Shown piece by piece: positions 1 through 58,925 of a stretch of DNA of 58,925 nt. The stretch is from Candidatus Kapaibacterium sp. GTDB taxonomy: Bacteria > Bacteroidota > Ignavibacteria > Kapaibacteriales > WFXC01. The stretch spans positions 1 through 58,925 of the forward strand of contig JALWJX010000050.1 of assembly GCA_026996895.1 (NCBI GenBank). The letters run 5' to 3'. The notes below the pieces were generated by a model that did not search any database, was not told the origin of the DNA, and worked only from the letters and a program-made list of their open reading frames with translations. The first letter of the stretch is position 1. Each line of letters begins with the position of its first letter. A program made the translations under genes and the position numbers.

Positions 1-2
1 CT

Positions 3-389
3 GTAGAGGAACAACCTACAGAGAAGGCGGCGGAGGCAACGGCTGAAAAACCAAAAGCGGAAAGTGCAGAACCACAACCGACCAAGCCGGCGAAGCCTCT
101 GGGATCGCCGGCGAATCCTCTCATTGGTGACGTTGTGGACATTGCGCAGGTGCTTACCGGTGGCAGTGGGAAACTCGACCGGCAGCAGGCACTGAAACTG
201 GTGGAACGTGGACAACCTATTGGGGTGCTTGCGCATAATACGCTGTATCTGGTCTATCATCCAGATGGAAGCTATGCTGGAAAGAAATTGGCGAAGTTTG
301 CAGGTGCACCGGTGGGGATTGTTGGACAGATCCGCAGCCGTGGTGGCTGGAACGTGATCATTGCAGATATGATTGAATCGGTGCGGTAA
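3..389 (+). CDS. Hypothetical protein, 3' end only (5' truncated by the window edge)
   Basis: The reading frame is open from the first bases of the window, so the start lies upstream. The visible part begins with a low-complexity stretch rich in Glu, Ala, Lys and Pro (about residues 1-40), which looks like a flexible linker. It is followed by a compact domain of about 85 residues that is rich in Gly and Val and ends IIADMIESVR. I do not recognise this domain. A GTG inside the frame at 135 could be mistaken for a start, but the frame continues upstream without a break. A strong hairpin with a T-run follows the stop codon, so this is the last gene of its transcript. The next gene converges on it from the other strand. 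Confidence 0.7.
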   Translation, partial: VEEQPTEKAAEATAEKPKAESAEPQPTKPAKPLGSPANPLIGDVVDIAQVLTGGSGKLDRQQALKLVERGQPIGVLAHNTLYLVYHPDGSYAGKKLAKFAGAPVGIVGQIRSRGGWNVIIADMIESVR

Positions 390-415
390 GTGATGTCGTG
401 AAAAGTCTGGAGACA

Positions 416-447
416 GAAGGCACAGCGTCGCTGCTGTGCCTTCTTTT
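416..447 (+). terminator. Rho-independent terminator of the first gene
   Basis: An 11-bp perfect stem (GAAGGCACAGC pairing with GCTGTGCCTTC) with a 6-nt loop is followed directly by TTTT. It lies 27 bases after the stop of the truncated gene. The flank read in the other direction is not T-rich, so it acts on the plus strand. It slightly overlaps the 3' end of the convergent anti-sigma gene. Confidence 0.85.
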
Positions 448-859
448 ATTGAAAGATGTTGTCGAACCACAATTCCGTCACAAATCCTTCCGGCGACTGA
501 TAAAACCGCAAACGATCAGCCAGGTTTTCCATCAACAGAATGCCACGTCCACGCTCGCTGAGCAATTGTTCTTCGGTTCGGGGATCTGGCAAGTCGGCAG
601 GTTCAAAACCAGAGCCTTCATCGATGACCCAGACATAGAGGCCACGATCCCGACGTTCCGATCGAATTTCTACCATTGCTCCTTCCTGATCCCTGCTGCC
701 GTGCTCGATCGCATTGTTGATTGCCTCGCTGACGGCGATGATGAGCCGGTAGCGGGCATCCTCGGAGAGCGTGGTCTGGTACGTCTCTTCAATGCGCTGG
801 AGCAAATCCTTTACTCGATGCACATTTGCGGGAATACTGGCAAATCGAAGTTGAATCAT
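446..859 (-). CDS. Anti-sigma regulatory factor / GHKL ATP-binding protein (RsbW/SpoIIAB-like)
   Basis: The 137-residue protein is a stand-alone HATPase_c_2 domain of the kind that binds and phosphorylates anti-sigma-factor antagonists in partner-switching systems. The N box is visible as SEAINNAIEHG, the G1 box as DEGSGF and the G2 box as GRGILLM. The start at 859 was chosen because its ATG overlaps the TGA of the upstream barrel gene (ATGA), which suggests translational coupling. A longer frame reaching back to 937 lies entirely inside that gene and adds 26 residues with no family resemblance. It is the last gene of a five-gene minus-strand operon. No STAS antagonist, PP2C phosphatase or cognate sigma factor is seen next to it, so its partner is elsewhere. 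The family assignment is firm; the exact target is unknown. Confidence 0.85.
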   Translation of the reverse strand: MIQLRFASIPANVHRVKDLLQRIEETYQTTLSEDARYRLIIAVSEAINNAIEHGSRDQEGAMVEIRSERRDRGLYVWVIDEGSGFEPADLPDPRTEEQLLSERGRGILLMENLADRLRFYQSPEGFVTELWFDNIFQ

Positions 860-2739
860 AGTTGCACCTTCGCTTCTAAGCGTAACTGCGGTCGCTGTAA
901 AACGAGCTTCTCGTTGTTCCAATGTAATTCGTACCATCCGCGAAGCAGGAGGGCATTGTGCTCATCTATGCGAAATCGCCAGTCCAGTTGAGGTCCGAAG
1001 ACGCTCGATCGCTGCTGGAGCGCCGGTGAGCTGATCGAGTGTTGCTGTAAGTGGAACCACCGAACGCCAATGCCACCAGTGAGGGATGGTGCAAGGCGGC
1101 GGTAGAAAAGCAGCAATAATTCGTGTTCGTACGTTCGAGTGTCGGGATGCTCAGCAAATTGATTCCAGAACAGGATGCCACGTTCTGCGTAGCGAATCGC
1201 TGGCAGGAAGAGTAGCCACGTTCGTGGATTAAGTTTCCAGATCAGAGAATCCTGATAGCCAATTTGCCGAATGCTGTAGCTGCGCGGGGTTTGCGAGAGG
1301 GTTTCAAAGTCGTAGACCACATAATGGGCAGTGATGAAGAATCGAGCGGCAAGAGAGAATCGGGGAAGAGACCAGCGAACCGAAGGAATCAAATGCAGTT
1401 TGTATTCCCGATAATTCTGTGCGCTACGCGCCGCTTTCAGATATACCAGATGGTGGAAGTTAATGCCAGTGGTAAGCTGAAAACGGAGCAGCGAAGAGTG
1501 GCGGTGAAAAAATGTCAGAGCTGCGTTCCACCGGAGCTCATCCCGGTCATCCACATTGCTTTCAGCCGGCGTGTCATATTGCAGCAATGAGATGAAGCTG
1601 CGGAGTTGCACCGTGTCATCATCAGTTGGCGCAAAGGAAAGTTGCACTTGAAGCTGCCGGTCTGATTGCTGAAAATCCATAAAGTTGGCACGTTGCTGCC
1701 ACTGCCGAAGATCTGCTGCTGTGATGGAAAAACCAGTGGATCGGGCACTTTCGTCGTCAGCGTGGTACTGGAGCATTAAAGTTGTTTGAAAACGAAGTCT
1801 GGAGCCCAGTGCGCCATTCAACTGAAGCTGTAAGAATGCCCGCTGCCGCTGCAAGCTGCGGAGAAGTGCCGTTTCAGAAAAGGGAGCCAGGAAACGATTG
1901 TATCGCCGTTCGATAGTAAAAATGCTCCAGTTGGTCCGAAAAGTTGAGCGGAGTGTGGGACTGAAAACATAGTGGAGCTGCAAAGTGGCACTATGACGCT
2001 GCTCCTGCCGCTGCTCGATCAGCAAAACCGGTTCAGAGCCAAACGGAAGATAATAGTCACGCCGGGCAATTTCCGTGGCGCCACCAAGGTGCAGTTGGTT
2101 GCGCCGGGTGCCTGTTTCGATAGAAACGTTTGTTGACCAGAAGCCATTCTGCCGTTCCGAAAACCAGCTCCATTGCCCCTGCGTTTTCAGATGGAAAATG
2201 TACGAATCCCAGAGAAGCTGCACCTGTCCCTCGACACCGATGGCTGGAGCGTATTCATTTTTACCGAACTGCGTGGAAAAGACCATACCTGCCCCGCCCC
2301 AGAGGGAAAGCGAAGGCGAAGCAGGGTGCCAGCGGATGCCGGGGAGCGCAGCGAATTGCAGACGCCGATTCAGCGGCTGCGCCTGAGAGTCAGAAATCAA
2401 CCAGAAATCGCTGCGAGTGACCAAGGAGAGTGAGGGGGAAAATTGCCAGCGCAGGCGAAGGGTGGATGTGTTCTGATCTCTGGTATTGCGCGCAATATCC
2501 AGAATTGTGGAGCCCTGATACCGGTTGCTGAAGTTTACAGCGACCTGTGGAGAGCGCCATTGCAGGTATAGGTGTGATTGCAGAGAGAGGGTGGAGAAAA
2601 AACGCTCGAAAGTGGTCTGCATCTGTAGCGTTGTGTCCTGTCCGTACAGGAGCAGTGGCAGGCAGGCAAGCGATGAAGTGATGAGGATCCACCTTACCCC
2701 ATTGTTATGGTCCTTCCGATGGAAAAGAGGCTGAAGCAT
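856..2739 (-). CDS. Putative outer-membrane beta-barrel protein
   Basis: The 627-residue protein has a positively charged N-terminus and a hydrophobic stretch (ILITSSLACLPLLLYGQ), read as a signal peptide. The rest shows alternating polar and hydrophobic residues, many Arg, Gln, Trp and Tyr, and short repeated patterns such as LHLGGA and LRFQTT, as expected of an outer-membrane beta-barrel. No named family was recognised. Its start lies 35 bases inside the end of the Ppx/GppA gene, and its stop overlaps the start of the anti-sigma gene, so it belongs to the same operon. A role as a porin-like or structural surface protein is inference from composition only. Confidence 0.6.
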   Translation of the reverse strand: MLQPLFHRKDHNNGVRWILITSSLACLPLLLYGQDTTLQMQTTFERFFSTLSLQSHLYLQWRSPQVAVNFSNRYQGSTILDIARNTRDQNTSTLRLRWQFSPSLSLVTRSDFWLISDSQAQPLNRRLQFAALPGIRWHPASPSLSLWGGAGMVFSTQFGKNEYAPAIGVEGQVQLLWDSYIFHLKTQGQWSWFSERQNGFWSTNVSIETGTRRNQLHLGGATEIARRDYYLPFGSEPVLLIEQRQEQRHSATLQLHYVFSPTLRSTFRTNWSIFTIERRYNRFLAPFSETALLRSLQRQRAFLQLQLNGALGSRLRFQTTLMLQYHADDESARSTGFSITAADLRQWQQRANFMDFQQSDRQLQVQLSFAPTDDDTVQLRSFISLLQYDTPAESNVDDRDELRWNAALTFFHRHSSLLRFQLTTGINFHHLVYLKAARSAQNYREYKLHLIPSVRWSLPRFSLAARFFITAHYVVYDFETLSQTPRSYSIRQIGYQDSLIWKLNPRTWLLFLPAIRYAERGILFWNQFAEHPDTRTYEHELLLLFYRRLAPSLTGGIGVRWFHLQQHSISSPALQQRSSVFGPQLDWRFRIDEHNALLLRGWYELHWNNEKLVLQRPQLRLEAKVQL

Positions 2740-3709
2740 TGCTCAGCGAATGAGCTAATTGCAAAAGCACACCGAACCGGAGACCACGCGCACTGACGAT
2801 GCAATGGGGAGTCCGGGTGTGGCGAAGAAACTCCAGCAAAATCAGGGTACCGGCTGGAAGCACATCGGCGCGATCAGGATGGATAACCGGATGGGATTGG
2901 AGCGTCGCAAGCGGCTGGCGAAATATCCACGCTGCAAGATGCTCAATCTGCTCGACCGAAAGGTGGTAGTGGTGCACCGCAGCAGGATCGAAACGAGGAA
3001 GCCGAAGTGCTAAGGCTGCCAGAGTGGTTGGAGTTCCGCCGACGGCAAAAACGTGACCGGGATCCTGTGGGGGAAGCGATTGGAGTTTGCGCCGAATTTC
3101 CTGCTGTGCCGCTGTTCTCTGAGCATCCGTTGGTGGAAAATCAGGAAAGAATTTTTCGGTGAGCCGCACAACGCCGATCTCCAGACTCCACAAAGCATCA
3201 GGAGTCCATCCGCGGCCGGTAGCAACCTCGGTGCTGCCACCCCCAATGTCCAGGACAGCACAGCGTTGCGAGGGTGTTTCGGGATCAACAGATCCCCGGT
3301 AAGTGAGCATCGCTTCCTCTTCGCCGCTGATGATCGTAATAGGGGATTGAAGCGCTGCTTCCAGTTGAGGTTGAACTACAGAGCGATTCGTCGCTCGCCG
3401 CAGCGCGCTGGTTGCCACAGCAGCAATTGCGGTGCAATGGTGAGTTTCACATAGCTGCCGGTATTCCCGGAGGATACGAACTGTTCGCTGGAGCGCTGCT
3501 TCACTAATTGCTCCCGATTCCTGGATGCCTTCGCCCAATCGGGCGATTCGGTGGTAGTCGCACACCAGTTCGAAAACATTTGCTGACCACCGAACACAGG
3601 CAAACAGCACCGTGTTAGTGCCAATGTCCACGGCTGCTAAAGTTTTCGGTTGTCCGGTAGCAACCGGAACGTGCCAGCATCGATAGCTGTCTACTGTTTT
3701 TGGCTCCAT
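2705..3709 (-). CDS. Exopolyphosphatase / guanosine pentaphosphate phosphatase (Ppx/GppA family)
   Basis: The 334-residue protein carries the ASKHA phosphatase signatures: the first phosphate loop AVDIGTNT near residue 25, a SGEEEA catalytic segment, the second loop VLDIGGGSTEV, and the adenosine-type motif VGGTPTTLAAL. These enzymes remove terminal phosphate from polyphosphate or from pppGpp and act in the cytoplasm. The length matches the short class lacking the C-terminal HD-like domain, so substrate choice cannot be decided here. The ATG at 3709 is preferred over an in-frame TTG at 3721. It overlaps the 3' end of prmA by 19 bases and is followed by the barrel gene, again with overlap. Confidence 0.88.
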   Translation of the reverse strand: MEPKTVDSYRCWHVPVATGQPKTLAAVDIGTNTVLFACVRWSANVFELVCDYHRIARLGEGIQESGAISEAALQRTVRILREYRQLCETHHCTAIAAVATSALRRATNRSVVQPQLEAALQSPITIISGEEEAMLTYRGSVDPETPSQRCAVLDIGGGSTEVATGRGWTPDALWSLEIGVVRLTEKFFPDFPPTDAQRTAAQQEIRRKLQSLPPQDPGHVFAVGGTPTTLAALALRLPRFDPAAVHHYHLSVEQIEHLAAWIFRQPLATLQSHPVIHPDRADVLPAGTLILLEFLRHTRTPHCIVSARGLRFGVLLQLAHSLSNASASFPSEGP

Positions 3710-4530
3710 ACGGCGATCCAATTCTGACGTTCTCGAATTTCCACTGGCTCGAAGCGATGCTGACGGAGCAGCGCTACCAGTTCTGCTTGGTCCTGCTGCA
3801 AAACACCGGAGCAGATGAGATGGCCGCCGGTCGCAAGGGCGCGTTCGTACTGTGGCAGAAGCTGCTGGTGGAGGTGCAGGTACAGGTTTGCAACAACGCC
3901 GTCCACTGATGGAAAAGGGAAAGAGAGGAGATCAGCACAAGAGAACTCGATGTTCTGTATGCCATTGTTTTGTGCGTTTTCCTGTGCTTCCGCAATAGCA
4001 GCCGGATCACTATCGACCGCGATGACTCCACGGGCACCGAGCCGGGCAATGGCAATAGCCAGAATACCTGTCCCAGTACCGGCGTCCAGCCACTGTTGGT
4101 CAGGCGCAACAATGTTTTCCAGTAATTGAAGACAGAGTTGCGTTGTTGCGTGCTGTCCGGTTCCAAATGTTGCCCGATGCGGAATGATCAGGGTGATAGG
4201 ACGGTCCAGCACCGTTTCTACTTCTGGCGGTACTACCGCGATTCGGTCAGAAACGATGATTGGCTGCAATGTTCCAATCCATTGGCGGTACCAGTCCTGT
4301 TCCTGATATGGCACAGGATGGCGCAGCACGATGCCGGGCATTGCGGTCAGGTGTTCAGATAGTGCTGACAAAAGCTGCTCGGTAGATCCTTCCCACTGAA
4401 AGTAGGCGACAATGGTATCATCCGATTCTTCAGTCCCCAGCACCGGCATTAACGCAAGAATTGTGTAGAGTTGCTCTCGTTGGCTTTCCGGACATTCGAA
4501 CGTTACTTGGTAGCACGCTGGAGCCTTCAT
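3691..4530 (-). CDS. prmA: Ribosomal protein L11 methyltransferase
   Basis: The 279-residue cytoplasmic enzyme uses S-adenosylmethionine to methylate ribosomal protein L11. The family motif FGTGQHATT is present, followed by the SAM-binding segment LDAGTGTGILAIAIA and the acidic loop AVDSDP. The N-terminal 90 residues match the L11-recognition domain of PrmA in length. The start at 4530 was chosen because its ATG overlaps the TGA of the upstream peptidase gene (ATGA); an upstream in-frame codon at 4548 would add six residues inside that gene. The usual NPPY-like segment reads NLYLHLH, which fits PrmA rather than a DNA methylase. It sits second in the five-gene operon. Confidence 0.92.
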   Translation of the reverse strand: MKAPACYQVTFECPESQREQLYTILALMPVLGTEESDDTIVAYFQWEGSTEQLLSALSEHLTAMPGIVLRHPVPYQEQDWYRQWIGTLQPIIVSDRIAVVPPEVETVLDRPITLIIPHRATFGTGQHATTQLCLQLLENIVAPDQQWLDAGTGTGILAIAIARLGARGVIAVDSDPAAIAEAQENAQNNGIQNIEFSCADLLSFPFPSVDGVVANLYLHLHQQLLPQYERALATGGHLICSGVLQQDQAELVALLRQHRFEPVEIRERQNWIAVWSQKQ

Positions 4531-5522
4531 TGAACGTGATACACCCATTGGAGCACCGTTTGTCCAACCACTTTCAGGGTAGCCGGACTGATGTTTTCGA
4601 TGGTATCGTTGAGCGTGTGCCAGTAGTGTCGCCGGGGATCGGGATCCTGATGACCGATGAGCAACTGATCGATGATGTTGACAGCCGGAATCCCCGCAGC
4701 AATAAGGCGCACGTGGTCATCAAAGACGGGAGGTCCAGATTCAAACACAAAATGCTGAGGTGCAAGGCTACTACCAATTTGCCACAACTGGTGCATCAAC
4801 TCTGGTGCTGCTTTCATCGAATTCTCTTCCAGCAAGAACCTTGCAGTATGATCGCCCACCATATCCAGATTGATCGAATAGACCGGTCTTCCTATGGGCA
4901 ATGTTCCAGCAAAATACTGGGATCCGATACAGAAGCGCTCTAAGTCAGAAGATTTGCCCATATCTTCTGCATCAAAGAGGACGATGTCGATGCCGACAGC
5001 CGGCGGATGGTGGGCAAAAATTCGAGCCAGTTCCAACAAAACAGCAACACCACTTCCCCCATCATTGGCGCCAGGGATTGGTTTCGTTCGATTGGCTGGG
5101 TTGGGATCTTCATCAGCAAAGGGGCGGGTATCCCAGTGGGCGGTGAGCCAGATGCGCTTGGGATGATGTGGCTGAAACCGGGCGATGATGTTGCTCAATT
5201 CATACGTTGTGCCATAGAGTTCCCACGTAAAGCGCTGGATCCACACAGTATCCGCCCACCGACGGAGCTGTTGCACCAGAAAGTCCCGACACTGACGATG
5301 TCCCTGAGTCCCCGGCACTCTTGGACCAAATCGGAGTTGTTGCTGGATCCAGAAATAGGCGGAATCGCCAGAAAAAGACGGAAGAACGACAGCACCTGCG
5401 TCACTGTGACGTCCAGTATCTCGTGTTGCAACCTCCCGCAAAGATCGATCAGGGGAGCAACGAATCAGCGTTGCTACAATAAGCACTATCAGTAGTTGTC
5501 CTTTACCACAACGTGCAAACAT
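4527..5522 (-). CDS. M28-family peptidase / glutaminyl-peptide cyclotransferase-like protein, possible lipoprotein
   Basis: The protein of about 331 residues has an N-terminal hydrophobic segment ending LIRCSP, read as a signal peptide or a non-canonical lipobox with Cys as anchor. The catalytic domain shows the M28 zinc ligands in order: HWD in TAHWDTRPF, the Asp of GANDGGSGV, the Glu of FDAEDMG, the Asp of NLDMVGD and the His of YWHTLND. The sequence resembles glutaminyl cyclases, which convert N-terminal Gln to pyroglutamate on exported proteins, more than aminopeptidases. In Bacteroidota such enzymes act in the periplasm. The start may be 5522 or 5534; no clear ribosome-binding site decides it. 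It heads the operon with prmA and is divergent from kdsC. Confidence 0.8.
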   Translation of the reverse strand: MFARCGKGQLLIVLIVATLIRCSPDRSLREVATRDTGRHSDAGAVVLPSFSGDSAYFWIQQQLRFGPRVPGTQGHRQCRDFLVQQLRRWADTVWIQRFTWELYGTTYELSNIIARFQPHHPKRIWLTAHWDTRPFADEDPNPANRTKPIPGANDGGSGVAVLLELARIFAHHPPAVGIDIVLFDAEDMGKSSDLERFCIGSQYFAGTLPIGRPVYSINLDMVGDHTARFLLEENSMKAAPELMHQLWQIGSSLAPQHFVFESGPPVFDDHVRLIAAGIPAVNIIDQLLIGHQDPDPRRHYWHTLNDTIENISPATLKVVGQTVLQWVYHVQ

Positions 5523-5553
5523 AACTTGTACCATTGATGCCGGAAAATGCTCA

Positions 5554-6144
5554 ATGACGTTAAACATTTTGCCAAATTTGCGCCGAAAGTTTGAAAAGGT
5601 ACGGCTGGTGGTGTTTGACGTCGATGGCACGCTGACGGATGGCGGTATGTATTACGGTAGTGACGGTGAGCTGATGAAACGGTTCTCCGTCAAAGATGGA
5701 ATGGGCATTACACTGCTGCGCCAAGCAGGGATTCAAACGGCATTTGTGACGGCAGAATCTTCCTCTATTGCCCTGCGTCGAGCAGAGAAGCTTCAGGTGG
5801 ATTATGTCGTGTTGTCAGTGCACGATAAATTGCAGGAAGTGCGGCGGATAGCGCAGAAAGCGGGAGTGACGCTCGATGCCGTTGCGTATATGGGTGACGA
5901 CGTAAACGATATTCCCGCAATGCAAGCGGTTGGGGTGTCTGCCTGTCCCGCCGATGCGGTTACTGCTGTGAAAGAACGTGTCGACTACGTAACGCAGGCA
6001 GCCGCAGGCTACGGCGCTGCGCGGGAATTTTGTGACCTCATTCTGGTGGCGCAGGATCGTTATCCACACTTTACCGTTGTTGAGGATACGCATATGGAAG
6101 CGGGTCGTTTCATAAAACAGGAGACCGATGATGGCACGGGATGA
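5554..6144 (+). CDS. kdsC: 3-deoxy-D-manno-octulosonate 8-phosphate phosphatase (KdsC-like HAD enzyme)
   Basis: The 196-residue HAD phosphatase removes phosphate from Kdo-8-phosphate in LPS core synthesis. HAD motif I is DVDGTLTDGG, motif II the Thr of FVTAESS, motif III the Lys of DKLQEV, and motif IV GDDVND. The short length without a cap domain is typical of tetrameric KdsC. The gene opens a plus-strand run (two YtxH genes, EamA, lnt), and a matching kdsB lies 35 kb away in this window, which supports the Kdo role. Its 3' end overlaps the next start. An N-acylneuraminate or related HAD specificity is the main alternative. Confidence 0.88.
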   Translation: MTLNILPNLRRKFEKVRLVVFDVDGTLTDGGMYYGSDGELMKRFSVKDGMGITLLRQAGIQTAFVTAESSSIALRRAEKLQVDYVVLSVHDKLQEVRRIAQKAGVTLDAVAYMGDDVNDIPAMQAVGVSACPADAVTAVKERVDYVTQAAAGYGAAREFCDLILVAQDRYPHFTVVEDTHMEAGRFIKQETDDGTG

Positions 6145-6628
6145 TTTCCACAAAGGTTTTGCTTTTGGCGCCCTTATTGGCGGCGTTGCCGGGGCGCTCA
6201 CGGCATTGTTATTAGCGCCCAAGCGAGGAGAGGAGTTGCGAAGTGAGATCGCTCACCATTCGGAGCGACTCTATGAAGACGTTACAAAGCGAGCCCAGCA
6301 ACTGTTCGGCGAGAAGCGAAGGAGTTTTCAGGTGTTGATGAATGAGGGGCGAAAAAAATCTGAAGAGGTTGTTGGTTCGGCAAAGGCAGAGGCGGAAAAG
6401 CTGATCGCTGAAGCAGAGCGATTGATGCAGGCAGCACGGCAGCGGGTAAAAGAAGCCGAGGTGCAGTTGCAACAGAATATTGACACGCTCAAAGAGGCAG
6501 CACAGAAAGCAGCGGAGACCTTCCAATCGGAAGTGCAGGCGGAAGCAGCAGCTCCTGAAGAAGAAACCGTCCAGGATGCTCAGCAAAAGAATGATGAACA
6601 GGCAACGCAAAACAAAGAAGGAGCATAG
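6131..6628 (+). CDS. YtxH domain protein, paralog 1
   Basis: The 165-residue protein begins with a single glycine-rich membrane segment (GFAFGALIGGVAGALTALLLAP, about residues 8-30) and the YtxH hallmark APKRGEELR. A long helical, Ala/Glu/Lys/Gln-rich region follows, probably coiled coil. YtxH proteins are small membrane-anchored proteins of general-stress type with no known enzymatic role. The start at 6131 lies seven bases after AGGAG; an adjacent ATG at 6128 is possible. The start overlaps the end of kdsC. A shorter paralog follows after two bases, so the pair is probably a tandem duplication. Confidence 0.85.
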   Translation: MARDDFHKGFAFGALIGGVAGALTALLLAPKRGEELRSEIAHHSERLYEDVTKRAQQLFGEKRRSFQVLMNEGRKKSEEVVGSAKAEAEKLIAEAERLMQAARQRVKEAEVQLQQNIDTLKEAAQKAAETFQSEVQAEAAAPEEETVQDAQQKNDEQATQNKEGA

Positions 6629-6630
6629 CA

Positions 6631-6954
6631 ATGGCACAACAGGATTTTGCAAAGGGATTGTTCGCAGGTGTTTTTCTGGGAGGATTAGCAGGCGCAATCA
6701 CCGCTCTGTTGTTGGCACCCAAGTCGGGAGATGAGCTGCGCGAGGACATTCGGGAAGGAGTGGAAGAACTCTGGGAGCGAATCTCTGATCGGTCGGAGCG
6801 ACTCTACCGGGATCAGAAGAAACGGATCGAGTCGCTGCTGGAAGAAAGTCGGGAAAAAGTCGACACCCTGATTGAAGATACCCGCAGCCGGATCGACCGA
6901 ACTCTGAAGGAATTGGAAAGTACCGTAGCAGATCTCCGGAAACAGTTGCGATAA
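6631..6954 (+). CDS. YtxH domain protein, paralog 2
   Basis: The 107-residue protein repeats the architecture of the gene before it: a Gly/Ala-rich membrane helix (GLFAGVFLGGLAGAITALLLAP), the motif APKSGDELRED, then a charged coiled-coil tail (SLLEESREKVDTLIEDTR). It lacks the Ala/Gln-rich extension of paralog 1. An AAGGAG ribosome-binding site at about 6618-6623 lies inside the end of the upstream gene. Function is unknown beyond a likely membrane-anchored helical scaffold. Confidence 0.85.
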   Translation: MAQQDFAKGLFAGVFLGGLAGAITALLLAPKSGDELREDIREGVEELWERISDRSERLYRDQKKRIESLLEESREKVDTLIEDTRSRIDRTLKELESTVADLRKQLR

Positions 6955-6966
6955 CCGATCACCGTC

Positions 6967-7854
6967 GTGTACAGCAATCGAGCAGGGCGAGACTCTTCGC
7001 ATCGGGCAGTGTTGCTGTTGGTTATCACTGCTGCTCTGTGGAGTACCAGCGGCTTTCTGGTTAAGCTGATTCATTGGTCACCAATTAACATCGCAGCAGC
7101 CCGGAGTCTGATTGCCCTTCCCGTCGTCTGGTTGGCGGTCCGAACGGTTCGATTTCGCTGGTCGCTTTTTCAACTGGCTGCTGCTGGAGCGTATGCTGGC
7201 ACCGTTGTGTTTTTTGTGCTGGCAACCAAGATGACGACGGCAGCGAATGCGATTGTCTTGCAGTACTCCGCTCCGTTGTACGTGGCAATTCTTTCTGCGT
7301 GGATCGTTGGTGAAAAGCCGACAGTTTTTGACTGGGTAAGTGTGCTCATCGTTTGTGCTGGAATGGTGCTGTTCTTCTTCGATCGTCTGGAATCCGGGCA
7401 GTTGCTGGGCAACGTACTGGGGATTGTCAGTGGCATCTGCTTTGGGTTGACCGCACTGCTGTTGCGCAAGCAAAAAGATGCTGCGCCGATGGAGTCCATT
7501 TTGATTGGAAACGGCATAGCGGTGCTGCTGTGTTTGCCCTTTGTGCAGTGGACACTACCGCCATCGGATGCGTGGCTTCCACTGGTTCTGCTGGGAGTGT
7601 TTCAGTTGGGACTTCCGTACGTGCTGTACAGTATCGCGATCCGCTCGGTGAGCGCACTGGAAGCAGTGCTCATTCCAATGCTGGAACCATTGATGAATCC
7701 GATCTGGACATATCTGGCAGTGGGTGAAGTGCCCGGACCATACGCTGTTGTGGGTGGTTCAATGATTCTCGTTACCTTAGCAATTCGGGCGTGGTGGTCA
7801 GTTCGTCGTACTGCTGTGCGATTGGAGCAGTCAGTCAGAGGGAAAGCAGTATGA
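6967..7854 (+). CDS. EamA/DMT-family inner-membrane transporter
   Basis: The 295-residue protein shows about ten hydrophobic segments in two homologous halves, each with EamA features (LWSTSGFLVKL in the first, GICFGLTALLLRK in the second, and EAVLIPMLEPLMNPIW near the end). Members of the drug/metabolite transporter family export amino acids or other metabolites; the substrate cannot be read from sequence. It begins with GTG twelve bases after the YtxH gene and ends with an ATGA overlap onto lnt, so it is co-transcribed with lnt. Confidence 0.85.
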   Translation: MYSNRAGRDSSHRAVLLLVITAALWSTSGFLVKLIHWSPINIAAARSLIALPVVWLAVRTVRFRWSLFQLAAAGAYAGTVVFFVLATKMTTAANAIVLQYSAPLYVAILSAWIVGEKPTVFDWVSVLIVCAGMVLFFFDRLESGQLLGNVLGIVSGICFGLTALLLRKQKDAAPMESILIGNGIAVLLCLPFVQWTLPPSDAWLPLVLLGVFQLGLPYVLYSIAIRSVSALEAVLIPMLEPLMNPIWTYLAVGEVPGPYAVVGGSMILVTLAIRAWWSVRRTAVRLEQSVRGKAV

Positions 7855-9500
7855 AGCGATGGTGCAATCGGTGGCGGCAGCCGCAGAGTATGGTTGGTGT
7901 TTACAATGCTCTGATTCTGGGCGGTAGCTTGCTGGGTGTTGCATTCGTGCTCCCTGAGGGATGGTTCTTGAGTCTGGGTGCATTATTGCCCGTACTGTGG
8001 GCGCTCCAGAAAGCGCGACGATGGCAGCAGGTGTTTCGATGGAGTTACCTGGCGTTCTTTTTCTACCACGGCGTTGCTAACTGGTGGATTGGAAGCTGGC
8101 AGGTCGAGGCGGATCCCTTTCTCCGACTTTCCGGTGTGCTGGTCTGGCTGGTCCATCCCCTGTTTTTTACCCTCCCCTGGCTGGGATGGTGGATGTTACA
8201 CCGCCGCTGGGGGACGTCGCTGGCACTGTGGAGTTTGCCGTTGCTCTGGATCGCTTTTGAATGGCTGCACAGTCTTGGTGATCTGGGATATCCGTGGCTT
8301 GCCCTCGGCAATCTGTGGCTGCCGTGGCTTGCCGGGGTGCAAATGGCAGATATTGGTGGTGTTTGGCTCGTCAGTGGATGGATCGTGCTGCTGAATGTGC
8401 TGCTCTGGAAAGGAGTATCCGCAGCTATACGGGGACAGTGGCGTCGGAGCGGCTGGTTCCTGCTGGGCTGGGGCGTTGCTATCTTGCTGCCCGCTTCCTA
8501 TGGGGCGTATCGACTGGAGGCTTTTGCCCACCACTCCGGCAAGCGGCTCACGGTTGCCATTGTTCAGCCGAATATCAATCCGTGGCGGAAGTGGGAAACG
8601 CTGAAACCCTGGCAAAACATTCAACGGCACATCCAGTTGCTGGATTCGGCACTTCGGACATCCTCACGCCAGCCGGATCTCACGATCTGGAGCGAGACAG
8701 CCATTCCGTTCTGGATTACGTGGCAACGGTATCGCACAGAATTTTTCCGGCTCCGGCGCTGGGTGGATTCTACTGGTATTGCTGTCCTGACCGGCTTCCC
8801 GGATCTGGTCTTCTATCAAGCGCCGCCCACGCCGGGTGCCCGGAAGTTACAGGGCAGTAACTTGTGGTATGAAACGTTTAATGCGGTGCTTCTCTTACAG
8901 CCCGGAGCGGCAGATTATCAGACGTATCATAAGATACGTTTGACCCCTTTTGCGGAACACGTGCCATACGCGGAAGTGCTCTTTTTCCTGCAAGATTGGA
9001 TTCAGTGGGGCGTTGGGATTTCGTCGTGGGCAAAGGGACGTCGGCAGAACATACTATGGCTGCGAACCCGCCATAGCGATACCCTGCGGCTGGGAGCTGT
9101 GATTTGCATTGAGTCCATCTTTCCCCGGTTTGTTGCAGGATTTGTTCGCAAAGGAGCAGAAGCACTGGTGATTATCACCAACGACGGCTGGTTTTCCGGA
9201 ACGCCCGGTCCTTACCAGCATTTTGAGATTGCCAGAATGCGGGCGATTGAAACGCGGCGGGTCGTGCTCCGGTGTGCAAACACGGGTATTTCCGGGATCA
9301 TTGCGCCCAGCGGCGAGGTTGTGGCGCAGATACCGGATGGGAAGCAGGGAGTGTTGGTACAGAGCGTGGTATTATCAACAGGAACATCCCTGTATCTGCG
9401 GTGGGGAGATTGGGTGGCGTATGGAAGTCTGGTGATTGTTGGCGGAATGCTGATTGGTGGCTTCTGGCGCCGAAGATTTAAAGAGGGAACCAGAGAGTAA
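7851..9500 (+). CDS. lnt: Apolipoprotein N-acyltransferase
   Basis: The 549-residue inner-membrane enzyme adds the third acyl chain to the N-terminal Cys of lipoproteins. About six hydrophobic segments occupy the first 230 residues, followed by a periplasmic nitrilase domain. The catalytic Glu is seen in IWSETAIPF, the Lys in YHKIRLTPFAEHVP and the Cys in VICIESIFP. The ATG at 7851 overlaps the TGA of the EamA gene. An upstream in-frame frame beginning at 7791 is inside that gene and was rejected. Its 3' end overlaps the convergent histidine kinase gene by 23 bases. Several predicted lipoproteins in this window would be substrates. Confidence 0.95.
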   Translation: MKRWCNRWRQPQSMVGVYNALILGGSLLGVAFVLPEGWFLSLGALLPVLWALQKARRWQQVFRWSYLAFFFYHGVANWWIGSWQVEADPFLRLSGVLVWLVHPLFFTLPWLGWWMLHRRWGTSLALWSLPLLWIAFEWLHSLGDLGYPWLALGNLWLPWLAGVQMADIGGVWLVSGWIVLLNVLLWKGVSAAIRGQWRRSGWFLLGWGVAILLPASYGAYRLEAFAHHSGKRLTVAIVQPNINPWRKWETLKPWQNIQRHIQLLDSALRTSSRQPDLTIWSETAIPFWITWQRYRTEFFRLRRWVDSTGIAVLTGFPDLVFYQAPPTPGARKLQGSNLWYETFNAVLLLQPGAADYQTYHKIRLTPFAEHVPYAEVLFFLQDWIQWGVGISSWAKGRRQNILWLRTRHSDTLRLGAVICIESIFPRFVAGFVRKGAEALVIITNDGWFSGTPGPYQHFEIARMRAIETRRVVLRCANTGISGIIAPSGEVVAQIPDGKQGVLVQSVVLSTGTSLYLRWGDWVAYGSLVIVGGMLIGGFWRRRFKEGTRE

Positions 9501-11625
9501 AGGTGGAGCCAACACCAACGGTACTGTCGACAGTGATGCGCCCGTGCATCAGTGCTGCCAGTTGTTGAGAGAGATAGAGACCGATTCCAGAACTGCTTTC
9601 CCCTCCTGTGGGTTTTGCTGAAAGGGTGGTAAATCGCTGGAACAGACGTTGCTGTTCTTCCGGAGCGATACCGGGACCCTGATCCGTAATGGCAATGGCG
9701 CATTGAGCGTCAGCAACGAAGGTCCGCACCGTGACCGTTGTGCCAACGCGGGTATATTTGAGCGCATTCGACAGCAGATTATCCAGAATTCGGTTCACCC
9801 AGAATGGAATGACACACAAAGTCAGTTGGGGATCGTGGATGTGGACTGCTAAGGAAACGTTTTTTGCTTTTGCCATCGGCATATATTGCTTCACCAGCGG
9901 TTCAATCATTTGTGCTAAATGGAGCGTTGTGCAGTTCGGAAGTCCAGCTTCAGGCGTTGCGCGAACCTGTTCAAGTGTTTCTGCAATCAAGTGCTGCATT
10001 GTTTCTACCAGTTGCTCAGCTTGCTGGAGCAATGCTTGAGGATTTTCCTGTCCTGTCTCAAGCGCTTTCTGGAGGCGATAGAACAGAAGGCGGATGCTCA
10101 ATAAGGGGTTTTTTAGATCGTGTGCGATCAGGTGCAGCATATTACTGATGTGGTGCGAACGCTGTTGGAGCTGATCATTAGCAGTATGGAGTTGCTCGAC
10201 CAGTTGGAGCAGTTCCAGATTCTGGTTGCGGAGAGTAGCAATTTGAACCTGTTCCTGCTCTAATTGATGTTTGAATTGCAGTTCAGCAAAAAGCTGCTGT
10301 TGCTGTTGATGCTGAAACGCCTGTTCTTTCTCGGCTGCTACCCGGAGCTGTTGATAGGCTTTATCAAATTGATGGCGGGCAGCGGCAATTTGACTTGCGA
10401 TGCGATAGTACGGAGCTGCATATTCCCACAGTCCCGGATCATCGATGAGTGGGGCGATAGCATCGATCGATTCGGCAGCGCGGTCAATGGCGCCGCGCTC
10501 AAGAGCAATTTCAGCTAAGGCAATATGGATTCCTACCAGAAGTTCTGGTGTCGGCGGAGTAAAGAAGCGAAGTGCCAGTTGGAGCACGCGTTCCGCAGTG
10601 TCTAATTTTCCCTCTGCTTTGAACGTAAGTCCAACGTTGGCTAAGACGGCTGCTTTTTCAGGACCGGTGAATTGTAATGCTGTAAAAGCGGCAAGCGCTT
10701 TCCCGAAGTGGTAACGAGCCTGGCGATAATTGCCCTGCTTCCGGTACACTTCCCCGATGTTATTATGGATCTTGGCGATCCTTTCCAGAGACCGGAGTTT
10801 TTCTGCTAACTGGAGCGCTGCGTGGAAATATTGCAGTGCCTGCGGAAAGAGGCGGGACTGGCTAAACAGAAGCCCTAAGGTTGTATGAGCAGAGATCAGC
10901 ATTACCTGATCGTTCAGTTCTTGATAAATGTCCAGCGCCTGCAGCAGTAGTTGTAGCGCCCGGTAGTATTCCCCTTTGAAGGTGTAGTAATTGGCTAAGT
11001 TTCCCAGGGTGATAGCATATCCCCGCTTGTCTCCAATTTGCTGTCGCAGTTGAAGCGACTGCTGGAACCACCGAAACGCTTCTTCATACTGGCGCAGGGA
11101 AAAGGCATTGGCGCCAAGACAGCGGTACAAAATCGCTTTTCTTCTGGGAGATGTTTCTTCGGTGACAACTTTCAATCCCTGGCGATAAGCGTGAGCAGCT
11201 TCCTGTATTTTGCCCTGCTTCGTGAGAGCAATACCCAGGGTAGTCCAGAGAGCTACAAGCGTATCACTGTCGCTGATATCCAGTTGGGGGAGTGCTTGCG
11301 CAAGAAGTTTCTCGGCATCGGCGAATCGCTGCTGGTCCAAAAGCAGGCGACCGAGCTTGTGCAAAATGTCCGCCCGCTGCGTATCAGGGAGGGGAAGCCG
11401 GTGCAGTTGTTCCAGAAACTGCTGTGCCTGTGCAGGCATTCCTGCTTTGAGACTCAACTCCGCCAGCAATTCCAGCGCCTGCTGTTCTAACTGACGATTG
11501 GTGCATTGCCGGGCATACTCTAAGGCTTCAGCCGCTAAGTCGATCCCAGAGATTGGTTGGGAATCCAGAAAGGTTCGTGCTTCCTGCAAAAGTTCCGCTG
11601 CCAGGATTTCTACATCTTGCGCCAT
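9478..11625 (-). CDS. Cytoplasmic TPR-containing sensor histidine kinase
   Basis: The protein of about 715 residues has no signal peptide or membrane helix. The first 400 residues are helical tetratricopeptide repeats (segments such as LGNLANYYTFKGEYYRAL and NNIGEVYRKQGNYRQARYHF). A Gln/Glu-rich coiled coil (about 430-495) leads to a HisKA domain with the phospho-acceptor in IAHDLKNPLLS near residue 500. The catalytic domain has the N box NLLSNALKY, G1 ITDQGPGIAP and G2 SGIGLYLSQQL. Such kinases sense through the TPR part. No response regulator is adjacent, so it is an orphan here. The start is uncertain: ATG codons at 11625 and 11658 are both possible. Its last 23 bases overlap the end of lnt. 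Confidence 0.88.
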   Translation of the reverse strand: MAQDVEILAAELLQEARTFLDSQPISGIDLAAEALEYARQCTNRQLEQQALELLAELSLKAGMPAQAQQFLEQLHRLPLPDTQRADILHKLGRLLLDQQRFADAEKLLAQALPQLDISDSDTLVALWTTLGIALTKQGKIQEAAHAYRQGLKVVTEETSPRRKAILYRCLGANAFSLRQYEEAFRWFQQSLQLRQQIGDKRGYAITLGNLANYYTFKGEYYRALQLLLQALDIYQELNDQVMLISAHTTLGLLFSQSRLFPQALQYFHAALQLAEKLRSLERIAKIHNNIGEVYRKQGNYRQARYHFGKALAAFTALQFTGPEKAAVLANVGLTFKAEGKLDTAERVLQLALRFFTPPTPELLVGIHIALAEIALERGAIDRAAESIDAIAPLIDDPGLWEYAAPYYRIASQIAAARHQFDKAYQQLRVAAEKEQAFQHQQQQQLFAELQFKHQLEQEQVQIATLRNQNLELLQLVEQLHTANDQLQQRSHHISNMLHLIAHDLKNPLLSIRLLFYRLQKALETGQENPQALLQQAEQLVETMQHLIAETLEQVRATPEAGLPNCTTLHLAQMIEPLVKQYMPMAKAKNVSLAVHIHDPQLTLCVIPFWVNRILDNLLSNALKYTRVGTTVTVRTFVADAQCAIAITDQGPGIAPEEQQRLFQRFTTLSAKPTGGESSSGIGLYLSQQLAALMHGRITVDSTVGVGSTFTLWFPL

Positions 11626-11944
11626 TCTGCTGATTTTTTTAGTTTTTTTTAGTGGCATATCCGCAGTCTTTATGCCATGTGCGTAGTATTTCGAGCTACG
11701 AATCGTTTTAGTGTGCTCAGCAGCAGAAGGTAGCATTTATCAGATCAGGATTTCGTAACTTTGCCGGCGGATTGATCAGGAACACTGGTCATTGTAGCGG
11801 TGAGGGATGGATTCGGGTAGAGCGGCATTCGATGTCAGATTCAGTGCGTGAGGATGAGGTGGTTGTAACTGGCAGTAGTCGAACAGGATTAAACGATGGT
11901 GTCGAATAAAAAACGAGTTGGTATCACAAAGCAAAAGGTGTAGT
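11626..11944. other. Intergenic region between divergent histidine kinase and Asp-box genes
   Basis: No convincing gene is seen. A TAACTTTG element at 11756-11763 fits a plus-strand -7 promoter but lies 182 bases from the start at 11945, so a long leader or a second nearer promoter would be needed. A/T-rich sequence (TGATTTTTTTAGTTTTTTTTAG) lies just upstream of the kinase start. Confidence 0.5.
11756..11763 (+). promoter_or_regulatory. Candidate Bacteroidota -7 promoter element TAACTTTG
   Basis: The octamer matches TAnnTTTG exactly and is preceded by TTTCG and followed by C, the same context seen before other genes in this window. It is far (182 bases) from the Asp-box protein start. No clear TTG -33 element lies at the expected spacing. 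Confidence 0.4.
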
Positions 11945-14900
11945 ATGAAAGGAATTGTTGTGTATCTGGTCGCTTTTTTGTCGTGGTATGGTGTTTTTTC
12001 ACAAACCGTTGAACAGTACTATCGGTCACTTCCGAATGTGAAGCCGAAGGAACGGGAACAGTTTTTTTACGAAGCGCGGGCATATCCTTACGATCGAATT
12101 CCCTTTCGGGCACGGGTCAAGGCAATACACCAGGCGGAACAGTTGAGCAAGCGGTCGTCAGCGCACGCGCTGGCAACACAGCCTGAGTGGTACCCCATTG
12201 GTCCTTTTTATATCGGTGGGCGTGCGCGCACAGTGGTTGTCCATCCGACAGATCCGGCAACGGCGTGGATTGGAGCGGCAGCCGGAGGGATCTGGAAAAC
12301 CACCGATTATGGGGAGACCTGGACGCCGGTATTCGACAATGAAACGGCAATTGCAATGGGCTCTCTGGCTATTGATTTCACCAATCCCGACATCTTACTG
12401 GCAGCAACGGGTGAAATGAGCTCCAACATTGATGCCTATCTGGGCGATGGTGTATTTCGCTCGACCGATGGTGGCGAAACCTGGACCCAAATCGGATTGG
12501 TAACCGTGGGAGCTTTTTCGAAGATCTGGATCCATCCACAAAATCCATCGCTTGTTATCGCTGGAGCGACGAAAAATGGAGCAGGGGTTTATCGTTCAAC
12601 GGATGGAGGAATGACGTGGGAAAAAACCTTTAATGGCATTGTCAGTGATGTCTCGATGAATCCTGCAGATCCTCAGGAGTGGTTTATTGGAGTCACGGGG
12701 AAAGGAATATATTACTCCAGCGACGGAGGAAAGACGTGGGAGGAACGAAATTCGGGACTTCCAATTTCCGGAATCGGCCGGGTATCGGTGCACCAGGCTC
12801 CTTCCGACCCCAACATTCTCTACGCCCTAATGGAAGTGCAAGGAATCGGGACGATTTACAAAAGTACGGATCGAGGGAGCTCCTGGCAGAATGTCTACAC
12901 AGGCTCTAATGCTTTTTTCAATGGACAGGGATGGTATGATCAATACATCGTTGTTCACCCGACGCACCCAGATACCGTGCTGGCAGGAGGTATTGATATC
13001 TGGCGCACCACAAATGGCGGACAGACGTGGGAAAACATCACCAACGGCTATGGCGGTGGTCCACTTTATGGTGGCGATCGAGTCCACGTCGATCAACACC
13101 ACGCTGCCTTTGCTCCCAGTAATCCGGACATTGTCTATGCAGTCACCGATGGTGGTGTCTATCTTAGCACCGATGCAGGAAAAACGTGGAAGAACATCAA
13201 CAACAATCTGGCAATCACGCAGTTTTATGCGATGGACATTGATCAATCGGTAGATAACAAAACCTACGGTGGAACGCAGGATAATGGAACCTTAGGCAAT
13301 TACCAGCAGGAAGACCGATGGTCCCATGTCGCTGGCGGCGATGGTTTCTTTGTTGCGGTGGATTATGAGAATCCCCACATTATTTACGGGGAATTTTTCG
13401 GGGGACAATTGTGGAAGCGGAATTTGCAAACAGGAGAGTTTAAAAGCATTATGGATGGCATTGACCCAAATGATCCTGCTTTGTGGTCTGCACCAATTGC
13501 TATGGATCCGGCCGATCCACTGATTCTGTATCATGGGCGAAGAAGATTGTACATCAATAGCTTCGGCGGCGAACAACCGTGGGAGGTTATTGCGCCAGAC
13601 TTTCCTTCACTGAACGGATCAATTTCTGCGATTGCCGTTTCGCCGGTTGATCCGGACATCCTATACATTGGCACCAGCCGGGGAGAAGTGTATCGAAGTA
13701 CGGATGCCGGTGAGACCTGGACCAGCGTTGCGGAAAACGGGCTGGTGAATCGGTACGTAACGGATATTGTGTGTTCGGAACAGAATGCCCATACTGCTTT
13801 CATTACTTTCTCCGGATTTGGAGTGCCGCACGTCTTCCGCACGACGGATGCAGGAGATAGCTGGGAAAATATCAGCTCGATGCTGCCGGATATTCCGTGT
13901 AACGCAGTTGCAGTCAATCCCGAAGATGACAATAACATCTTTGTAGGAACGGACATTGGCGTTTTTGCAACCTATGATGGAGGGAATACGTGGCTTCCTT
14001 ACGGCGTTGGATTGCCCAAAGTCCCCGTAGTGGATCTCCGGATCCATAAGGAATCACTGGCACTGCGGGCAGCAACCCACGGACGTTCTATGTGGGAGGT
14101 TCCCATTGAAGATGGTGTTGAGGCTTTTGCTATTCTCCGGCCAGCCGGTGGCGAAGATTTCTCCGCACTTTCTACGCAACCGATTACCTGGTATGGATTT
14201 GATCTGCCAGTGAAAGTGGAATACTCTCTGGATGATGGACAGACCTGGCAATTGATTGTGGAGAGTGTTTCAGCTCAATCCACATTGTGGAAACTGCCCG
14301 CTACGTCGACGATTGCCGCGCGGATTCGAGTCTCCTCGCTCAGCAATCCGGATCAGGTTGCCGTTACCCCACGGTTTAGCATTCAGCCTATTCATCCGGG
14401 TTCGATCCTCAAAATTTCTGGCGTTTCGCACGTGCCCTATGGCATTGCTTACGATGGACAGGGCAATCTATGGGCAACCAGTTTCTATGGCAATCGGTTG
14501 TACAAATACAATGCGGAAACCTTAGAACTGATTGCTTCTTTCCAGATGCCCGTCGGTGATAGCTTGTTTACCGATATCACGATCAACCGGGATAACGGGA
14601 CCATCTACGTTCATAAAATGGCATCGCTTTCCGGAGGACAGGGACTGATCATTGCCCTGGATGCTGATGGGAATCTCAAAAAAACCTATCCATCACCCGC
14701 AACGCAATACCCGATTGGTCTGGTCTGGTTGGAAAATGATACGTTGTTGGTCGGTGATCGGAATCTGGAAAAGCTGTATCTGTACGATCTTTCGGAACAA
14801 AGGGTTCTGGGCACGTTTGATAATCCGTTTACTGGCGATTTCGGTCCCCGGGGACTGTGTCGGGATCCCCAGGGCAACATTTATCAGGTGTCGACTGATT

Positions 14901-15400
14901 TTACCGGGGGAAGTTTGCAGGGGGCGTACTTGATCAAGATACCCGCTGGCAATTATGAGGTTGAGCAGGCTCGCTTACAGTTAGTAGGACCTTCTGGAAA
15001 CATCAACGCCCGCGGCGCAGACTATGACCAGCGGGATGGAACGTTCTGGCTTTCTGACTTTGCCGGAACCATCTACAAGATCGTTGGTTTCCAGATTCCG
15101 AATTCGACACCGGAACGGTCAGGCAGGGTCGCTGCTCCCCCGATCCAGGTTCAAAAAATCGTCCCGAACCCGGTGCTGGAGAAAGCAACTGTCCATTTGC
15201 TGGTGCAGCAACCCGGCACGCTGACGGTGGAATTGTACACGCTGGATGGGCGGTTGCAGCAAACGGTGCTGGAGCAACAGGTCAGCAGAGGTGAGTTTCA
15301 GTTCCCGCTGCAACCTACAGGAAGCAGCGATGTGTACCTGTTGCGCTTTCTGTTCAATGGGGAACCAGTTGCAACAACGACCTTTACGTTTATCCGGTAA
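11945..15400 (+). CDS. Secreted Asp-box (BNR/sortilin-like) repeat protein with T9SS sorting domain
   Basis: The protein of 1151 residues starts with a signal peptide (MKGIVVYLVAFLSWYGVFSQ). From about residue 85 to 720 it carries about ten Asp-box motifs of the form S/T-x-D-x-G-x-T/S-W (for example STDGGETW, TTNGGQTW, STDAGKTW), which form beta-propeller blades as in sortilin-type glycoside hydrolase-like proteins. A second, NHL-like propeller region follows (FTDITINRDNGTIYVHK and neighbours). The last 85 residues (VPNPVLEKATVHL through FTFIR) resemble the T9SS type A sorting domain, which is cleaved on export or surface attachment. No catalytic residues of a peptidase or glycosidase were identified. 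An upstream in-frame start at 11918 would precede the signal peptide and was rejected. Confidence 0.85.
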   Translation: MKGIVVYLVAFLSWYGVFSQTVEQYYRSLPNVKPKEREQFFYEARAYPYDRIPFRARVKAIHQAEQLSKRSSAHALATQPEWYPIGPFYIGGRARTVVVHPTDPATAWIGAAAGGIWKTTDYGETWTPVFDNETAIAMGSLAIDFTNPDILLAATGEMSSNIDAYLGDGVFRSTDGGETWTQIGLVTVGAFSKIWIHPQNPSLVIAGATKNGAGVYRSTDGGMTWEKTFNGIVSDVSMNPADPQEWFIGVTGKGIYYSSDGGKTWEERNSGLPISGIGRVSVHQAPSDPNILYALMEVQGIGTIYKSTDRGSSWQNVYTGSNAFFNGQGWYDQYIVVHPTHPDTVLAGGIDIWRTTNGGQTWENITNGYGGGPLYGGDRVHVDQHHAAFAPSNPDIVYAVTDGGVYLSTDAGKTWKNINNNLAITQFYAMDIDQSVDNKTYGGTQDNGTLGNYQQEDRWSHVAGGDGFFVAVDYENPHIIYGEFFGGQLWKRNLQTGEFKSIMDGIDPNDPALWSAPIAMDPADPLILYHGRRRLYINSFGGEQPWEVIAPDFPSLNGSISAIAVSPVDPDILYIGTSRGEVYRSTDAGETWTSVAENGLVNRYVTDIVCSEQNAHTAFITFSGFGVPHVFRTTDAGDSWENISSMLPDIPCNAVAVNPEDDNNIFVGTDIGVFATYDGGNTWLPYGVGLPKVPVVDLRIHKESLALRAATHGRSMWEVPIEDGVEAFAILRPAGGEDFSALSTQPITWYGFDLPVKVEYSLDDGQTWQLIVESVSAQSTLWKLPATSTIAARIRVSSLSNPDQVAVTPRFSIQPIHPGSILKISGVSHVPYGIAYDGQGNLWATSFYGNRLYKYNAETLELIASFQMPVGDSLFTDITINRDNGTIYVHKMASLSGGQGLIIALDADGNLKKTYPSPATQYPIGLVWLENDTLLVGDRNLEKLYLYDLSEQRVLGTFDNPFTGDFGPRGLCRDPQGNIYQVSTDFTGGSLQGAYLIKIPAGNYEVEQARLQLVGPSGNINARGADYDQRDGTFWLSDFAGTIYKIVGFQIPNSTPERSGRVAAPPIQVQKIVPNPVLEKATVHLLVQQPGTLTVELYTLDGRLQQTVLEQQVSRGEFQFPLQPTGSSDVYLLRFLFNGEPVATTTFTFIR

Positions 15401-15758
15401 ACAAGCTCAGCTTTCCGGTCACAGGCGCACTGACTGGGAGTGCCGACTGGGGGAGCGCCAGCTTTAGCCGACAGTCACTGGCAGTGCCGGCACGTTAGTC
15501 GACGAAGAATACGCCCTTGAAGCGTGTGCTTCCGGTGGCCTTGATGTGTCACTTTCGCTGGCATAGAGCGGAAGTACTTTGGGGAAAGCACCGATATATT
15601 TATGCACGCTAAGGGGGTGCGCTTCTGGTGAGGATGTTATTGTGCTATCCTTAGGTCCTGTTTCTCTTCAAGAAGGAACGAGGAAGATATGCGCATTGAA
15701 CCTGCTGACAGTTCAGGGTCCTGCGCTATGGCTTTGAATTCTGTCCCAACCTCATAAG
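15401..15758. other. Intergenic region of 358 bases, no gene seen
   Basis: The stretch lies between two converging genes. It contains an imperfect 15-base direct repeat (TGACTGGGAGTGCCG at 15431 and TCACTGGCAGTGCCG at 15475, 13 of 15 identical); the second copy holds the palindrome CACTGGCAGTG. A second short repeat, TGYGCTTCYGGTG, occurs near 15520 and 15617. No terminator with a T-run was found for either gene. Confidence 0.5.
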
Positions 15759-17153
15759 TTAGCGATCCACTGGAATGCCCAGATAGCGGCGGAACCACGA
15801 ACCAACAATGATTTCTCGGTGCAGGCGGGAGAACTCGTACTGCGGCTTGCCATCATCTGTCAGGTTCAATTCGCCTTGAAGCTCAAGAACCAGCTTTGCT
15901 AAGATTGACTTAGCAATCGCTATTTCCGAATCGGTGATGTTCGCACGACGCAGAATATCTTCTTCCGTTGCCGCAGCACCGCGCAGCCAGAGAATGGAGC
16001 GGAACAGTTTTTTGCGCACGATTTCTCGCTCGCGCTTTTGTTTGCGGTGCAGTACGTATGGAATCCGCAGAATGGGAATGATGAAGTACAGAACTGAGAC
16101 GATGAAGGGGAAATAACCTAAAGCAACCTCTAACAACTGAGCGGTGCTTATACTTACTCCCGCAAGGCTGAAATAGTTGATCACTGCCCACGACATTCCC
16201 AGGTTGAAAGCATTCATTGCAATGATCGCAATGTTTTGCCCGGTCGTGTTGCCATTGTGAACAACTGGTGGATCAGCCTCATCAGGGTAAGGGATAATGA
16301 GTTCCTTTGATGGTGGGGTTTTGATTGCTTCTCTGGTCAACTTCGGAAAATGTCCAATGACAATGCCTTCCTCGGAGATTTCCGCATCGCCCTGAAATCG
16401 GGCTAAGTATTCTGTCAGGCGGGATTCTGCTACCTCATACGATTTGCCGGTTAAGCCAACGATATGTCCACTGGTAAGCACTCCATCGTTGAAGTAGATG
16501 AATGCTGCGGCTTCTTTCGCATCTTCCAATGGTGAATACTTCGGATACTCAGGACCAAAAACAAAATCGTAGACGGCTTGCAGAAAGCGCTTTTTCTTCT
16601 TTTTTGAGTGGGTCCTATCTGTTAGCGGCGTTTGGTAGACTGGATATCGGAAACCAGAAGCATCCGTTTGCCACTGTATGTGCCGTTCAGTCGATTTCCA
16701 TTCAGCAAGGACCCACAGAAGCCGGAAGATAGCTCCAAGATCAATAGACGCTGAGGAGCGGCGGTTGCGAGAATCACTGCTACTGCCAGAAGCGGCAGCA
16801 AAGAGGAGCAGCAGCACGAAGATTACGGTGTAGATGATGAGAATAACGCCAATAGCTGCTTTGTATACTTTAACGAAGATTTTCCACACCGTTGTTGCTA
16901 TCGACAGAGCGATTTCGCGGAAACTTTTCGCATTCCGGGGGCGGAGGGGATACTGGAAAGCAAAGACGACATTCCCGCTTTCCGGATCCATCGTCACTTT
17001 GCATTCGTAACGTTCTAAGAGGGTATAAAAGGCGTTCTGGACCTGTTCCAGGGGCAAGCCGGTAGCAGCAGCAAAGTCGCTGATGGTGATTTTTCCACGA
17101 TGGGAACGAATGTACTGTTCCAACTGCTGGAGTACTTGCAGATCGCTCGCCAT
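15759..17153 (-). CDS. Unrecognised membrane protein with three winged-helix-like modules
   Basis: The 464-residue protein has three hydrophobic segments (about residues 98-122, 306-330 and 343-366). Three cytosolic-looking modules resemble each other: residues about 10-66 (ITISDFAAATGLPLEQVQNAF), about 218-272 (LTSGHIVGLTGKSYEVAESRL) and about 380-450 (ATEEDILRRANITDSEIAIAK). Each begins with a DNA-binding-like helix-turn-helix pattern and ends in a short hydrophobic strand. A low-complexity Ser/Arg stretch follows the first membrane segment. I recognise no named family. The start at 17153 was chosen because the longer frame to 17267 translates the neighbouring tRNA, giving a spurious VAQQVEQRPFKPWVAGS-type N-terminus. 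Function unknown; a membrane-bound regulator is one possibility. Confidence 0.75.
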   Translation of the reverse strand: MASDLQVLQQLEQYIRSHRGKITISDFAAATGLPLEQVQNAFYTLLERYECKVTMDPESGNVVFAFQYPLRPRNAKSFREIALSIATTVWKIFVKVYKAAIGVILIIYTVIFVLLLLFAAASGSSSDSRNRRSSASIDLGAIFRLLWVLAEWKSTERHIQWQTDASGFRYPVYQTPLTDRTHSKKKKKRFLQAVYDFVFGPEYPKYSPLEDAKEAAAFIYFNDGVLTSGHIVGLTGKSYEVAESRLTEYLARFQGDAEISEEGIVIGHFPKLTREAIKTPPSKELIIPYPDEADPPVVHNGNTTGQNIAIIAMNAFNLGMSWAVINYFSLAGVSISTAQLLEVALGYFPFIVSVLYFIIPILRIPYVLHRKQKREREIVRKKLFRSILWLRGAAATEEDILRRANITDSEIAIAKSILAKLVLELQGELNLTDDGKPQYEFSRLHREIIVGSWFRRYLGIPVDR

Positions 17154-17185
17154 ACCGCTATCCGGTTGATCGGCAGGAATAAAAG

Positions 17186-17258
17186 TGACCCCGGCAGGGA
17201 TCGAACCTGCGACCCACGGCTTAAAAGGCCGTTGCTCTACCTGCTGAGCTACGGGGTC
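17186..17258 (-). tRNA. tRNA-Lys (anticodon UUU)
   Basis: A full 73-nt cloverleaf is readable on the minus strand. The 7-bp acceptor is GACCCCG with CGGGGTC plus discriminator A. The D arm is GCTC/GAGC. The anticodon stem is ACGGC/GCCGT with loop CTTTTAA, hence anticodon TTT. The T arm is GCAGG-TTCGATC-CCTGC. The 3' CCA is not encoded. It begins five bases after the dxs stop and may be processed from the dxs transcript. Confidence 0.97.
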
Positions 17259-17263
17259 AATAG

Positions 17264-19210
17264 TCAAGAATCCAGAGACGAAGAGCTGGGAATTTGAGTG
17301 CCCAGATGCAGCGATTCCAGGACCAGCCGAGCAATCCCGGCGGCATTAAGCTGCAATTCTTCGTACAGTTCTTCCTGGGTACCGTGGCTCACAAAGCGGT
17401 CTTCGATACCGTGAACCACGATATGGGGAGCGGTAGACCGGGGATAGGCGTGAAAATATTCCAGAACGCCGCTTCCAAATCCACCAATTTTTTGCCCATC
17501 TTCAATGGTAACAATCAATGGATAGGTGTCGAACAATTGGTCTAACAGAGCAGTGTCCAGCGGTTTGGCAAAACGTGCATTGATCACCGCTGCCGAAACA
17601 TCGTGCTGCTCCAGAATACTTGCTGCTGCCAGCGCTTCTGTTACCGGTTTGCCAATTGCCAGCAGCGCAACATCGCCACCAGTTCGCAGAATTTCTGCCC
17701 TTCCAATGGGAATAGACTCAAAATCACCCGGATCCCACGAGCTGCCCGGTCCCTGTCCCCGGGGATATCGCAAAGCGATGGGACCACCGCGATGTTCGAC
17801 AATTGCCGTATACAGCATATTCCGGAGCTCGCGCTCATCTTTGGGTGCCATCAACACCATATTGGGGATCACTCGAAGTGCAGCCAGATCAAAAACGCCG
17901 TGGTGCGTAGGACCATCCGCACCAACGACGCCGGCGCGGTCCATTGCAAAGACAACGTGCAGATTTTGCAGGGCACAGTCGTGGATGATCTGGTCGAAAG
18001 CACGCTGGAGGAAGGAAGAGTAGATCGCACAAACAGGAATCATCCCTTCCGTTGCTAAGCCAGCGGCATACGTGACAGCGTGCGCTTCAGCAATGCCAAC
18101 ATCAAAAACCCGATCAGGGAAGTGCGCCGCAACTTTATCCAGACTGGTTCCGCTCGGCATAGCAGCAGTGATGGCGACAATCTTCTCATTGTGCCGCATC
18201 AATTCAATCAGCGCCTCGGCGAAAACATCTTGATATTTTTTCCCTTTGCGGTGGGAAGAGCCAATTTCAATTTTATCCTGCGACGGTGGGGCTGACTTTC
18301 CGATAGCGTGTAATGCCTCCGGATGTTTCTCCGCCGCTTCGTACCCTTTTCCCTTTTGCGTTGTAACGTGGAGCAGCACCGGGCGATCGTAGGTGTCCCG
18401 GATAAATCGTAAGATCTTGATCAGCCGGGGCAAATGGTGACCATTGATCGGACCGTAGTACTTGAAGCCTAAGGCTTCGAAGAGCATTCCGGGGGTGATG
18501 ATCGATTTTACGCCACCTTCGATCCGCTGGAGCAGCTTCAGAATTCGATCACCGAATGGCTCCAGTTGTTCGCTCAACCGCTGGATATTTTGCCGTAGCT
18601 TGAAAACGATGCGAGTGGTATCTAACTCTGTGAAGTAGTTGGCTAACGCCCAGACATTGGGTGCTATCGACATTTGATTGTCATTCAACACTACCAGCAA
18701 TTTCCGCTGCTGCAACCCACAGTTGTTCATTGCTTCATACGCCAATCCGCCCGTCATTGCCCCATCGCCAATGATGGCGACAACGTGAAAATCTTTTTTC
18801 ATTAAATCCCGGGCGGTGGCAATACCCAGCGCAGCCGAAATGCTGGTTGAGGCGTGTCCGGCACCAAAAACGTCGTAAATGCTTTCGCTCCGTTTCAGAA
18901 AGCCAGAGATGCCTCCTTTTTTCCGAATTGTCGGCAGCAGATGTTTTCGTCCGGTCAGGATCTTGTGCGGATACCCCTGGTGTCCGGTGTCCCACACCAG
19001 TTTGTCTTTCGGGGTCTGGAATACGTAGTGGAGAGCGATGGTCAACTCCACCACTCCCAGTCCTGAGCCGAAGTGTCCACCAACTTTGGTGATCGTGTCG
19101 ATAAGGTATTGTCGAACTTCGGTTGCCAGTTGTGGCAGTTGATCGATGGGGAGTTTTCGGAGATCATCAGGATCGTGAATTCGGGAAAGGAGCGGAAATT
19201 GCTCTTGCAT
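17264..19210 (-). CDS. dxs: 1-deoxy-D-xylulose-5-phosphate synthase
   Basis: The 648-residue thiamine diphosphate enzyme condenses pyruvate and glyceraldehyde-3-phosphate in the first step of the MEP isoprenoid pathway. Visible features are the N-terminal HFGSGLGVVELTIALHYVF, the TPP/Mg motif GDGAMTGG with downstream N residues (LNDNQMSIAPNVW), the linker HPEALHAIGK, the pyrimidine domain Glu in GIAEAHAVTYAAG and the C-terminal transketolase domain (IEDGQKIGGFGSGV). Its length is normal for Dxs. tRNA-Lys follows within five bases. No other MEP gene is in the window. Confidence 0.96.
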   Translation of the reverse strand: MQEQFPLLSRIHDPDDLRKLPIDQLPQLATEVRQYLIDTITKVGGHFGSGLGVVELTIALHYVFQTPKDKLVWDTGHQGYPHKILTGRKHLLPTIRKKGGISGFLKRSESIYDVFGAGHASTSISAALGIATARDLMKKDFHVVAIIGDGAMTGGLAYEAMNNCGLQQRKLLVVLNDNQMSIAPNVWALANYFTELDTTRIVFKLRQNIQRLSEQLEPFGDRILKLLQRIEGGVKSIITPGMLFEALGFKYYGPINGHHLPRLIKILRFIRDTYDRPVLLHVTTQKGKGYEAAEKHPEALHAIGKSAPPSQDKIEIGSSHRKGKKYQDVFAEALIELMRHNEKIVAITAAMPSGTSLDKVAAHFPDRVFDVGIAEAHAVTYAAGLATEGMIPVCAIYSSFLQRAFDQIIHDCALQNLHVVFAMDRAGVVGADGPTHHGVFDLAALRVIPNMVLMAPKDERELRNMLYTAIVEHRGGPIALRYPRGQGPGSSWDPGDFESIPIGRAEILRTGGDVALLAIGKPVTEALAAASILEQHDVSAAVINARFAKPLDTALLDQLFDTYPLIVTIEDGQKIGGFGSGVLEYFHAYPRSTAPHIVVHGIEDRFVSHGTQEELYEELQLNAAGIARLVLESLHLGTQIPSSSSLDS

Positions 19211-19410
19211 TTTTGTCTTTGATGTCTATGACCCTTGCTATTTGCAGCAATGGAAACGTTGCCCTGCATTCCCTATTGTGCAGCCGGATTTGGGAACAGG
19301 GTAAAAAGCCGCGTCAGGTTTGACTGGTGTCTGCGCTCTTCTGGAAACACTGGTTGGACAGGAGGGGAAAAAATGGTTATTCGGTTGCCCTTTCTTTCGC
19401 CGGGATTTTG

Positions 19411-19418
19411 TAACTTTA
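19411..19418 (+). promoter_or_regulatory. Candidate -7 promoter element TAACTTTA
   Basis: It has seven of eight matches to TAnnTTTG and lies 41 bases before the start at 19452, a distance shared by several other genes here. A TTG lies 23 bases upstream, slightly further than the usual -33 spacing. A GGAGG ribosome-binding site precedes the start. Confidence 0.5.
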
Positions 19419-19451
19419 CCTGAAGTAAAAACAATCCACGGAGGCTTGGTG

Positions 19452-22400
19452 ATGCGGCGGTGGCTTTACGGAATGTTGGTGGTCCTCGTGCTTCCAGCAG
19501 TGGCACAATGGCAGCGGATCGAACTGCCGGCGCCCTATCGTTACGGATATTTTCTGGATGTCTTCTTCCTTCCCTCTGATCCGCAGTATGGATGGGCGTG
19601 TGGTTTCAATGGTTATGTGGTGCGTACCACCGATGGTGGGAAAACCTGGAAGGGGACGCAATTGCCCGCTCCTGCAAACCATATGGAAAGCATTCATTTT
19701 GTTTCCCCACTTGTTGGATGGTGTTCGGGCACGAATCCCGATCGGATTTATCGCACGACCGATGGGGGACGCACCTGGACGGACATTACGCCGAATCCCA
19801 CAGGCGAGCTATGGGGATGTTACTTCGTCAATGATTCCGTGGGAGTGCTGGTTGGTGGGGGATGCGGAACACCGCAGAATTTTTATCGTACCACTGATGG
19901 AGGGAATACCTGGACCCTGAAGCAATACCACGAGCCGGGGTCAGGATTGAGCGATGTGATTCTCTATTCGGCAAACGGATTGGGCTATGCCATCAGCAGT
20001 GGTCGTATCTGGCGGACCACTGATGGAGGACGCACCTGGAGCATTTTTGCCATCACGGGTCCAAAGCACTGGCAGGAGGAGATCTCGAAGAATGGCAATT
20101 CTTTTCTGCTCCCTTCAGCAGGTAATACTTGTAATGGAGATGGTCCCGGCGGCGAAATGGGGTTTTCGCCGGACAATGGAAATACCTGGCTGGCATATTC
20201 TACCGGGAAGCGGATGTTTGGTTCTTTTCTGTTGACCCCGCGGATTGGCTGGGGCGTGGGCGATAGTGGAACAGCAATCCGCACGACAAATGGAGGGTAT
20301 GCCTGGGAATTGCTCAACTGTGGGGTGGAAGGAATCAATCTGGACGATATCTGGTTTGTCAATGATACCACAGCGTTCATCGCCGGTGCTGGCGGGCTAT
20401 ACCGAATGGTCTGGCCCCCCGTCCAACCCCACCCGGATACCGTGCAGTTTGATACGGTCTGCATAGGCGACAAACAGGTTGAGAAGATCTGGATTAAAAA
20501 TTACTGGCGTAAAGACTATCCTGCGTATACCGAATTGATAGGTTCCTCTGCTTTTACCACTGATCTCCGCCCAACACTTACCGTTGCTGGCTGTGACTCG
20601 ATGGATGCCCGCATTGTCTTTGAACCGAAACGAGCTGGCAAACATACGGCTGTATTGCGCCTCACAACGCCAACAGTGGGACGATCCTTCCTTATCTACA
20701 TCGAAGGGTATGCGCTCCCGCCAACCCATTACCAGGTCAGCCGCGACACCTTGATCATCAATCCTGCATTCTGTGGACAAAATAACACTGGTGGGGTTAC
20801 GTTGCAGCCCGTGGATACTTCTGCGTTTTCTTTGCAGTCCGTTGAGCGCGTATCCGGTAGCTCGCACATCCGCATTGCTTCGCCGTTGCCTTTAGAGATT
20901 ACGGAGCCGGGAACAGATCTGCTGTTCCAGATCAATCCGCCGGATACTGGGTGGTATGAAGCCCGTTTCCGTCTCTTTGTGAATCAATGCTCGCCCGATA
21001 CGGTGATCGTGGTTCGAGCGTATGGAGTATCGCCTATTATTGTTGCTCCTCAGCGAGTACAGCACATTGCTGCCTGCCGGGATGTTGATACGGTAGCCGT
21101 TCCTGTCCGTAATGGTGGAAACGACACGTTGAAAATTTCTGCTGTGACGCTCCAGGGTTCAGATACCGCAATCGTGCAGGCGCTGTTCTGGCGTTCGGGA
21201 CAAACGCTTCCAGTTGCTATTCCGCCAAAAGCAGCAGATACCCTCCAGCTTGTTATCCAGGTGCAGCAGAATCAATCTTACAACTTCAGCATAGCGCTTG
21301 CTAACAATGATCGGACACAGGTGCGAGGAAACGCAAATCCAAAGATCGTTGCTGTCCAGATTTCCAGTTTTCAACCTGAGCTTGAACTGAGCGCAACGCA
21401 GGTCGATTTCGGCACTGTTTGCATCGACACTCCCAAAGATACCGCTATCTCGATCCAGAATCTTTCGCCGCAATCATCAGTGCTGGATTTCATTATGCCG
21501 GCAACCGCTTTTCAATTGATCAGCCCGGCAAATCCTCCGGTGAAGCTTTCCCCGAATCAGCAAATCAACCTGCAACTGCGATTTGCTCCAACCGAATTGG
21601 GTGAGTTTACGGATACGTTGATTGTGCTGGTACAACCGTGCAATCTCCGCTTTGCCATTGTGCTGCATGGGCGGGCGATTACAACGGATGTAGCTGCTAT
21701 GCCAGCGCAGATCCAGATGACGATCAGTCCCGGCGATACTACGGTTGTCCCTGTTCGATTACGGTCGACCGGAACAGCCGCTGCGGTGATCGATACGATC
21801 CTCCTGATACCCCAGCGATCTGATTGGATGATCGTTGCGCCAGCGCTGCCGCAAACATTGCAGTCTGGCGAGGAACTTACTGTACAGCTCAAACTGTTTC
21901 CGTCCAGCGATACGGTATACGTTGGCAAAATATGCGCTTCGGGAGATGCTGAATGTCCGTGGAGCATTTGTGTCGATGTTGATATTTCAGCAAAGAACAA
22001 ATTGCTTACAGTGCAGCCGGGTATACTGGCATTGCCGGAATTTGTTTGTTCTGCCACGCCCGTGCAGGATACGGTGTGGGTTACCAACACTGGCAGCCAG
22101 AGTGTGACGATTTATGGAGCAGCGGTGACAGCGCCGGAGTTGGAATGGCAATTTGATGGTGGATTGCCCTTTGCGCTGGATCCGGGTGCTGCTGTTGCCT
22201 TTGTCGTTCGCTGGACGCCAATTACGCCTCGGGCTGCGATCGATACACTCCGTATTTTTGCTTCTGTTGACACTGTTGCGATCCCGGTAAGCTTTGGATG
22301 GTATCGTCCGGAACTGGAAATTGTGAAGGCGCCAGCATCATTGCCGGATACTCTGTTCCGGTGTGAGCCAGCACAGCAGTGGCAATGGGAGGTACGCAAT

Positions 22401-23660
22401 AGCGGGAATTTTGCCGATACGGTGGATGTGCAAGTTCCTGATGCTTTTGCAGCGGCTGTTTCCGTAACGCCGCTTTCATTCCCCCTGTCAGTTAATGAGC
22501 ACCGTTCCTTTGGTGTCCAGTTGGATCCGACTGTCCTGAAGGAAGGGGTTTATCGCATTCCGGTTGTCCTTGCCTGGCGGCAGTGTGGAGGACAGGATAC
22601 CGTTGAACTCAGCGTGGCGATTCGAGACCCACGAGCGGTTTTCCATCCTGCAAATCTTCAGATCGGACCTGTGTTTGCCCGCAAGGAACAGGTGACAGCA
22701 ACGGTCTATCTGGTCAATCCCTCCGCTTATTTCCCGATCGAAGTAACGGACATCCAGTGGGATTCTCCTGTGCCAGCAGCGCTGATGCTGTCACATCCCC
22801 CACTCCCGGTAACAGTAGCAGCAGCCGATTCATTGCCCGTTTCGATTCGCTATGCGCCGCCAGTTCCCGATACGGTCAGCACCGCATTACGCGCAACGAT
22901 TGGTCCGCGCTGTGATCGGCAAAGCACCGCAGGAGTGGCGGTGATGGCAGTTGAAAAAGTCTATCCACTGGTGCTCAGTATTCCAGCATACGAGGCAATT
23001 CCGGGAGATACGATTGATATCGCTGTTCTGGCACGGCTGGAGGGGAAAGATGCAGAAATGCAGCGAATGGAATTTGCTGTGGACTTTCTGCCGACTATCT
23101 TTGTGCCGTTGCAGGTGTCCCTGGGCAATGGTTATGCTGCCGTTCCATTTACCTCCGATCTGGGTCGAACCATCGTCACCCTGGATTCTCTCCTACTGGC
23201 ACAATCGATCTTATCGTTCGCAGGGTCTGATCAGGATACTCTGATCACGATGCGGGGTATAGTCCAGTTGTCTGATCCGAGCGTTTCTCCCTTAACGATA
23301 GCAGATGTTACGATTCAGTCTCCTGATCGTTTTGCCGTTACTACTATCGATGGGACGCTCAAACTTCAGCAAATCTGCTTGCTGGATTTGCGGACCATTC
23401 AGCTTGCTTCCACATTCAGCGTTGTTCGAGTTGTGCATCCAGCGCCACAGCCGGCGATTGTGATCAATGCCTCAGGACCGATGGAGCTTCAGCTCTCCGT
23501 TTACAGTGTCACAGGGGTACTTGCTGCCCAACAAACCATTGCTGTCAGTGCGGGGCAACATTCGATCCCACTACCGGGCACGCTGCCCAGTGGAGTATAC
23601 TTCTGGGAGCTGCGGTCGCCAATGGAGATGGCAAAAGGGTACCTCTGGGTGGTGAGGTAG
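19452..23660 (+). CDS. Secreted Asp-box/Ycf48-like protein with choice-of-anchor-D-type repeats and T9SS sorting domain
   Basis: The 1402-residue protein has a signal peptide (RRWLYGMLVVLVLPAVAQ). Residues about 45-315 hold six Asp-box motifs (TTDGGKTW, TTDGGRTW, TTDGGNTW and variants) as in Ycf48-type propellers. The middle, about 320-1160, is a chain of immunoglobulin-like ASH/choice-of-anchor-D-type domains (VDFGTVCIDTPKDTAISIQNL is a clear example). Near residue 1165 a cohesin-like segment begins with IPGDTIDIAV. It leads into a conserved tail CLLDLRTIQL and a T9SS-like sorting domain ending GYLWVVR. The start at 19452 follows a good GGAGG site; an upstream in-frame start at 19320 would put 44 non-signal residues first. 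Probably surface-displayed; no enzymatic motif seen. Confidence 0.85.
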   Translation: MRRWLYGMLVVLVLPAVAQWQRIELPAPYRYGYFLDVFFLPSDPQYGWACGFNGYVVRTTDGGKTWKGTQLPAPANHMESIHFVSPLVGWCSGTNPDRIYRTTDGGRTWTDITPNPTGELWGCYFVNDSVGVLVGGGCGTPQNFYRTTDGGNTWTLKQYHEPGSGLSDVILYSANGLGYAISSGRIWRTTDGGRTWSIFAITGPKHWQEEISKNGNSFLLPSAGNTCNGDGPGGEMGFSPDNGNTWLAYSTGKRMFGSFLLTPRIGWGVGDSGTAIRTTNGGYAWELLNCGVEGINLDDIWFVNDTTAFIAGAGGLYRMVWPPVQPHPDTVQFDTVCIGDKQVEKIWIKNYWRKDYPAYTELIGSSAFTTDLRPTLTVAGCDSMDARIVFEPKRAGKHTAVLRLTTPTVGRSFLIYIEGYALPPTHYQVSRDTLIINPAFCGQNNTGGVTLQPVDTSAFSLQSVERVSGSSHIRIASPLPLEITEPGTDLLFQINPPDTGWYEARFRLFVNQCSPDTVIVVRAYGVSPIIVAPQRVQHIAACRDVDTVAVPVRNGGNDTLKISAVTLQGSDTAIVQALFWRSGQTLPVAIPPKAADTLQLVIQVQQNQSYNFSIALANNDRTQVRGNANPKIVAVQISSFQPELELSATQVDFGTVCIDTPKDTAISIQNLSPQSSVLDFIMPATAFQLISPANPPVKLSPNQQINLQLRFAPTELGEFTDTLIVLVQPCNLRFAIVLHGRAITTDVAAMPAQIQMTISPGDTTVVPVRLRSTGTAAAVIDTILLIPQRSDWMIVAPALPQTLQSGEELTVQLKLFPSSDTVYVGKICASGDAECPWSICVDVDISAKNKLLTVQPGILALPEFVCSATPVQDTVWVTNTGSQSVTIYGAAVTAPELEWQFDGGLPFALDPGAAVAFVVRWTPITPRAAIDTLRIFASVDTVAIPVSFGWYRPELEIVKAPASLPDTLFRCEPAQQWQWEVRNSGNFADTVDVQVPDAFAAAVSVTPLSFPLSVNEHRSFGVQLDPTVLKEGVYRIPVVLAWRQCGGQDTVELSVAIRDPRAVFHPANLQIGPVFARKEQVTATVYLVNPSAYFPIEVTDIQWDSPVPAALMLSHPPLPVTVAAADSLPVSIRYAPPVPDTVSTALRATIGPRCDRQSTAGVAVMAVEKVYPLVLSIPAYEAIPGDTIDIAVLARLEGKDAEMQRMEFAVDFLPTIFVPLQVSLGNGYAAVPFTSDLGRTIVTLDSLLLAQSILSFAGSDQDTLITMRGIVQLSDPSVSPLTIADVTIQSPDRFAVTTIDGTLKLQQICLLDLRTIQLASTFSVVRVVHPAPQPAIVINASGPMELQLSVYSVTGVLAAQQTIAVSAGQHSIPLPGTLPSGVYFWELRSPMEMAKGYLWVVR

Positions 23661-23668
23661 CGGAGGTA

Positions 23669-23699
23669 TTGGAAATCTTCGGAATTTTTCGTAAGTTTG
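23669..23699 (+). promoter_or_regulatory. Bacteroidota-type promoter (TTG ... TAAGTTTG)
   Basis: TTG at 23669-23671 and TAAGTTTG at 23692-23699 are separated by 20 bases, which fits the -33/-7 consensus recognised by the Bacteroidota primary sigma factor. The start of the IgGFc-binding protein gene lies 55 bases downstream. Confidence 0.7.
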
Positions 23700-23753
23700 C
23701 CTTGATATGGTTGAGGAACCGACAGGTAAGTCCAATAAACAACGAGGCGAGCA

Positions 23754-26700
23754 ATGATGCGCCGGTGGTTTTTTACGCTCTTTATCCTTTTTCTGGGAGG
23801 GCTCAGTGCCTTTGCACAAAAGCGCGAAGCGATTTCTCCACAATGGCTGCTGGATAACGGGACACAGGGACGGGAATTCTGGATTGCTTTTCCACAGAAT
23901 GAAAACACGAATTACCGTGGAGCTGGTGGAGATGGTGCATTCCGTCTGCTGGAGATCTATGTGACCTCTTCCGTCGACACGAAATTTATGCTCCATATCC
24001 CTGGATTGGGAATTGGTCCCATCCCCTACAAAGTAGAAGCAATGAAGATCACAACAATTTCATCGCAGGGCGGACCGCTGAACGAATCCTTAGAAATGCG
24101 GGATGAAGGGGGTGGAAAGTCGCTGAAAGCCATTCACATTACTGCTGAGGATCCGATTTCTGTCTATGTGATGTCCGCTCACCAGTTTACTTCCGAAGGC
24201 TATCTGGCACTCCCCGTGGAAGTATGGGGCAAGCGGTATATCCACGTGGGACATTACGATTACAAGGACCTGAGCTGGAATTACCCGCGCGGTTCGGGAT
24301 TTGTAATTCTGGCGAAATACGATGGGACAATTGTTCAGGTCAAGCTTCGTGGTCGGAATAGTGGGTATATTTTCTGGCAGGGGGGCAAGCAGCAGATTCA
24401 ATTTCCACGGGACTGGAACAAGCCATACACCATCACTTTGAATGAAGGTGAAGCCTTCGTCTTCCAGACCACTGGCGAATCGCAGGAACAATTGTTCGAT
24501 ATCACGGGGACAGAGATTGTGGCAACCAAGCCAATTGGAGTTATTTCTTACCACGTTCGGAGTATTATGCCAATTGCTGCCGGACTCACCAGTCGGGATC
24601 ACCTGTTGACAATGCCGCCACCAGTACATGCGTGGGGAAAAGAATATATCACTGGAGAACTGCTGCGCAACGGTCGTGGTGATTTCTTCCGAATCGTTGC
24701 ATCGCAGGATAATACAGTCTGGGAGGTGAAGTGGTACGACAAGCAATCCGGAGAACTCATTGGGCAGTTGTCAGGGCTTTTGAAAAAAGCAGGAGAGTTC
24801 TTTGAGTATATGAATGCGTGGCAGCCGGGGCAACTGGAATCAATTCGGGGATTCTCTGTGTGGAAAGCCGATAAACCAGTTCTGGTCTGTCAGTATTCTT
24901 ATTCAGCTGCCTGGGATGCTGCAACGGATTTCGATCCCTTCTATTACTGGGTTGTACCTGTAGAGCAGTACACAAAGGGAACCGTTTTCCAGACCCCTTC
25001 CAATCGGGCGTTTACCAAAAACTATTTCAACATTCTGGCAATTGGCGATCCAGATGATCCAGAACAGAAAAAGCTCAAAACGATTAAGCTGGATGGACAG
25101 TACGTGTGGCAGAAGGTACCGTCGTTCCTTAGCCAGCGGATTCCAGGAACCAATGTGTATTATGCCGTGCTAAATGTGAATCCCGGACCCCATCGTATCG
25201 AAGGGGAAACGCCTTTCGGCGGGTATATCTATGGATTTGCTACCTGGGAATCCTATGGGTGGCCCGCCGCAACCGCCGTCAATAAGATCGACGAGCTGGA
25301 TACCCTGGAGCCAGTACTGGAATTTGTGGAAGACTGCGGCGATTATGACTTTACCGCCTGGGAGGAACGCAACGGCAAACCCAACGATAACCCCCGCCAG
25401 ATTGATCAGGGAGTCAGCAAGATCGAGCTGATTCCGGAAAAAAGTTTCAACTATCGGCTGGTATTGGTCGATCCGCCAAAGCTGGAAAACACCGGTGAAA
25501 AAATCTCCCCTGCCAAGTTCCGATTGGAAGTGATCGATAAGACAAAGGACGCGCAAGCCTATTTTGTTGTGGTCGACCGTGCGGGCAATGTTGCATATGA
25601 CAGCGTGTTTTACGAAGCGCCGAAGTTGGTGCCATCGGACACCCTGGTGTTTTTCGATACCGTACGGGTCGGCAAGAGCCGGACGCTGCTGCTGGCGGTG
25701 GTCAATGAAAGCGATTCCGTGGTGCTCGTGGAAGAAGTGAAGCTCAAGATAGCCGACGAATTCGAGATTGTGTCGATCACGCCCGATATTCCGGCAAGTC
25801 TGGCAGCGAGAGACACCCTGTGGGTAGAGTTGCGGTATACGCCAAAGGATGAGCGGAGCGATCCGGAGGATTGGGACATTGATTCGTTGTTTGCAACGAC
25901 GCCGTGCGTGGAGTTTCCGCTGGCAGAATTGCGGGGACAGGGCGTGTTGCCGCATATCGTGGTGGGCGACTGGGATGCAGGGCAGGTGCCGGTTGGACTG
26001 ACCCGGTGCAATAGTGAGAACATCCAGGATTTTCAGCGGACCGTGGAGATTCGCAATCCGGGCAGCACGGTGCTGACGATCACCGAGATTCGGAATGTGA
26101 GCGCACCATTTTCGCTGGATCAAACTCACTACACATTGCCGATCAAGGTGCAACCGGGAGAGACCATTTACTTCAAGGGAGCGTGTTTCACGCCACCGGC
26201 GGTGCAGCAATATCAGATTGATGTGGAGTTTGTGTGCGATGCACCGGCGGGAGACGACAACATTTCGCGATGGACAGGAGAAGGGATCCAGGGGGCACCG
26301 TACATCACCAGTTACGACTGGGGGTGGCAGCGGTTGCAGACGGTGCACAGCGGGCAGGTGGAAGTTGGCAACGGTGGGAATAATGCGGTCACAATTGATA
26401 CGGTATATCTGACCGAAGGGACAGAGCACTTTCGGATCACCGGTTATGAGTTCGAAGGGACACCGTTGAACGACCCGCAAGGGGTAACACTCAATCCGAA
26501 GCGGAAATTACTGGTGTTTGTGGAGTATGAGCCGCAGGTGGAGACGGCAGCGGGAGATACGTTGAAGGTGGGGATTCGAGCAGAATTTGTGGATGCTGAG
26601 GCGGTAGAAGGGGAGCTTCGGGGACAGGCGTATTTACCGAAAATCGGAGCGGAAGGGTATGAGTTTGAATGTGTGGAGCTTGGGACAGAATCGGCGGAAC

Positions 26701-27977
26701 AGGGAGTGGTGAAGATCTGGAATGCCGATGCGGTGTGGCAATTGCAGATTTGGGATGTGGAGTTTGATAATGGGGTAATGAGTGATCCGCAGGCGTTTTG
26801 GGTAGAGAACTGGCCACAGTTTCCGGTGACGTTGGATGTGGGAGATACGCTGGAGCTTGCCGTACGGTTTCGGGCACGGACGTATCCGTCTGATAGCGTA
26901 CGGGTGCGGATAGTGAGTGATGCGGCAGCGGGACCGGAGGAAGAGCCGCAGGTAGAAAGTGGGGTGATGGTGCGAGGCTGTGCGTATGTGGTGGGGCTGG
27001 AAGCAGAGGGGACGGTGATCGGACCGGTATTGGGGTGTGATGGAGGGGAAGGATTTATAGTGGTGCGGAATACGGGTGGAGCGGTGGTAGATGTGACGGA
27101 TGTGCGGATCGTTGGTGGGGATGTGGGAGAGTTTGAGGTCGTAGGACCGCGGCAGTTTGTGGTACCGGCAGGCGGGGAGCGGCAGGTAGGCGTACGGTTG
27201 TTGCCGGGTGAAGCGGGGCAGTATGAGGTAGAGGTGCAGGTGGAAAGTGGGAGTGGAGACACGACGGTGGTGGTAAGAGGGGAGCGGTATTCGGTGCCGG
27301 TGGTGTTTGCTGTGGAGTCAGTGGAAGAAGCAAAGCTGCCGGGAGATACGGTCGCCATATCGCTGAGCTACACTGACAGCAGTGGAGAGGCAATGCTGGA
27401 TACCATAGTGCTTTTCCTCCGATATGATGCACGAGCACTGGGATACCTTAGCATCACCTGGGTTCAGCCAGACTGGACAATGACCGTAACGCCAACTGGC
27501 TTTGGCGAACTTCTGGTGCAAGCCCGTGGGGCTGTGCCATTAGCCAGCGGAATATTTGCGACCCTGCGTTTTGTCGTCTACGCAGAAACCCAAAGTGATA
27601 GTCTCACGCTTGATCTGGCGGTCCAGAATATTGGCAATCGTGCACTGTGCGTCGAACCACAGACGCAACCGGGAACGATACCACTGGCAGAGTTTTGCCT
27701 GCGGAAGTTGCGTAACATTGTATTAGGTACCGCGTACGGACTGCAGGTACAAGTGGACAAGAGGCAACTTGTTATCCGCTATGGAGTCGGACTGGACGGA
27801 CCCGTTCATCTTCAAGTATTTAACAGCGTTGGTCGCCAGGTCTGGAATTTCCGGCAACGTACGGCGGCTGGATGGTGGGAACAAACAATTTCAACCCGTT
27901 TCCTGGGAACAGGACTCTATTTCGTTCACTTCCGCAGCGGGCGTTACTCCCAGACCGTACCGGTATGGATTGAGTAG
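23754..27977 (+). CDS. Secreted IgGFc-binding-domain protein with ASH-type repeats and T9SS sorting domain
   Basis: The 1407-residue protein has a signal peptide (FFTLFILFLGGLSAFAQ). Residues about 30-500 match the pattern of IgGFc-binding N-terminal domains (GREFWIAFPQN at the start, then VYVMSAHQFTSEGYLALPVEVWG and LLTMPPPVHAWGKEYIT). A long middle section holds ASH/choice-of-anchor-D-type Ig-like domains. A cohesin-like domain (LPGDTVAISLSY) leads to the tail FCLRKLRNIVL and a T9SS-like sorting domain. The tail is homologous to that of the preceding gene, so the two are related in their 3' parts. The segment 26440-27330 has markedly different codon use (see findings). Either of two adjacent ATGs (23754, 23757) may be the start. 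Confidence 0.85.
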   Translation: MMRRWFFTLFILFLGGLSAFAQKREAISPQWLLDNGTQGREFWIAFPQNENTNYRGAGGDGAFRLLEIYVTSSVDTKFMLHIPGLGIGPIPYKVEAMKITTISSQGGPLNESLEMRDEGGGKSLKAIHITAEDPISVYVMSAHQFTSEGYLALPVEVWGKRYIHVGHYDYKDLSWNYPRGSGFVILAKYDGTIVQVKLRGRNSGYIFWQGGKQQIQFPRDWNKPYTITLNEGEAFVFQTTGESQEQLFDITGTEIVATKPIGVISYHVRSIMPIAAGLTSRDHLLTMPPPVHAWGKEYITGELLRNGRGDFFRIVASQDNTVWEVKWYDKQSGELIGQLSGLLKKAGEFFEYMNAWQPGQLESIRGFSVWKADKPVLVCQYSYSAAWDAATDFDPFYYWVVPVEQYTKGTVFQTPSNRAFTKNYFNILAIGDPDDPEQKKLKTIKLDGQYVWQKVPSFLSQRIPGTNVYYAVLNVNPGPHRIEGETPFGGYIYGFATWESYGWPAATAVNKIDELDTLEPVLEFVEDCGDYDFTAWEERNGKPNDNPRQIDQGVSKIELIPEKSFNYRLVLVDPPKLENTGEKISPAKFRLEVIDKTKDAQAYFVVVDRAGNVAYDSVFYEAPKLVPSDTLVFFDTVRVGKSRTLLLAVVNESDSVVLVEEVKLKIADEFEIVSITPDIPASLAARDTLWVELRYTPKDERSDPEDWDIDSLFATTPCVEFPLAELRGQGVLPHIVVGDWDAGQVPVGLTRCNSENIQDFQRTVEIRNPGSTVLTITEIRNVSAPFSLDQTHYTLPIKVQPGETIYFKGACFTPPAVQQYQIDVEFVCDAPAGDDNISRWTGEGIQGAPYITSYDWGWQRLQTVHSGQVEVGNGGNNAVTIDTVYLTEGTEHFRITGYEFEGTPLNDPQGVTLNPKRKLLVFVEYEPQVETAAGDTLKVGIRAEFVDAEAVEGELRGQAYLPKIGAEGYEFECVELGTESAEQGVVKIWNADAVWQLQIWDVEFDNGVMSDPQAFWVENWPQFPVTLDVGDTLELAVRFRARTYPSDSVRVRIVSDAAAGPEEEPQVESGVMVRGCAYVVGLEAEGTVIGPVLGCDGGEGFIVVRNTGGAVVDVTDVRIVGGDVGEFEVVGPRQFVVPAGGERQVGVRLLPGEAGQYEVEVQVESGSGDTTVVVRGERYSVPVVFAVESVEEAKLPGDTVAISLSYTDSSGEAMLDTIVLFLRYDARALGYLSITWVQPDWTMTVTPTGFGELLVQARGAVPLASGIFATLRFVVYAETQSDSLTLDLAVQNIGNRALCVEPQTQPGTIPLAEFCLRKLRNIVLGTAYGLQVQVDKRQLVIRYGVGLDGPVHLQVFNSVGRQVWNFRQRTAAGWWEQTISTRFLGTGLYFVHFRSGRYSQTVPVWIE

Positions 27978-28005
27978 AATAGTCAAAGCTGCGCAGAAGA
28001 AGAAG

Positions 28006-29475
28006 CTATTGCTGTGCTGCCGCCTCGCGTTCCTGGAGCGCCTGTTGTAATAGTTGATTCACAACTTTCGGATTCGCCTTGCCTTTGGTGGCTTTCATCA
28101 CCTGTCCAACGAAAAAGCCAAAGAGTTTTTTCTTCCCACCGAAGTATCGCTGAAGTTCGTCCGGATGCTGTTCTAAAACTTCCTCTACAACCTGCCGCAA
28201 CGCCGATTCATCGGAAATTTGCACCAGCCCCTCTTCCTCGACTATCTGTTTCGGGTGTTTATCCGGATGCTGGAGCAACTTCTCGAACACGGTCTTTCCA
28301 ATTCGGCTGCTGATAGTTCCATCAACCAGCAATTCTGCTAACGCAGCCAGTGACGCAGGCGGTACCGGAAAATCCTGAATCCCGATGTTCTTTTCAGCCA
28401 ATACCCGCAACACTTCTGTCATAATCAGGTTACTCACCCCTTTGATCCGATCTGGCGACGGTTGCTGGAGGGCTCCAACGGCTTCCTCGAAATAGTCCGC
28501 CACCGCACGTTGCTGCGTCAGAACACCAGCGTCATAAGCTGGTAAATGGTACTGCTGGATAAACCGGCGTTTGCGCTCCAACCCCAATTCTGGTAAGCTC
28601 TGTCGAATACGCTCAATCCACTCTTCCGGCACCACAACAGGCACTAAATCGGGCTCCGGGAAATACCGGTAGTCGTGTGCCTGCTCTTTGGTTCGCATCG
28701 GGCGTGTTTCCTGCCGTACCGGATCCCATAACATCGTTTCCTGCCGGACGGTGCCTCCGGATTGCAGCACCTGAATCTGGCGCTGGATCTCATATTCCAG
28801 TGCTTTTTCCACGTGACGGAAACTGTTGAGATTTTTGACTTCTGTCTTCGTCCCGAAACTGGAACTGCCCTTCGGGCGCACTGAGACATTCGCATCGCAC
28901 CGCAAAGCCCCCTCTTCCATATTGCCACTGCAAATGCCCAGGTATGTGACGATCTGATGAATTTGCTTCAGGAACAGATAGGCTTCCCGCGCAGATCGCA
29001 AATCAGGTTTGCTGACAATTTCAATCAGCGGCACTCCTGCCCGATTGAAATCCAGCAGCGTATCGATGTCCACATCGTGGATGGATTTTCCAGTGTCTTC
29101 TTCCATATGGATTCGGATGAGCCCAACCTTTTTGGTGCGCCCATCCTCTAATTCAATCTCGACCCATCCATCGTAGCAGAGCGGTTCTTCATACTGGCTG
29201 ATCTGATAACCTTTTGGCAGATCGTGGTAAAAATAGTTCTTTCGTGCAAACAGCGAGAAAGAGCGAATGGAACAGTGTGTTGCCAGCCCCATTGCAATGG
29301 TCATTTCCACCATCCGCTTATTGAGTACCGGCAACGCACCGGGATGTCCCAGGCAGACCGGACACGTATTGGTGTTGGGCGGTGCCCCAAAAGCGGTAGA
29401 ACAACCGCAGAATGCTTTCGACCGGGTCAGCAACTGCGCGTGAATTTCCAATCCAATAACAGGTTCAAATTCCAT
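28006..29475 (-). CDS. gatB: Aspartyl/glutamyl-tRNA(Asn/Gln) amidotransferase subunit B
   Basis: The 489-residue protein is the tRNA-binding kinase subunit of GatCAB, which converts Glu-tRNA(Gln) and/or Asp-tRNA(Asn) to the amidated form. The start FEPVIGLEIHAQL, the zinc-binding Cys pairs (CGCS and CPVC), GHPGALPVLNKRM and DFNRAGVPLIEIVS are all standard. The C-terminal helical tail domain (GFFVGQVMKATKGKANPKVVNQLL) is intact. The start at 29475 precedes the conserved EPVIGLE; the longer frame to 29526 adds 17 unrelated residues. It lies 31 bases behind the OmpA-like gene. gatC is 11 kb away on the other strand; gatA is not in the window. Confidence 0.95.
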   Translation of the reverse strand: MEFEPVIGLEIHAQLLTRSKAFCGCSTAFGAPPNTNTCPVCLGHPGALPVLNKRMVEMTIAMGLATHCSIRSFSLFARKNYFYHDLPKGYQISQYEEPLCYDGWVEIELEDGRTKKVGLIRIHMEEDTGKSIHDVDIDTLLDFNRAGVPLIEIVSKPDLRSAREAYLFLKQIHQIVTYLGICSGNMEEGALRCDANVSVRPKGSSSFGTKTEVKNLNSFRHVEKALEYEIQRQIQVLQSGGTVRQETMLWDPVRQETRPMRTKEQAHDYRYFPEPDLVPVVVPEEWIERIRQSLPELGLERKRRFIQQYHLPAYDAGVLTQQRAVADYFEEAVGALQQPSPDRIKGVSNLIMTEVLRVLAEKNIGIQDFPVPPASLAALAELLVDGTISSRIGKTVFEKLLQHPDKHPKQIVEEEGLVQISDESALRQVVEEVLEQHPDELQRYFGGKKKLFGFFVGQVMKATKGKANPKVVNQLLQQALQEREAAAQQ

Positions 29476-29506
29476 CTGCCAGATCGACCTTGTTTTGTCA
29501 AAACCT

Positions 29507-31456
29507 TTACGGATGTTGACGAACAACCCGTAAGCGGATGGAACGATTCAGGAATCGCCCTTCGGGTAATTGCTCATCAAATTTCTTCCCGGTATAGCGT
29601 TCTGCCACAATGCGATAAGCGCCCGGAGCAATGGATTGCAGAAATTGCGACACATTCTCTGCCCGCTGTTGTGCTAAAATGCGGTTGCGACGCTCTGTGC
29701 CCAGCGTATCGCTACTACCGTACACGATAATTGTTGAACCCTCTGGAAGCAAATCCACCAGTTGACGTAAGAGTCGCTGGTTCGCTTCACTCAATGCGCT
29801 GCTGTTGTAATCGAAACGCAGGATCGCTTCAAAACGGTCCAGGCGCAACTCAACCTCGATCCGGGGCAGCGTATCCAGCCGTATTTGCGCTGTATCATAG
29901 ACAACCAGCGGGGCAGGCGAATTCGGCACGGTCAGAGTACCAGCAACGGAGAGCCGATCCGGTGGAGAGTGGAATCGCCATCGGAACGGTATGGTAGTAG
30001 CAAACTGCTCCTCCCGCGTTTGCAGCATCGTATCAACCGGCGGCAACAAATGGAGGACAGCAGGGTGGCTGCGGAGCGCAGCGTTGCGAACTGTACTGCG
30101 CACCGCCAGTGTTCCTTCCAGTTCCTGAAATCGCTGCGCTCGAACATACCGGAGCAGCGGTGCATTATGGACCACGATATCCACCCGGCGATTTTCCGCG
30201 CGTCCTTCAGGAAAGTCAGGGTTGGAAGGATTTGCTGGCAAGAGCTGCCAGCGCAGGTGTAAACGCTGTCGGGGAACGCCCAAGCGCTCCAATGCATCTG
30301 CGACGGCTTCGGCACGCCGACGCGCCAGCGCTATCCCTTCGGGTTCATCGTCCGCTCCGCTGGTCGCTCCGATCAATTCAAAAGTCGCTTCTGGATTTTC
30401 CTGAGCAATGGATGCAAGCACCGGCAGGACATAGCGGTGATAACGCACAGCGTCGGTAATAGTATCCAGCTCCTGCTTCGGGATCATCTGCTGAACATAT
30501 CGCTGCGGAATGGTTGCACTGCCACGCTCAAAGAACACGGCATTTACAATCGGCAAGGTAGCAATTAACTCGCTTCCAACATTCCAGTGTACATCGTCTC
30601 CAAAAGCCAGTGCCAGATGCGCCTCTGGTTTAGGTGCAATCGCAACGGGAGGTGCTGGTGCTGGAGGTGGCGTCGGAAGCTGTATCGGCGGCGGTGGCAA
30701 CAGGGTATACGCTATGCCACCCTGAAGTCCCACCTGCACTGCCTTCCAGGAGGTCTCTGTCGACTGAGAATTCCACGGAATAGCGACGGACAATGTCTGG
30801 AGCAGGCTCCACTGGCGACTGAGCTGAAGCTGATGCTCCACTGCTACAATGTGATGGATCAAAACGGACTGCTTCGACTGCACCGTGCCTTCCGCCAGAA
30901 TTCGTTCCTTCAGCCGCTTGCCATCAACAATGAACACCAATGGGTTATCGGGATCAAAACGCTGGCGCTGCACATACGTTGCCTGCAGCGGGAATCCGAA
31001 CTGTAAGCCCGTCGCCAGTGTCAACCAGGACTGTTGAGACGTTGATAGAAAGCGATACCGAACCATTGGAGCAATCGCAATGTACTGCCACGTACCTTCC
31101 AGCACATTCGTGATCTGCGCCGTTCGCACCTCGGTTGCTCCCGGAGGACGATACGAATACAATCCGGTGTTTTCCATCACCCCGCTGTAACTGCGATAAC
31201 CCAGCTCAAGGGAAAAACCAACCGTAGCAGTCCACGGATACATTGCCCGCACTGTTGCCAGCGGTCCCCATCCCCCACCGCTCTGATACCGCCCACATTC
31301 AATGATTCGCTCGAAGCGCTGGACATCTGCGCTCAAAAAATTACGACCGATTCCGCCCAGCAGCGAAAACTGGACTATTGGCTTCTGGACTGTCTGTGCC
31401 TGCCCCAGCACAGCAGCAGAAAGCAAAAAGGCTATCCAGCGCAAAAATCTCCACAT
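29507..31456 (-). CDS. Outer-membrane protein with two OmpA-like peptidoglycan-binding domains
   Basis: The 649-residue protein has a signal peptide (WRFLRWIAFLLSAAVLGQAQ). A region of about 230 residues resembles a small beta-barrel. A Pro-rich linker (PPPPIQLPTPPPAPAPP, about residues 252-271) leads to two successive OmpA-like domains. The first (about 300-430) has ARRRAEAVADALERLGV and ends AENRRVDI. The second (last 100 residues) has AQQRAENVSQFLQ and ends FLNRSIRL. Each keeps the acidic/Arg pattern that binds diaminopimelate in peptidoglycan. It probably tethers the outer membrane to the cell wall. The ATG at 31456 is preferred since a longer frame adds 39 residues before the signal peptide. 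A -7 element lies 36 bases upstream. Confidence 0.85.
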   Translation of the reverse strand: MWRFLRWIAFLLSAAVLGQAQTVQKPIVQFSLLGGIGRNFLSADVQRFERIIECGRYQSGGGWGPLATVRAMYPWTATVGFSLELGYRSYSGVMENTGLYSYRPPGATEVRTAQITNVLEGTWQYIAIAPMVRYRFLSTSQQSWLTLATGLQFGFPLQATYVQRQRFDPDNPLVFIVDGKRLKERILAEGTVQSKQSVLIHHIVAVEHQLQLSRQWSLLQTLSVAIPWNSQSTETSWKAVQVGLQGGIAYTLLPPPPIQLPTPPPAPAPPVAIAPKPEAHLALAFGDDVHWNVGSELIATLPIVNAVFFERGSATIPQRYVQQMIPKQELDTITDAVRYHRYVLPVLASIAQENPEATFELIGATSGADDEPEGIALARRRAEAVADALERLGVPRQRLHLRWQLLPANPSNPDFPEGRAENRRVDIVVHNAPLLRYVRAQRFQELEGTLAVRSTVRNAALRSHPAVLHLLPPVDTMLQTREEQFATTIPFRWRFHSPPDRLSVAGTLTVPNSPAPLVVYDTAQIRLDTLPRIEVELRLDRFEAILRFDYNSSALSEANQRLLRQLVDLLPEGSTIIVYGSSDTLGTERRNRILAQQRAENVSQFLQSIAPGAYRIVAERYTGKKFDEQLPEGRFLNRSIRLRVVRQHP

Positions 31457-31491
31457 TGCAAGCCAACCGATTGCCTTTTGTGAACATTTTG

Positions 31492-31499
31492 CAAATCTA
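31492..31499 (-). promoter_or_regulatory. Candidate -7 promoter element TAGATTTG for the OmpA-like gene
   Basis: The octamer, read on the minus strand, matches TAnnTTTG exactly and is followed by C. It lies 36 bases before the ATG at 31456. No TTG -33 element is seen at the usual distance. Confidence 0.6.
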
Positions 31500-31736
31500 C
31501 GGATTTCCTCTGGATTACCCGTTCGGTCGCTGATCCGCCGTTGCCGGCTGCCAATTGAGCTCTTAGCTCGCAATCCACTGCACGTGCTGTGAGCGAAATC
31601 AGTACAACCTGTCTTTACAAACGCGCCTGTCCAGTACAGCTTTTGAGGATGCCGTTTTCCAGCGCTCGGTACAGCCTCTCATCAATGGCGGAAGACACGG
31701 TGATCCCCAATGAGCATCCGGCAGCGTTGTCAGGCA

Positions 31737-32513
31737 TTACGGTACCACAAACACACCGAATGTCGCGAAACGTTCTGTCCGGTCATACAACATCCCGTGG
31801 TAACTTTTGCCATTGTAGAAGCTGAGCTGGAAGTAGAGTGGCAGTGCAGGGGGCCACACTTGCAGCACAATTCGATGATTCCAGAATCGGTCACCAGCAA
31901 TCCCAGTGTTTCGCAACTGATAGCCTGCAAGGAAAAGATAACCACTCACCGCCAGGTGTAGCGTTGCCCCAACAGCCGGTTGGAGTCGATCCAGTTGAGC
32001 AGGAAGTACGGAAAACAGATATGCGATCTCGCCCAGCACGTGCAATTGTGCAAAGATCAATCGGAGCGTGGCCGTTACAAACTCCTGGCTGTAGACAAAT
32101 GAAGGGAGGCGATCGAACGCTCCATCGACCACGTGGGCAGAAATATGTCCCAGCCGCAGCCGGAGTTGCCACGGGACATTCAGGGTGATTCCGGCGTGCT
32201 GATAGTCAACACCAAAGTAGTAATCGATCAGTTCCACGGGGAATTTGAAATGTGCCTCTCGACGGAGACGGCTTATCGTAAAACCCTCAGCACCTATTTG
32301 CCACCCTTGCCATCGACTGCCAAAGAGTCGGGCATATCCTCCAAGATATAATTCCAGCGAGTCGGTGCCAATGAAGGTTGCTGCACCGATTCTCGGCTCC
32401 CAGGGCGAAGCGATCCAGGGGTGAAATACCGGCTGCGCAAAGCCCAGGAAAACGATCCCCCACCATCCGATCCCCCACACCACCCGGTTAGCTACTTTTG
32501 AATTTGTCCTCAT
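31737..32513 (-). CDS. Putative outer-membrane protein, DUF1207-like
   Basis: The 258-residue protein has a signal peptide (VVWGIGWWGIVFLGFAQ). The pattern FHPWIASPWEPRIGA near the N-terminus, ELYLGGYARLFG and WQIGAEGFTISRL, then a run of alternating residues, recalls the DUF1207 family of envelope proteins, but I cannot confirm it without a profile search. The composition (Trp, Tyr, Phe at alternating positions) fits a small barrel. Its start overlaps the end of the upstream 114-residue gene by 26 bases, so the two are co-transcribed. It is separated from the OmpA-like gene by 280 bases. Confidence 0.55.
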   Translation of the reverse strand: MRTNSKVANRVVWGIGWWGIVFLGFAQPVFHPWIASPWEPRIGAATFIGTDSLELYLGGYARLFGSRWQGWQIGAEGFTISRLRREAHFKFPVELIDYYFGVDYQHAGITLNVPWQLRLRLGHISAHVVDGAFDRLPSFVYSQEFVTATLRLIFAQLHVLGEIAYLFSVLPAQLDRLQPAVGATLHLAVSGYLFLAGYQLRNTGIAGDRFWNHRIVLQVWPPALPLYFQLSFYNGKSYHGMLYDRTERFATFGVFVVP

Positions 32514-32832
32514 CGTGGTAAAACAGCACGTTGAACGTGGTCAGCGAACCATAGCACCGTGTGATGTATGCCTGAAGTTTCACTTTGTCAGCATCGGACA
32601 GCTTCTCGTGGTTGTTGATCTTCTGCTCCAGAATCCGCAAATTTTCCCGGATCAGCACAATTTTGTGGAGTAGCCGATCAATGGGAATCTCGTACTCTTT
32701 TAATCCCTCTTTGCCCGGCAACAGGAACACACTCCCACCTTCCCATTTCGGCGCTAACTCTGCCGAATAGCGGGACTCCATCTCATCGACAATGGCTCGC
32801 GCCAATTGCTGGATCTCCTCTCGAGACAACAT
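32488..32832 (-). CDS. Hypothetical small helical cytoplasmic protein
   Basis: The 114-residue protein has no signal peptide or membrane segment. It is helical and charged, with EEIQQLARAIVDEMESR near the start and a likely coiled coil RENLRILEQKINNHEKLSD. I recognise no family. The start at 32832 is supported by a TATTTTTG -7 element 44 bases upstream. The longer frame back to 33024 has atypical composition and would include that promoter. The downstream gene encodes a putative outer-membrane protein and overlaps its end. Confidence 0.6.
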   Translation of the reverse strand: MLSREEIQQLARAIVDEMESRYSAELAPKWEGGSVFLLPGKEGLKEYEIPIDRLLHKIVLIRENLRILEQKINNHEKLSDADKVKLQAYITRCYGSLTTFNVLFYHDEDKFKSS

Positions 32833-32875
32833 TACCCTTTGCGTTTTTGTCTTACACTGCCCATCAGGGAAAGTG

Positions 32876-32883
32876 CAAAAATA
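32876..32883 (-). promoter_or_regulatory. Candidate -7 promoter element TATTTTTG
   Basis: It matches TAnnTTTG exactly on the minus strand, flanked by CCG before and C after, and lies 44 bases ahead of the start at 32832. The same octamer in the same flanks occurs before nuoJ. Confidence 0.6.
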
Positions 32884-32992
32884 CGGAAAATCCGAAGAAA
32901 GGGGTGGAAGAAAGAAGAGGGAAAATCCTGCTATCCTGCTCACCTGACGATGGCTGGAGAAAAACACAGTGCGACTATCTATCTTTTTTTCG

Positions 32993-33000
32993 TATCTTTG
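32993..33000 (+). promoter_or_regulatory. Candidate -7 promoter element TATCTTTG
   Basis: It matches TAnnTTTG exactly, preceded by TTTTTTTCG and followed by C, and lies 43 bases before the ATG at 33043. With the element at 32876 it makes a divergent promoter pair in a 210-base gap. Confidence 0.6.
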
Positions 33001-33042
33001 CAAAGTCTGTGAAGCTTGTTTCACAAAAATGGTAGCAGCACG

Positions 33043-33618
33043 ATGAAACGATGGATTGCGATTTTAGCATTTCTCCTTGTTCCCTCGATCTTTTATGCCC
33101 AGGGCTTTGGGATTGGTCTGCAGGTTGGACCGCAAATTCCCATCTCGGACTTTGGCGATGCCTTTGATGTTGGTCTGGGATTCAACGGTGTTTTTGAATA
33201 TGCAGTGTCAAATCAATTTACCCTGAACTTCACCAGTGGCTACCACTGGTGGAGTGAAACAGCTCAGGAAGAAGGTGTCGAAGCAACGCACCGCTTCACA
33301 GCCATTCCGCTGATTGCAGGATTTTCCTTCCTCTTCCTGCCATACGGCACCTCCCCATTTGCCGGGCTGAAATTGGGCGTCCACATCGAAACGGAAAGTA
33401 TCTCAATATCAGCTCAGGGAATAGATCTGGGATCGGAAAGCGAGACGCAAACGCACTTTGGTATCACGCCCGAAGTGGGGGTACTGATTCCTGTTACTCA
33501 AATGCTCGACATCGTGCTCAGTGCTGAGTACAATCACATTTTCGGCACCGAAGGCGGCATCGACGTTACCTACTTTGGGATCAACGGTGGGGTACTGATC
33601 CATCTGGGGCATCACTGA
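33043..33618 (+). CDS. Small outer-membrane beta-barrel protein
   Basis: The 191-residue protein has a signal peptide (MKRWIAILAFLLVPSIFYAQ). Its sequence is a series of short amphipathic strands typical of eight-stranded barrels (FGIGLQVGPQIPISDFGD, FNGVFEYAVSNQFTLNF, FGITPEVGVLIPVTQMLD) and ends GGVLIHLGHH. This resembles the generic outer-membrane beta-barrel domain family. The start at 33043 fits the signal peptide and the promoter; an in-frame ATG at 33016 lies only 16 bases after the -7 element. No function beyond membrane insertion can be read. Confidence 0.75.
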   Translation: MKRWIAILAFLLVPSIFYAQGFGIGLQVGPQIPISDFGDAFDVGLGFNGVFEYAVSNQFTLNFTSGYHWWSETAQEEGVEATHRFTAIPLIAGFSFLFLPYGTSPFAGLKLGVHIETESISISAQGIDLGSESETQTHFGITPEVGVLIPVTQMLDIVLSAEYNHIFGTEGGIDVTYFGINGGVLIHLGHH

Positions 33619-34143
33619 TCTCGATACAGACAGATTCTGCTCATACACAATTCCGTTCCGAGATCAAAGCCAGCTATCGGCGGTAACATTGTATACGCTG
33701 ATTAACGGTGGACTGTTCCGTGAGAGCTACAGAGGATAGAGAGGCGATCAATTGAGAATCCCTGTATAGGCAAAACAAGACTCTGGTTCAACTTATTGCG
33801 CTATGGAAAACTGAGCAAAAGTAGAGCTCTGCGTCTGTGTTACCACGACCTCTGAAACCTTCCAATTGTCGGTAACCAACTTCGTAGTGCATAGAATTCC
33901 AGCATCGGCGGGGGTATCAATGCCAACAACGTTAACAGGAGAACTCTCTCAAATTCAGGTGAAACAAGTTCCAGCCATAGGCTCTTTTCATAACCATCCG
34001 TCACAGCGCAGAACCTTGCAACCTGACAAACTTGCATTACAATCTTTGTTTCCGGACAGCAGTAGTGAGTTTTCCCTTCGGTTTTTCGATATTTGCAACT
34101 TTGATACTCCAACGCTTCAGCAACAAAGAACGGAGTAAAGTTA
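33619..34143. other. Intergenic region of 525 bases, no intact gene seen
   Basis: Reading frames here are short and lack good starts. A minus-strand frame of about 46 codons ending near 33800 (residues VVGIDTPADAGILCTTKL and following) looks protein-like but is preceded by stops and lacks a start; it may be a remnant or chance. Near its right end GATATTTG (34088-34095) is a one-mismatch -7 element 49 bases before the M1 peptidase start, and GGAG precedes that start. Confidence 0.4.
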
Positions 34144-37100
34144 ATGCGTTTCGTATTTGGAATAGCCCTGTGGACAATAGTGATACCATTGATCTTTGCT
34201 GCTTCTCCTTTTCAACAAGAGGTGCGGTATCAGATCCAAGCCAAACTGGATCCAGATACTAAAAAGCTCTGGGCACGAACTTTCATCTGGTATCGCAATA
34301 ACTCGCCTGATACGCTGTCAAAGCTGTACTTCCATCTCTACTGGAATCTGTTTGCTGAAAACAGCTATGGGCGGCAAAAAAGCCGACAGCGATCGTGGAT
34401 CACGCCGCCGGTAAAGGTGCTGGCAGTATACCGACAACGTCGACCGAACAAATCGCTGCTGTACAAAGTAGACAACACCGTGATGGAAATCATTCCACCC
34501 ACTCCCCTACGCCCCGGCGACACTGTCGCGCTGACGATCGAAATCGAAGAAACAATTCCTCTGGAAGGAATGCGGATGGGATACTGGGGATCCGCCTTTT
34601 CCATTGCCCACTGGTTTCCTTCCATCTGCGTTTACGATCGCTACGGATGGCACAAATATCAATACCTGGGCACCGGAGAGTTTTACGAAGAGTTCGCTGA
34701 TTTTGATGTTCAGATTCAGGTGCCTGCAGCGTATGCAGTCTTTGCTACTGGCGAACTGGTCAATGCGGAAGATGTGCTACCTGCCCCTGTGCGTGCCCGA
34801 TTGGACTCAGCGCGTCGCTATAAAGTTCCTGTCCGCATTGCTGATCTTGCCACCCTCTCCCAACAGCGGCCGGATACGGTTGATACACTGGTCTGGCATT
34901 GGCGTGCGCAAAACGTTCGGAGCTTTGCTTTCACCGTCTACAAGGAATATTTATGGGATGCGCAGGGATGGAACAACACAACTATCCACGTTGTCTATCC
35001 CAAACGGCTGGAAGACTTCTATGCAACGGATGGTTTGAAAGCAGCGGTCTTTGCTGTGCAATTTCTCAGCCAACACGTCGGACCTTATCCATATCCCAAT
35101 ATGTTCGTGACGGTGGGAGGTGCTTCCGGCGGGATGGAATATCCGGGGATCGTTTTTATGACCCGATGGCTGGGCGGCGGTGTGATGCGCAAGATCACGA
35201 CAGAGATCATCATTCACGAAGTCGTCCATAACTGGTTCCCGATGATGCTCAACACCAATGAGCAGGAATACGCTTTTATGGACGAAGGCTTTACGACCTT
35301 TTTTACCACTCTGGCTGTCGAAGCCTTTCTGGGACGCTATGAAAATCAGTTCCCTCGCGAAACTTTCTGGGAACGCCTGGTACTGCCTCCTATGGATCAA
35401 CGGACAGATATGCAGTTGCAGGCTATCCGGTGGGCGTTCCAGGAGCAGGAAGAACCGGTAATGACTCACTCGGAGCGATATGCAACGGGACAGGCGTATC
35501 GTGTTAATTCCTACAGCAAAACAGCTTCTGTCTTGCTGATGCTCCAATATGTTATGGGCGACAGCGCTTTTCAGGCGTTGTTCCGGGAATACTACCGCCG
35601 CTACCGATTCCGGCACGTAGAGCCTCAGGACTTTTTTGCCTTAGCAATGGAAATTGACCACCGCTGGAACGGACGACGCGACCTCCGATGGTTCTTCGAC
35701 CAATGGTTTGAAAAAACCTATACCCTGGACTACGCCCTTACCGACTTTTCCTGGGAACGGCGAAAAAAGAATCTGTACACCGTGACAGTAGAAATCACCA
35801 ACCGTGGACGAGCAATTATGCCCGCCGACGTTGTGATCGATCTGGAAGATGGCCGCAAAGACACAATCTGGTTTTCAGAAGAAGACTTTTTCAAAGGCAC
35901 GCGGGTCGTACGAAAGTCCAAGATGGTTCGGAGCAAACCGGTGTACGCAGAAATCAACCCGGACGGTCGACTACTGGATATCAAACGGTACAATAACACA
36001 TCTGATTGGCCCCTCCGGGCAAGCTTAGAGTTTGCTCCGTGGATACAGGATGGTCCCAAAAGTCTCAAGTACTATCGCATTCACTTCTTTCCTGCATTGT
36101 GGTTTAACAATACCGACAAGCTGCAACTGGGAATATCCATTGGTGGCAACTACTTGCAAACCCAGCACGCTTTCCATCTCCAGTTCCTTCAGGGACTCCG
36201 TTTTGGTCCTTCTTCTACTGGATTCATCCGGGAGTATACCTATACCCGTGGCGGCAATACGCCACAATATTTTCTCCGCTCTGCCCTCCTGGAAGGGCGT
36301 TCCGCACTACTTCTGGGCGTCAAACTCAAAGATCCATTATTGGTCACGGCTGAAGCTTCGTATTTCAACCTGTTCGATTCGGCTTATGTTTTTCGGTACC
36401 AATGGAATCCTGACAATCAGGACACGACAGAACTGCTGTCGCAATGGTGGTGGTGGATTCGAGGAAGCCTGGGAACCTACATTTTCGGCCGCAATGGAAC
36501 ATTTCAACTGCGGTTCGAAGGAGGCAGTCGGATGAGTCCGGGAGCAGCAGTGCCGTACGTCCGGTGGGACGGATACTGGCAGCAGCAACTCCAGCTTCCC
36601 CTTCTGGGGTGGAAGCTGAACTTCCGCCTCTACGGAGGCTTTTCTCCAACACCACTACCTGCGCCCAAAGCCTTCCGGCTGGCATCTGCAACACCATTTG
36701 AAAGTTATTGGTGGGACATTTACCGTTCCCACGGTATCCTCAGCCAGACATTTCTCCGGAATCGACACGGCGCCTACGGGGGAGCACTTCTCCGTGGCTA
36801 TGCTGACCAGGATCAAAGCGGCTCCGTTGTAACCGCCGTTAACCTTTCGTTGAATGTTGATCCCCTGATGCGGATGTTGCCACGGTATACCCAATTTCTG
36901 GGCAGCATCCTGAGAGTGTCGCTGTTCTATGATGCTGGAATGATCTGGAAAGATCCGCAGCGCATTCGCTTCCAGCGCCGATGGTACCAGGATGCTGGCG
37001 TATCGGTCTCCCTGCTTTCGGGATTAGCATCTGTTGCCCGCGGATTCAGCGGAATCTTTCACCTTTTCCGTTCCATTGGAATTACCGACATCCGGTTTGA

Positions 37101-37185
37101 TTTTCCCTTCTTTGTTTCTCACCCCAAGGATGGGGAAAAACCGTGGCAGTTCCGATGGCGCGTCAGCTTTCGACACGCTCTTTAA
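34144..37185 (+). CDS. M1-family metallopeptidase with a barrel-like C-terminal extension
   Basis: The 1013-residue protein has a signal peptide (IALWTIVIPLIFAAS). Residues about 25-600 form an M1 aminopeptidase-like module. The substrate motif is GGMEYPG in place of GAMEN, the zinc site is HEVVHNW with the third ligand Glu 18 residues on (FMDEGFTTFF), and a Tyr-containing segment RVNSYSKTASVL follows. After about residue 615 come some 400 residues of alternating Arg/aromatic strands (FHLQFLQGLRFGPSS, FQLRFEGGSRMSPG) ending FRWRVSFRHAL, resembling an outer-membrane barrel. The fusion would place the peptidase at the outer membrane. No partner genes are adjacent. Confidence 0.85.
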   Translation: MRFVFGIALWTIVIPLIFAASPFQQEVRYQIQAKLDPDTKKLWARTFIWYRNNSPDTLSKLYFHLYWNLFAENSYGRQKSRQRSWITPPVKVLAVYRQRRPNKSLLYKVDNTVMEIIPPTPLRPGDTVALTIEIEETIPLEGMRMGYWGSAFSIAHWFPSICVYDRYGWHKYQYLGTGEFYEEFADFDVQIQVPAAYAVFATGELVNAEDVLPAPVRARLDSARRYKVPVRIADLATLSQQRPDTVDTLVWHWRAQNVRSFAFTVYKEYLWDAQGWNNTTIHVVYPKRLEDFYATDGLKAAVFAVQFLSQHVGPYPYPNMFVTVGGASGGMEYPGIVFMTRWLGGGVMRKITTEIIIHEVVHNWFPMMLNTNEQEYAFMDEGFTTFFTTLAVEAFLGRYENQFPRETFWERLVLPPMDQRTDMQLQAIRWAFQEQEEPVMTHSERYATGQAYRVNSYSKTASVLLMLQYVMGDSAFQALFREYYRRYRFRHVEPQDFFALAMEIDHRWNGRRDLRWFFDQWFEKTYTLDYALTDFSWERRKKNLYTVTVEITNRGRAIMPADVVIDLEDGRKDTIWFSEEDFFKGTRVVRKSKMVRSKPVYAEINPDGRLLDIKRYNNTSDWPLRASLEFAPWIQDGPKSLKYYRIHFFPALWFNNTDKLQLGISIGGNYLQTQHAFHLQFLQGLRFGPSSTGFIREYTYTRGGNTPQYFLRSALLEGRSALLLGVKLKDPLLVTAEASYFNLFDSAYVFRYQWNPDNQDTTELLSQWWWWIRGSLGTYIFGRNGTFQLRFEGGSRMSPGAAVPYVRWDGYWQQQLQLPLLGWKLNFRLYGGFSPTPLPAPKAFRLASATPFESYWWDIYRSHGILSQTFLRNRHGAYGGALLRGYADQDQSGSVVTAVNLSLNVDPLMRMLPRYTQFLGSILRVSLFYDAGMIWKDPQRIRFQRRWYQDAGVSVSLLSGLASVARGFSGIFHLFRSIGITDIRFDFPFFVSHPKDGEKPWQFRWRVSFRHAL

Positions 37186-37403
37186 GGGCGTAAAAGCCTT
37201 GCGCAGTGACGCAGTAAATGTGCCTAATAACGAATTCAGCACTTCCAGGAAAATTGGAATGTCAGTGCATACCTGGCGGGAGCGCACACTTCAGTGTGCA
37301 ATGCTGCTGGCGAAAGCTGGCATCCCGGCGAGGAGTACTCACGCCAGAAAGCTCTGTGCTCTGCTCTATTTTCGGGAAACACGCGAAGGCAATTTTGCGC
37401 CCG

Positions 37404-37736
37404 CTACTTCGGCAAATGCTGCTCCAGTTCCTGCTTGAGTGCCTCAAACGGAAGGGCACCGGAAACGCGCCACAAAATTTTGCCTTTGTGGAAAAGGATC
37501 AGAGTGGGAATGCCACGAATATGGTACCGCTGAGCAATGTGGGGTTTCTCATCTACGTTGACCTTGACCACCAGCAGCCGTCCTTTGAATTCCTTGGCAA
37601 TCTTTTGCAGCACCGGTGCAATAATACGACACGGGGCACACCATTCTGCCCAGAAATCGACCAGAATAGGCAACTCTGATGTTCGGATTAATTCATCGAA
37701 AGATTTTGGTAGCTTCTTGGTTTTTGTCTCTGCCAT
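37404..37736 (-). CDS. trxA: Thioredoxin
   Basis: The 110-residue cytoplasmic protein has the redox motif WCAPC in VDFWAEWCAPCR and the cis-Pro segment IRGIPTLILF. Length and motifs are those of a classic thioredoxin rather than a TlpA-type exported one, as no signal peptide is present. The ATG at 37736 is preferred over a TTG at 37742 because AAAGGAG lies at the right distance. It is the last gene of an operon that also encodes a Crp/Fnr regulator, two exported rhodaneses and a DUF3365 heme protein, so it may feed electrons to sulfur-compound chemistry. Confidence 0.95.
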   Translation of the reverse strand: MAETKTKKLPKSFDELIRTSELPILVDFWAEWCAPCRIIAPVLQKIAKEFKGRLLVVKVNVDEKPHIAQRYHIRGIPTLILFHKGKILWRVSGALPFEALKQELEQHLPK

Positions 37737-37759
37737 TGGCAAACTCCTTTTGCTTTACC

Positions 37760-38431
37760 TTACAGAAGTCCTCTCGCTTTTCGTTGCAATGCCCGTACAT
37801 TCCGCAGTACGACCATTCGCCGCTGTAATTCAACCCATCCGTTTTGCTCAAAACTTTTCAATAAGCGGCTTATAACTTCCCGAGCCGACCCCAATTCATA
37901 CGCTAACTCTTCGTGTGATCGGGAAACGATGAAACGACCATCTTGTTGTTCCGCAAACTCCAGCAGCAACTGTGCCAGCCGCTCATCCAATCGACGGAAC
38001 ACCAGCTCTCCTACCAGCGACAACACTTCAAAAAACCGCCCCGCCAGCAACTCAAAGATAAATTGTCGGGCTGCCGAAGAATGCTGGATCAGCCAGTGTA
38101 GCGTTGTGAGTGGAATAAACGCCACAACCGCCTCTTTTTCCACCACCGCCGACGCCTGGTACATATACGACGACAGTGCGCAGGTAAGCGCCAGAGAACA
38201 ACTTTCCCCTTCAAAGAGGCGATACAACGTTACCTCTCGGTTCCCATGCCCGGTCTTAAACACCCGGATCACTCCTTCGACGACGAACCCCGCTTGCGCA
38301 CACTGATCTCCTTCGGTAAACAAATATCGCCCGGCTGGCAACCGGGCGATTGTAAAAGAGACGCCTTTCAAAAACGGAAATAGCGAAATAGCCTTTTCTC
38401 GATACTGCTCAATGTCTGCGTCAGTCAGCAT
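37760..38431 (-). CDS. Crp/Fnr-family transcriptional regulator
   Basis: The 223-residue protein has an N-terminal cyclic-nucleotide-binding beta-roll (LPAGRYLFTEGDQC, then LYRLFEGESC) and a C-terminal winged helix (SHEELAYELGSAREVISRLLKSFEQNGWVEL). The N-terminal Cys cluster of true Fnr iron-sulfur sensors is absent, though scattered Cys residues (near 43, 78 and 84) might sense redox state. It is embedded between the rhodanese and thioredoxin genes with gaps of 13 and 23 bases, so it probably controls the operon. The ligand is unknown. Confidence 0.9.
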   Translation of the reverse strand: MLTDADIEQYREKAISLFPFLKGVSFTIARLPAGRYLFTEGDQCAQAGFVVEGVIRVFKTGHGNREVTLYRLFEGESCSLALTCALSSYMYQASAVVEKEAVVAFIPLTTLHWLIQHSSAARQFIFELLAGRFFEVLSLVGELVFRRLDERLAQLLLEFAEQQDGRFIVSRSHEELAYELGSAREVISRLLKSFEQNGWVELQRRMVVLRNVRALQRKARGLL

Positions 38432-38444
38432 CCGCCAATGGAAC

Positions 38445-38858
38445 CTATCGGACTATTGGTCCTTTCCATTGACGGATACCGCCATCCATATCGTAAATAA
38501 TTTTGAAACCGTGTTTGGCTAAAATCCTCGATGCTGTCCGACTACGATTACCACTCCGACAGTAGACAATCACCGGCTTGTCCTTATAGGCTTCAATCTG
38601 CTTGATCTCCTGCTCCAGCACCTGAACCGGAATCAACTTTGCCCCCGGAATATGCCCCTGCATAAATTCTTCCGGCGTTCGCACATCTAACAACAGCAAT
38701 CCCAGAGAATCTTTTTTTGCCAGCAACGCCTGTACGGTATCTGGCGGCACTCGCTTCACCACACTGCTGTCTGTGACTGCCTGCTGTGTACAGGCAACGT
38801 TGGTCAGCAATGTCCAGAACAGTCCTAACCATACGAAGGAAAGCAATGTTCGCTTCAT
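38445..38858 (-). CDS. Exported rhodanese-domain protein, possible lipoprotein
   Basis: The 137-residue protein has a signal peptide (LLSFVWLGLFWTLLTNVAC) with a Cys at the likely lipidation point, though the lipobox is imperfect. The rhodanese fold shows LLDVRTPEEFMQGHIPGA and the active-site loop YCRSGNRS with catalytic Cys, then GGIRQWKG near the end. Single-domain rhodaneses carry persulfide sulfur. The start codon overlaps the stop of the upstream rhodanese gene (ATGA). It precedes the Crp/Fnr gene by 13 bases. Confidence 0.88.
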   Translation of the reverse strand: MKRTLLSFVWLGLFWTLLTNVACTQQAVTDSSVVKRVPPDTVQALLAKKDSLGLLLLDVRTPEEFMQGHIPGAKLIPVQVLEQEIKQIEAYKDKPVIVYCRSGNRSRTASRILAKHGFKIIYDMDGGIRQWKGPIVR

Positions 38859-39322
38859 CGATCTACTCCCGATTTTTGTGGAACATTCTTTTGCTGAGGT
38901 TTAATCATTGGCCCATGCCAGGTCTGCAACCCTTTTTTCAAGTTACAAATCACCCGAACTGGCAGGCGCGCTTTCTCCAGAATCTCAACAGCTCGGGCAC
39001 TCCGCTTTCCATTGCCACAATATACGACCAGTGTATCATTCCGGGAAACCTGCTGTTGCAATTCTGCCAGCCGTGCTGGCAGCTCTTCAAGTGGAATGGA
39101 TAACGCACCGGGGAGGTGTCCTTTGAAAAACTTTTCCCGTGGACGAACATCCAGAATGATTAAATGCGTTGTATCTGTTTTATTCAGAATTTTCTGTAAC
39201 GAGTCCGCTTCTAAATGCTGAACCGGCGGCTGTGCTTGCTGCATCGCTGCTTCACCCCACAGACTGCTTACGCCGATACTTAGCCACACAATGAGCGATC
39301 CTAAGAATATTTTCCCTGCCAT
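38855..39322 (-). CDS. Exported rhodanese-domain protein
   Basis: The 155-residue protein has a hydrophobic signal segment (FLGSLIVWLSIGVSSLWG). The rhodanese domain has ILDVRPREKFFKGHLPGA and the loop YCGNGKRSARAV, with the catalytic Cys followed by a small basic loop. It ends with a basic Gln/Lys tail. It is a paralog of the next gene, with which it overlaps by four bases. A DUF3365 gene lies 32 bases upstream. Periplasmic sulfur transfer is the likely role; the donor and acceptor are not known. Confidence 0.87.
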   Translation of the reverse strand: MAGKIFLGSLIVWLSIGVSSLWGEAAMQQAQPPVQHLEADSLQKILNKTDTTHLIILDVRPREKFFKGHLPGALSIPLEELPARLAELQQQVSRNDTLVVYCGNGKRSARAVEILEKARLPVRVICNLKKGLQTWHGPMIKPQQKNVPQKSGVDR

Positions 39323-39354
39323 CTTTCCTCAGATTATCCTACAGTTTGCTTCAC

Positions 39355-39966
39355 TTAACGATCTGATTTCCAGACGATACTCACTGCGCCACGAATATCG
39401 CCCAGCTGATGATTCCGTGCCTGATCGTTCGGATACTTCCGCTTCAGAAATGCCAGTAACTGTGGATCCAGATGATCTTCTGGACCGTGGCACTGGAGGC
39501 ACACGGCTGTGTTGATCACTATGGGCTTCAAAAATCGATACACCGTGTCGGCTTCTTCTGCAACAGCCTGCAATACCGCAACAGTATCCAATCGAACTCC
39601 CCGTGCCTTCATCCGTTCGAATTGCTGCAACCAACGACGCTCAAAGGCATCGGCGGTATCTGCCGGGTTACGGGGGCGAAGGCTGACGCGCCGAATCTGA
39701 ATCCCATATCGCTGGCTAAAATGTTGATTGAGAAGCTGCGCTGTATCAGCGCATACCTTTACCGCTTCAACGGTACCACGCGCCAGGTGGCGTAACAATG
39801 TACGTTTTAACGTTGACAGGTATTCTTTCGTCACCTGCTGAAACCACTGCCGTTGCGGCGGCACTGGAGTGCCTGGTTGCTGGATGGTCCATAGCTGCCA
39901 CACGGCAAAGAGCACCAGGACAATCCAGATCCACGATCGATGCGATCTTTGCATAAAATTTCCCAT
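39355..39966 (-). CDS. DUF3365 (Tll0287-like) c-type heme protein
   Basis: The protein of about 203 residues has one N-terminal membrane segment (WIWIVLVLFAVWQLWTIQ). The body matches the Tll0287-like/DUF3365 pattern: helical region with ALNOT-conserved ends, VCADTAQLLNQHFSQRYGIQIRRVSLRPRNP, and near the C-terminus a CLQCHG heme-binding site (CxxCH) after PIVINTAVC. This fold binds heme in the periplasm and is proposed as a redox or gas sensor module. It leads the five-gene operon. The start could be 39966 or 39954. It is divergent from plsC with only 41 bases between the starts. Confidence 0.82.
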   Translation of the reverse strand: MGNFMQRSHRSWIWIVLVLFAVWQLWTIQQPGTPVPPQRQWFQQVTKEYLSTLKRTLLRHLARGTVEAVKVCADTAQLLNQHFSQRYGIQIRRVSLRPRNPADTADAFERRWLQQFERMKARGVRLDTVAVLQAVAEEADTVYRFLKPIVINTAVCLQCHGPEDHLDPQLLAFLKRKYPNDQARNHQLGDIRGAVSIVWKSDR

Positions 39967-40007
39967 ATTTGTTCCACAGAATCGTGACGCAAAACTCTGA
40001 AAAAACG

Positions 40008-40769
40008 ATGAAACACTTTGTAACAACGTTACATTGCATCGGCATCACACTCCGCCATACCCTTGGCGTTTTCCGCCACGCTCGGCACAACCCGGATCCG
40101 GGACGTCCATGGTTTCACTCGATGGCTCGGCAGTGGGCACGCGAGCTCCTGCAAGCAGCCGATATATCGTTATCCGTCGAGGGTCTTGACCTGCTGTCTC
40201 CAGATCGTCAATATGTGTATGTTGCCAACCACGCCAGTTATATGGACATTCCCATTGTATTAGCGACACTGCCGGGGAACCTTATCATCGTATACAAAAA
40301 GGAGCTGGAAAAAATCCCGCTTTTTGGACCTATGCTAAAAATCTCCCCCTTGCTTCCCATCGAACGGGAAAATCCTCGCAAAGCCTTTGCTACACTCCGG
40401 CAAGCGCTGCATCTTGCCGACCAAAAACGCTCATTGCTGCTCTTCCCCGAAGGAACACGTACACCAACCGGTAAGCTCCAGCCGTTCAAACGGGGTGCTT
40501 TCCACTTAGCCCTCCAGGCAGGACTACCCGTGGTTCCCGTGGCAATTGCCGGCACTTATGACATTCTCCCACGCCACCGCTGGACGATCACCCCCAACCA
40601 GTCAGTCGCAGTCTTTATAGGAAAACCCATCGAAGTTCCTGCGCAGCGGAGTAAACAGCAAGAACGGGACATCCTGCAGCAGGCAGAGCAAACGATACAA
40701 ACCCTGCTCCAACGTCATAGATCCTCTGAACAACAAACCGTCTCATCGAAGGATCGGCACAATGATTGA
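40008..40769 (+). CDS. plsC: 1-acyl-sn-glycerol-3-phosphate acyltransferase
   Basis: The 253-residue membrane-associated enzyme adds the second acyl chain to lysophosphatidate in phospholipid synthesis. The acyltransferase motif NHASYMD (NHx4D) is followed by the substrate motif LFPEGTRTPTG and the VPVAIAGTYDI segment. The start at 40008 precedes a helical stretch; an in-frame ATG at 39969 leaves almost no leader. CATATTTG at 39964 is a one-mismatch -7 element 44 bases upstream. The gene overlaps gatC by eight bases, so plsC, gatC and kdsB form an operon. Confidence 0.92.
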   Translation: MKHFVTTLHCIGITLRHTLGVFRHARHNPDPGRPWFHSMARQWARELLQAADISLSVEGLDLLSPDRQYVYVANHASYMDIPIVLATLPGNLIIVYKKELEKIPLFGPMLKISPLLPIERENPRKAFATLRQALHLADQKRSLLLFPEGTRTPTGKLQPFKRGAFHLALQAGLPVVPVAIAGTYDILPRHRWTITPNQSVAVFIGKPIEVPAQRSKQQERDILQQAEQTIQTLLQRHRSSEQQTVSSKDRHND

Positions 40770-41046
40770 TGCAAAGACTGTCGAGACTATTGCACAACTG
40801 GCACGGCTGGAATTCTCAGAAGAAGAAAAAGCACTCTTTGTGGAGCAATTTGCCAAAATCGTAGCGTATGTTAACGCCATTAACAAGCTGGAGTTAGACA
40901 AGTACGAACCGTTAGTTAACGTGCTGGAACTGACGAATGTGTTCCGGGAGGATGAAGTTCAGCCATCCCTGCCTGTTGAGGAAGCGCTGCACAACGCCCC
41001 TGCACGGAACGAAATGTTCTTCAAAGTGCCGAAAGTCCTGGGATAA
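40762..41046 (+). CDS. gatC: Aspartyl/glutamyl-tRNA(Asn/Gln) amidotransferase subunit C
   Basis: The 94-residue protein is the small belt subunit of GatCAB that stabilises GatA and GatB. Typical features are ETIAQLARLEFSEEEKALF near the start, the LDKYEPLVNVLEL region and the end APARNEMFFKVPKVLG. It overlaps the end of plsC and abuts kdsB with no gap, so it is translated from the same message. gatB is elsewhere in the window on the opposite strand. Confidence 0.94.
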   Translation: MIDAKTVETIAQLARLEFSEEEKALFVEQFAKIVAYVNAINKLELDKYEPLVNVLELTNVFREDEVQPSLPVEEALHNAPARNEMFFKVPKVLG

Positions 41047-41838
41047 ATGTCATCAGCCGTTGGCATTATCCCTGTTCGGTATGAATCCACCCGCTTTCCT
41101 GGCAAGCCATTGATCGATCTGGAAGGAAAATCGATGATCGAGCGAGTATGGAACGGGGCCCGGTCAGCGCGGCTGTTAGAGACCGTCGTCATTGCCACGC
41201 CCGATACCATCATTGCTGAACACGCCCGATCATTTGGTGCTTCAGTCGTGCTCACCCCCGATCCTTTTCCCTCTGGTTCCGATCGGGTAGCGTGGGTCGC
41301 CCGTCATCACTTTTCTCGTGCGGACATCATCGTAAACGTCCAGGGAGACGAGCCTTTAATTACCGGGAATCTCATTGATCAGCTCGTCACTGCACTTCGT
41401 AGCACACCAGGTGCAGATGTAGCAACACTGATCGAGCCAATCGATACAACGGAAGCAGTTGAGGACCCCTCTGTTGTCAAAGTCGTTCACAATCAGGCAG
41501 GCTATGCGCTATACTTCTCGCGAGCTCCTATCCCCTACACGCGAACTTCTCTCGAAAAACCCTACTACTACAAGCACATCGGTATTTACGCTTTCCGCGC
41601 TTCGATTCTTCAGGAATTCGTTACGCTCCCGCCTTCCCCCCTGGAACGTATTGAGGGACTGGAGCAGCTTCGCCTTCTGGAAAACGGCAAAACGATTCTT
41701 TGCATCGAAACTTCTTATCCACTCATCGGTGTCGACACGCCGGAAGATGCGGACAGAGCACGGCAAGTTCTCCGCCAGCACCAGCGTCCTTCGGAAGCAC
41801 CACACTCACCGAGCGAAAATCCACCACAACAGATGTAA
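41047..41838 (+). CDS. kdsB: 3-deoxy-manno-octulosonate cytidylyltransferase
   Basis: The 263-residue cytoplasmic enzyme activates Kdo as CMP-Kdo for lipid A core assembly. The nucleotide-binding start is IIPVRYESTRFPGKPL, followed by IVNVQGDEPLI, FSRAPIPY, YYKHIGIYAFR and LERIEGLEQLRLLENG, all characteristic of KdsB. The last 20 residues are a polar tail. It begins one base after the gatC stop and ends the operon. With kdsC in this window it gives two of the Kdo pathway steps. Confidence 0.96.
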   Translation: MSSAVGIIPVRYESTRFPGKPLIDLEGKSMIERVWNGARSARLLETVVIATPDTIIAEHARSFGASVVLTPDPFPSGSDRVAWVARHHFSRADIIVNVQGDEPLITGNLIDQLVTALRSTPGADVATLIEPIDTTEAVEDPSVVKVVHNQAGYALYFSRAPIPYTRTSLEKPYYYKHIGIYAFRASILQEFVTLPPSPLERIEGLEQLRLLENGKTILCIETSYPLIGVDTPEDADRARQVLRQHQRPSEAPHSPSENPPQQM

Positions 41839-42060
41839 GCTGGGGTATTCCTTTCACCCTGACGTTCTTCCCTGCTGACAGAGCAAGGCGGTCCTTCACA
41901 ACAACCTTTGCGGGTTCTCTTTCTCCTCTGTAACCGGTTATGCCTCCCGAAATGGCCGGGGCAGTTCCTTCATCCAGCTTCTCCAGAACGCTCCAGTCCA
42001 GAAGGTCAATGCAACACTTACCGTCCTCCTTATCACTTCATTGCGTCCCAGTAGGAACTT

Positions 42061-42651
42061 TTACTTGCGCGGTCCAAACAGAAAAAATGCGTTTAGCACA
42101 AACTCACTACTATCGGGTAGGGTAAAAAAGGTGTGGAGTTCTACGCCTACCTGATGTTTTTGGGCAACGGGATAAACCCGCAGTGTAACTGAATCCACCG
42201 GGATCGGCACTGTCGTAAGCTGCCGCCGATTTATGGTCTGGAACCAGAACAAAATGTGATTTTTCTGGTCTGGATCACTTCCCAGCATCAGCTTTTGTGG
42301 AATAACCTCGATAGAATCCAGCACCAGTTGAAACCGATGGAAGCGATAACGTCCTTCCGCAAGCGCAGAATCTGCATCCGCTACTTCCGCAAACAGTGTT
42401 GTTGCAAACACCGCAGGTGTTGCCAGCGTATCCAGTACTGGCTGCTTCAGGAAATGAATCTGCCAACTGGAAGAATCTGCCACCGGCGGAACGGTTGCAA
42501 TATCGTACTGCAACAACTCTACTGCCATTGGCACCGCCGGTTCAATCCATCGATAGCGTGGCACGTCCAGATCTGTAGGATTTGTGCACTGGACTATGCT
42601 GCCAACGATGGCTACAAAAATCAACCACCAGTACAGGAAGCGGCGCATCAT
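42061..42651 (-). CDS. Hypothetical lipoprotein downstream of an ECF sigma/anti-sigma pair
   Basis: The 196-residue protein has a lipoprotein signal peptide (LYWWLIFVAIVGSIVQC, then TNPTD) and a mostly beta-stranded remainder (RYRFHRFQLVLDSIEVIP, SVTLRVYPVAQKHQVGVEL) ending NAFFLFGPRK. No family was recognised. Its ATG overlaps the TGA of the anti-sigma/barrel fusion gene, so it is translationally coupled to that gene and is likely part of the same envelope response. It may be an accessory or sensor lipoprotein; this is inference from context. Confidence 0.75.
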   Translation of the reverse strand: MMRRFLYWWLIFVAIVGSIVQCTNPTDLDVPRYRWIEPAVPMAVELLQYDIATVPPVADSSSWQIHFLKQPVLDTLATPAVFATTLFAEVADADSALAEGRYRFHRFQLVLDSIEVIPQKLMLGSDPDQKNHILFWFQTINRRQLTTVPIPVDSVTLRVYPVAQKHQVGVELHTFFTLPDSSEFVLNAFFLFGPRK

Positions 42652-43799
42652 AGCCCGACTTTCAGCCCATAAACCAAGCTCATCTTCTGCGTTGCAAACA
42701 CTCGTTCATACACCTGATACAACAGCGTACTTCCTTCGACACCCACTTGCAGAGCAACATTGTCAGTCAGCCAAAGCGACGTTCCAAGCGTTGCTCTGAG
42801 CAATGGGCCAACCCTGGTCCCCCCAACAAAGGCTTCTGCAAATGGAGACACTCGTGGCATCAATTCCCACTGGGCACGATAAAAGCCTCCAGCCCACCAC
42901 AGAATTGGTACCTGCTCATAGTACACGCGTACATCGTACTCTTCGCGCTCTTCATCTGTTTCCATATGAGCGAACAAATAAAACCGCTGCGGGAACGATT
43001 CTCGCCCAACAGCAATGCCGACAGCGTGGTTTGGAGTAAGCTGATATCCCAGTGTCAGTTGAAACTGCCGCATTAGCGGATCGGAAAATCTTTGGGTCTG
43101 AGGATTTGCTATCATTGCCACCTTTTCCCGATACTCGCCATAGAACCGATCCCATCGAATCGAGGGACTCAAGCTCCAAAGACCCAAAGAGGGAGATTCC
43201 GGTAACACCACACCAACCGGCTGTTGTGACAGAGAGGAACTTGGTAATGGAACAGATGCTACACTGACAGCCTCTACAATCGGTGTTTCCTGCTCCGCTG
43301 GTTTTTGCGAAGGCACTTCTTGCTTTTCGTTCTCTATGGTACGTCCCTGCTCCACAACACTGACAGGGACAGAGAGGTCAGCGGTATCTGCTACAACTGG
43401 CAATGCCTGCGCTGGTGCTGTAAATTCGACCACCGGTAACTCCGGTACTGCCTCTCCGATCTGTACAGAGGACGAAATTTGCGACCATTGTCCAGTGAAC
43501 CACACAATTCCTGAGAGCAAAAGTCCAACCAATATACCACCACCGAAGGTCAGCAAAGGGCTTGTAATGGAACGTTTTCCTCGGAACAATCGATCGAATA
43601 CTGTTCGTGTCACCGTCGGTGGCGGCATCCGCACAGGCTGTTCCCGCAGCGATCGATTCATTAACACCAAGTGGCGAAATTCCTCCCGGAGTTCTGGATG
43701 CTTCGCCAGTGCTTCGAACACTTCTGCTTCCTTACCGGGTTCCAGCTCCCCTTCCAGCAGCAGGTGCACCCAGAATGAATATTTCTCCATCAAATCCAT
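42648..43799 (-). CDS. Anti-sigma-like protein fused to an outer-membrane beta-barrel (Dma-like)
   Basis: The 383-residue protein has three parts. Residues 1-75 are helical and resemble the cytosolic domain of anti-sigma factors (SFWVHLLLEGELEPGKEAEV, then HPELREEFRHLVLMN). Residues 81-101 form one membrane helix (PLLTFGGGILVGLLLSGIVW). Residues about 110-205 are a Pro/Glu/Val-rich linker long enough to cross the periplasm. From 206 on there are eight or so amphipathic strands ending MSLVYGLKVGL, as in small outer-membrane barrels. This layout matches the dual membrane-spanning anti-sigma (Dma) class reported in Bacteroides. The ECF sigma gene is 21 bases upstream. No zinc-binding HxxxCxxC site is present in the N-terminal domain. 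Confidence 0.8.
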   Translation of the reverse strand: MDLMEKYSFWVHLLLEGELEPGKEAEVFEALAKHPELREEFRHLVLMNRSLREQPVRMPPPTVTRTVFDRLFRGKRSITSPLLTFGGGILVGLLLSGIVWFTGQWSQISSSVQIGEAVPELPVVEFTAPAQALPVVADTADLSVPVSVVEQGRTIENEKQEVPSQKPAEQETPIVEAVSVASVPLPSSSLSQQPVGVVLPESPSLGLWSLSPSIRWDRFYGEYREKVAMIANPQTQRFSDPLMRQFQLTLGYQLTPNHAVGIAVGRESFPQRFYLFAHMETDEEREEYDVRVYYEQVPILWWAGGFYRAQWELMPRVSPFAEAFVGGTRVGPLLRATLGTSLWLTDNVALQVGVEGSTLLYQVYERVFATQKMSLVYGLKVGL

Positions 43800-43820
43800 T
43801 GTCCTGTCTATTGCTCAATT

Positions 43821-44384
43821 TCACATATGTTGCGCAAAGTCTTTGATGTACGGAGCCAAAATCTTTTGCACCTGTTTCCGCGCTCGATAGGCGCGAACCC
43901 GTGCCGCTTCTTCCGAAATATTCAATGCCTGCGCAATTTCAGCATATCGATATCCCTGATATTCCCGCAGGATAAAAATTTCCCGGAGATCATCTGGCAA
44001 TAATCCAACAGCAGTTTCAATCAACTTCAACATTTCTTCCCGATCTGGATCATCTTGTGTTGGACGCATATATTCCTCGTCAAAGCTCACAACATCCTGC
44101 CGACGCTGTCGCTTCATATTCAAGCAGGTATTTCGGGCAATGCGCAGCAGGTACGCCGGCAAATTTGTCATTTCCCGCTCCTGCTGCGCGCTCTGATAAA
44201 ACTTGGCGAATGTTTCCTGAAACGCATCTTCAGCGTCCTCCTTGTCCCGGAGAATGGTCCGGCAATAATTGTAGATCCGGGTGGCGTACCGAGAATACAA
44301 TTCAGCAAATGCCGCCTCGGCTATCGACTTTTTCTCCCGGAGCAATCCGAACAATTCTGCATCGCTGTAGCCGGAATAATCCAT
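43821..44384 (-). CDS. ECF-family RNA polymerase sigma factor
   Basis: The 187-residue protein has sigma region 2 (FAELYSRYATRIYNYCRTILRD, then DAEDAFQETFAKFY) and region 4 (LLPDDLREIFILREYQGYRYAEIAQALNI, then EEAARVRAYRARKQ), with no region 1.1 or 3. It should direct polymerase to envelope-stress-type promoters under control of the anti-sigma/barrel protein encoded next. A TAATTTTG element 30 bases upstream of the start suggests its own housekeeping promoter; autoregulation cannot be judged. Confidence 0.95.
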   Translation of the reverse strand: MDYSGYSDAELFGLLREKKSIAEAAFAELYSRYATRIYNYCRTILRDKEDAEDAFQETFAKFYQSAQQEREMTNLPAYLLRIARNTCLNMKRQRRQDVVSFDEEYMRPTQDDPDREEMLKLIETAVGLLPDDLREIFILREYQGYRYAEIAQALNISEEAARVRAYRARKQVQKILAPYIKDFAQHM

Positions 44385-44413
44385 TCTCGCCCTTTTGCCA
44401 TTTCCGGAACCAA

Positions 44414-44421
44414 CAAAATTA
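44414..44421 (-). promoter_or_regulatory. Candidate -7 promoter element TAATTTTG for the ECF operon
   Basis: It matches TAnnTTTG exactly on the minus strand and lies 30 bases before the sigma factor start. No TTG was found at the usual -33 spacing. Confidence 0.45.
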
Positions 44422-44671
44422 ACACAAAGCTGCCAATTTTGTTACACTCCACTGCTGCCGTTGTATCTGCACTTGCTAAAAATTTTCCAGCCCTCATTCC
44501 AGAGCACCACTATAGCCCCAGTATATCCCCGTTTTGCAACAATGATCGATGCAACAAGCTGAAGATCTAATTGCAAACGACAGCGGTAGAAGTGATACAA
44601 ACAGTCTCTCCATTGCCGAAAACAATGGTGCTCAACAGAGCTGATCTATACCTCTCTGATGCGTTCCCCGA

Positions 44672-45955
44672 TCACTGCTGCTGGAACTGGTAACTGAGCC
44701 CAAACGTAAATAGCGTAAATTTTCCAATGTTGAGATCCAGCGCCAGTTGCACAGGATGAAGGTCTATCGCCACTCCTGCAATCCACTTGATCCCTGTATC
44801 CTTGGCACTAATGGCAGTACTCTGTGGCTTGGTATCGCCGGGATAATCCGGTGGATCAGGGACCCATTCGTCATCTTGCGGAATCCCATCGCCATTCTGA
44901 TCAATCCACCGAATGAGTTTCAACTGCGCCTGGAGCGATCGTGGCAGCACATAGGTGTATGTTCCGGTAATATTCAAATGTTCCAGTGCCAATGCCGTAA
45001 ACAACTGCCATTTCTTCCATCGGCGGCTGGCTTGCACACTCAGATTCCAGATCTCAGCATTGGCTTTTAACTTTGCATTGGTCACTCCAACGGTATTTTC
45101 CAGCGAGGTTCCCTGATACGCTCCCTGCACCGCTATATCAAACGGCAGGCGGAAGTAACGAGAAATTTGATGTTTGACAGCAACACCCCAGAACGCAAAT
45201 TTTCCCACGGCGGTATCAAACTCAATGGGTGGCACAAAGCGCAATAGCAGCTCGGTCCCCCACAGTCCTCCCATCTCCAGTTGAGGAACAGCAGCAACAA
45301 TGGTATTGATATCTCCACCGGTGGGTAGAGGAAATTCCGTTGGCATCGTCCGAATGACCTCGTCCACCAGTGTTGTATCAAAGTCTGGATAAAACTGCCG
45401 TACCAGCGGATAAAACTCCTGCACTTTTTGCTGCAAATACGCTCGTGGAATTGTCAGATTTACCCGGTCATATCCCACAATGGTTGGCGCCCGCTCTGGA
45501 ACCACGATGGTGCTGTCCACATACAATCCCTGATGCAAAATGTAGTGCAGCAAATGAGACAACAGTCCAACCGTATCCCGAACAGCAATTTCGGGGGTAA
45601 GTTGAAGGTACGGGAGAATGTTCAATGCTGAATCGTGTGGCAATTGGGGAGCGTACGTTTTTTGATCTCCCCGAACAAAGCCCAGCATTGTTTGAATTCC
45701 GAAGCGCACATACCACCGTCGATCACCAACATAAGCAGTCGAAAAAAACCGTGCATTCGAGGTCGCATTCGTAATTTCTACCAGCGGCTTAACGAACGGT
45801 TGAGCGTTCAGTTCAAAAAGATCCCGACTAATGGCACGAGCCAACTCTACCGAAAGGGGATTATACTGCGGCTGAGCACTCATAATGCCAATCACACACC
45901 AGAACAACCATCCGCTCCACCACCGGCATCCAAGTGTCTTTTGTGAGTTTGTCAT
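44672..45955 (-). CDS. Putative outer-membrane protein (DUF6588-like)
   Basis: The 427-residue protein has a signal peptide (WWSGWLFWCVIGIMSAQ). The N-terminal half has helices and strands (YGIQT-like strand RFGIQTMLGFVRGD), the C-terminal half regular barrel-like strands ending FTLFTFGLSYQFQQQ. A calcium-loop-like stretch, DQNGDGIPQDDEW, follows about residue 365. The overall plan recalls Bacteroidota DUF6588 proteins, but this needs a profile match. The start at 45955 follows GGAGAG; in-frame ATGs at 45973 and 45988 would overlap the divergent promoter region. It is 287 bases from the ECF operon and probably separate. Confidence 0.6.
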   Translation of the reverse strand: MTNSQKTLGCRWWSGWLFWCVIGIMSAQPQYNPLSVELARAISRDLFELNAQPFVKPLVEITNATSNARFFSTAYVGDRRWYVRFGIQTMLGFVRGDQKTYAPQLPHDSALNILPYLQLTPEIAVRDTVGLLSHLLHYILHQGLYVDSTIVVPERAPTIVGYDRVNLTIPRAYLQQKVQEFYPLVRQFYPDFDTTLVDEVIRTMPTEFPLPTGGDINTIVAAVPQLEMGGLWGTELLLRFVPPIEFDTAVGKFAFWGVAVKHQISRYFRLPFDIAVQGAYQGTSLENTVGVTNAKLKANAEIWNLSVQASRRWKKWQLFTALALEHLNITGTYTYVLPRSLQAQLKLIRWIDQNGDGIPQDDEWVPDPPDYPGDTKPQSTAISAKDTGIKWIAGVAIDLHPVQLALDLNIGKFTLFTFGLSYQFQQQ

Positions 45956-45977
45956 CGTTCTTTTTCTCTCCATTTTG

Positions 45978-45985
45978 TAAGTTTG
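45978..45985 (+). promoter_or_regulatory. Candidate -7 promoter element TAAGTTTG for the DUF2892 gene
   Basis: It matches TAnnTTTG exactly, preceded by TTTTG and followed by C, and lies 43 bases before the ATG at 46028. The same octamer precedes the IgGFc-binding protein gene. Confidence 0.6.
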
Positions 45986-46027
45986 CATTGTCCCTGTCAG
46001 GAAGTCTCACAAAAAACGGGGTAGACG

Positions 46028-46249
46028 ATGAAATGCAACGTCGGCACAATTGACCGGATCATTCGGGCATTGCTCGGGATCATTCTTCTGATCTGGGGCA
46101 TTGCAGCCTCGCTCTGGTGGGCAATTGTTGTGGGGATCATCCTACTTGTCACTGCTGGCATCCGCTTTTGTCCCTTATATCGCCTCTTCGGTGTTTCGAC
46201 GTGCAAACCAGAATCGGCGCAGACGGAAGAAAGTACTCCAGCAGCATAA
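46028..46249 (+). CDS. DUF2892 small inner-membrane protein
   Basis: The 73-residue protein starts MKCNVGTIDRIIRALLG, the signature of the DUF2892 (YgaP membrane-domain) family, followed by two hydrophobic helices (LIWGIAASLWWAIVVGIIL and the following VTAGI segment) and CPLYRLFGVSTC. In YgaP the same membrane part is attached to a rhodanese; here it stands alone. Two Cys residues near the end are conserved in the family. A promoter is present 43 bases upstream. Function is unknown; a link to sulfur or thiol handling is possible. Confidence 0.85.
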   Translation: MKCNVGTIDRIIRALLGIILLIWGIAASLWWAIVVGIILLVTAGIRFCPLYRLFGVSTCKPESAQTEESTPAA

Positions 46250-46342
46250 GACAGAACTATCGCCGAGCATCTCAGTAATACACCTTGTCTGCTGCATCGA
46301 TCTTTTGCAGTGTCAAGCTCAGAAGGGCAGTGCATCGTGTCC

Positions 46343-47617
46343 TCACTGTTTCGAGGATACAATTGTTGGCATCGGAGGGTAGTAAAATTCGACGATCTCC
46401 GCTACCGTCAGTGCTTCAACCTCTAATTCAGCAATTTTCAGAGTTTCTGCCAACGCGTGTACTTCCTCCAATCTGGCTTTGGTAACAACGTTTCTGGGAA
46501 TAAACAGCGTACAGCAATCCTCGTCGGGCAGCAGAGAAAGCTCATAGGTTCCAATTTCCTTTCCCAGAGCGATGATCTCTTCTTTGTCATCCCCCGCCAG
46601 GGGACGCAATACGGGTAAAGACACCACTTCATTCACCGCTCGCAAATTCTCCAGCGTTTGCGATGCCACCTGCCCAACGCTTTCACCGGTCACCAATGCC
46701 AATGCTTTTTCCCGGCGAGCAATCGCTTCCGCCAGCCGATACATTGTCCGACGGTAAAAGATTACCCGGTATGGAGCGGGAATCTGGAGCATAATCTGCT
46801 TTTGAATCTCAGCGATCGGAACCAGGTACAGGCGCGAATAATATTGCCATCGGGTGAGATGCTCCACAATCGTCCGTGCATTCTGCAACGAAGCTGGCGT
46901 TGTATAAGGCACGCTGTGAAAATGCGCAAAAACAATTGAGACCCCGCGTTTCATCAGTTTCCACGATGCGACGGGCGAATCAATCCCTGTGGACAGGAGC
47001 GCCACTGCTTTGCCGCTGACGCCCACCGGTAATCCCCGTGCGCCGCGCAATCGGCTGGTATAGCACACAGCCGATTGGTCAAACAATTCAACGGAGAACG
47101 TCCAGTCGGGCTGGGAAAGATTCACTTGCAGTCCCGTCTGCTGCTGGATCAATGCTCCAAGATGGGCTTCCAGTTGCCGGGAGCTCATCGGAAAATTCTT
47201 CTGCGAGCGTTTCACTCGAACTGCAAATGTTGTCCCTGTTGCAAACGGAGCAAAAACTTTTGCCGCTTCCTCCAGCACTTCCAATCGTTGCGATAGCAAA
47301 ACGCCGGGAGTTAACGTAGCAATACCGAAGACGCTTTGCAACCGACGCAGGGCTTCTGCGGCATCCTCCTCACTCCCGGCGGGCAATCGTAGCAGGAAAC
47401 GACCATACAATCGTTGCGGAGCCGGGAACTTTAGCCCCTGCAACGCCTGCTGAATGTTGCGCAGTAGCCTCTGCTCAAACCGCGGTCGATTCTTCCCTTT
47501 GAGTCCCAACTCCCCATAATGAATGAGGATCACCGCTACCGGCTGCTCGCCATCAAGCCGCTGCGATAAATCTCCAACGACTTGAAAAAGCTGCTGTATC
47601 GCCAGATGTTCCTGCAT
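46343..47617 (-). CDS. thiI: tRNA 4-thiouridine synthase ThiI, lacking a rhodanese domain
   Basis: The 424-residue cytoplasmic enzyme adenylates tRNA uridine-8 and adds sulfur; in some bacteria it also serves thiamine synthesis. The N-terminal ferredoxin-like and THUMP region (HYGELGLKGKNRPRFEQRL) is followed by the PP-loop ATPase (LLSTGIDSPVASW) and the segment TGESVGQVASQTLENL. DEDCCTLF near residue 380 holds the conserved Cys pair region. The C-terminal rhodanese domain of E. coli ThiI is absent, as in many other bacteria. The PP-loop reads STGIDS where SGGxDS is usual. The ATG at 47617 is preferred over the adjacent GTG. Confidence 0.93.
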   Translation of the reverse strand: MQEHLAIQQLFQVVGDLSQRLDGEQPVAVILIHYGELGLKGKNRPRFEQRLLRNIQQALQGLKFPAPQRLYGRFLLRLPAGSEEDAAEALRRLQSVFGIATLTPGVLLSQRLEVLEEAAKVFAPFATGTTFAVRVKRSQKNFPMSSRQLEAHLGALIQQQTGLQVNLSQPDWTFSVELFDQSAVCYTSRLRGARGLPVGVSGKAVALLSTGIDSPVASWKLMKRGVSIVFAHFHSVPYTTPASLQNARTIVEHLTRWQYYSRLYLVPIAEIQKQIMLQIPAPYRVIFYRRTMYRLAEAIARREKALALVTGESVGQVASQTLENLRAVNEVVSLPVLRPLAGDDKEEIIALGKEIGTYELSLLPDEDCCTLFIPRNVVTKARLEEVHALAETLKIAELEVEALTVAEIVEFYYPPMPTIVSSKQ

Positions 47618-47700
47618 CACCTCTTTGCCTCCCTGAGTCTATCGTTGACTCCTTTCCATTGTGCAGATAGAGAGCGCTGCTATTACGGCACTGACACTCC

Positions 47701-47737
47701 AAAAACAAAAAAGCGCCCCTCCCCACAGGAGGGGCGC
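47701..47737 (-). terminator. Rho-independent terminator of the giant choice-of-anchor-D gene
   Basis: On the minus strand a 10-bp perfect GC stem (GCGCCCCTCC with GGAGGGGCGC, 47713-47737) with a five-base loop is followed by TTTTTTGTTTTT. It lies 45 bases after the stop at 47782. Confidence 0.92.
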
Positions 47738-47781
47738 CTCTATAGCTACTACAGCCAATGCTGTAGAGCCGCCCCCACGTT

Positions 47782-50700
47782 CTATTTCGCTACTGTCACC
47801 GGATAGGTCACCGTGCTCCCACCAGCATCCATCCGCAGGAAGTACGATCCCGAAGCAATACCGGCTGGCAATTCAACCGTCAGCATATGCTGTCCAGCCG
47901 TAACGACGCCTTCATACAGGCGGAGAATTTCCCGACCGGCTGCATCGTACAGTGCCAGTCGCACAGCACCCGCCTGCGAGGTTACGTAGGTAATTCGGGC
48001 GCTTCCCTGTACCGGCATCGGATCAACTCGCAGGATAGCCGTTTCAGCAACGTCTGCCGGCTGTTCTGTATCCACGCTGGTCACCGTTGCCCGACCGACC
48101 AACTGTACCTCTGCCGGAACACCCGTGTTGTTGATCAACCGCAAGGTCGCCTGCTTTTCACCACCAGTCGTTGGTGCAAAGCGAATTGTGAGCATTCCCG
48201 TACTACCCGAAGCGATCAAAATCGGTGTCGGCGTCTGGATGTTGAATTCATCCTGTGCCGGACCAACGATCAACGCTTCACTGATTTCTAATGGAGCATC
48301 ACCGTTGTTGGTAACGGTCAGTTGCAGCTCACGGAAGCTATTCGGCGTTACTTCACCGAAGTCCAGCGTGGAGGCAACGCTGATTTCCGGCGCACCACCA
48401 ATTCCCATCAGCGTCGCACTGATGACGCCATATTCATCGGTCACAAACCGGAGGAAAGCGTATTTCAGTCCACTGCTCAACGGCGTAAAGGTTACCCGCA
48501 CCGTCTGCGACGCACCGGGCTGGAGTGTGAAGCCAACGGTATTGTCTGCACGGAACATCTCCGCATCTTCGCCTTCAACCTTCACCGAGTACACCACCAG
48601 CGGTGCCGTTCCCGTATTGGTAATGCTCAGCGACATTTCACGGGACCGACCAACCGGTAGGCTACCGAAGTTCAGTGTTTGTGCACTCAGTGCCACGCCC
48701 GGTGCCACTGCACGTCCATACAACTGAACTTCTGCCTGTCCAGTGTTCGTTTCCACATACAACCGGGCAAACTTATCACCAGCTTCAGTCGGCACAAAGC
48801 GCAGCGTGACGACCACTTCTTCCCCACCCTGCAGGGTCGTCGGCAACTGCTCTGACACGCTGACAATGGTAAAGTCTGCTTGTGCCGGTCCACTCAGGCT
48901 TAAGCCGCGCACTTCCACAGGCAACCCGGTAGCATTCCGAATCGTCAGCACCTGATTGCTGACTTCTCCGACGCGTACATCGCCAAATTCCACGGATGTC
49001 GAGCTCAAAGCAACGCCCGGCACTGCTCGCAATCCGCGCAACTCCACACTCCGCGGCTGAATAGAATTCGATTCCGCAATGAGTCGAGCATCAGTAATAT
49101 CCAGCTCATCACCTGGTAGCAAGGTCACAACAACATCAAAGGATTCTCCCGCACCAACTTCAATACCAGAGGGTGCTGCCAATTGGAAGGCATCGGCGTG
49201 AGCACCAATGATTGCCAACTGGGTAATTGCCAGCGGATATCGTCCAATATTCGTAACCGTTACCGTTCGCTGTGCTCCAACCGTTTTATCGACCGTGCCA
49301 AAGTCTAACACGCCATTGACAATGTCAGCACCACTGAATTCAATCTGTGGCACTGCTCCATCACCACTGAGATCAATGGTTACACTGGCGCCGTCAAGGG
49401 TGAAGTTCAACTGTGCCGTCCGAATATTTGGCTGTGATGGATCTTCTGGCAGCACATTCGGTGCAAAGGTAACAATAATCGGATCGCTGGACTCACCTGC
49501 CAGCACAGGGATCACATCTCCTGCTTGCAGTTCGGTTCCCTGATACTCAACGCGATATTCGGAGTTATTCGGTCCGCCAATGCCATTGAAGACTGCGACG
49601 ACATCATAGGCTCCACCAGAGTTGTCAATGTACAACTCAGAAGAAGCTTCGGTAAAGACCCGAACCGCTCCGAAGTCAATCATATCATTGGAGAAAGCCG
49701 CAGCCGAAATGCCATTTCCAACGCAGGTCACTTCATAATACTGATCCCCCATCGCATCAGGCGAGTAGAACGTAAAGCTCGCTGATGCCGATCCCAGTGC
49801 TGTCGGCGTAAAGGTAAAGGTAATATCCAGAGAAGAATTCGCTGCAACAACCACACTTCCGCTACCGGCATCGTGACTAAACGGACCGACACTTGCCGGC
49901 GGCAGTTGAACGGTGACATCCGCATCACCATTGTTGATCAACTGCAGGGTCAATTGAGCACTCTGTCCTACAAACACATTGCCAAAGTCCAGAATACCGT
50001 TGCTCGGATCCAGACTCAGGGTAACCGGATTCACCCCTTTCCCCGTAATGGGTACTTGCAGCACATTGACACCCACGGTTGGCGGTACGTCTGGAATGTA
50101 CGTCACATCCAACTGCGCATCCCGACGTCCCACCTGCGTTGGGGAGAATTCCACCACCAGCGTTCGGCTCTGTCCTGGCAACAGCGGCGTCTGGGTGTCG
50201 CCAATCAGGTTATACGCATTGGGTTGATTTGCATACAGATCAAATCCAAGATTCAGATAGTCGAATTGATGCGAGTACAATGGACCACCACTCATGCCCG
50301 GCAATGTAAGGGTTTCAAAGTATGCCGGGAAGTTCCCGTTGTTTGTCACGGTAATCGTTTGCTGTGCCACATCATTGAGCTGCACATTGCCAAAATCAAT
50401 CTGTGGCGGATCAACCGCAACATCGGCAAATAATGCGGTGCCTTCCAGATTGAAGACAATTTCTGGCTGACAAATATCGGTTGTGATAATCCGCAGCACT
50501 GCGTGGCGCTTTGCTTTACGCTGTCCATCCACGAAGGGACGCGGCTTAAAATGGATGTAGAGATTCACCGCTGGTTTTCCATCCACTCCGTGAATATCCA
50601 GCACATATGGCGTTCCAATAGTCGCACCACCACCAAGATCAGCGACCCACTGGATGAAGCTCTTACCAGCACCCAGTGCGCCCAACATCACTGGATCGAC

Positions 50701-53700
50701 TGGATAGGCAACCGGATTCGGTTCCGATACACCGCTGGGCAAATCGAAGCCCACAATTTCAAAGTCCGGAAAGTCGACTCCCTCGATGAAGATGGCTTTG
50801 ATACCAATTTTCCCGGTCGAAAAATCAGCTCCCGTTGGCGTGTTGCCTGTTTCCTGACTGTTCCGCAGCGTAATAGCAACAAAGTTGGAATCTCCGGAGA
50901 ATACACCGGGACGGTATGGATACGGTAGATCAAAGTTCACCATCGCATTCGGCGGCAAGTAATTTGCTCCAAAGCTCAGATGCGCAAAGTTCCCCAGCTC
51001 CGTGCGCAGCGCTGGACGCAGCGACGAACCTTCGACGATCAGCTCCAGATACTTGTACACATCTCCATCGTAGGTGAAATCAACGTCGTTATTCCGATTC
51101 GAATGCGGAATGCGGACTACTCCGCGCAACGAGCCAACCGACGGTGGCATCAGTTGCGACGGACGGAAGATGACATCGAAGCTCAGGGTATGATAAGCAG
51201 GCAACTCGACAACCGGGGTTGCGTTCAAATCAACTGTACTGACTGGATTCCCCAGAGCATCACGGATAACGGCTGGGGTGTTATAGTCAATTGAAAAGTC
51301 ATCTGAAAGTGCCGGGACAAATACATTATTTCCTGGTCCACCCAACTGATATACCTGTGCTTGATCGAAGTAGAGGTACACCGGCGTTACTGCCCCATCA
51401 TTGACATTCCCAACGGATGTCGGAGCAGGAATTCCATTGCCAACAGTTAAGTGCAGATGCACCGTATCCCGATTAGCAGGTGCACCGAGCAACCCGCAGT
51501 AATTATCATAGATCGCTTCACGCCACGCCCGGTACACCGGCGCTGGACGCGTATAGCCACCATCGATAACAACGTCGCTCACACCGGTCGCATTCGGATC
51601 GACCACCGGGAAGGGACGAATTCCTTCACCAAAGGCGCTGTATTGCAATTCGACCGTTGGAAACTCAACGCCAACGAAACTCTGCACTAATCGCACGACC
51701 CCGTTGCTGACACCGACACTTCCGGTCGAGCGGGTTCCAGCATCATAATGCACCCAGATGACCAGCGCTGTAGATGCGCTGGGCGACGGCGTTCCTGTCC
51801 ACCCTAATGGCTGGAGGTCAAACGGGAACACTGCATCCGCGGGTGCACTACCTCCAGCAGCAGCGATTAACTCAGGAGTCGTGACTTTCACAACGTGGAA
51901 TGCCCCCGGGGCACCTGTCAGTGCAAATGCCTGAATATCCCCTGCGGAAAGTTGCATTGGCGCATTCCCGTGGTTCACCAGTGTATACACGATCACCGTA
52001 TCTCGAACGCCGAAGTACGTGGGAATACTAACTCCTCGGCGGGCTAATTCTTCCGCTGGCGCATAATAGCCCAACGGCTTATCGCTGCTGGTCGCATCTG
52101 CCAACTCGTGTTTGCCAAAGTCTACATTATCCGCAATCGCCGTGCCCACGTGCATTGCTGGATCGTAGTACTTAACGTGTCCCACAACATTGATGGAGTA
52201 CGTATTCATCAAGTTTGCTGATTGCGCTGCTCCCGTTGGGAGATTAGCATCGGTCAGAATTTCAATTGTTCCAATTCGATCCGCACCAATGTTGTTCAGA
52301 TCTGGCGTGTTCGCACGGGTCGGCGAAAAGACCACATCAAATCGGACGTACGAAAGATTGTTCGCTGGATCTGCTGGATCCTGACTATACAACGGCTCTA
52401 AGGTAAACTGTACATACGACTCACCATTGATGGTGACCGACTGATAGCTTACACCACTGCTGGCGAATGGTCCATCCAGCGTAAAGGCAGCAGACGGTAC
52501 ACCGTTTTCAAAGATCGATTGCCGCACGTAGAAGGTTGCCACCGCATTGCCATTGTTCACAATGTAGAAAGAGGTCTTTCCTGGCGTACCAGCGAAGGTA
52601 ACCATACCACCCCACGGTAACAAATCATTCACTGCGCCCCAGTAGCTCGTTACTTCCAGATCCACTCCAGCATCACCAACATCTGTTGCCGGAACGTCAA
52701 CACCCCCTTCCCGGATTACCAATCCACTGCCATTCAGTTTCGGCACGCCAGCGGTGTTAATAGGTGCTTGCTCGCTGGAGTTTGCCTGCGCCTTGATCGC
52801 CCGCAGAAAGCCGCGATGCAACCGAATCGTTGCATTCAATGTCCCTGCTTGCGACAGATTCTCGCTGGCACCAAAGGTTGATCCTGCCCCATTTGCGTAA
52901 TTGTGCCAGAACCCTGCATCAGTCGGGACAGGCTGCGAATTATTCGTAATGACAGCGTCAAAGGAGTAGCTGGTTGCACCCGTTTCCACCGACGGCTTGA
53001 CACCAAAGCTGGTCCCCTGACTCCACGGAAAGTCGCTGCTGGTCACCTGTGGCGTGTACGTGACTCGATAGACCGCTTCATCACCCGGCGCCAGATTCGT
53101 ACTGCCAGTTACCAGCACAGCCGTTGCGGAGAAACGATCGTTCAAGTTCCCGCTGTTCAAATTCGTAATGGCAGCAATGGTCAGGTCTGCACTTCCAGTA
53201 TTTTTCACCAGAAACTGCTCGCTAAAGCTCTCAGGAACGCTGGGATTGCCTGCTGAGGGACCAAAGATCCGATTTCCAAGATCTAAGGTCGGGACGCTCT
53301 GATTACCCGGAACATCCGTTGACAGAGGAACTGCAATCGATACCCGCGGTGCAAGCGACTGCGCACTGACGTTCAACGTTGCAATATCAGCACCGCCATT
53401 ACAGGTTTGATTCCCTTCCGGCACGACCAACTGGACGCCGCTGTAATCGGCAATCCACGTCATCGGATCCGCCGCTGCTGCATGTCCCGCGCCAGTCGGA
53501 GCGAAGGTTACGGTGACATCAACACTCTGTCCGGGATTAACAGTAACAATTGCCGGATTTACAGAAAAGGAAGCAGCACCTGTCCCCGTAAGGCTCAACG
53601 TCCCGCTCCACGCGGAAGTACCATTATTTGTCAAGGTAATCGTGAGCGATGTCGAAGATCCCACTAAGGTTTGCGGGAAATTGAGCGTTCCCGAAACAGC

Positions 53701-55422
53701 CAGATCCGGATGCGTTTCTGTCCCTTGCAGCGGGAGATTTGTTCCATTATTGGGATACATCACAACGCCACTGGCAACGTTGACCGTCATAATCCCGGTC
53801 ACCAGCCCACTGGATGGACAATTCCCGGTAAACGTAATGGTTGCTATTGCCTGTGCACCAGCCGCAATAGTACCGCTGTAGCTGGACGAAAACTGTGCAT
53901 TAGAAAAGACCAATCCATTGACAGTGATAGCATTCGCACCAACATTCACCAGTGTTATTGTCCGCGTTGCCGTTCCGCCATCCGCATCAACGCTGCCAAA
54001 GTCTAACGGTGATGATGCAATCACAGCGATCGCATCGTAGTGCTGTGTAGCGATCGAGGGAACAGAGCTCACCACCGGTGGCAAATTATTGTACGTGATC
54101 AACTTCGTATTCGCATTCGCATTGGCATCCTGCACTTCATTGCCCGGTGTCACATTGCCGTTGAACACCAGGTAATTGTTCGGCGCGTTCTCATCAGCAT
54201 CGTTAATCAATCCTACCGTAGCGGATTGGTTCGTGTTATTTGTTCCGCTGCCATAGCTGAACCGAATGCCATTACCCGAAGCCATCAACGTCAGCTCAAA
54301 CGTAATAAAGCTGGTCGCCGTCCCCCATTCCATTGAGCGCCACCGCACTTTGAATTCGGAGCTGTTGCCTTCATAGGAAACCGCCCCATTATTGCCAACG
54401 CGCAGATCATCCCAGAGCACTGCCAGCATCGGTGTATTGTTGAATTCCCAGTTTTCAGGATCGTTCAATGGCACACTGGACAGTGAGGATGGAAAGCTAT
54501 TGTTGTAGCCCAGCGCAACCCATCCATTGGATGAAATTTTCACCTGATTGTATGGCTGCCCATTGAAGTAGAAGGTAAACGGCAAATTGATGGCACTGCT
54601 GAGTGCATCGTCTGTACCGGCACCAAAGACCACATTTGCCAGATCCAATCCCGGATTGGCAATTCCAGTGCTGTTATTGGAGAACACGTACATTCCGATA
54701 TTAGCCGTAGGTGCCGGCGCCGTGATCGTAATATTGTCAAGCGCGATTTCATCTCGGGCACCACCAGTTACATCATCCCCTGTCCATCGCAGGTAGAAAT
54801 ACCCGCCATTGGGGATGTTAATACCGGTAATATTGACTGTCCGCGTTGCGCCGAGTACAAATCCCAGTGCATCGCTGTTCCCCGGCGTTTCATAGTGAGC
54901 GGCTGCGACAGTGGTATAGGTTACATTGTCGTCAGAATACGAAAAATCCAGTTGATAAATGGAATTCTGGTCATTATTGACATAAATTTCGTAACTCACA
55001 TCGAGTTCCGTGATTGCCTGCCCCGTGTTGTTCTGGATTCGCAGCGTCAGTGTTCCGGGTGTGAAATCGCTACTGGAGGGTTGAATCATAAACCGATAAT
55101 CGCCACCACCAGCATCCAGGGCATATAAACCACCCGTTGACACTCCCCCAGTTGACACCCCTCGAGCAAAATCTCCGCTGGTCTGCGTCCCTCTGAAATT
55201 CAGATTTCCTGTTGACAACCCTGTAATTGCCCAGTCATCAGAGTCCAGTTGTCCAAATCCCGGCGTTGGAGTAAACCCCGCTCCTCGCCATCCATTAAAG
55301 TCAATCGTTACGGCCGTGTTAAACGCCGAAATCTGCACCTGTGCCTGGAGGTTCGACACCAGCAGCAGATTCAAAGCGACGATTCCAACGAATCCCACGA
55401 GAAAAGCCGTTACACGTTTCAT
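47782..55422 (-). CDS. Giant secreted choice-of-anchor-D repeat protein with T9SS sorting domain
   Basis: The 2546-residue protein has a signal peptide (VTAFLVGFVGIVALNLLLVSNLQAQ). Residues about 25-240 form a domain typical of T9SS cargo N-termini (TIDFNGWRGAGFTPTP near the start and DEIALDNITITA at its end), followed by a region like those of surface adhesins. The rest is a chain of about eleven ASH/choice-of-anchor-D Ig-like domains, each with a DFGxVxVG-type first strand and TVTNNG second strand (DFGNVQLNDVAQQTITVTNN, DFGNVFVGQSAQ, EFGDVRVGEVSN, NFGSLPVGRSRE). The last 95 residues form a T9SS-like sorting domain (MPVQGSARITYV through YPVTVAK). AAGGAG precedes the start at 55422; an upstream in-frame ATG at 55497 lies before this site. 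A strong terminator ends the transcript. Confidence 0.88.
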   Translation of the reverse strand: MKRVTAFLVGFVGIVALNLLLVSNLQAQVQISAFNTAVTIDFNGWRGAGFTPTPGFGQLDSDDWAITGLSTGNLNFRGTQTSGDFARGVSTGGVSTGGLYALDAGGGDYRFMIQPSSSDFTPGTLTLRIQNNTGQAITELDVSYEIYVNNDQNSIYQLDFSYSDDNVTYTTVAAAHYETPGNSDALGFVLGATRTVNITGINIPNGGYFYLRWTGDDVTGGARDEIALDNITITAPAPTANIGMYVFSNNSTGIANPGLDLANVVFGAGTDDALSSAINLPFTFYFNGQPYNQVKISSNGWVALGYNNSFPSSLSSVPLNDPENWEFNNTPMLAVLWDDLRVGNNGAVSYEGNSSEFKVRWRSMEWGTATSFITFELTLMASGNGIRFSYGSGTNNTNQSATVGLINDADENAPNNYLVFNGNVTPGNEVQDANANANTKLITYNNLPPVVSSVPSIATQHYDAIAVIASSPLDFGSVDADGGTATRTITLVNVGANAITVNGLVFSNAQFSSSYSGTIAAGAQAIATITFTGNCPSSGLVTGIMTVNVASGVVMYPNNGTNLPLQGTETHPDLAVSGTLNFPQTLVGSSTSLTITLTNNGTSAWSGTLSLTGTGAASFSVNPAIVTVNPGQSVDVTVTFAPTGAGHAAAADPMTWIADYSGVQLVVPEGNQTCNGGADIATLNVSAQSLAPRVSIAVPLSTDVPGNQSVPTLDLGNRIFGPSAGNPSVPESFSEQFLVKNTGSADLTIAAITNLNSGNLNDRFSATAVLVTGSTNLAPGDEAVYRVTYTPQVTSSDFPWSQGTSFGVKPSVETGATSYSFDAVITNNSQPVPTDAGFWHNYANGAGSTFGASENLSQAGTLNATIRLHRGFLRAIKAQANSSEQAPINTAGVPKLNGSGLVIREGGVDVPATDVGDAGVDLEVTSYWGAVNDLLPWGGMVTFAGTPGKTSFYIVNNGNAVATFYVRQSIFENGVPSAAFTLDGPFASSGVSYQSVTINGESYVQFTLEPLYSQDPADPANNLSYVRFDVVFSPTRANTPDLNNIGADRIGTIEILTDANLPTGAAQSANLMNTYSINVVGHVKYYDPAMHVGTAIADNVDFGKHELADATSSDKPLGYYAPAEELARRGVSIPTYFGVRDTVIVYTLVNHGNAPMQLSAGDIQAFALTGAPGAFHVVKVTTPELIAAAGGSAPADAVFPFDLQPLGWTGTPSPSASTALVIWVHYDAGTRSTGSVGVSNGVVRLVQSFVGVEFPTVELQYSAFGEGIRPFPVVDPNATGVSDVVIDGGYTRPAPVYRAWREAIYDNYCGLLGAPANRDTVHLHLTVGNGIPAPTSVGNVNDGAVTPVYLYFDQAQVYQLGGPGNNVFVPALSDDFSIDYNTPAVIRDALGNPVSTVDLNATPVVELPAYHTLSFDVIFRPSQLMPPSVGSLRGVVRIPHSNRNNDVDFTYDGDVYKYLELIVEGSSLRPALRTELGNFAHLSFGANYLPPNAMVNFDLPYPYRPGVFSGDSNFVAITLRNSQETGNTPTGADFSTGKIGIKAIFIEGVDFPDFEIVGFDLPSGVSEPNPVAYPVDPVMLGALGAGKSFIQWVADLGGGATIGTPYVLDIHGVDGKPAVNLYIHFKPRPFVDGQRKAKRHAVLRIITTDICQPEIVFNLEGTALFADVAVDPPQIDFGNVQLNDVAQQTITVTNNGNFPAYFETLTLPGMSGGPLYSHQFDYLNLGFDLYANQPNAYNLIGDTQTPLLPGQSRTLVVEFSPTQVGRRDAQLDVTYIPDVPPTVGVNVLQVPITGKGVNPVTLSLDPSNGILDFGNVFVGQSAQLTLQLINNGDADVTVQLPPASVGPFSHDAGSGSVVVAANSSLDITFTFTPTALGSASASFTFYSPDAMGDQYYEVTCVGNGISAAAFSNDMIDFGAVRVFTEASSELYIDNSGGAYDVVAVFNGIGGPNNSEYRVEYQGTELQAGDVIPVLAGESSDPIIVTFAPNVLPEDPSQPNIRTAQLNFTLDGASVTIDLSGDGAVPQIEFSGADIVNGVLDFGTVDKTVGAQRTVTVTNIGRYPLAITQLAIIGAHADAFQLAAPSGIEVGAGESFDVVVTLLPGDELDITDARLIAESNSIQPRSVELRGLRAVPGVALSSTSVEFGDVRVGEVSNQVLTIRNATGLPVEVRGLSLSGPAQADFTIVSVSEQLPTTLQGGEEVVVTLRFVPTEAGDKFARLYVETNTGQAEVQLYGRAVAPGVALSAQTLNFGSLPVGRSREMSLSITNTGTAPLVVYSVKVEGEDAEMFRADNTVGFTLQPGASQTVRVTFTPLSSGLKYAFLRFVTDEYGVISATLMGIGGAPEISVASTLDFGEVTPNSFRELQLTVTNNGDAPLEISEALIVGPAQDEFNIQTPTPILIASGSTGMLTIRFAPTTGGEKQATLRLINNTGVPAEVQLVGRATVTSVDTEQPADVAETAILRVDPMPVQGSARITYVTSQAGAVRLALYDAAGREILRLYEGVVTAGQHMLTVELPAGIASGSYFLRMDAGGSTVTYPVTVAK

Positions 55423-55624
55423 AGGCAAAACTCCTTTTTCTATACACACACCATTAAATTGCGCCATCATTCTGCACATTTTTATACACTTCACCACTTT
55501 CCAAAAACCATTGGGTGCAGTAGGAAGGGTAACCTAACGTACGGTCTTTGTGCCCTGCTTTTTACATTTAACGGAAACGTAAATTTACAACTTTTTTCGC
55601 TCATACGCAAACATTGTCAACTTT

Positions 55625-55933
55625 TCACCATCGCAGCAGCTGCACTTCATCGAAATAAACCGTTTGCCGCGTTCGGAACAATGCCAGAATAATCGCCAAT
55701 CCAACGGCCGCTTCAGCCGCAGCAACTGCCATTACAAAGAGCACCAGAATCTGTCCGCTAATATCGCCCAGATACGCTGAAAACCCAATCAATGTCAGAT
55801 TCACCGCATTGAGCATCATCTCAATACTCATAAAAATCACGATGGCATTTCGGCGAATAATCACGCCCACCATTCCAATAAAAAAGAGCACGGCTGATAG
55901 CAGCAAAAAGTATTCCAGCGGAACGGTTTTCAT
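55625..55933 (-). CDS. nuoK: NADH-quinone oxidoreductase subunit K
   Basis: The 102-residue inner-membrane protein has three helices, and the two conserved Glu residues lie in [11 protein letters not shown] and [11 protein letters not shown]. It forms part of the proton channel of respiratory complex I. Its ATG overlaps the TGA of nuoJ. The next minus-strand gene is the unrelated giant secreted protein, so the usual nuoLMN neighbours are missing. Confidence 0.95.
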
Positions 55934-56499
55934 CCGACTACCTGCTCCTCCCGTTTCTGAATCGCCTTCGTCTCTACGGAAGCACCTGGTATTTCCAGTT
56001 TCTTCTTTGCCAGTACAATGGCTCCTACAACGGCAACGAGAAGCAACAGAGAAACAGCTTCAAAAGGAAAAAGATACGTCGTAAAAAGCTCTCGTGCCAG
56101 TGCACCAATTGTACCGATCTCTGCCGCTTTTGCCGCCATTTCCGGATATGCAATCGGTACCGCTGTAAGCGCTACAGCCAAAAATAAAAGCAGCAAGCCT
56201 CCAAAGACCAGTGCAAAAATCGCCCGTGGCTGAAAGCGTTCAGCCAACTGTTCCTCTTTGCCAAGATTCAGGAGCATAATCACAAAAAGAATGAGCACCA
56301 TAATAGCGCCCGCATAAACCAGAATCTGCAATACTGCCAGCACCTGCGCACTCAAAAACAGATACAGCGCTGCCAGCGACGCAAAGTGCAGAACCAAAAA
56401 AAGTGCTGCGGCAACCGGATTTCGCCTCGTGATCGTTGCCACCGCACTTCCAATCGCCAAGATTGCAATCAGCACAAACAGTATCAACTCGCCACTCAC
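55930..56499 (-). CDS. nuoJ: NADH-quinone oxidoreductase subunit J
   Basis: The protein of about 189 residues has five hydrophobic helices with the NuoJ hallmark [18 protein letters not shown]. It is a membrane-arm subunit of complex I. The GTG at 56499 (start [17 protein letters not shown]) was chosen because the -7 promoter element lies 32 bases upstream; an in-frame extension to 56763 crosses that promoter and has unrelated composition. It is coupled to nuoK by ATGA. Confidence 0.93.
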
Positions 56500-56530
56500 G
56501 GTCGTATCTCTTTTTCGTTTCCTCAAACTG

Positions 56531-56560
56531 CAAAAATACGGATTTTCTCCAACTGCACAA
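56531..56560 (-). promoter_or_regulatory. Bacteroidota-type promoter (TTG ... TATTTTTG) for nuoJK
   Basis: On the minus strand TTG is followed after 19 bases by TATTTTTG (56531-56538), an exact fit to the -33/-7 consensus, with the nuoJ GTG 32 bases downstream. Of the candidates in this window it has the clearest pair of elements. Confidence 0.75.
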
Positions 56561-56738
56561 GTGCAGTCCCCATCACCCCAGCGACGCAGTTGCAGCACTG
56601 CAAAACGCCATCTGTCAGAATCAAGATCGAACTCATCTCCATCACGCATAAGACAACACGACATCCTCCAACTGATGGAACATCGCCTCGCCCTTGCCAT
56701 CGTGGTCAGACAGCAGTCATCTGCAAAATTCCTGCTTC

Positions 56739-58886
56739 TTACTTCTGCTGTCTCTTTTGCCACAATTGCAATTCCCGAATCGTTCCTCCCTCCCGATCCA
56801 CACCGATGCCATAGCTTCCCGCAGGCGGCACCGGTACCGTGGATTTGCCATCGGGCATCGGCGTCCGCCAGCGGCTATTGTTCTGAAACACCGTACCACC
56901 AGCAATTCCCGCCATCGGACGATATTGATCCTGCCCACCCAGATCCAGAAACAGTCCGATGGAACGCAACCAGTAAAAGTAAGCTGTCAACGGAGAATAC
57001 TGCTGCGCATACTGATAGGGTGTTGCCGCCCCAAACATATTTTTGAACGCACCGAACACATATTCATCATCGCCACCAAGTTCAAAAAAGAATGCCTGTG
57101 ATCGGATCTGGGAAACCCCAAAGGAAATTTTCTTTGCCCGATAGAAATCATTCCCGCTCCGATCCAGAAAGAACGCAACGGTACAATCCCAGCCAAATCC
57201 CAATGCCGCACCCATTGTCTCAAACAGCTCGTGCCGATCGTCACCCGCTTCCTCGATCAACGCACCGATCGCAAAGTGCGCGCCAGAAGCCTGGGTAAAG
57301 TAACACGACTCATATCGGTCATTTCCTCCTTCATCCAGCAAAATGCCGACGCCAAACCAGTACGCCGTTCCCATCGACCAATTGCCTGACACGTACCGAT
57401 CATCACCGGCAAGATCCACCAACACGCCCAGTCCTCCTGCCCAGCTATGTCCATCGGAACCATCGCCACGGCGTCCGCCACCGAATCCCTGTGCACTGCT
57501 GATATTGACCCTGTAATCCGAATGGTAATCCCCGCGATTAAAAGTCGCCGCCCACGGTTCCGCATAATAAAAATCGCTGCCGGTATAATCAACCAGAATG
57601 CCGATGCCGCCGAATTCCCCATCTCCCTGTCCATTTCCCAAAATCCGGTATTCATCCTTCCCATCCAGATCCAGCAACACGCCAATGCCCAGCATTCCCG
57701 ATCCCTGAGCGATTGCACCCGCAGCGAACTGATCGTCCCCCGCTTCATCAACCAGCACTCCCATCCCTACCTGCCCGCTTCCCTGCGTAATGTTGTGGCT
57801 CTGGTATCGATCATCACCACGACAATCCCATAACACCCCAATACCGAGAATTCCGGCGCCGAAACTCACATCTTCGGTGGTCTCATACCGATCATCGCCG
57901 GCAAGATCGATCATCACCGACACCGGATTCTGAAGTGCTACCGCCCCGGCGCCGCTGCCATAATACGTATCATTGCCTCCAAAGTCCACGACAAGCAGCG
58001 GGTGATCCGACCGGAGCGTATCATTGCCGCTTCCGCCCAGCAGAATTTCTCCCAGGGGTGTTTCCAGCCGTAGTTGAAAGGAGGATGGTATCCAGAAGGG
58101 ACGCATCGTATGCACAAACGCTTCCGTTGCCGCTACACTTTTGATCGCTGCATACAGAAAAGCATGCCAGTCGACTGCCTCCATTGCATCATCAATTTCG
58201 GGATAGTACACCGTACCATCCGACTGGGTAGTATGCAGATCCCGAATCCGAACAACGCGAGCAGCAACGTCTGCTGGCACCTTCCGCATTGCAACCTGAT
58301 ACCAGGACACAGCATCAGCCAGATTATGCAGCAGCAGTGCCAGCGACCGCTGCACCGTTTCTGGTAGCAAAGAATCGACTGCCTGCACAAAGCGATCCCA
58401 CGGTTTTTCAGTATTCACATAGTTTCCTCCAAACGGAGGACGATACGGTAATCGCTTTCCCAGTTGCCACAACCGGATCAGCGCATTCTCCAGCGAAAAT
58501 TGATCGGTATACTTCGTCACCACATTAGCACTATAAGGGCGAAATCCGGTTACCCATCGATCAACGGTCAGAAAGTAGAGCGCACGGTAAACGCCATCGG
58601 CATTATTGAGTCGGCGTTCTGGATCCAGGTACGTTGCCGCTGCTTCAGAAAAACTTTTGGCAAACTCATAAATACCCATCGGGTGTCGCCACAGGTCTAA
58701 AAAGAACGGCAACCGATATGGAAGCCGCCGGGGATCTGGCATCCGGACCCACCGAGCCTGCGGTGTAAAGCCCAGCGAATCTCGCGTCCATCCAACCGAA
58801 TGCAACAATGAATCCAGAAAATCCTGCGACGGCGCCATCGCAAAGTTCAATCCCCAGAGAGCAATCAGAACCAGAAGCGTTCGCAT
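56739..58886 (-). CDS. Exported protein with about twelve GDDxY repeats (RTX-like), unrecognised
   Basis: The 715-residue protein has a signal peptide (LLVLIALWGLNFAMAPSQ). Residues about 25-275 are helical with no known domain. From about 280 to 660 comes a tandem repeat of about 26 residues, with a core of the form IGVLVDxxGDDxY followed by a Gly-rich turn (GAGILG, GSGQVG, GSGMLG). The first unit holds an RTX-like LLGGSGNDTL. Asp- and Gly-rich turns at fixed spacing suggest a calcium-binding beta-roll or solenoid; this is inference. The ATG at 58886 follows GAGGAG, and an in-frame GTG at 58895 is unlikely. Some central repeats carry insertions. It could be a surface or secreted structural protein. 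Confidence 0.7.
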   Translation of the reverse strand: MRTLLVLIALWGLNFAMAPSQDFLDSLLHSVGWTRDSLGFTPQARWVRMPDPRRLPYRLPFFLDLWRHPMGIYEFAKSFSEAAATYLDPERRLNNADGVYRALYFLTVDRWVTGFRPYSANVVTKYTDQFSLENALIRLWQLGKRLPYRPPFGGNYVNTEKPWDRFVQAVDSLLPETVQRSLALLLHNLADAVSWYQVAMRKVPADVAARVVRIRDLHTTQSDGTVYYPEIDDAMEAVDWHAFLYAAIKSVAATEAFVHTMRPFWIPSSFQLRLETPLGEILLGGSGNDTLRSDHPLLVVDFGGNDTYYGSGAGAVALQNPVSVMIDLAGDDRYETTEDVSFGAGILGIGVLWDCRGDDRYQSHNITQGSGQVGMGVLVDEAGDDQFAAGAIAQGSGMLGIGVLLDLDGKDEYRILGNGQGDGEFGGIGILVDYTGSDFYYAEPWAATFNRGDYHSDYRVNISSAQGFGGGRRGDGSDGHSWAGGLGVLVDLAGDDRYVSGNWSMGTAYWFGVGILLDEGGNDRYESCYFTQASGAHFAIGALIEEAGDDRHELFETMGAALGFGWDCTVAFFLDRSGNDFYRAKKISFGVSQIRSQAFFFELGGDDEYVFGAFKNMFGAATPYQYAQQYSPLTAYFYWLRSIGLFLDLGGQDQYRPMAGIAGGTVFQNNSRWRTPMPDGKSTVPVPPAGSYGIGVDREGGTIRELQLWQKRQQK

Positions 58887-58925
58887 GCCCGCCACTCCTC
58901 AATTTCACCACCGACACGGGCGCAA

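Follow-up and report, generated by a model that had tools for sequence, protein, structure and literature searches.

A three-gene module of Kapabacteria that may link an outer-membrane barrel and a tagged lipoprotein to an ECF sigma factor

Can a signal at the cell surface be carried to a cytosolic sigma factor by a single protein chain? The question is raised by three consecutive genes in the window, the whole stretch of 58,925 nucleotides that was analyzed, which is contig 50 of the 2.7 Mb genome of a Candidatus Kapaibacterium species. A preliminary description had proposed that these genes, all on the minus strand, encode an ECF sigma factor, a fusion of an anti-sigma domain to an outer-membrane barrel, and a lipoprotein, and the three ORFs were re-found where it had placed them. 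The features of the locus, from the upstream side, are as follows.

44672-45988 (-): DUF6588 protein (PF20230, 4e-33)
44420..44446 (-): TGTAAC-N16-TGTTA, a promoter-like element whose end is 35 nt upstream of the sigma factor ATG (conservation, word pairs, weight matrix)
43821..44384 (-): ECF sigma factor, 187 aa, P0002 (Pfam matches; grouping with other module sigma factors)
42648..43799 (-): fusion protein, 383 aa, P0001 (ORF; homologues across the order)
43566..43799 (-): RseA-type anti-sigma domain, residues 1-78 of the fusion (profile and NCBIfam matches)
43500..43556 (-): inner-membrane helix, residues 82-100 (hydropathy 2.0 across 19 residues)
43158..43499 (-): low-complexity linker, residues 101-214 (family length, disorder-promoting composition)
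42651..43157 (-): conserved barrel-like domain, residues 215-383, about 169 residues (strands, amphipathicity, weak barrel-family matches)
42061..42651 (-): lipoprotein, 196 aa, P0003 (lipobox, Cys22; overlap kept in the genus)
42556..42588 (-): N-terminal tag of the mature lipoprotein, residues 22-32, CTNPTDLDVPR (family comparison)

The sigma factor and fusion genes are 21 nt apart, and the fusion stop and lipoprotein start share the sequence ATGA, the coupling that had been noticed at the outset; both other genomes of the genus have the same three-gene order, which had been proposed as a check, and the same -4 overlap. The next gene past the lipoprotein (41047-41838) is on the opposite strand. 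On the upstream side, the DUF6588 gene is on the same strand, 287 nt from the sigma factor gene, and adjoins the module throughout the genus. By protein search, 59 of 61 genomes of the Kapabacteria order have homologues of the fusion; the source genome has one, and the highest number is 25, in the 7.9 Mb genome G017, where this type of signalling has greatly expanded. Sixty homologue loci were sampled, and then 20 further regions from related or comparison genomes. An ECF sigma factor ORF is immediately upstream on the same strand in 75 of 79 fusion ORFs, and a lipoprotein-like ORF is directly downstream of the fusion in about 50 of the 60 loci sampled first, about one sixth of loci having no detected lipoprotein. 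The recurrence of order and overlap within the genus, together with the sigma factor gene ahead of nearly every fusion, makes the arrangement more than chance. In 395 genomes sampled across the phylum, nearly all full-length matches came from the order and a few from elsewhere in the class; outside the class, what matched was mostly the N-terminal anti-sigma part. A literature search on sigma factors of Kapabacteria gave nothing relevant.

The sigma factor P0002 matches the Pfam families Sigma70_r2 (1e-15) and Sigma70_r4_2 (2e-15). In a FastTree phylogeny in which several inner supports are modest, module sigma factors cluster together, apart from 25 Das sigma factors; P0002 accordingly falls outside the Das/ECF21 clade, a grouping taken from the tree. 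The N-terminus of the fusion, described beforehand as anti-sigma-like, bears this out: residues 17-99 of P0001 match the NCBIfam anti-sigma models NF010501 (3e-4) and NF052375 (1e-3), and a profile (A5) of residues 1-80 from 34 members, searched against the whole PDB, found homology to the RseA-type N-terminal domain, its top three matches being RseA, DdvA and RsiW (E 1.3e-3 to 2.3e-3). The RseA_N domain was matched by 10 of 51 members, always weakly, and zf-HC2 was also matched weakly by some. No FecR domain was found in P0001 or the 51 members, and the module has no TonB receptor. The single transmembrane helix that had been predicted corresponds to the hydrophobic segment at about residues 82-100, which is present in all 51 aligned members with a minimum hydropathy of 1.5. 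The linker that follows was rightly noticed and is long enough to span the periplasm, but its length is about 118 residues rather than the about 95 first given; across the family it varies from 97 to 195 residues, about 70% of them disorder-promoting. A fully extended chain of this length (about 3.4 A per residue) exceeds the typical width of the periplasm.

The C-terminal domain is barrel-like, as had been claimed, in that its strands are conserved, seven alternating amphipathic segments stand out beyond column-shuffled nulls, and the C-termini of different members give weak, sub-threshold matches to eight separate families of outer-membrane barrels. A profile of this domain searched against the PDB gave only chance matches and no barrel. 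We take the domain as a small outer-membrane barrel, an assignment from sequence that is unproven because an AlphaFold model of the fusion, built from three close sequences, had a mean pLDDT of 34.

The lipoprotein P0003 has the lipobox IVQC with Cys22 as the acylated residue, and the family was correctly described as unrecognized, having no match in Pfam, NCBIfam or the PDB; AlphaFold with three sequences gave a mean pLDDT of 32. The bodies of the module lipoproteins fall into 24 clusters among 56 sequences, mutually unrelated save for one marginal link. What they have in common is the mature N-terminus, C-x-[SDN]-P-x-[DE]-[LVI]-x-x-x-[RK] (in short form CxSPxD[LVI]xxxR). Scored as present when at least three of four counted positions agree, this tag occurs in 37 of 55 module lipoproteins and in 1 of 62 other lipobox ORFs of the same loci (Fisher p about 1e-15), a comparison in which ambiguous cysteines were picked with the motif in mind for the module proteins only. 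A stricter count, which partly shares this lean in the choice of cysteines, gives 30/55 versus 1/62. The sole tagged control ORF sits 201 nt past a fragment of a module fusion. A DNA search of three genomes for other proteins with the tag was uninformative, its counts being no higher than those of a reversed-pattern control. That the tag stays constant while the bodies vary suggests that it docks at a fixed site, perhaps the barrel.

Upstream of the sigma factor genes, the three species of the genus have TGTAAC-N15-GTGTTA in common, with fixed spacing and differing spacer sequence. Among the regions upstream of 75 module sigma factor genes, some of which come from closely related genomes and are therefore incompletely independent, the top spaced word pair is GTAAC-N17-GTTA, found in 15 sequences versus at most 7 for any spaced word pair in shuffled controls. 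A weight matrix scores at least 10 bits in 45 of the 75 regions (1.2 expected); because the matrix was built partly from these same sites, the word count is the unbiased evidence. By the matrix, the element at 44420..44446 is the strongest in the window (26.5 bits; runner-up 9.2), and in its exact form it is single-copy in the source genome. Only 3 of 24 background ECF sigma factor genes reach 10 bits, and one of these (L188) adjoins a module fusion. Three members of a subgroup with no detected lipoprotein (L073, L075, L140) have a variant element, TGAAAC with the downstream half TGTATTAT, which hints that promoter and sigma factor may change together. A 9-bp inverted repeat upstream in the window was considered as an operator and rejected, as it is not conserved in the genus. 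ECF operons typically have a -35 region of AAC form and regulate themselves, and from this usual autoregulation we infer that the sigma factor of the module reads these promoters.

The exact element was searched in 41 genomes with a reversed control, and was in excess in some of them, most clearly in G059 (18 versus 2 copies), and not in others. In G059, about 14 near-identical copies precede genes for T9SS cargo and lipoproteins (L261-L271), which constitute a ready-made regulon. The genes downstream of 43 sites in several genomes were examined; no long ORF on the same strand contains any of these sites. A T9SS sorting tail (TIGR04183, E up to 0.1) is encoded by 22 of the 33 complete downstream ORFs, or by 21 of 32 if the one site picked for being a T9SS gene is dropped; lipoproteins and OmpA-like proteins account for several of the others. 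If the background is generously assumed to be 10% of genes, a binomial test gives p of about 4e-14, a figure weakened by the inclusion of related genomes and paralogues. T9SS tails number at least 150 in G059 (4.2 Mb) and 74 in the source genome. When 60 T9SS genes of the source genome were scanned, the element was not enriched before them as a class, and one clear T9SS-like target was found: L373:527-5251 on contig C95, which encodes a surface protein of 1,574 residues that has a VWA domain and Ig-like repeats and is a candidate target of P0002. Within the genus, this protein of 1,574 or 1,575 residues is the only clear target other than the module itself; its T9SS-like tail is weak (E 6e-4, below the curated cut-off). 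The element lies 103-107 nt upstream of the gene in two species, exact in G002 (orthologue in L372) and with one mismatch in the source genome. The window also encodes, at 47782-55497 on the minus strand, a protein of 2,571 residues that has repeats of Ig-like segments as well as a T9SS sorting tail; further T9SS tails lie at 15158-15361, 23445-23615 and 27771-27959 (plus strand). No T9SS-tailed gene in the window carries the element.

The best account of these observations is probably that the three genes form a self-regulating module from surface to cytosol, in which a bridging fusion protein and its lipoprotein partner govern a sigma factor that drives expression of T9SS surface proteins. 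The cytosolic RseA-type domain would keep the neighbouring ECF sigma factor inactive, and the fusion would reside in both membranes, its helix passing through the inner membrane, its disordered tether through the periplasm and its small barrel inserted in the outer membrane. The lipoprotein, translated together with the fusion and anchored via its conserved tag, would partner the barrel and report the state of the surface; if the barrel-lipoprotein complex were altered or failed to form, the anti-sigma domain would set the sigma factor free through a pulling force, proteolysis or both, alternatives between which sequence cannot tell. Once free, the sigma factor would use TGTAAC-N16-TGTTA promoters to express both its own operon and genes encoding large surface proteins exported by type IX secretion, which suggests that the cell surface and gene expression are directly connected. 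Such a single-chain relay, with the barrel and tagged lipoprotein outside and the sigma factor inside, is the most economical reading. The lipoprotein tag, the promoter common to the sigma factor genes and the presence of the same promoter before T9SS cargo are new here.

Among other explanations, the one with the best prospects, which we regard as a real though lesser possibility, is that sensing of the surface is left to the barrel alone and that the lipoprotein, instead of being its partner in this, is just one of the gene products that the sigma factor induces. Autoregulation of the promoter, if it exists, would induce the lipoprotein along with the rest of the operon, the lipoprotein bodies are as divergent as the clusters indicate, and the subgroup L073-L075 and L140 has no lipoprotein detected past the fusion. 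In Bacteroides, deletion of BT_1557 and its neighbours left Dma2-dependent vesicle production unaffected (PMC13088901). Weighing against a mere product, the lipoprotein is the next gene in most of the loci sampled first, often overlapping, and its tag is almost absent elsewhere; this adjacency and near-exclusive tag point to a physical partner within the module. It is rather unlikely that the element is the promoter of another sigma factor of general function in the envelope or T9SS and that the module is merely one target, even though nearly the same element accompanies all the modules, including several per genome, the T9SS genes of the source genome do not follow the module, and a general T9SS promoter used by a different sigma factor would look no different. 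The AAC form of the -35 region and autoregulation, which are textbook traits of ECF operons, the rarity of the element before other ECF sigma factor genes, and the variant element of three subgroup members favour the sigma factor of the module instead.

The remaining two alternatives concern the fusion. If its C-terminus were a periplasmic beta-sandwich or ligand-binding domain, the protein would be a conventional anti-sigma factor of the inner membrane with its sensor in the periplasm, as the low model confidence, the weak, sub-threshold family matches and the lack of a PDB barrel match would allow; yet different members match eight separate barrel families, the alternating amphipathic strands exceed the nulls, and a long variable linker would have little purpose in a purely periplasmic sensor, so that this explanation is improbable. 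Descent of the fusion from a common ancestor with Bacteroides Dma, as a true but highly diverged member, is unlikely as well, if less so. The four-part layouts are alike, the gene order of the dma2 operon is alike (PMC13088901), and both occur within the phylum Bacteroidota, but an hhalign comparison of 51 fusions with 28 Dma proteins gave a probability of 5% over the whole length and 0.4-16% by domain and found no homology; the RseA-type motif is missing from the N-terminus of Dma, the sigma factors form separate clades, and no full-length intermediates appeared outside the class in the phylum sample. A more far-reaching version of the single-chain relay is doubtful at present: that the fusions are a second, independently evolved class of bridging anti-sigma factor, in which the constant tags of lipoproteins with variable bodies dock in or thread the barrel, and that parallel sensors share one promoter code in control of type IX-secreted surface proteins. 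If it is true, the bridging class spans a whole order, up to 25-fold per genome. The module in any case would be a further, probably independent occurrence of the bridging layout, in a distant group of the same phylum, tied to a readable promoter and to T9SS-secreted surface proteins. For signalling from the outer membrane to a cytosolic sigma factor in one chain, it would supply natural variants by the dozen, together with a candidate for the partner and a prediction of the promoter.

The known systems that the module resembles differ from it in separate ways. Like RseA and RsiW, the fusion has an N-terminal domain, related by profile to these two proteins and to DdvA, followed by one transmembrane helix. 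Anti-sigma factors of the RseA type bind their cognate sigma factor and are eliminated through regulated proteolysis. In RseA and RsiW the C-terminal part is a periplasmic or extracytoplasmic domain; in the fusion it is a tether and a barrel-like domain. In PorXY-SigP of Porphyromonas gingivalis, an ECF sigma factor is tied to type IX secretion and a T9SS cargo protein feeds back (PMC4800418, PMC7712824), but this is a two-component route to the genes of T9SS components, with no bridging anti-sigma factor (PMC4800418). In RcsF-OmpA of E. coli, a surface-stress lipoprotein acts with a small outer-membrane barrel (PMC7553776); the analogy is functional only, as the proteins are different, the output is the Rcs pathway, and barrel and anti-sigma factor are not fused. 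The closest comparison is with Dma, which has been described as confined to Bacteroidota and is known from few Bacteroides examples. The analogy drawn beforehand holds: a predicted sigma-binding N-terminus, a transmembrane helix, a long disordered tether and a barrel-like C-terminus occur in the same order beside an ECF sigma factor gene, the barrel of the module being judged from sequence. The accompanying claim that the gene neighbourhood is unlike that of Dma was not borne out, for the dma2 operon has the same order of sigma factor, Dma and a third gene, which encodes a DUF4943 protein (PMC13088901). In the loci sampled from the Bacteroides family (L124, L125), this gene starts with a lipoprotein-like signal, and so Dma2 may also have a lipoprotein partner. 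The differences are that the N-terminus of the module fusion is RseA-type whereas that of Dma is short, that module sigma factors belong to another clade than Das, that the module lipoprotein is nearly universal and tagged, and that the module is predicted to act on T9SS surface proteins, not on NigD1 and PULs. Dma governs vesicle production and PULs by releasing its sigma factor; for the module, the promoter evidence points to T9SS cargo. The fusion thus appears to work like Dma, while membership in the Dma family is not supported, given the profiles, the motif and the sigma factor clades; we read the module as a parallel, Dma-like system that would control T9SS surface proteins.
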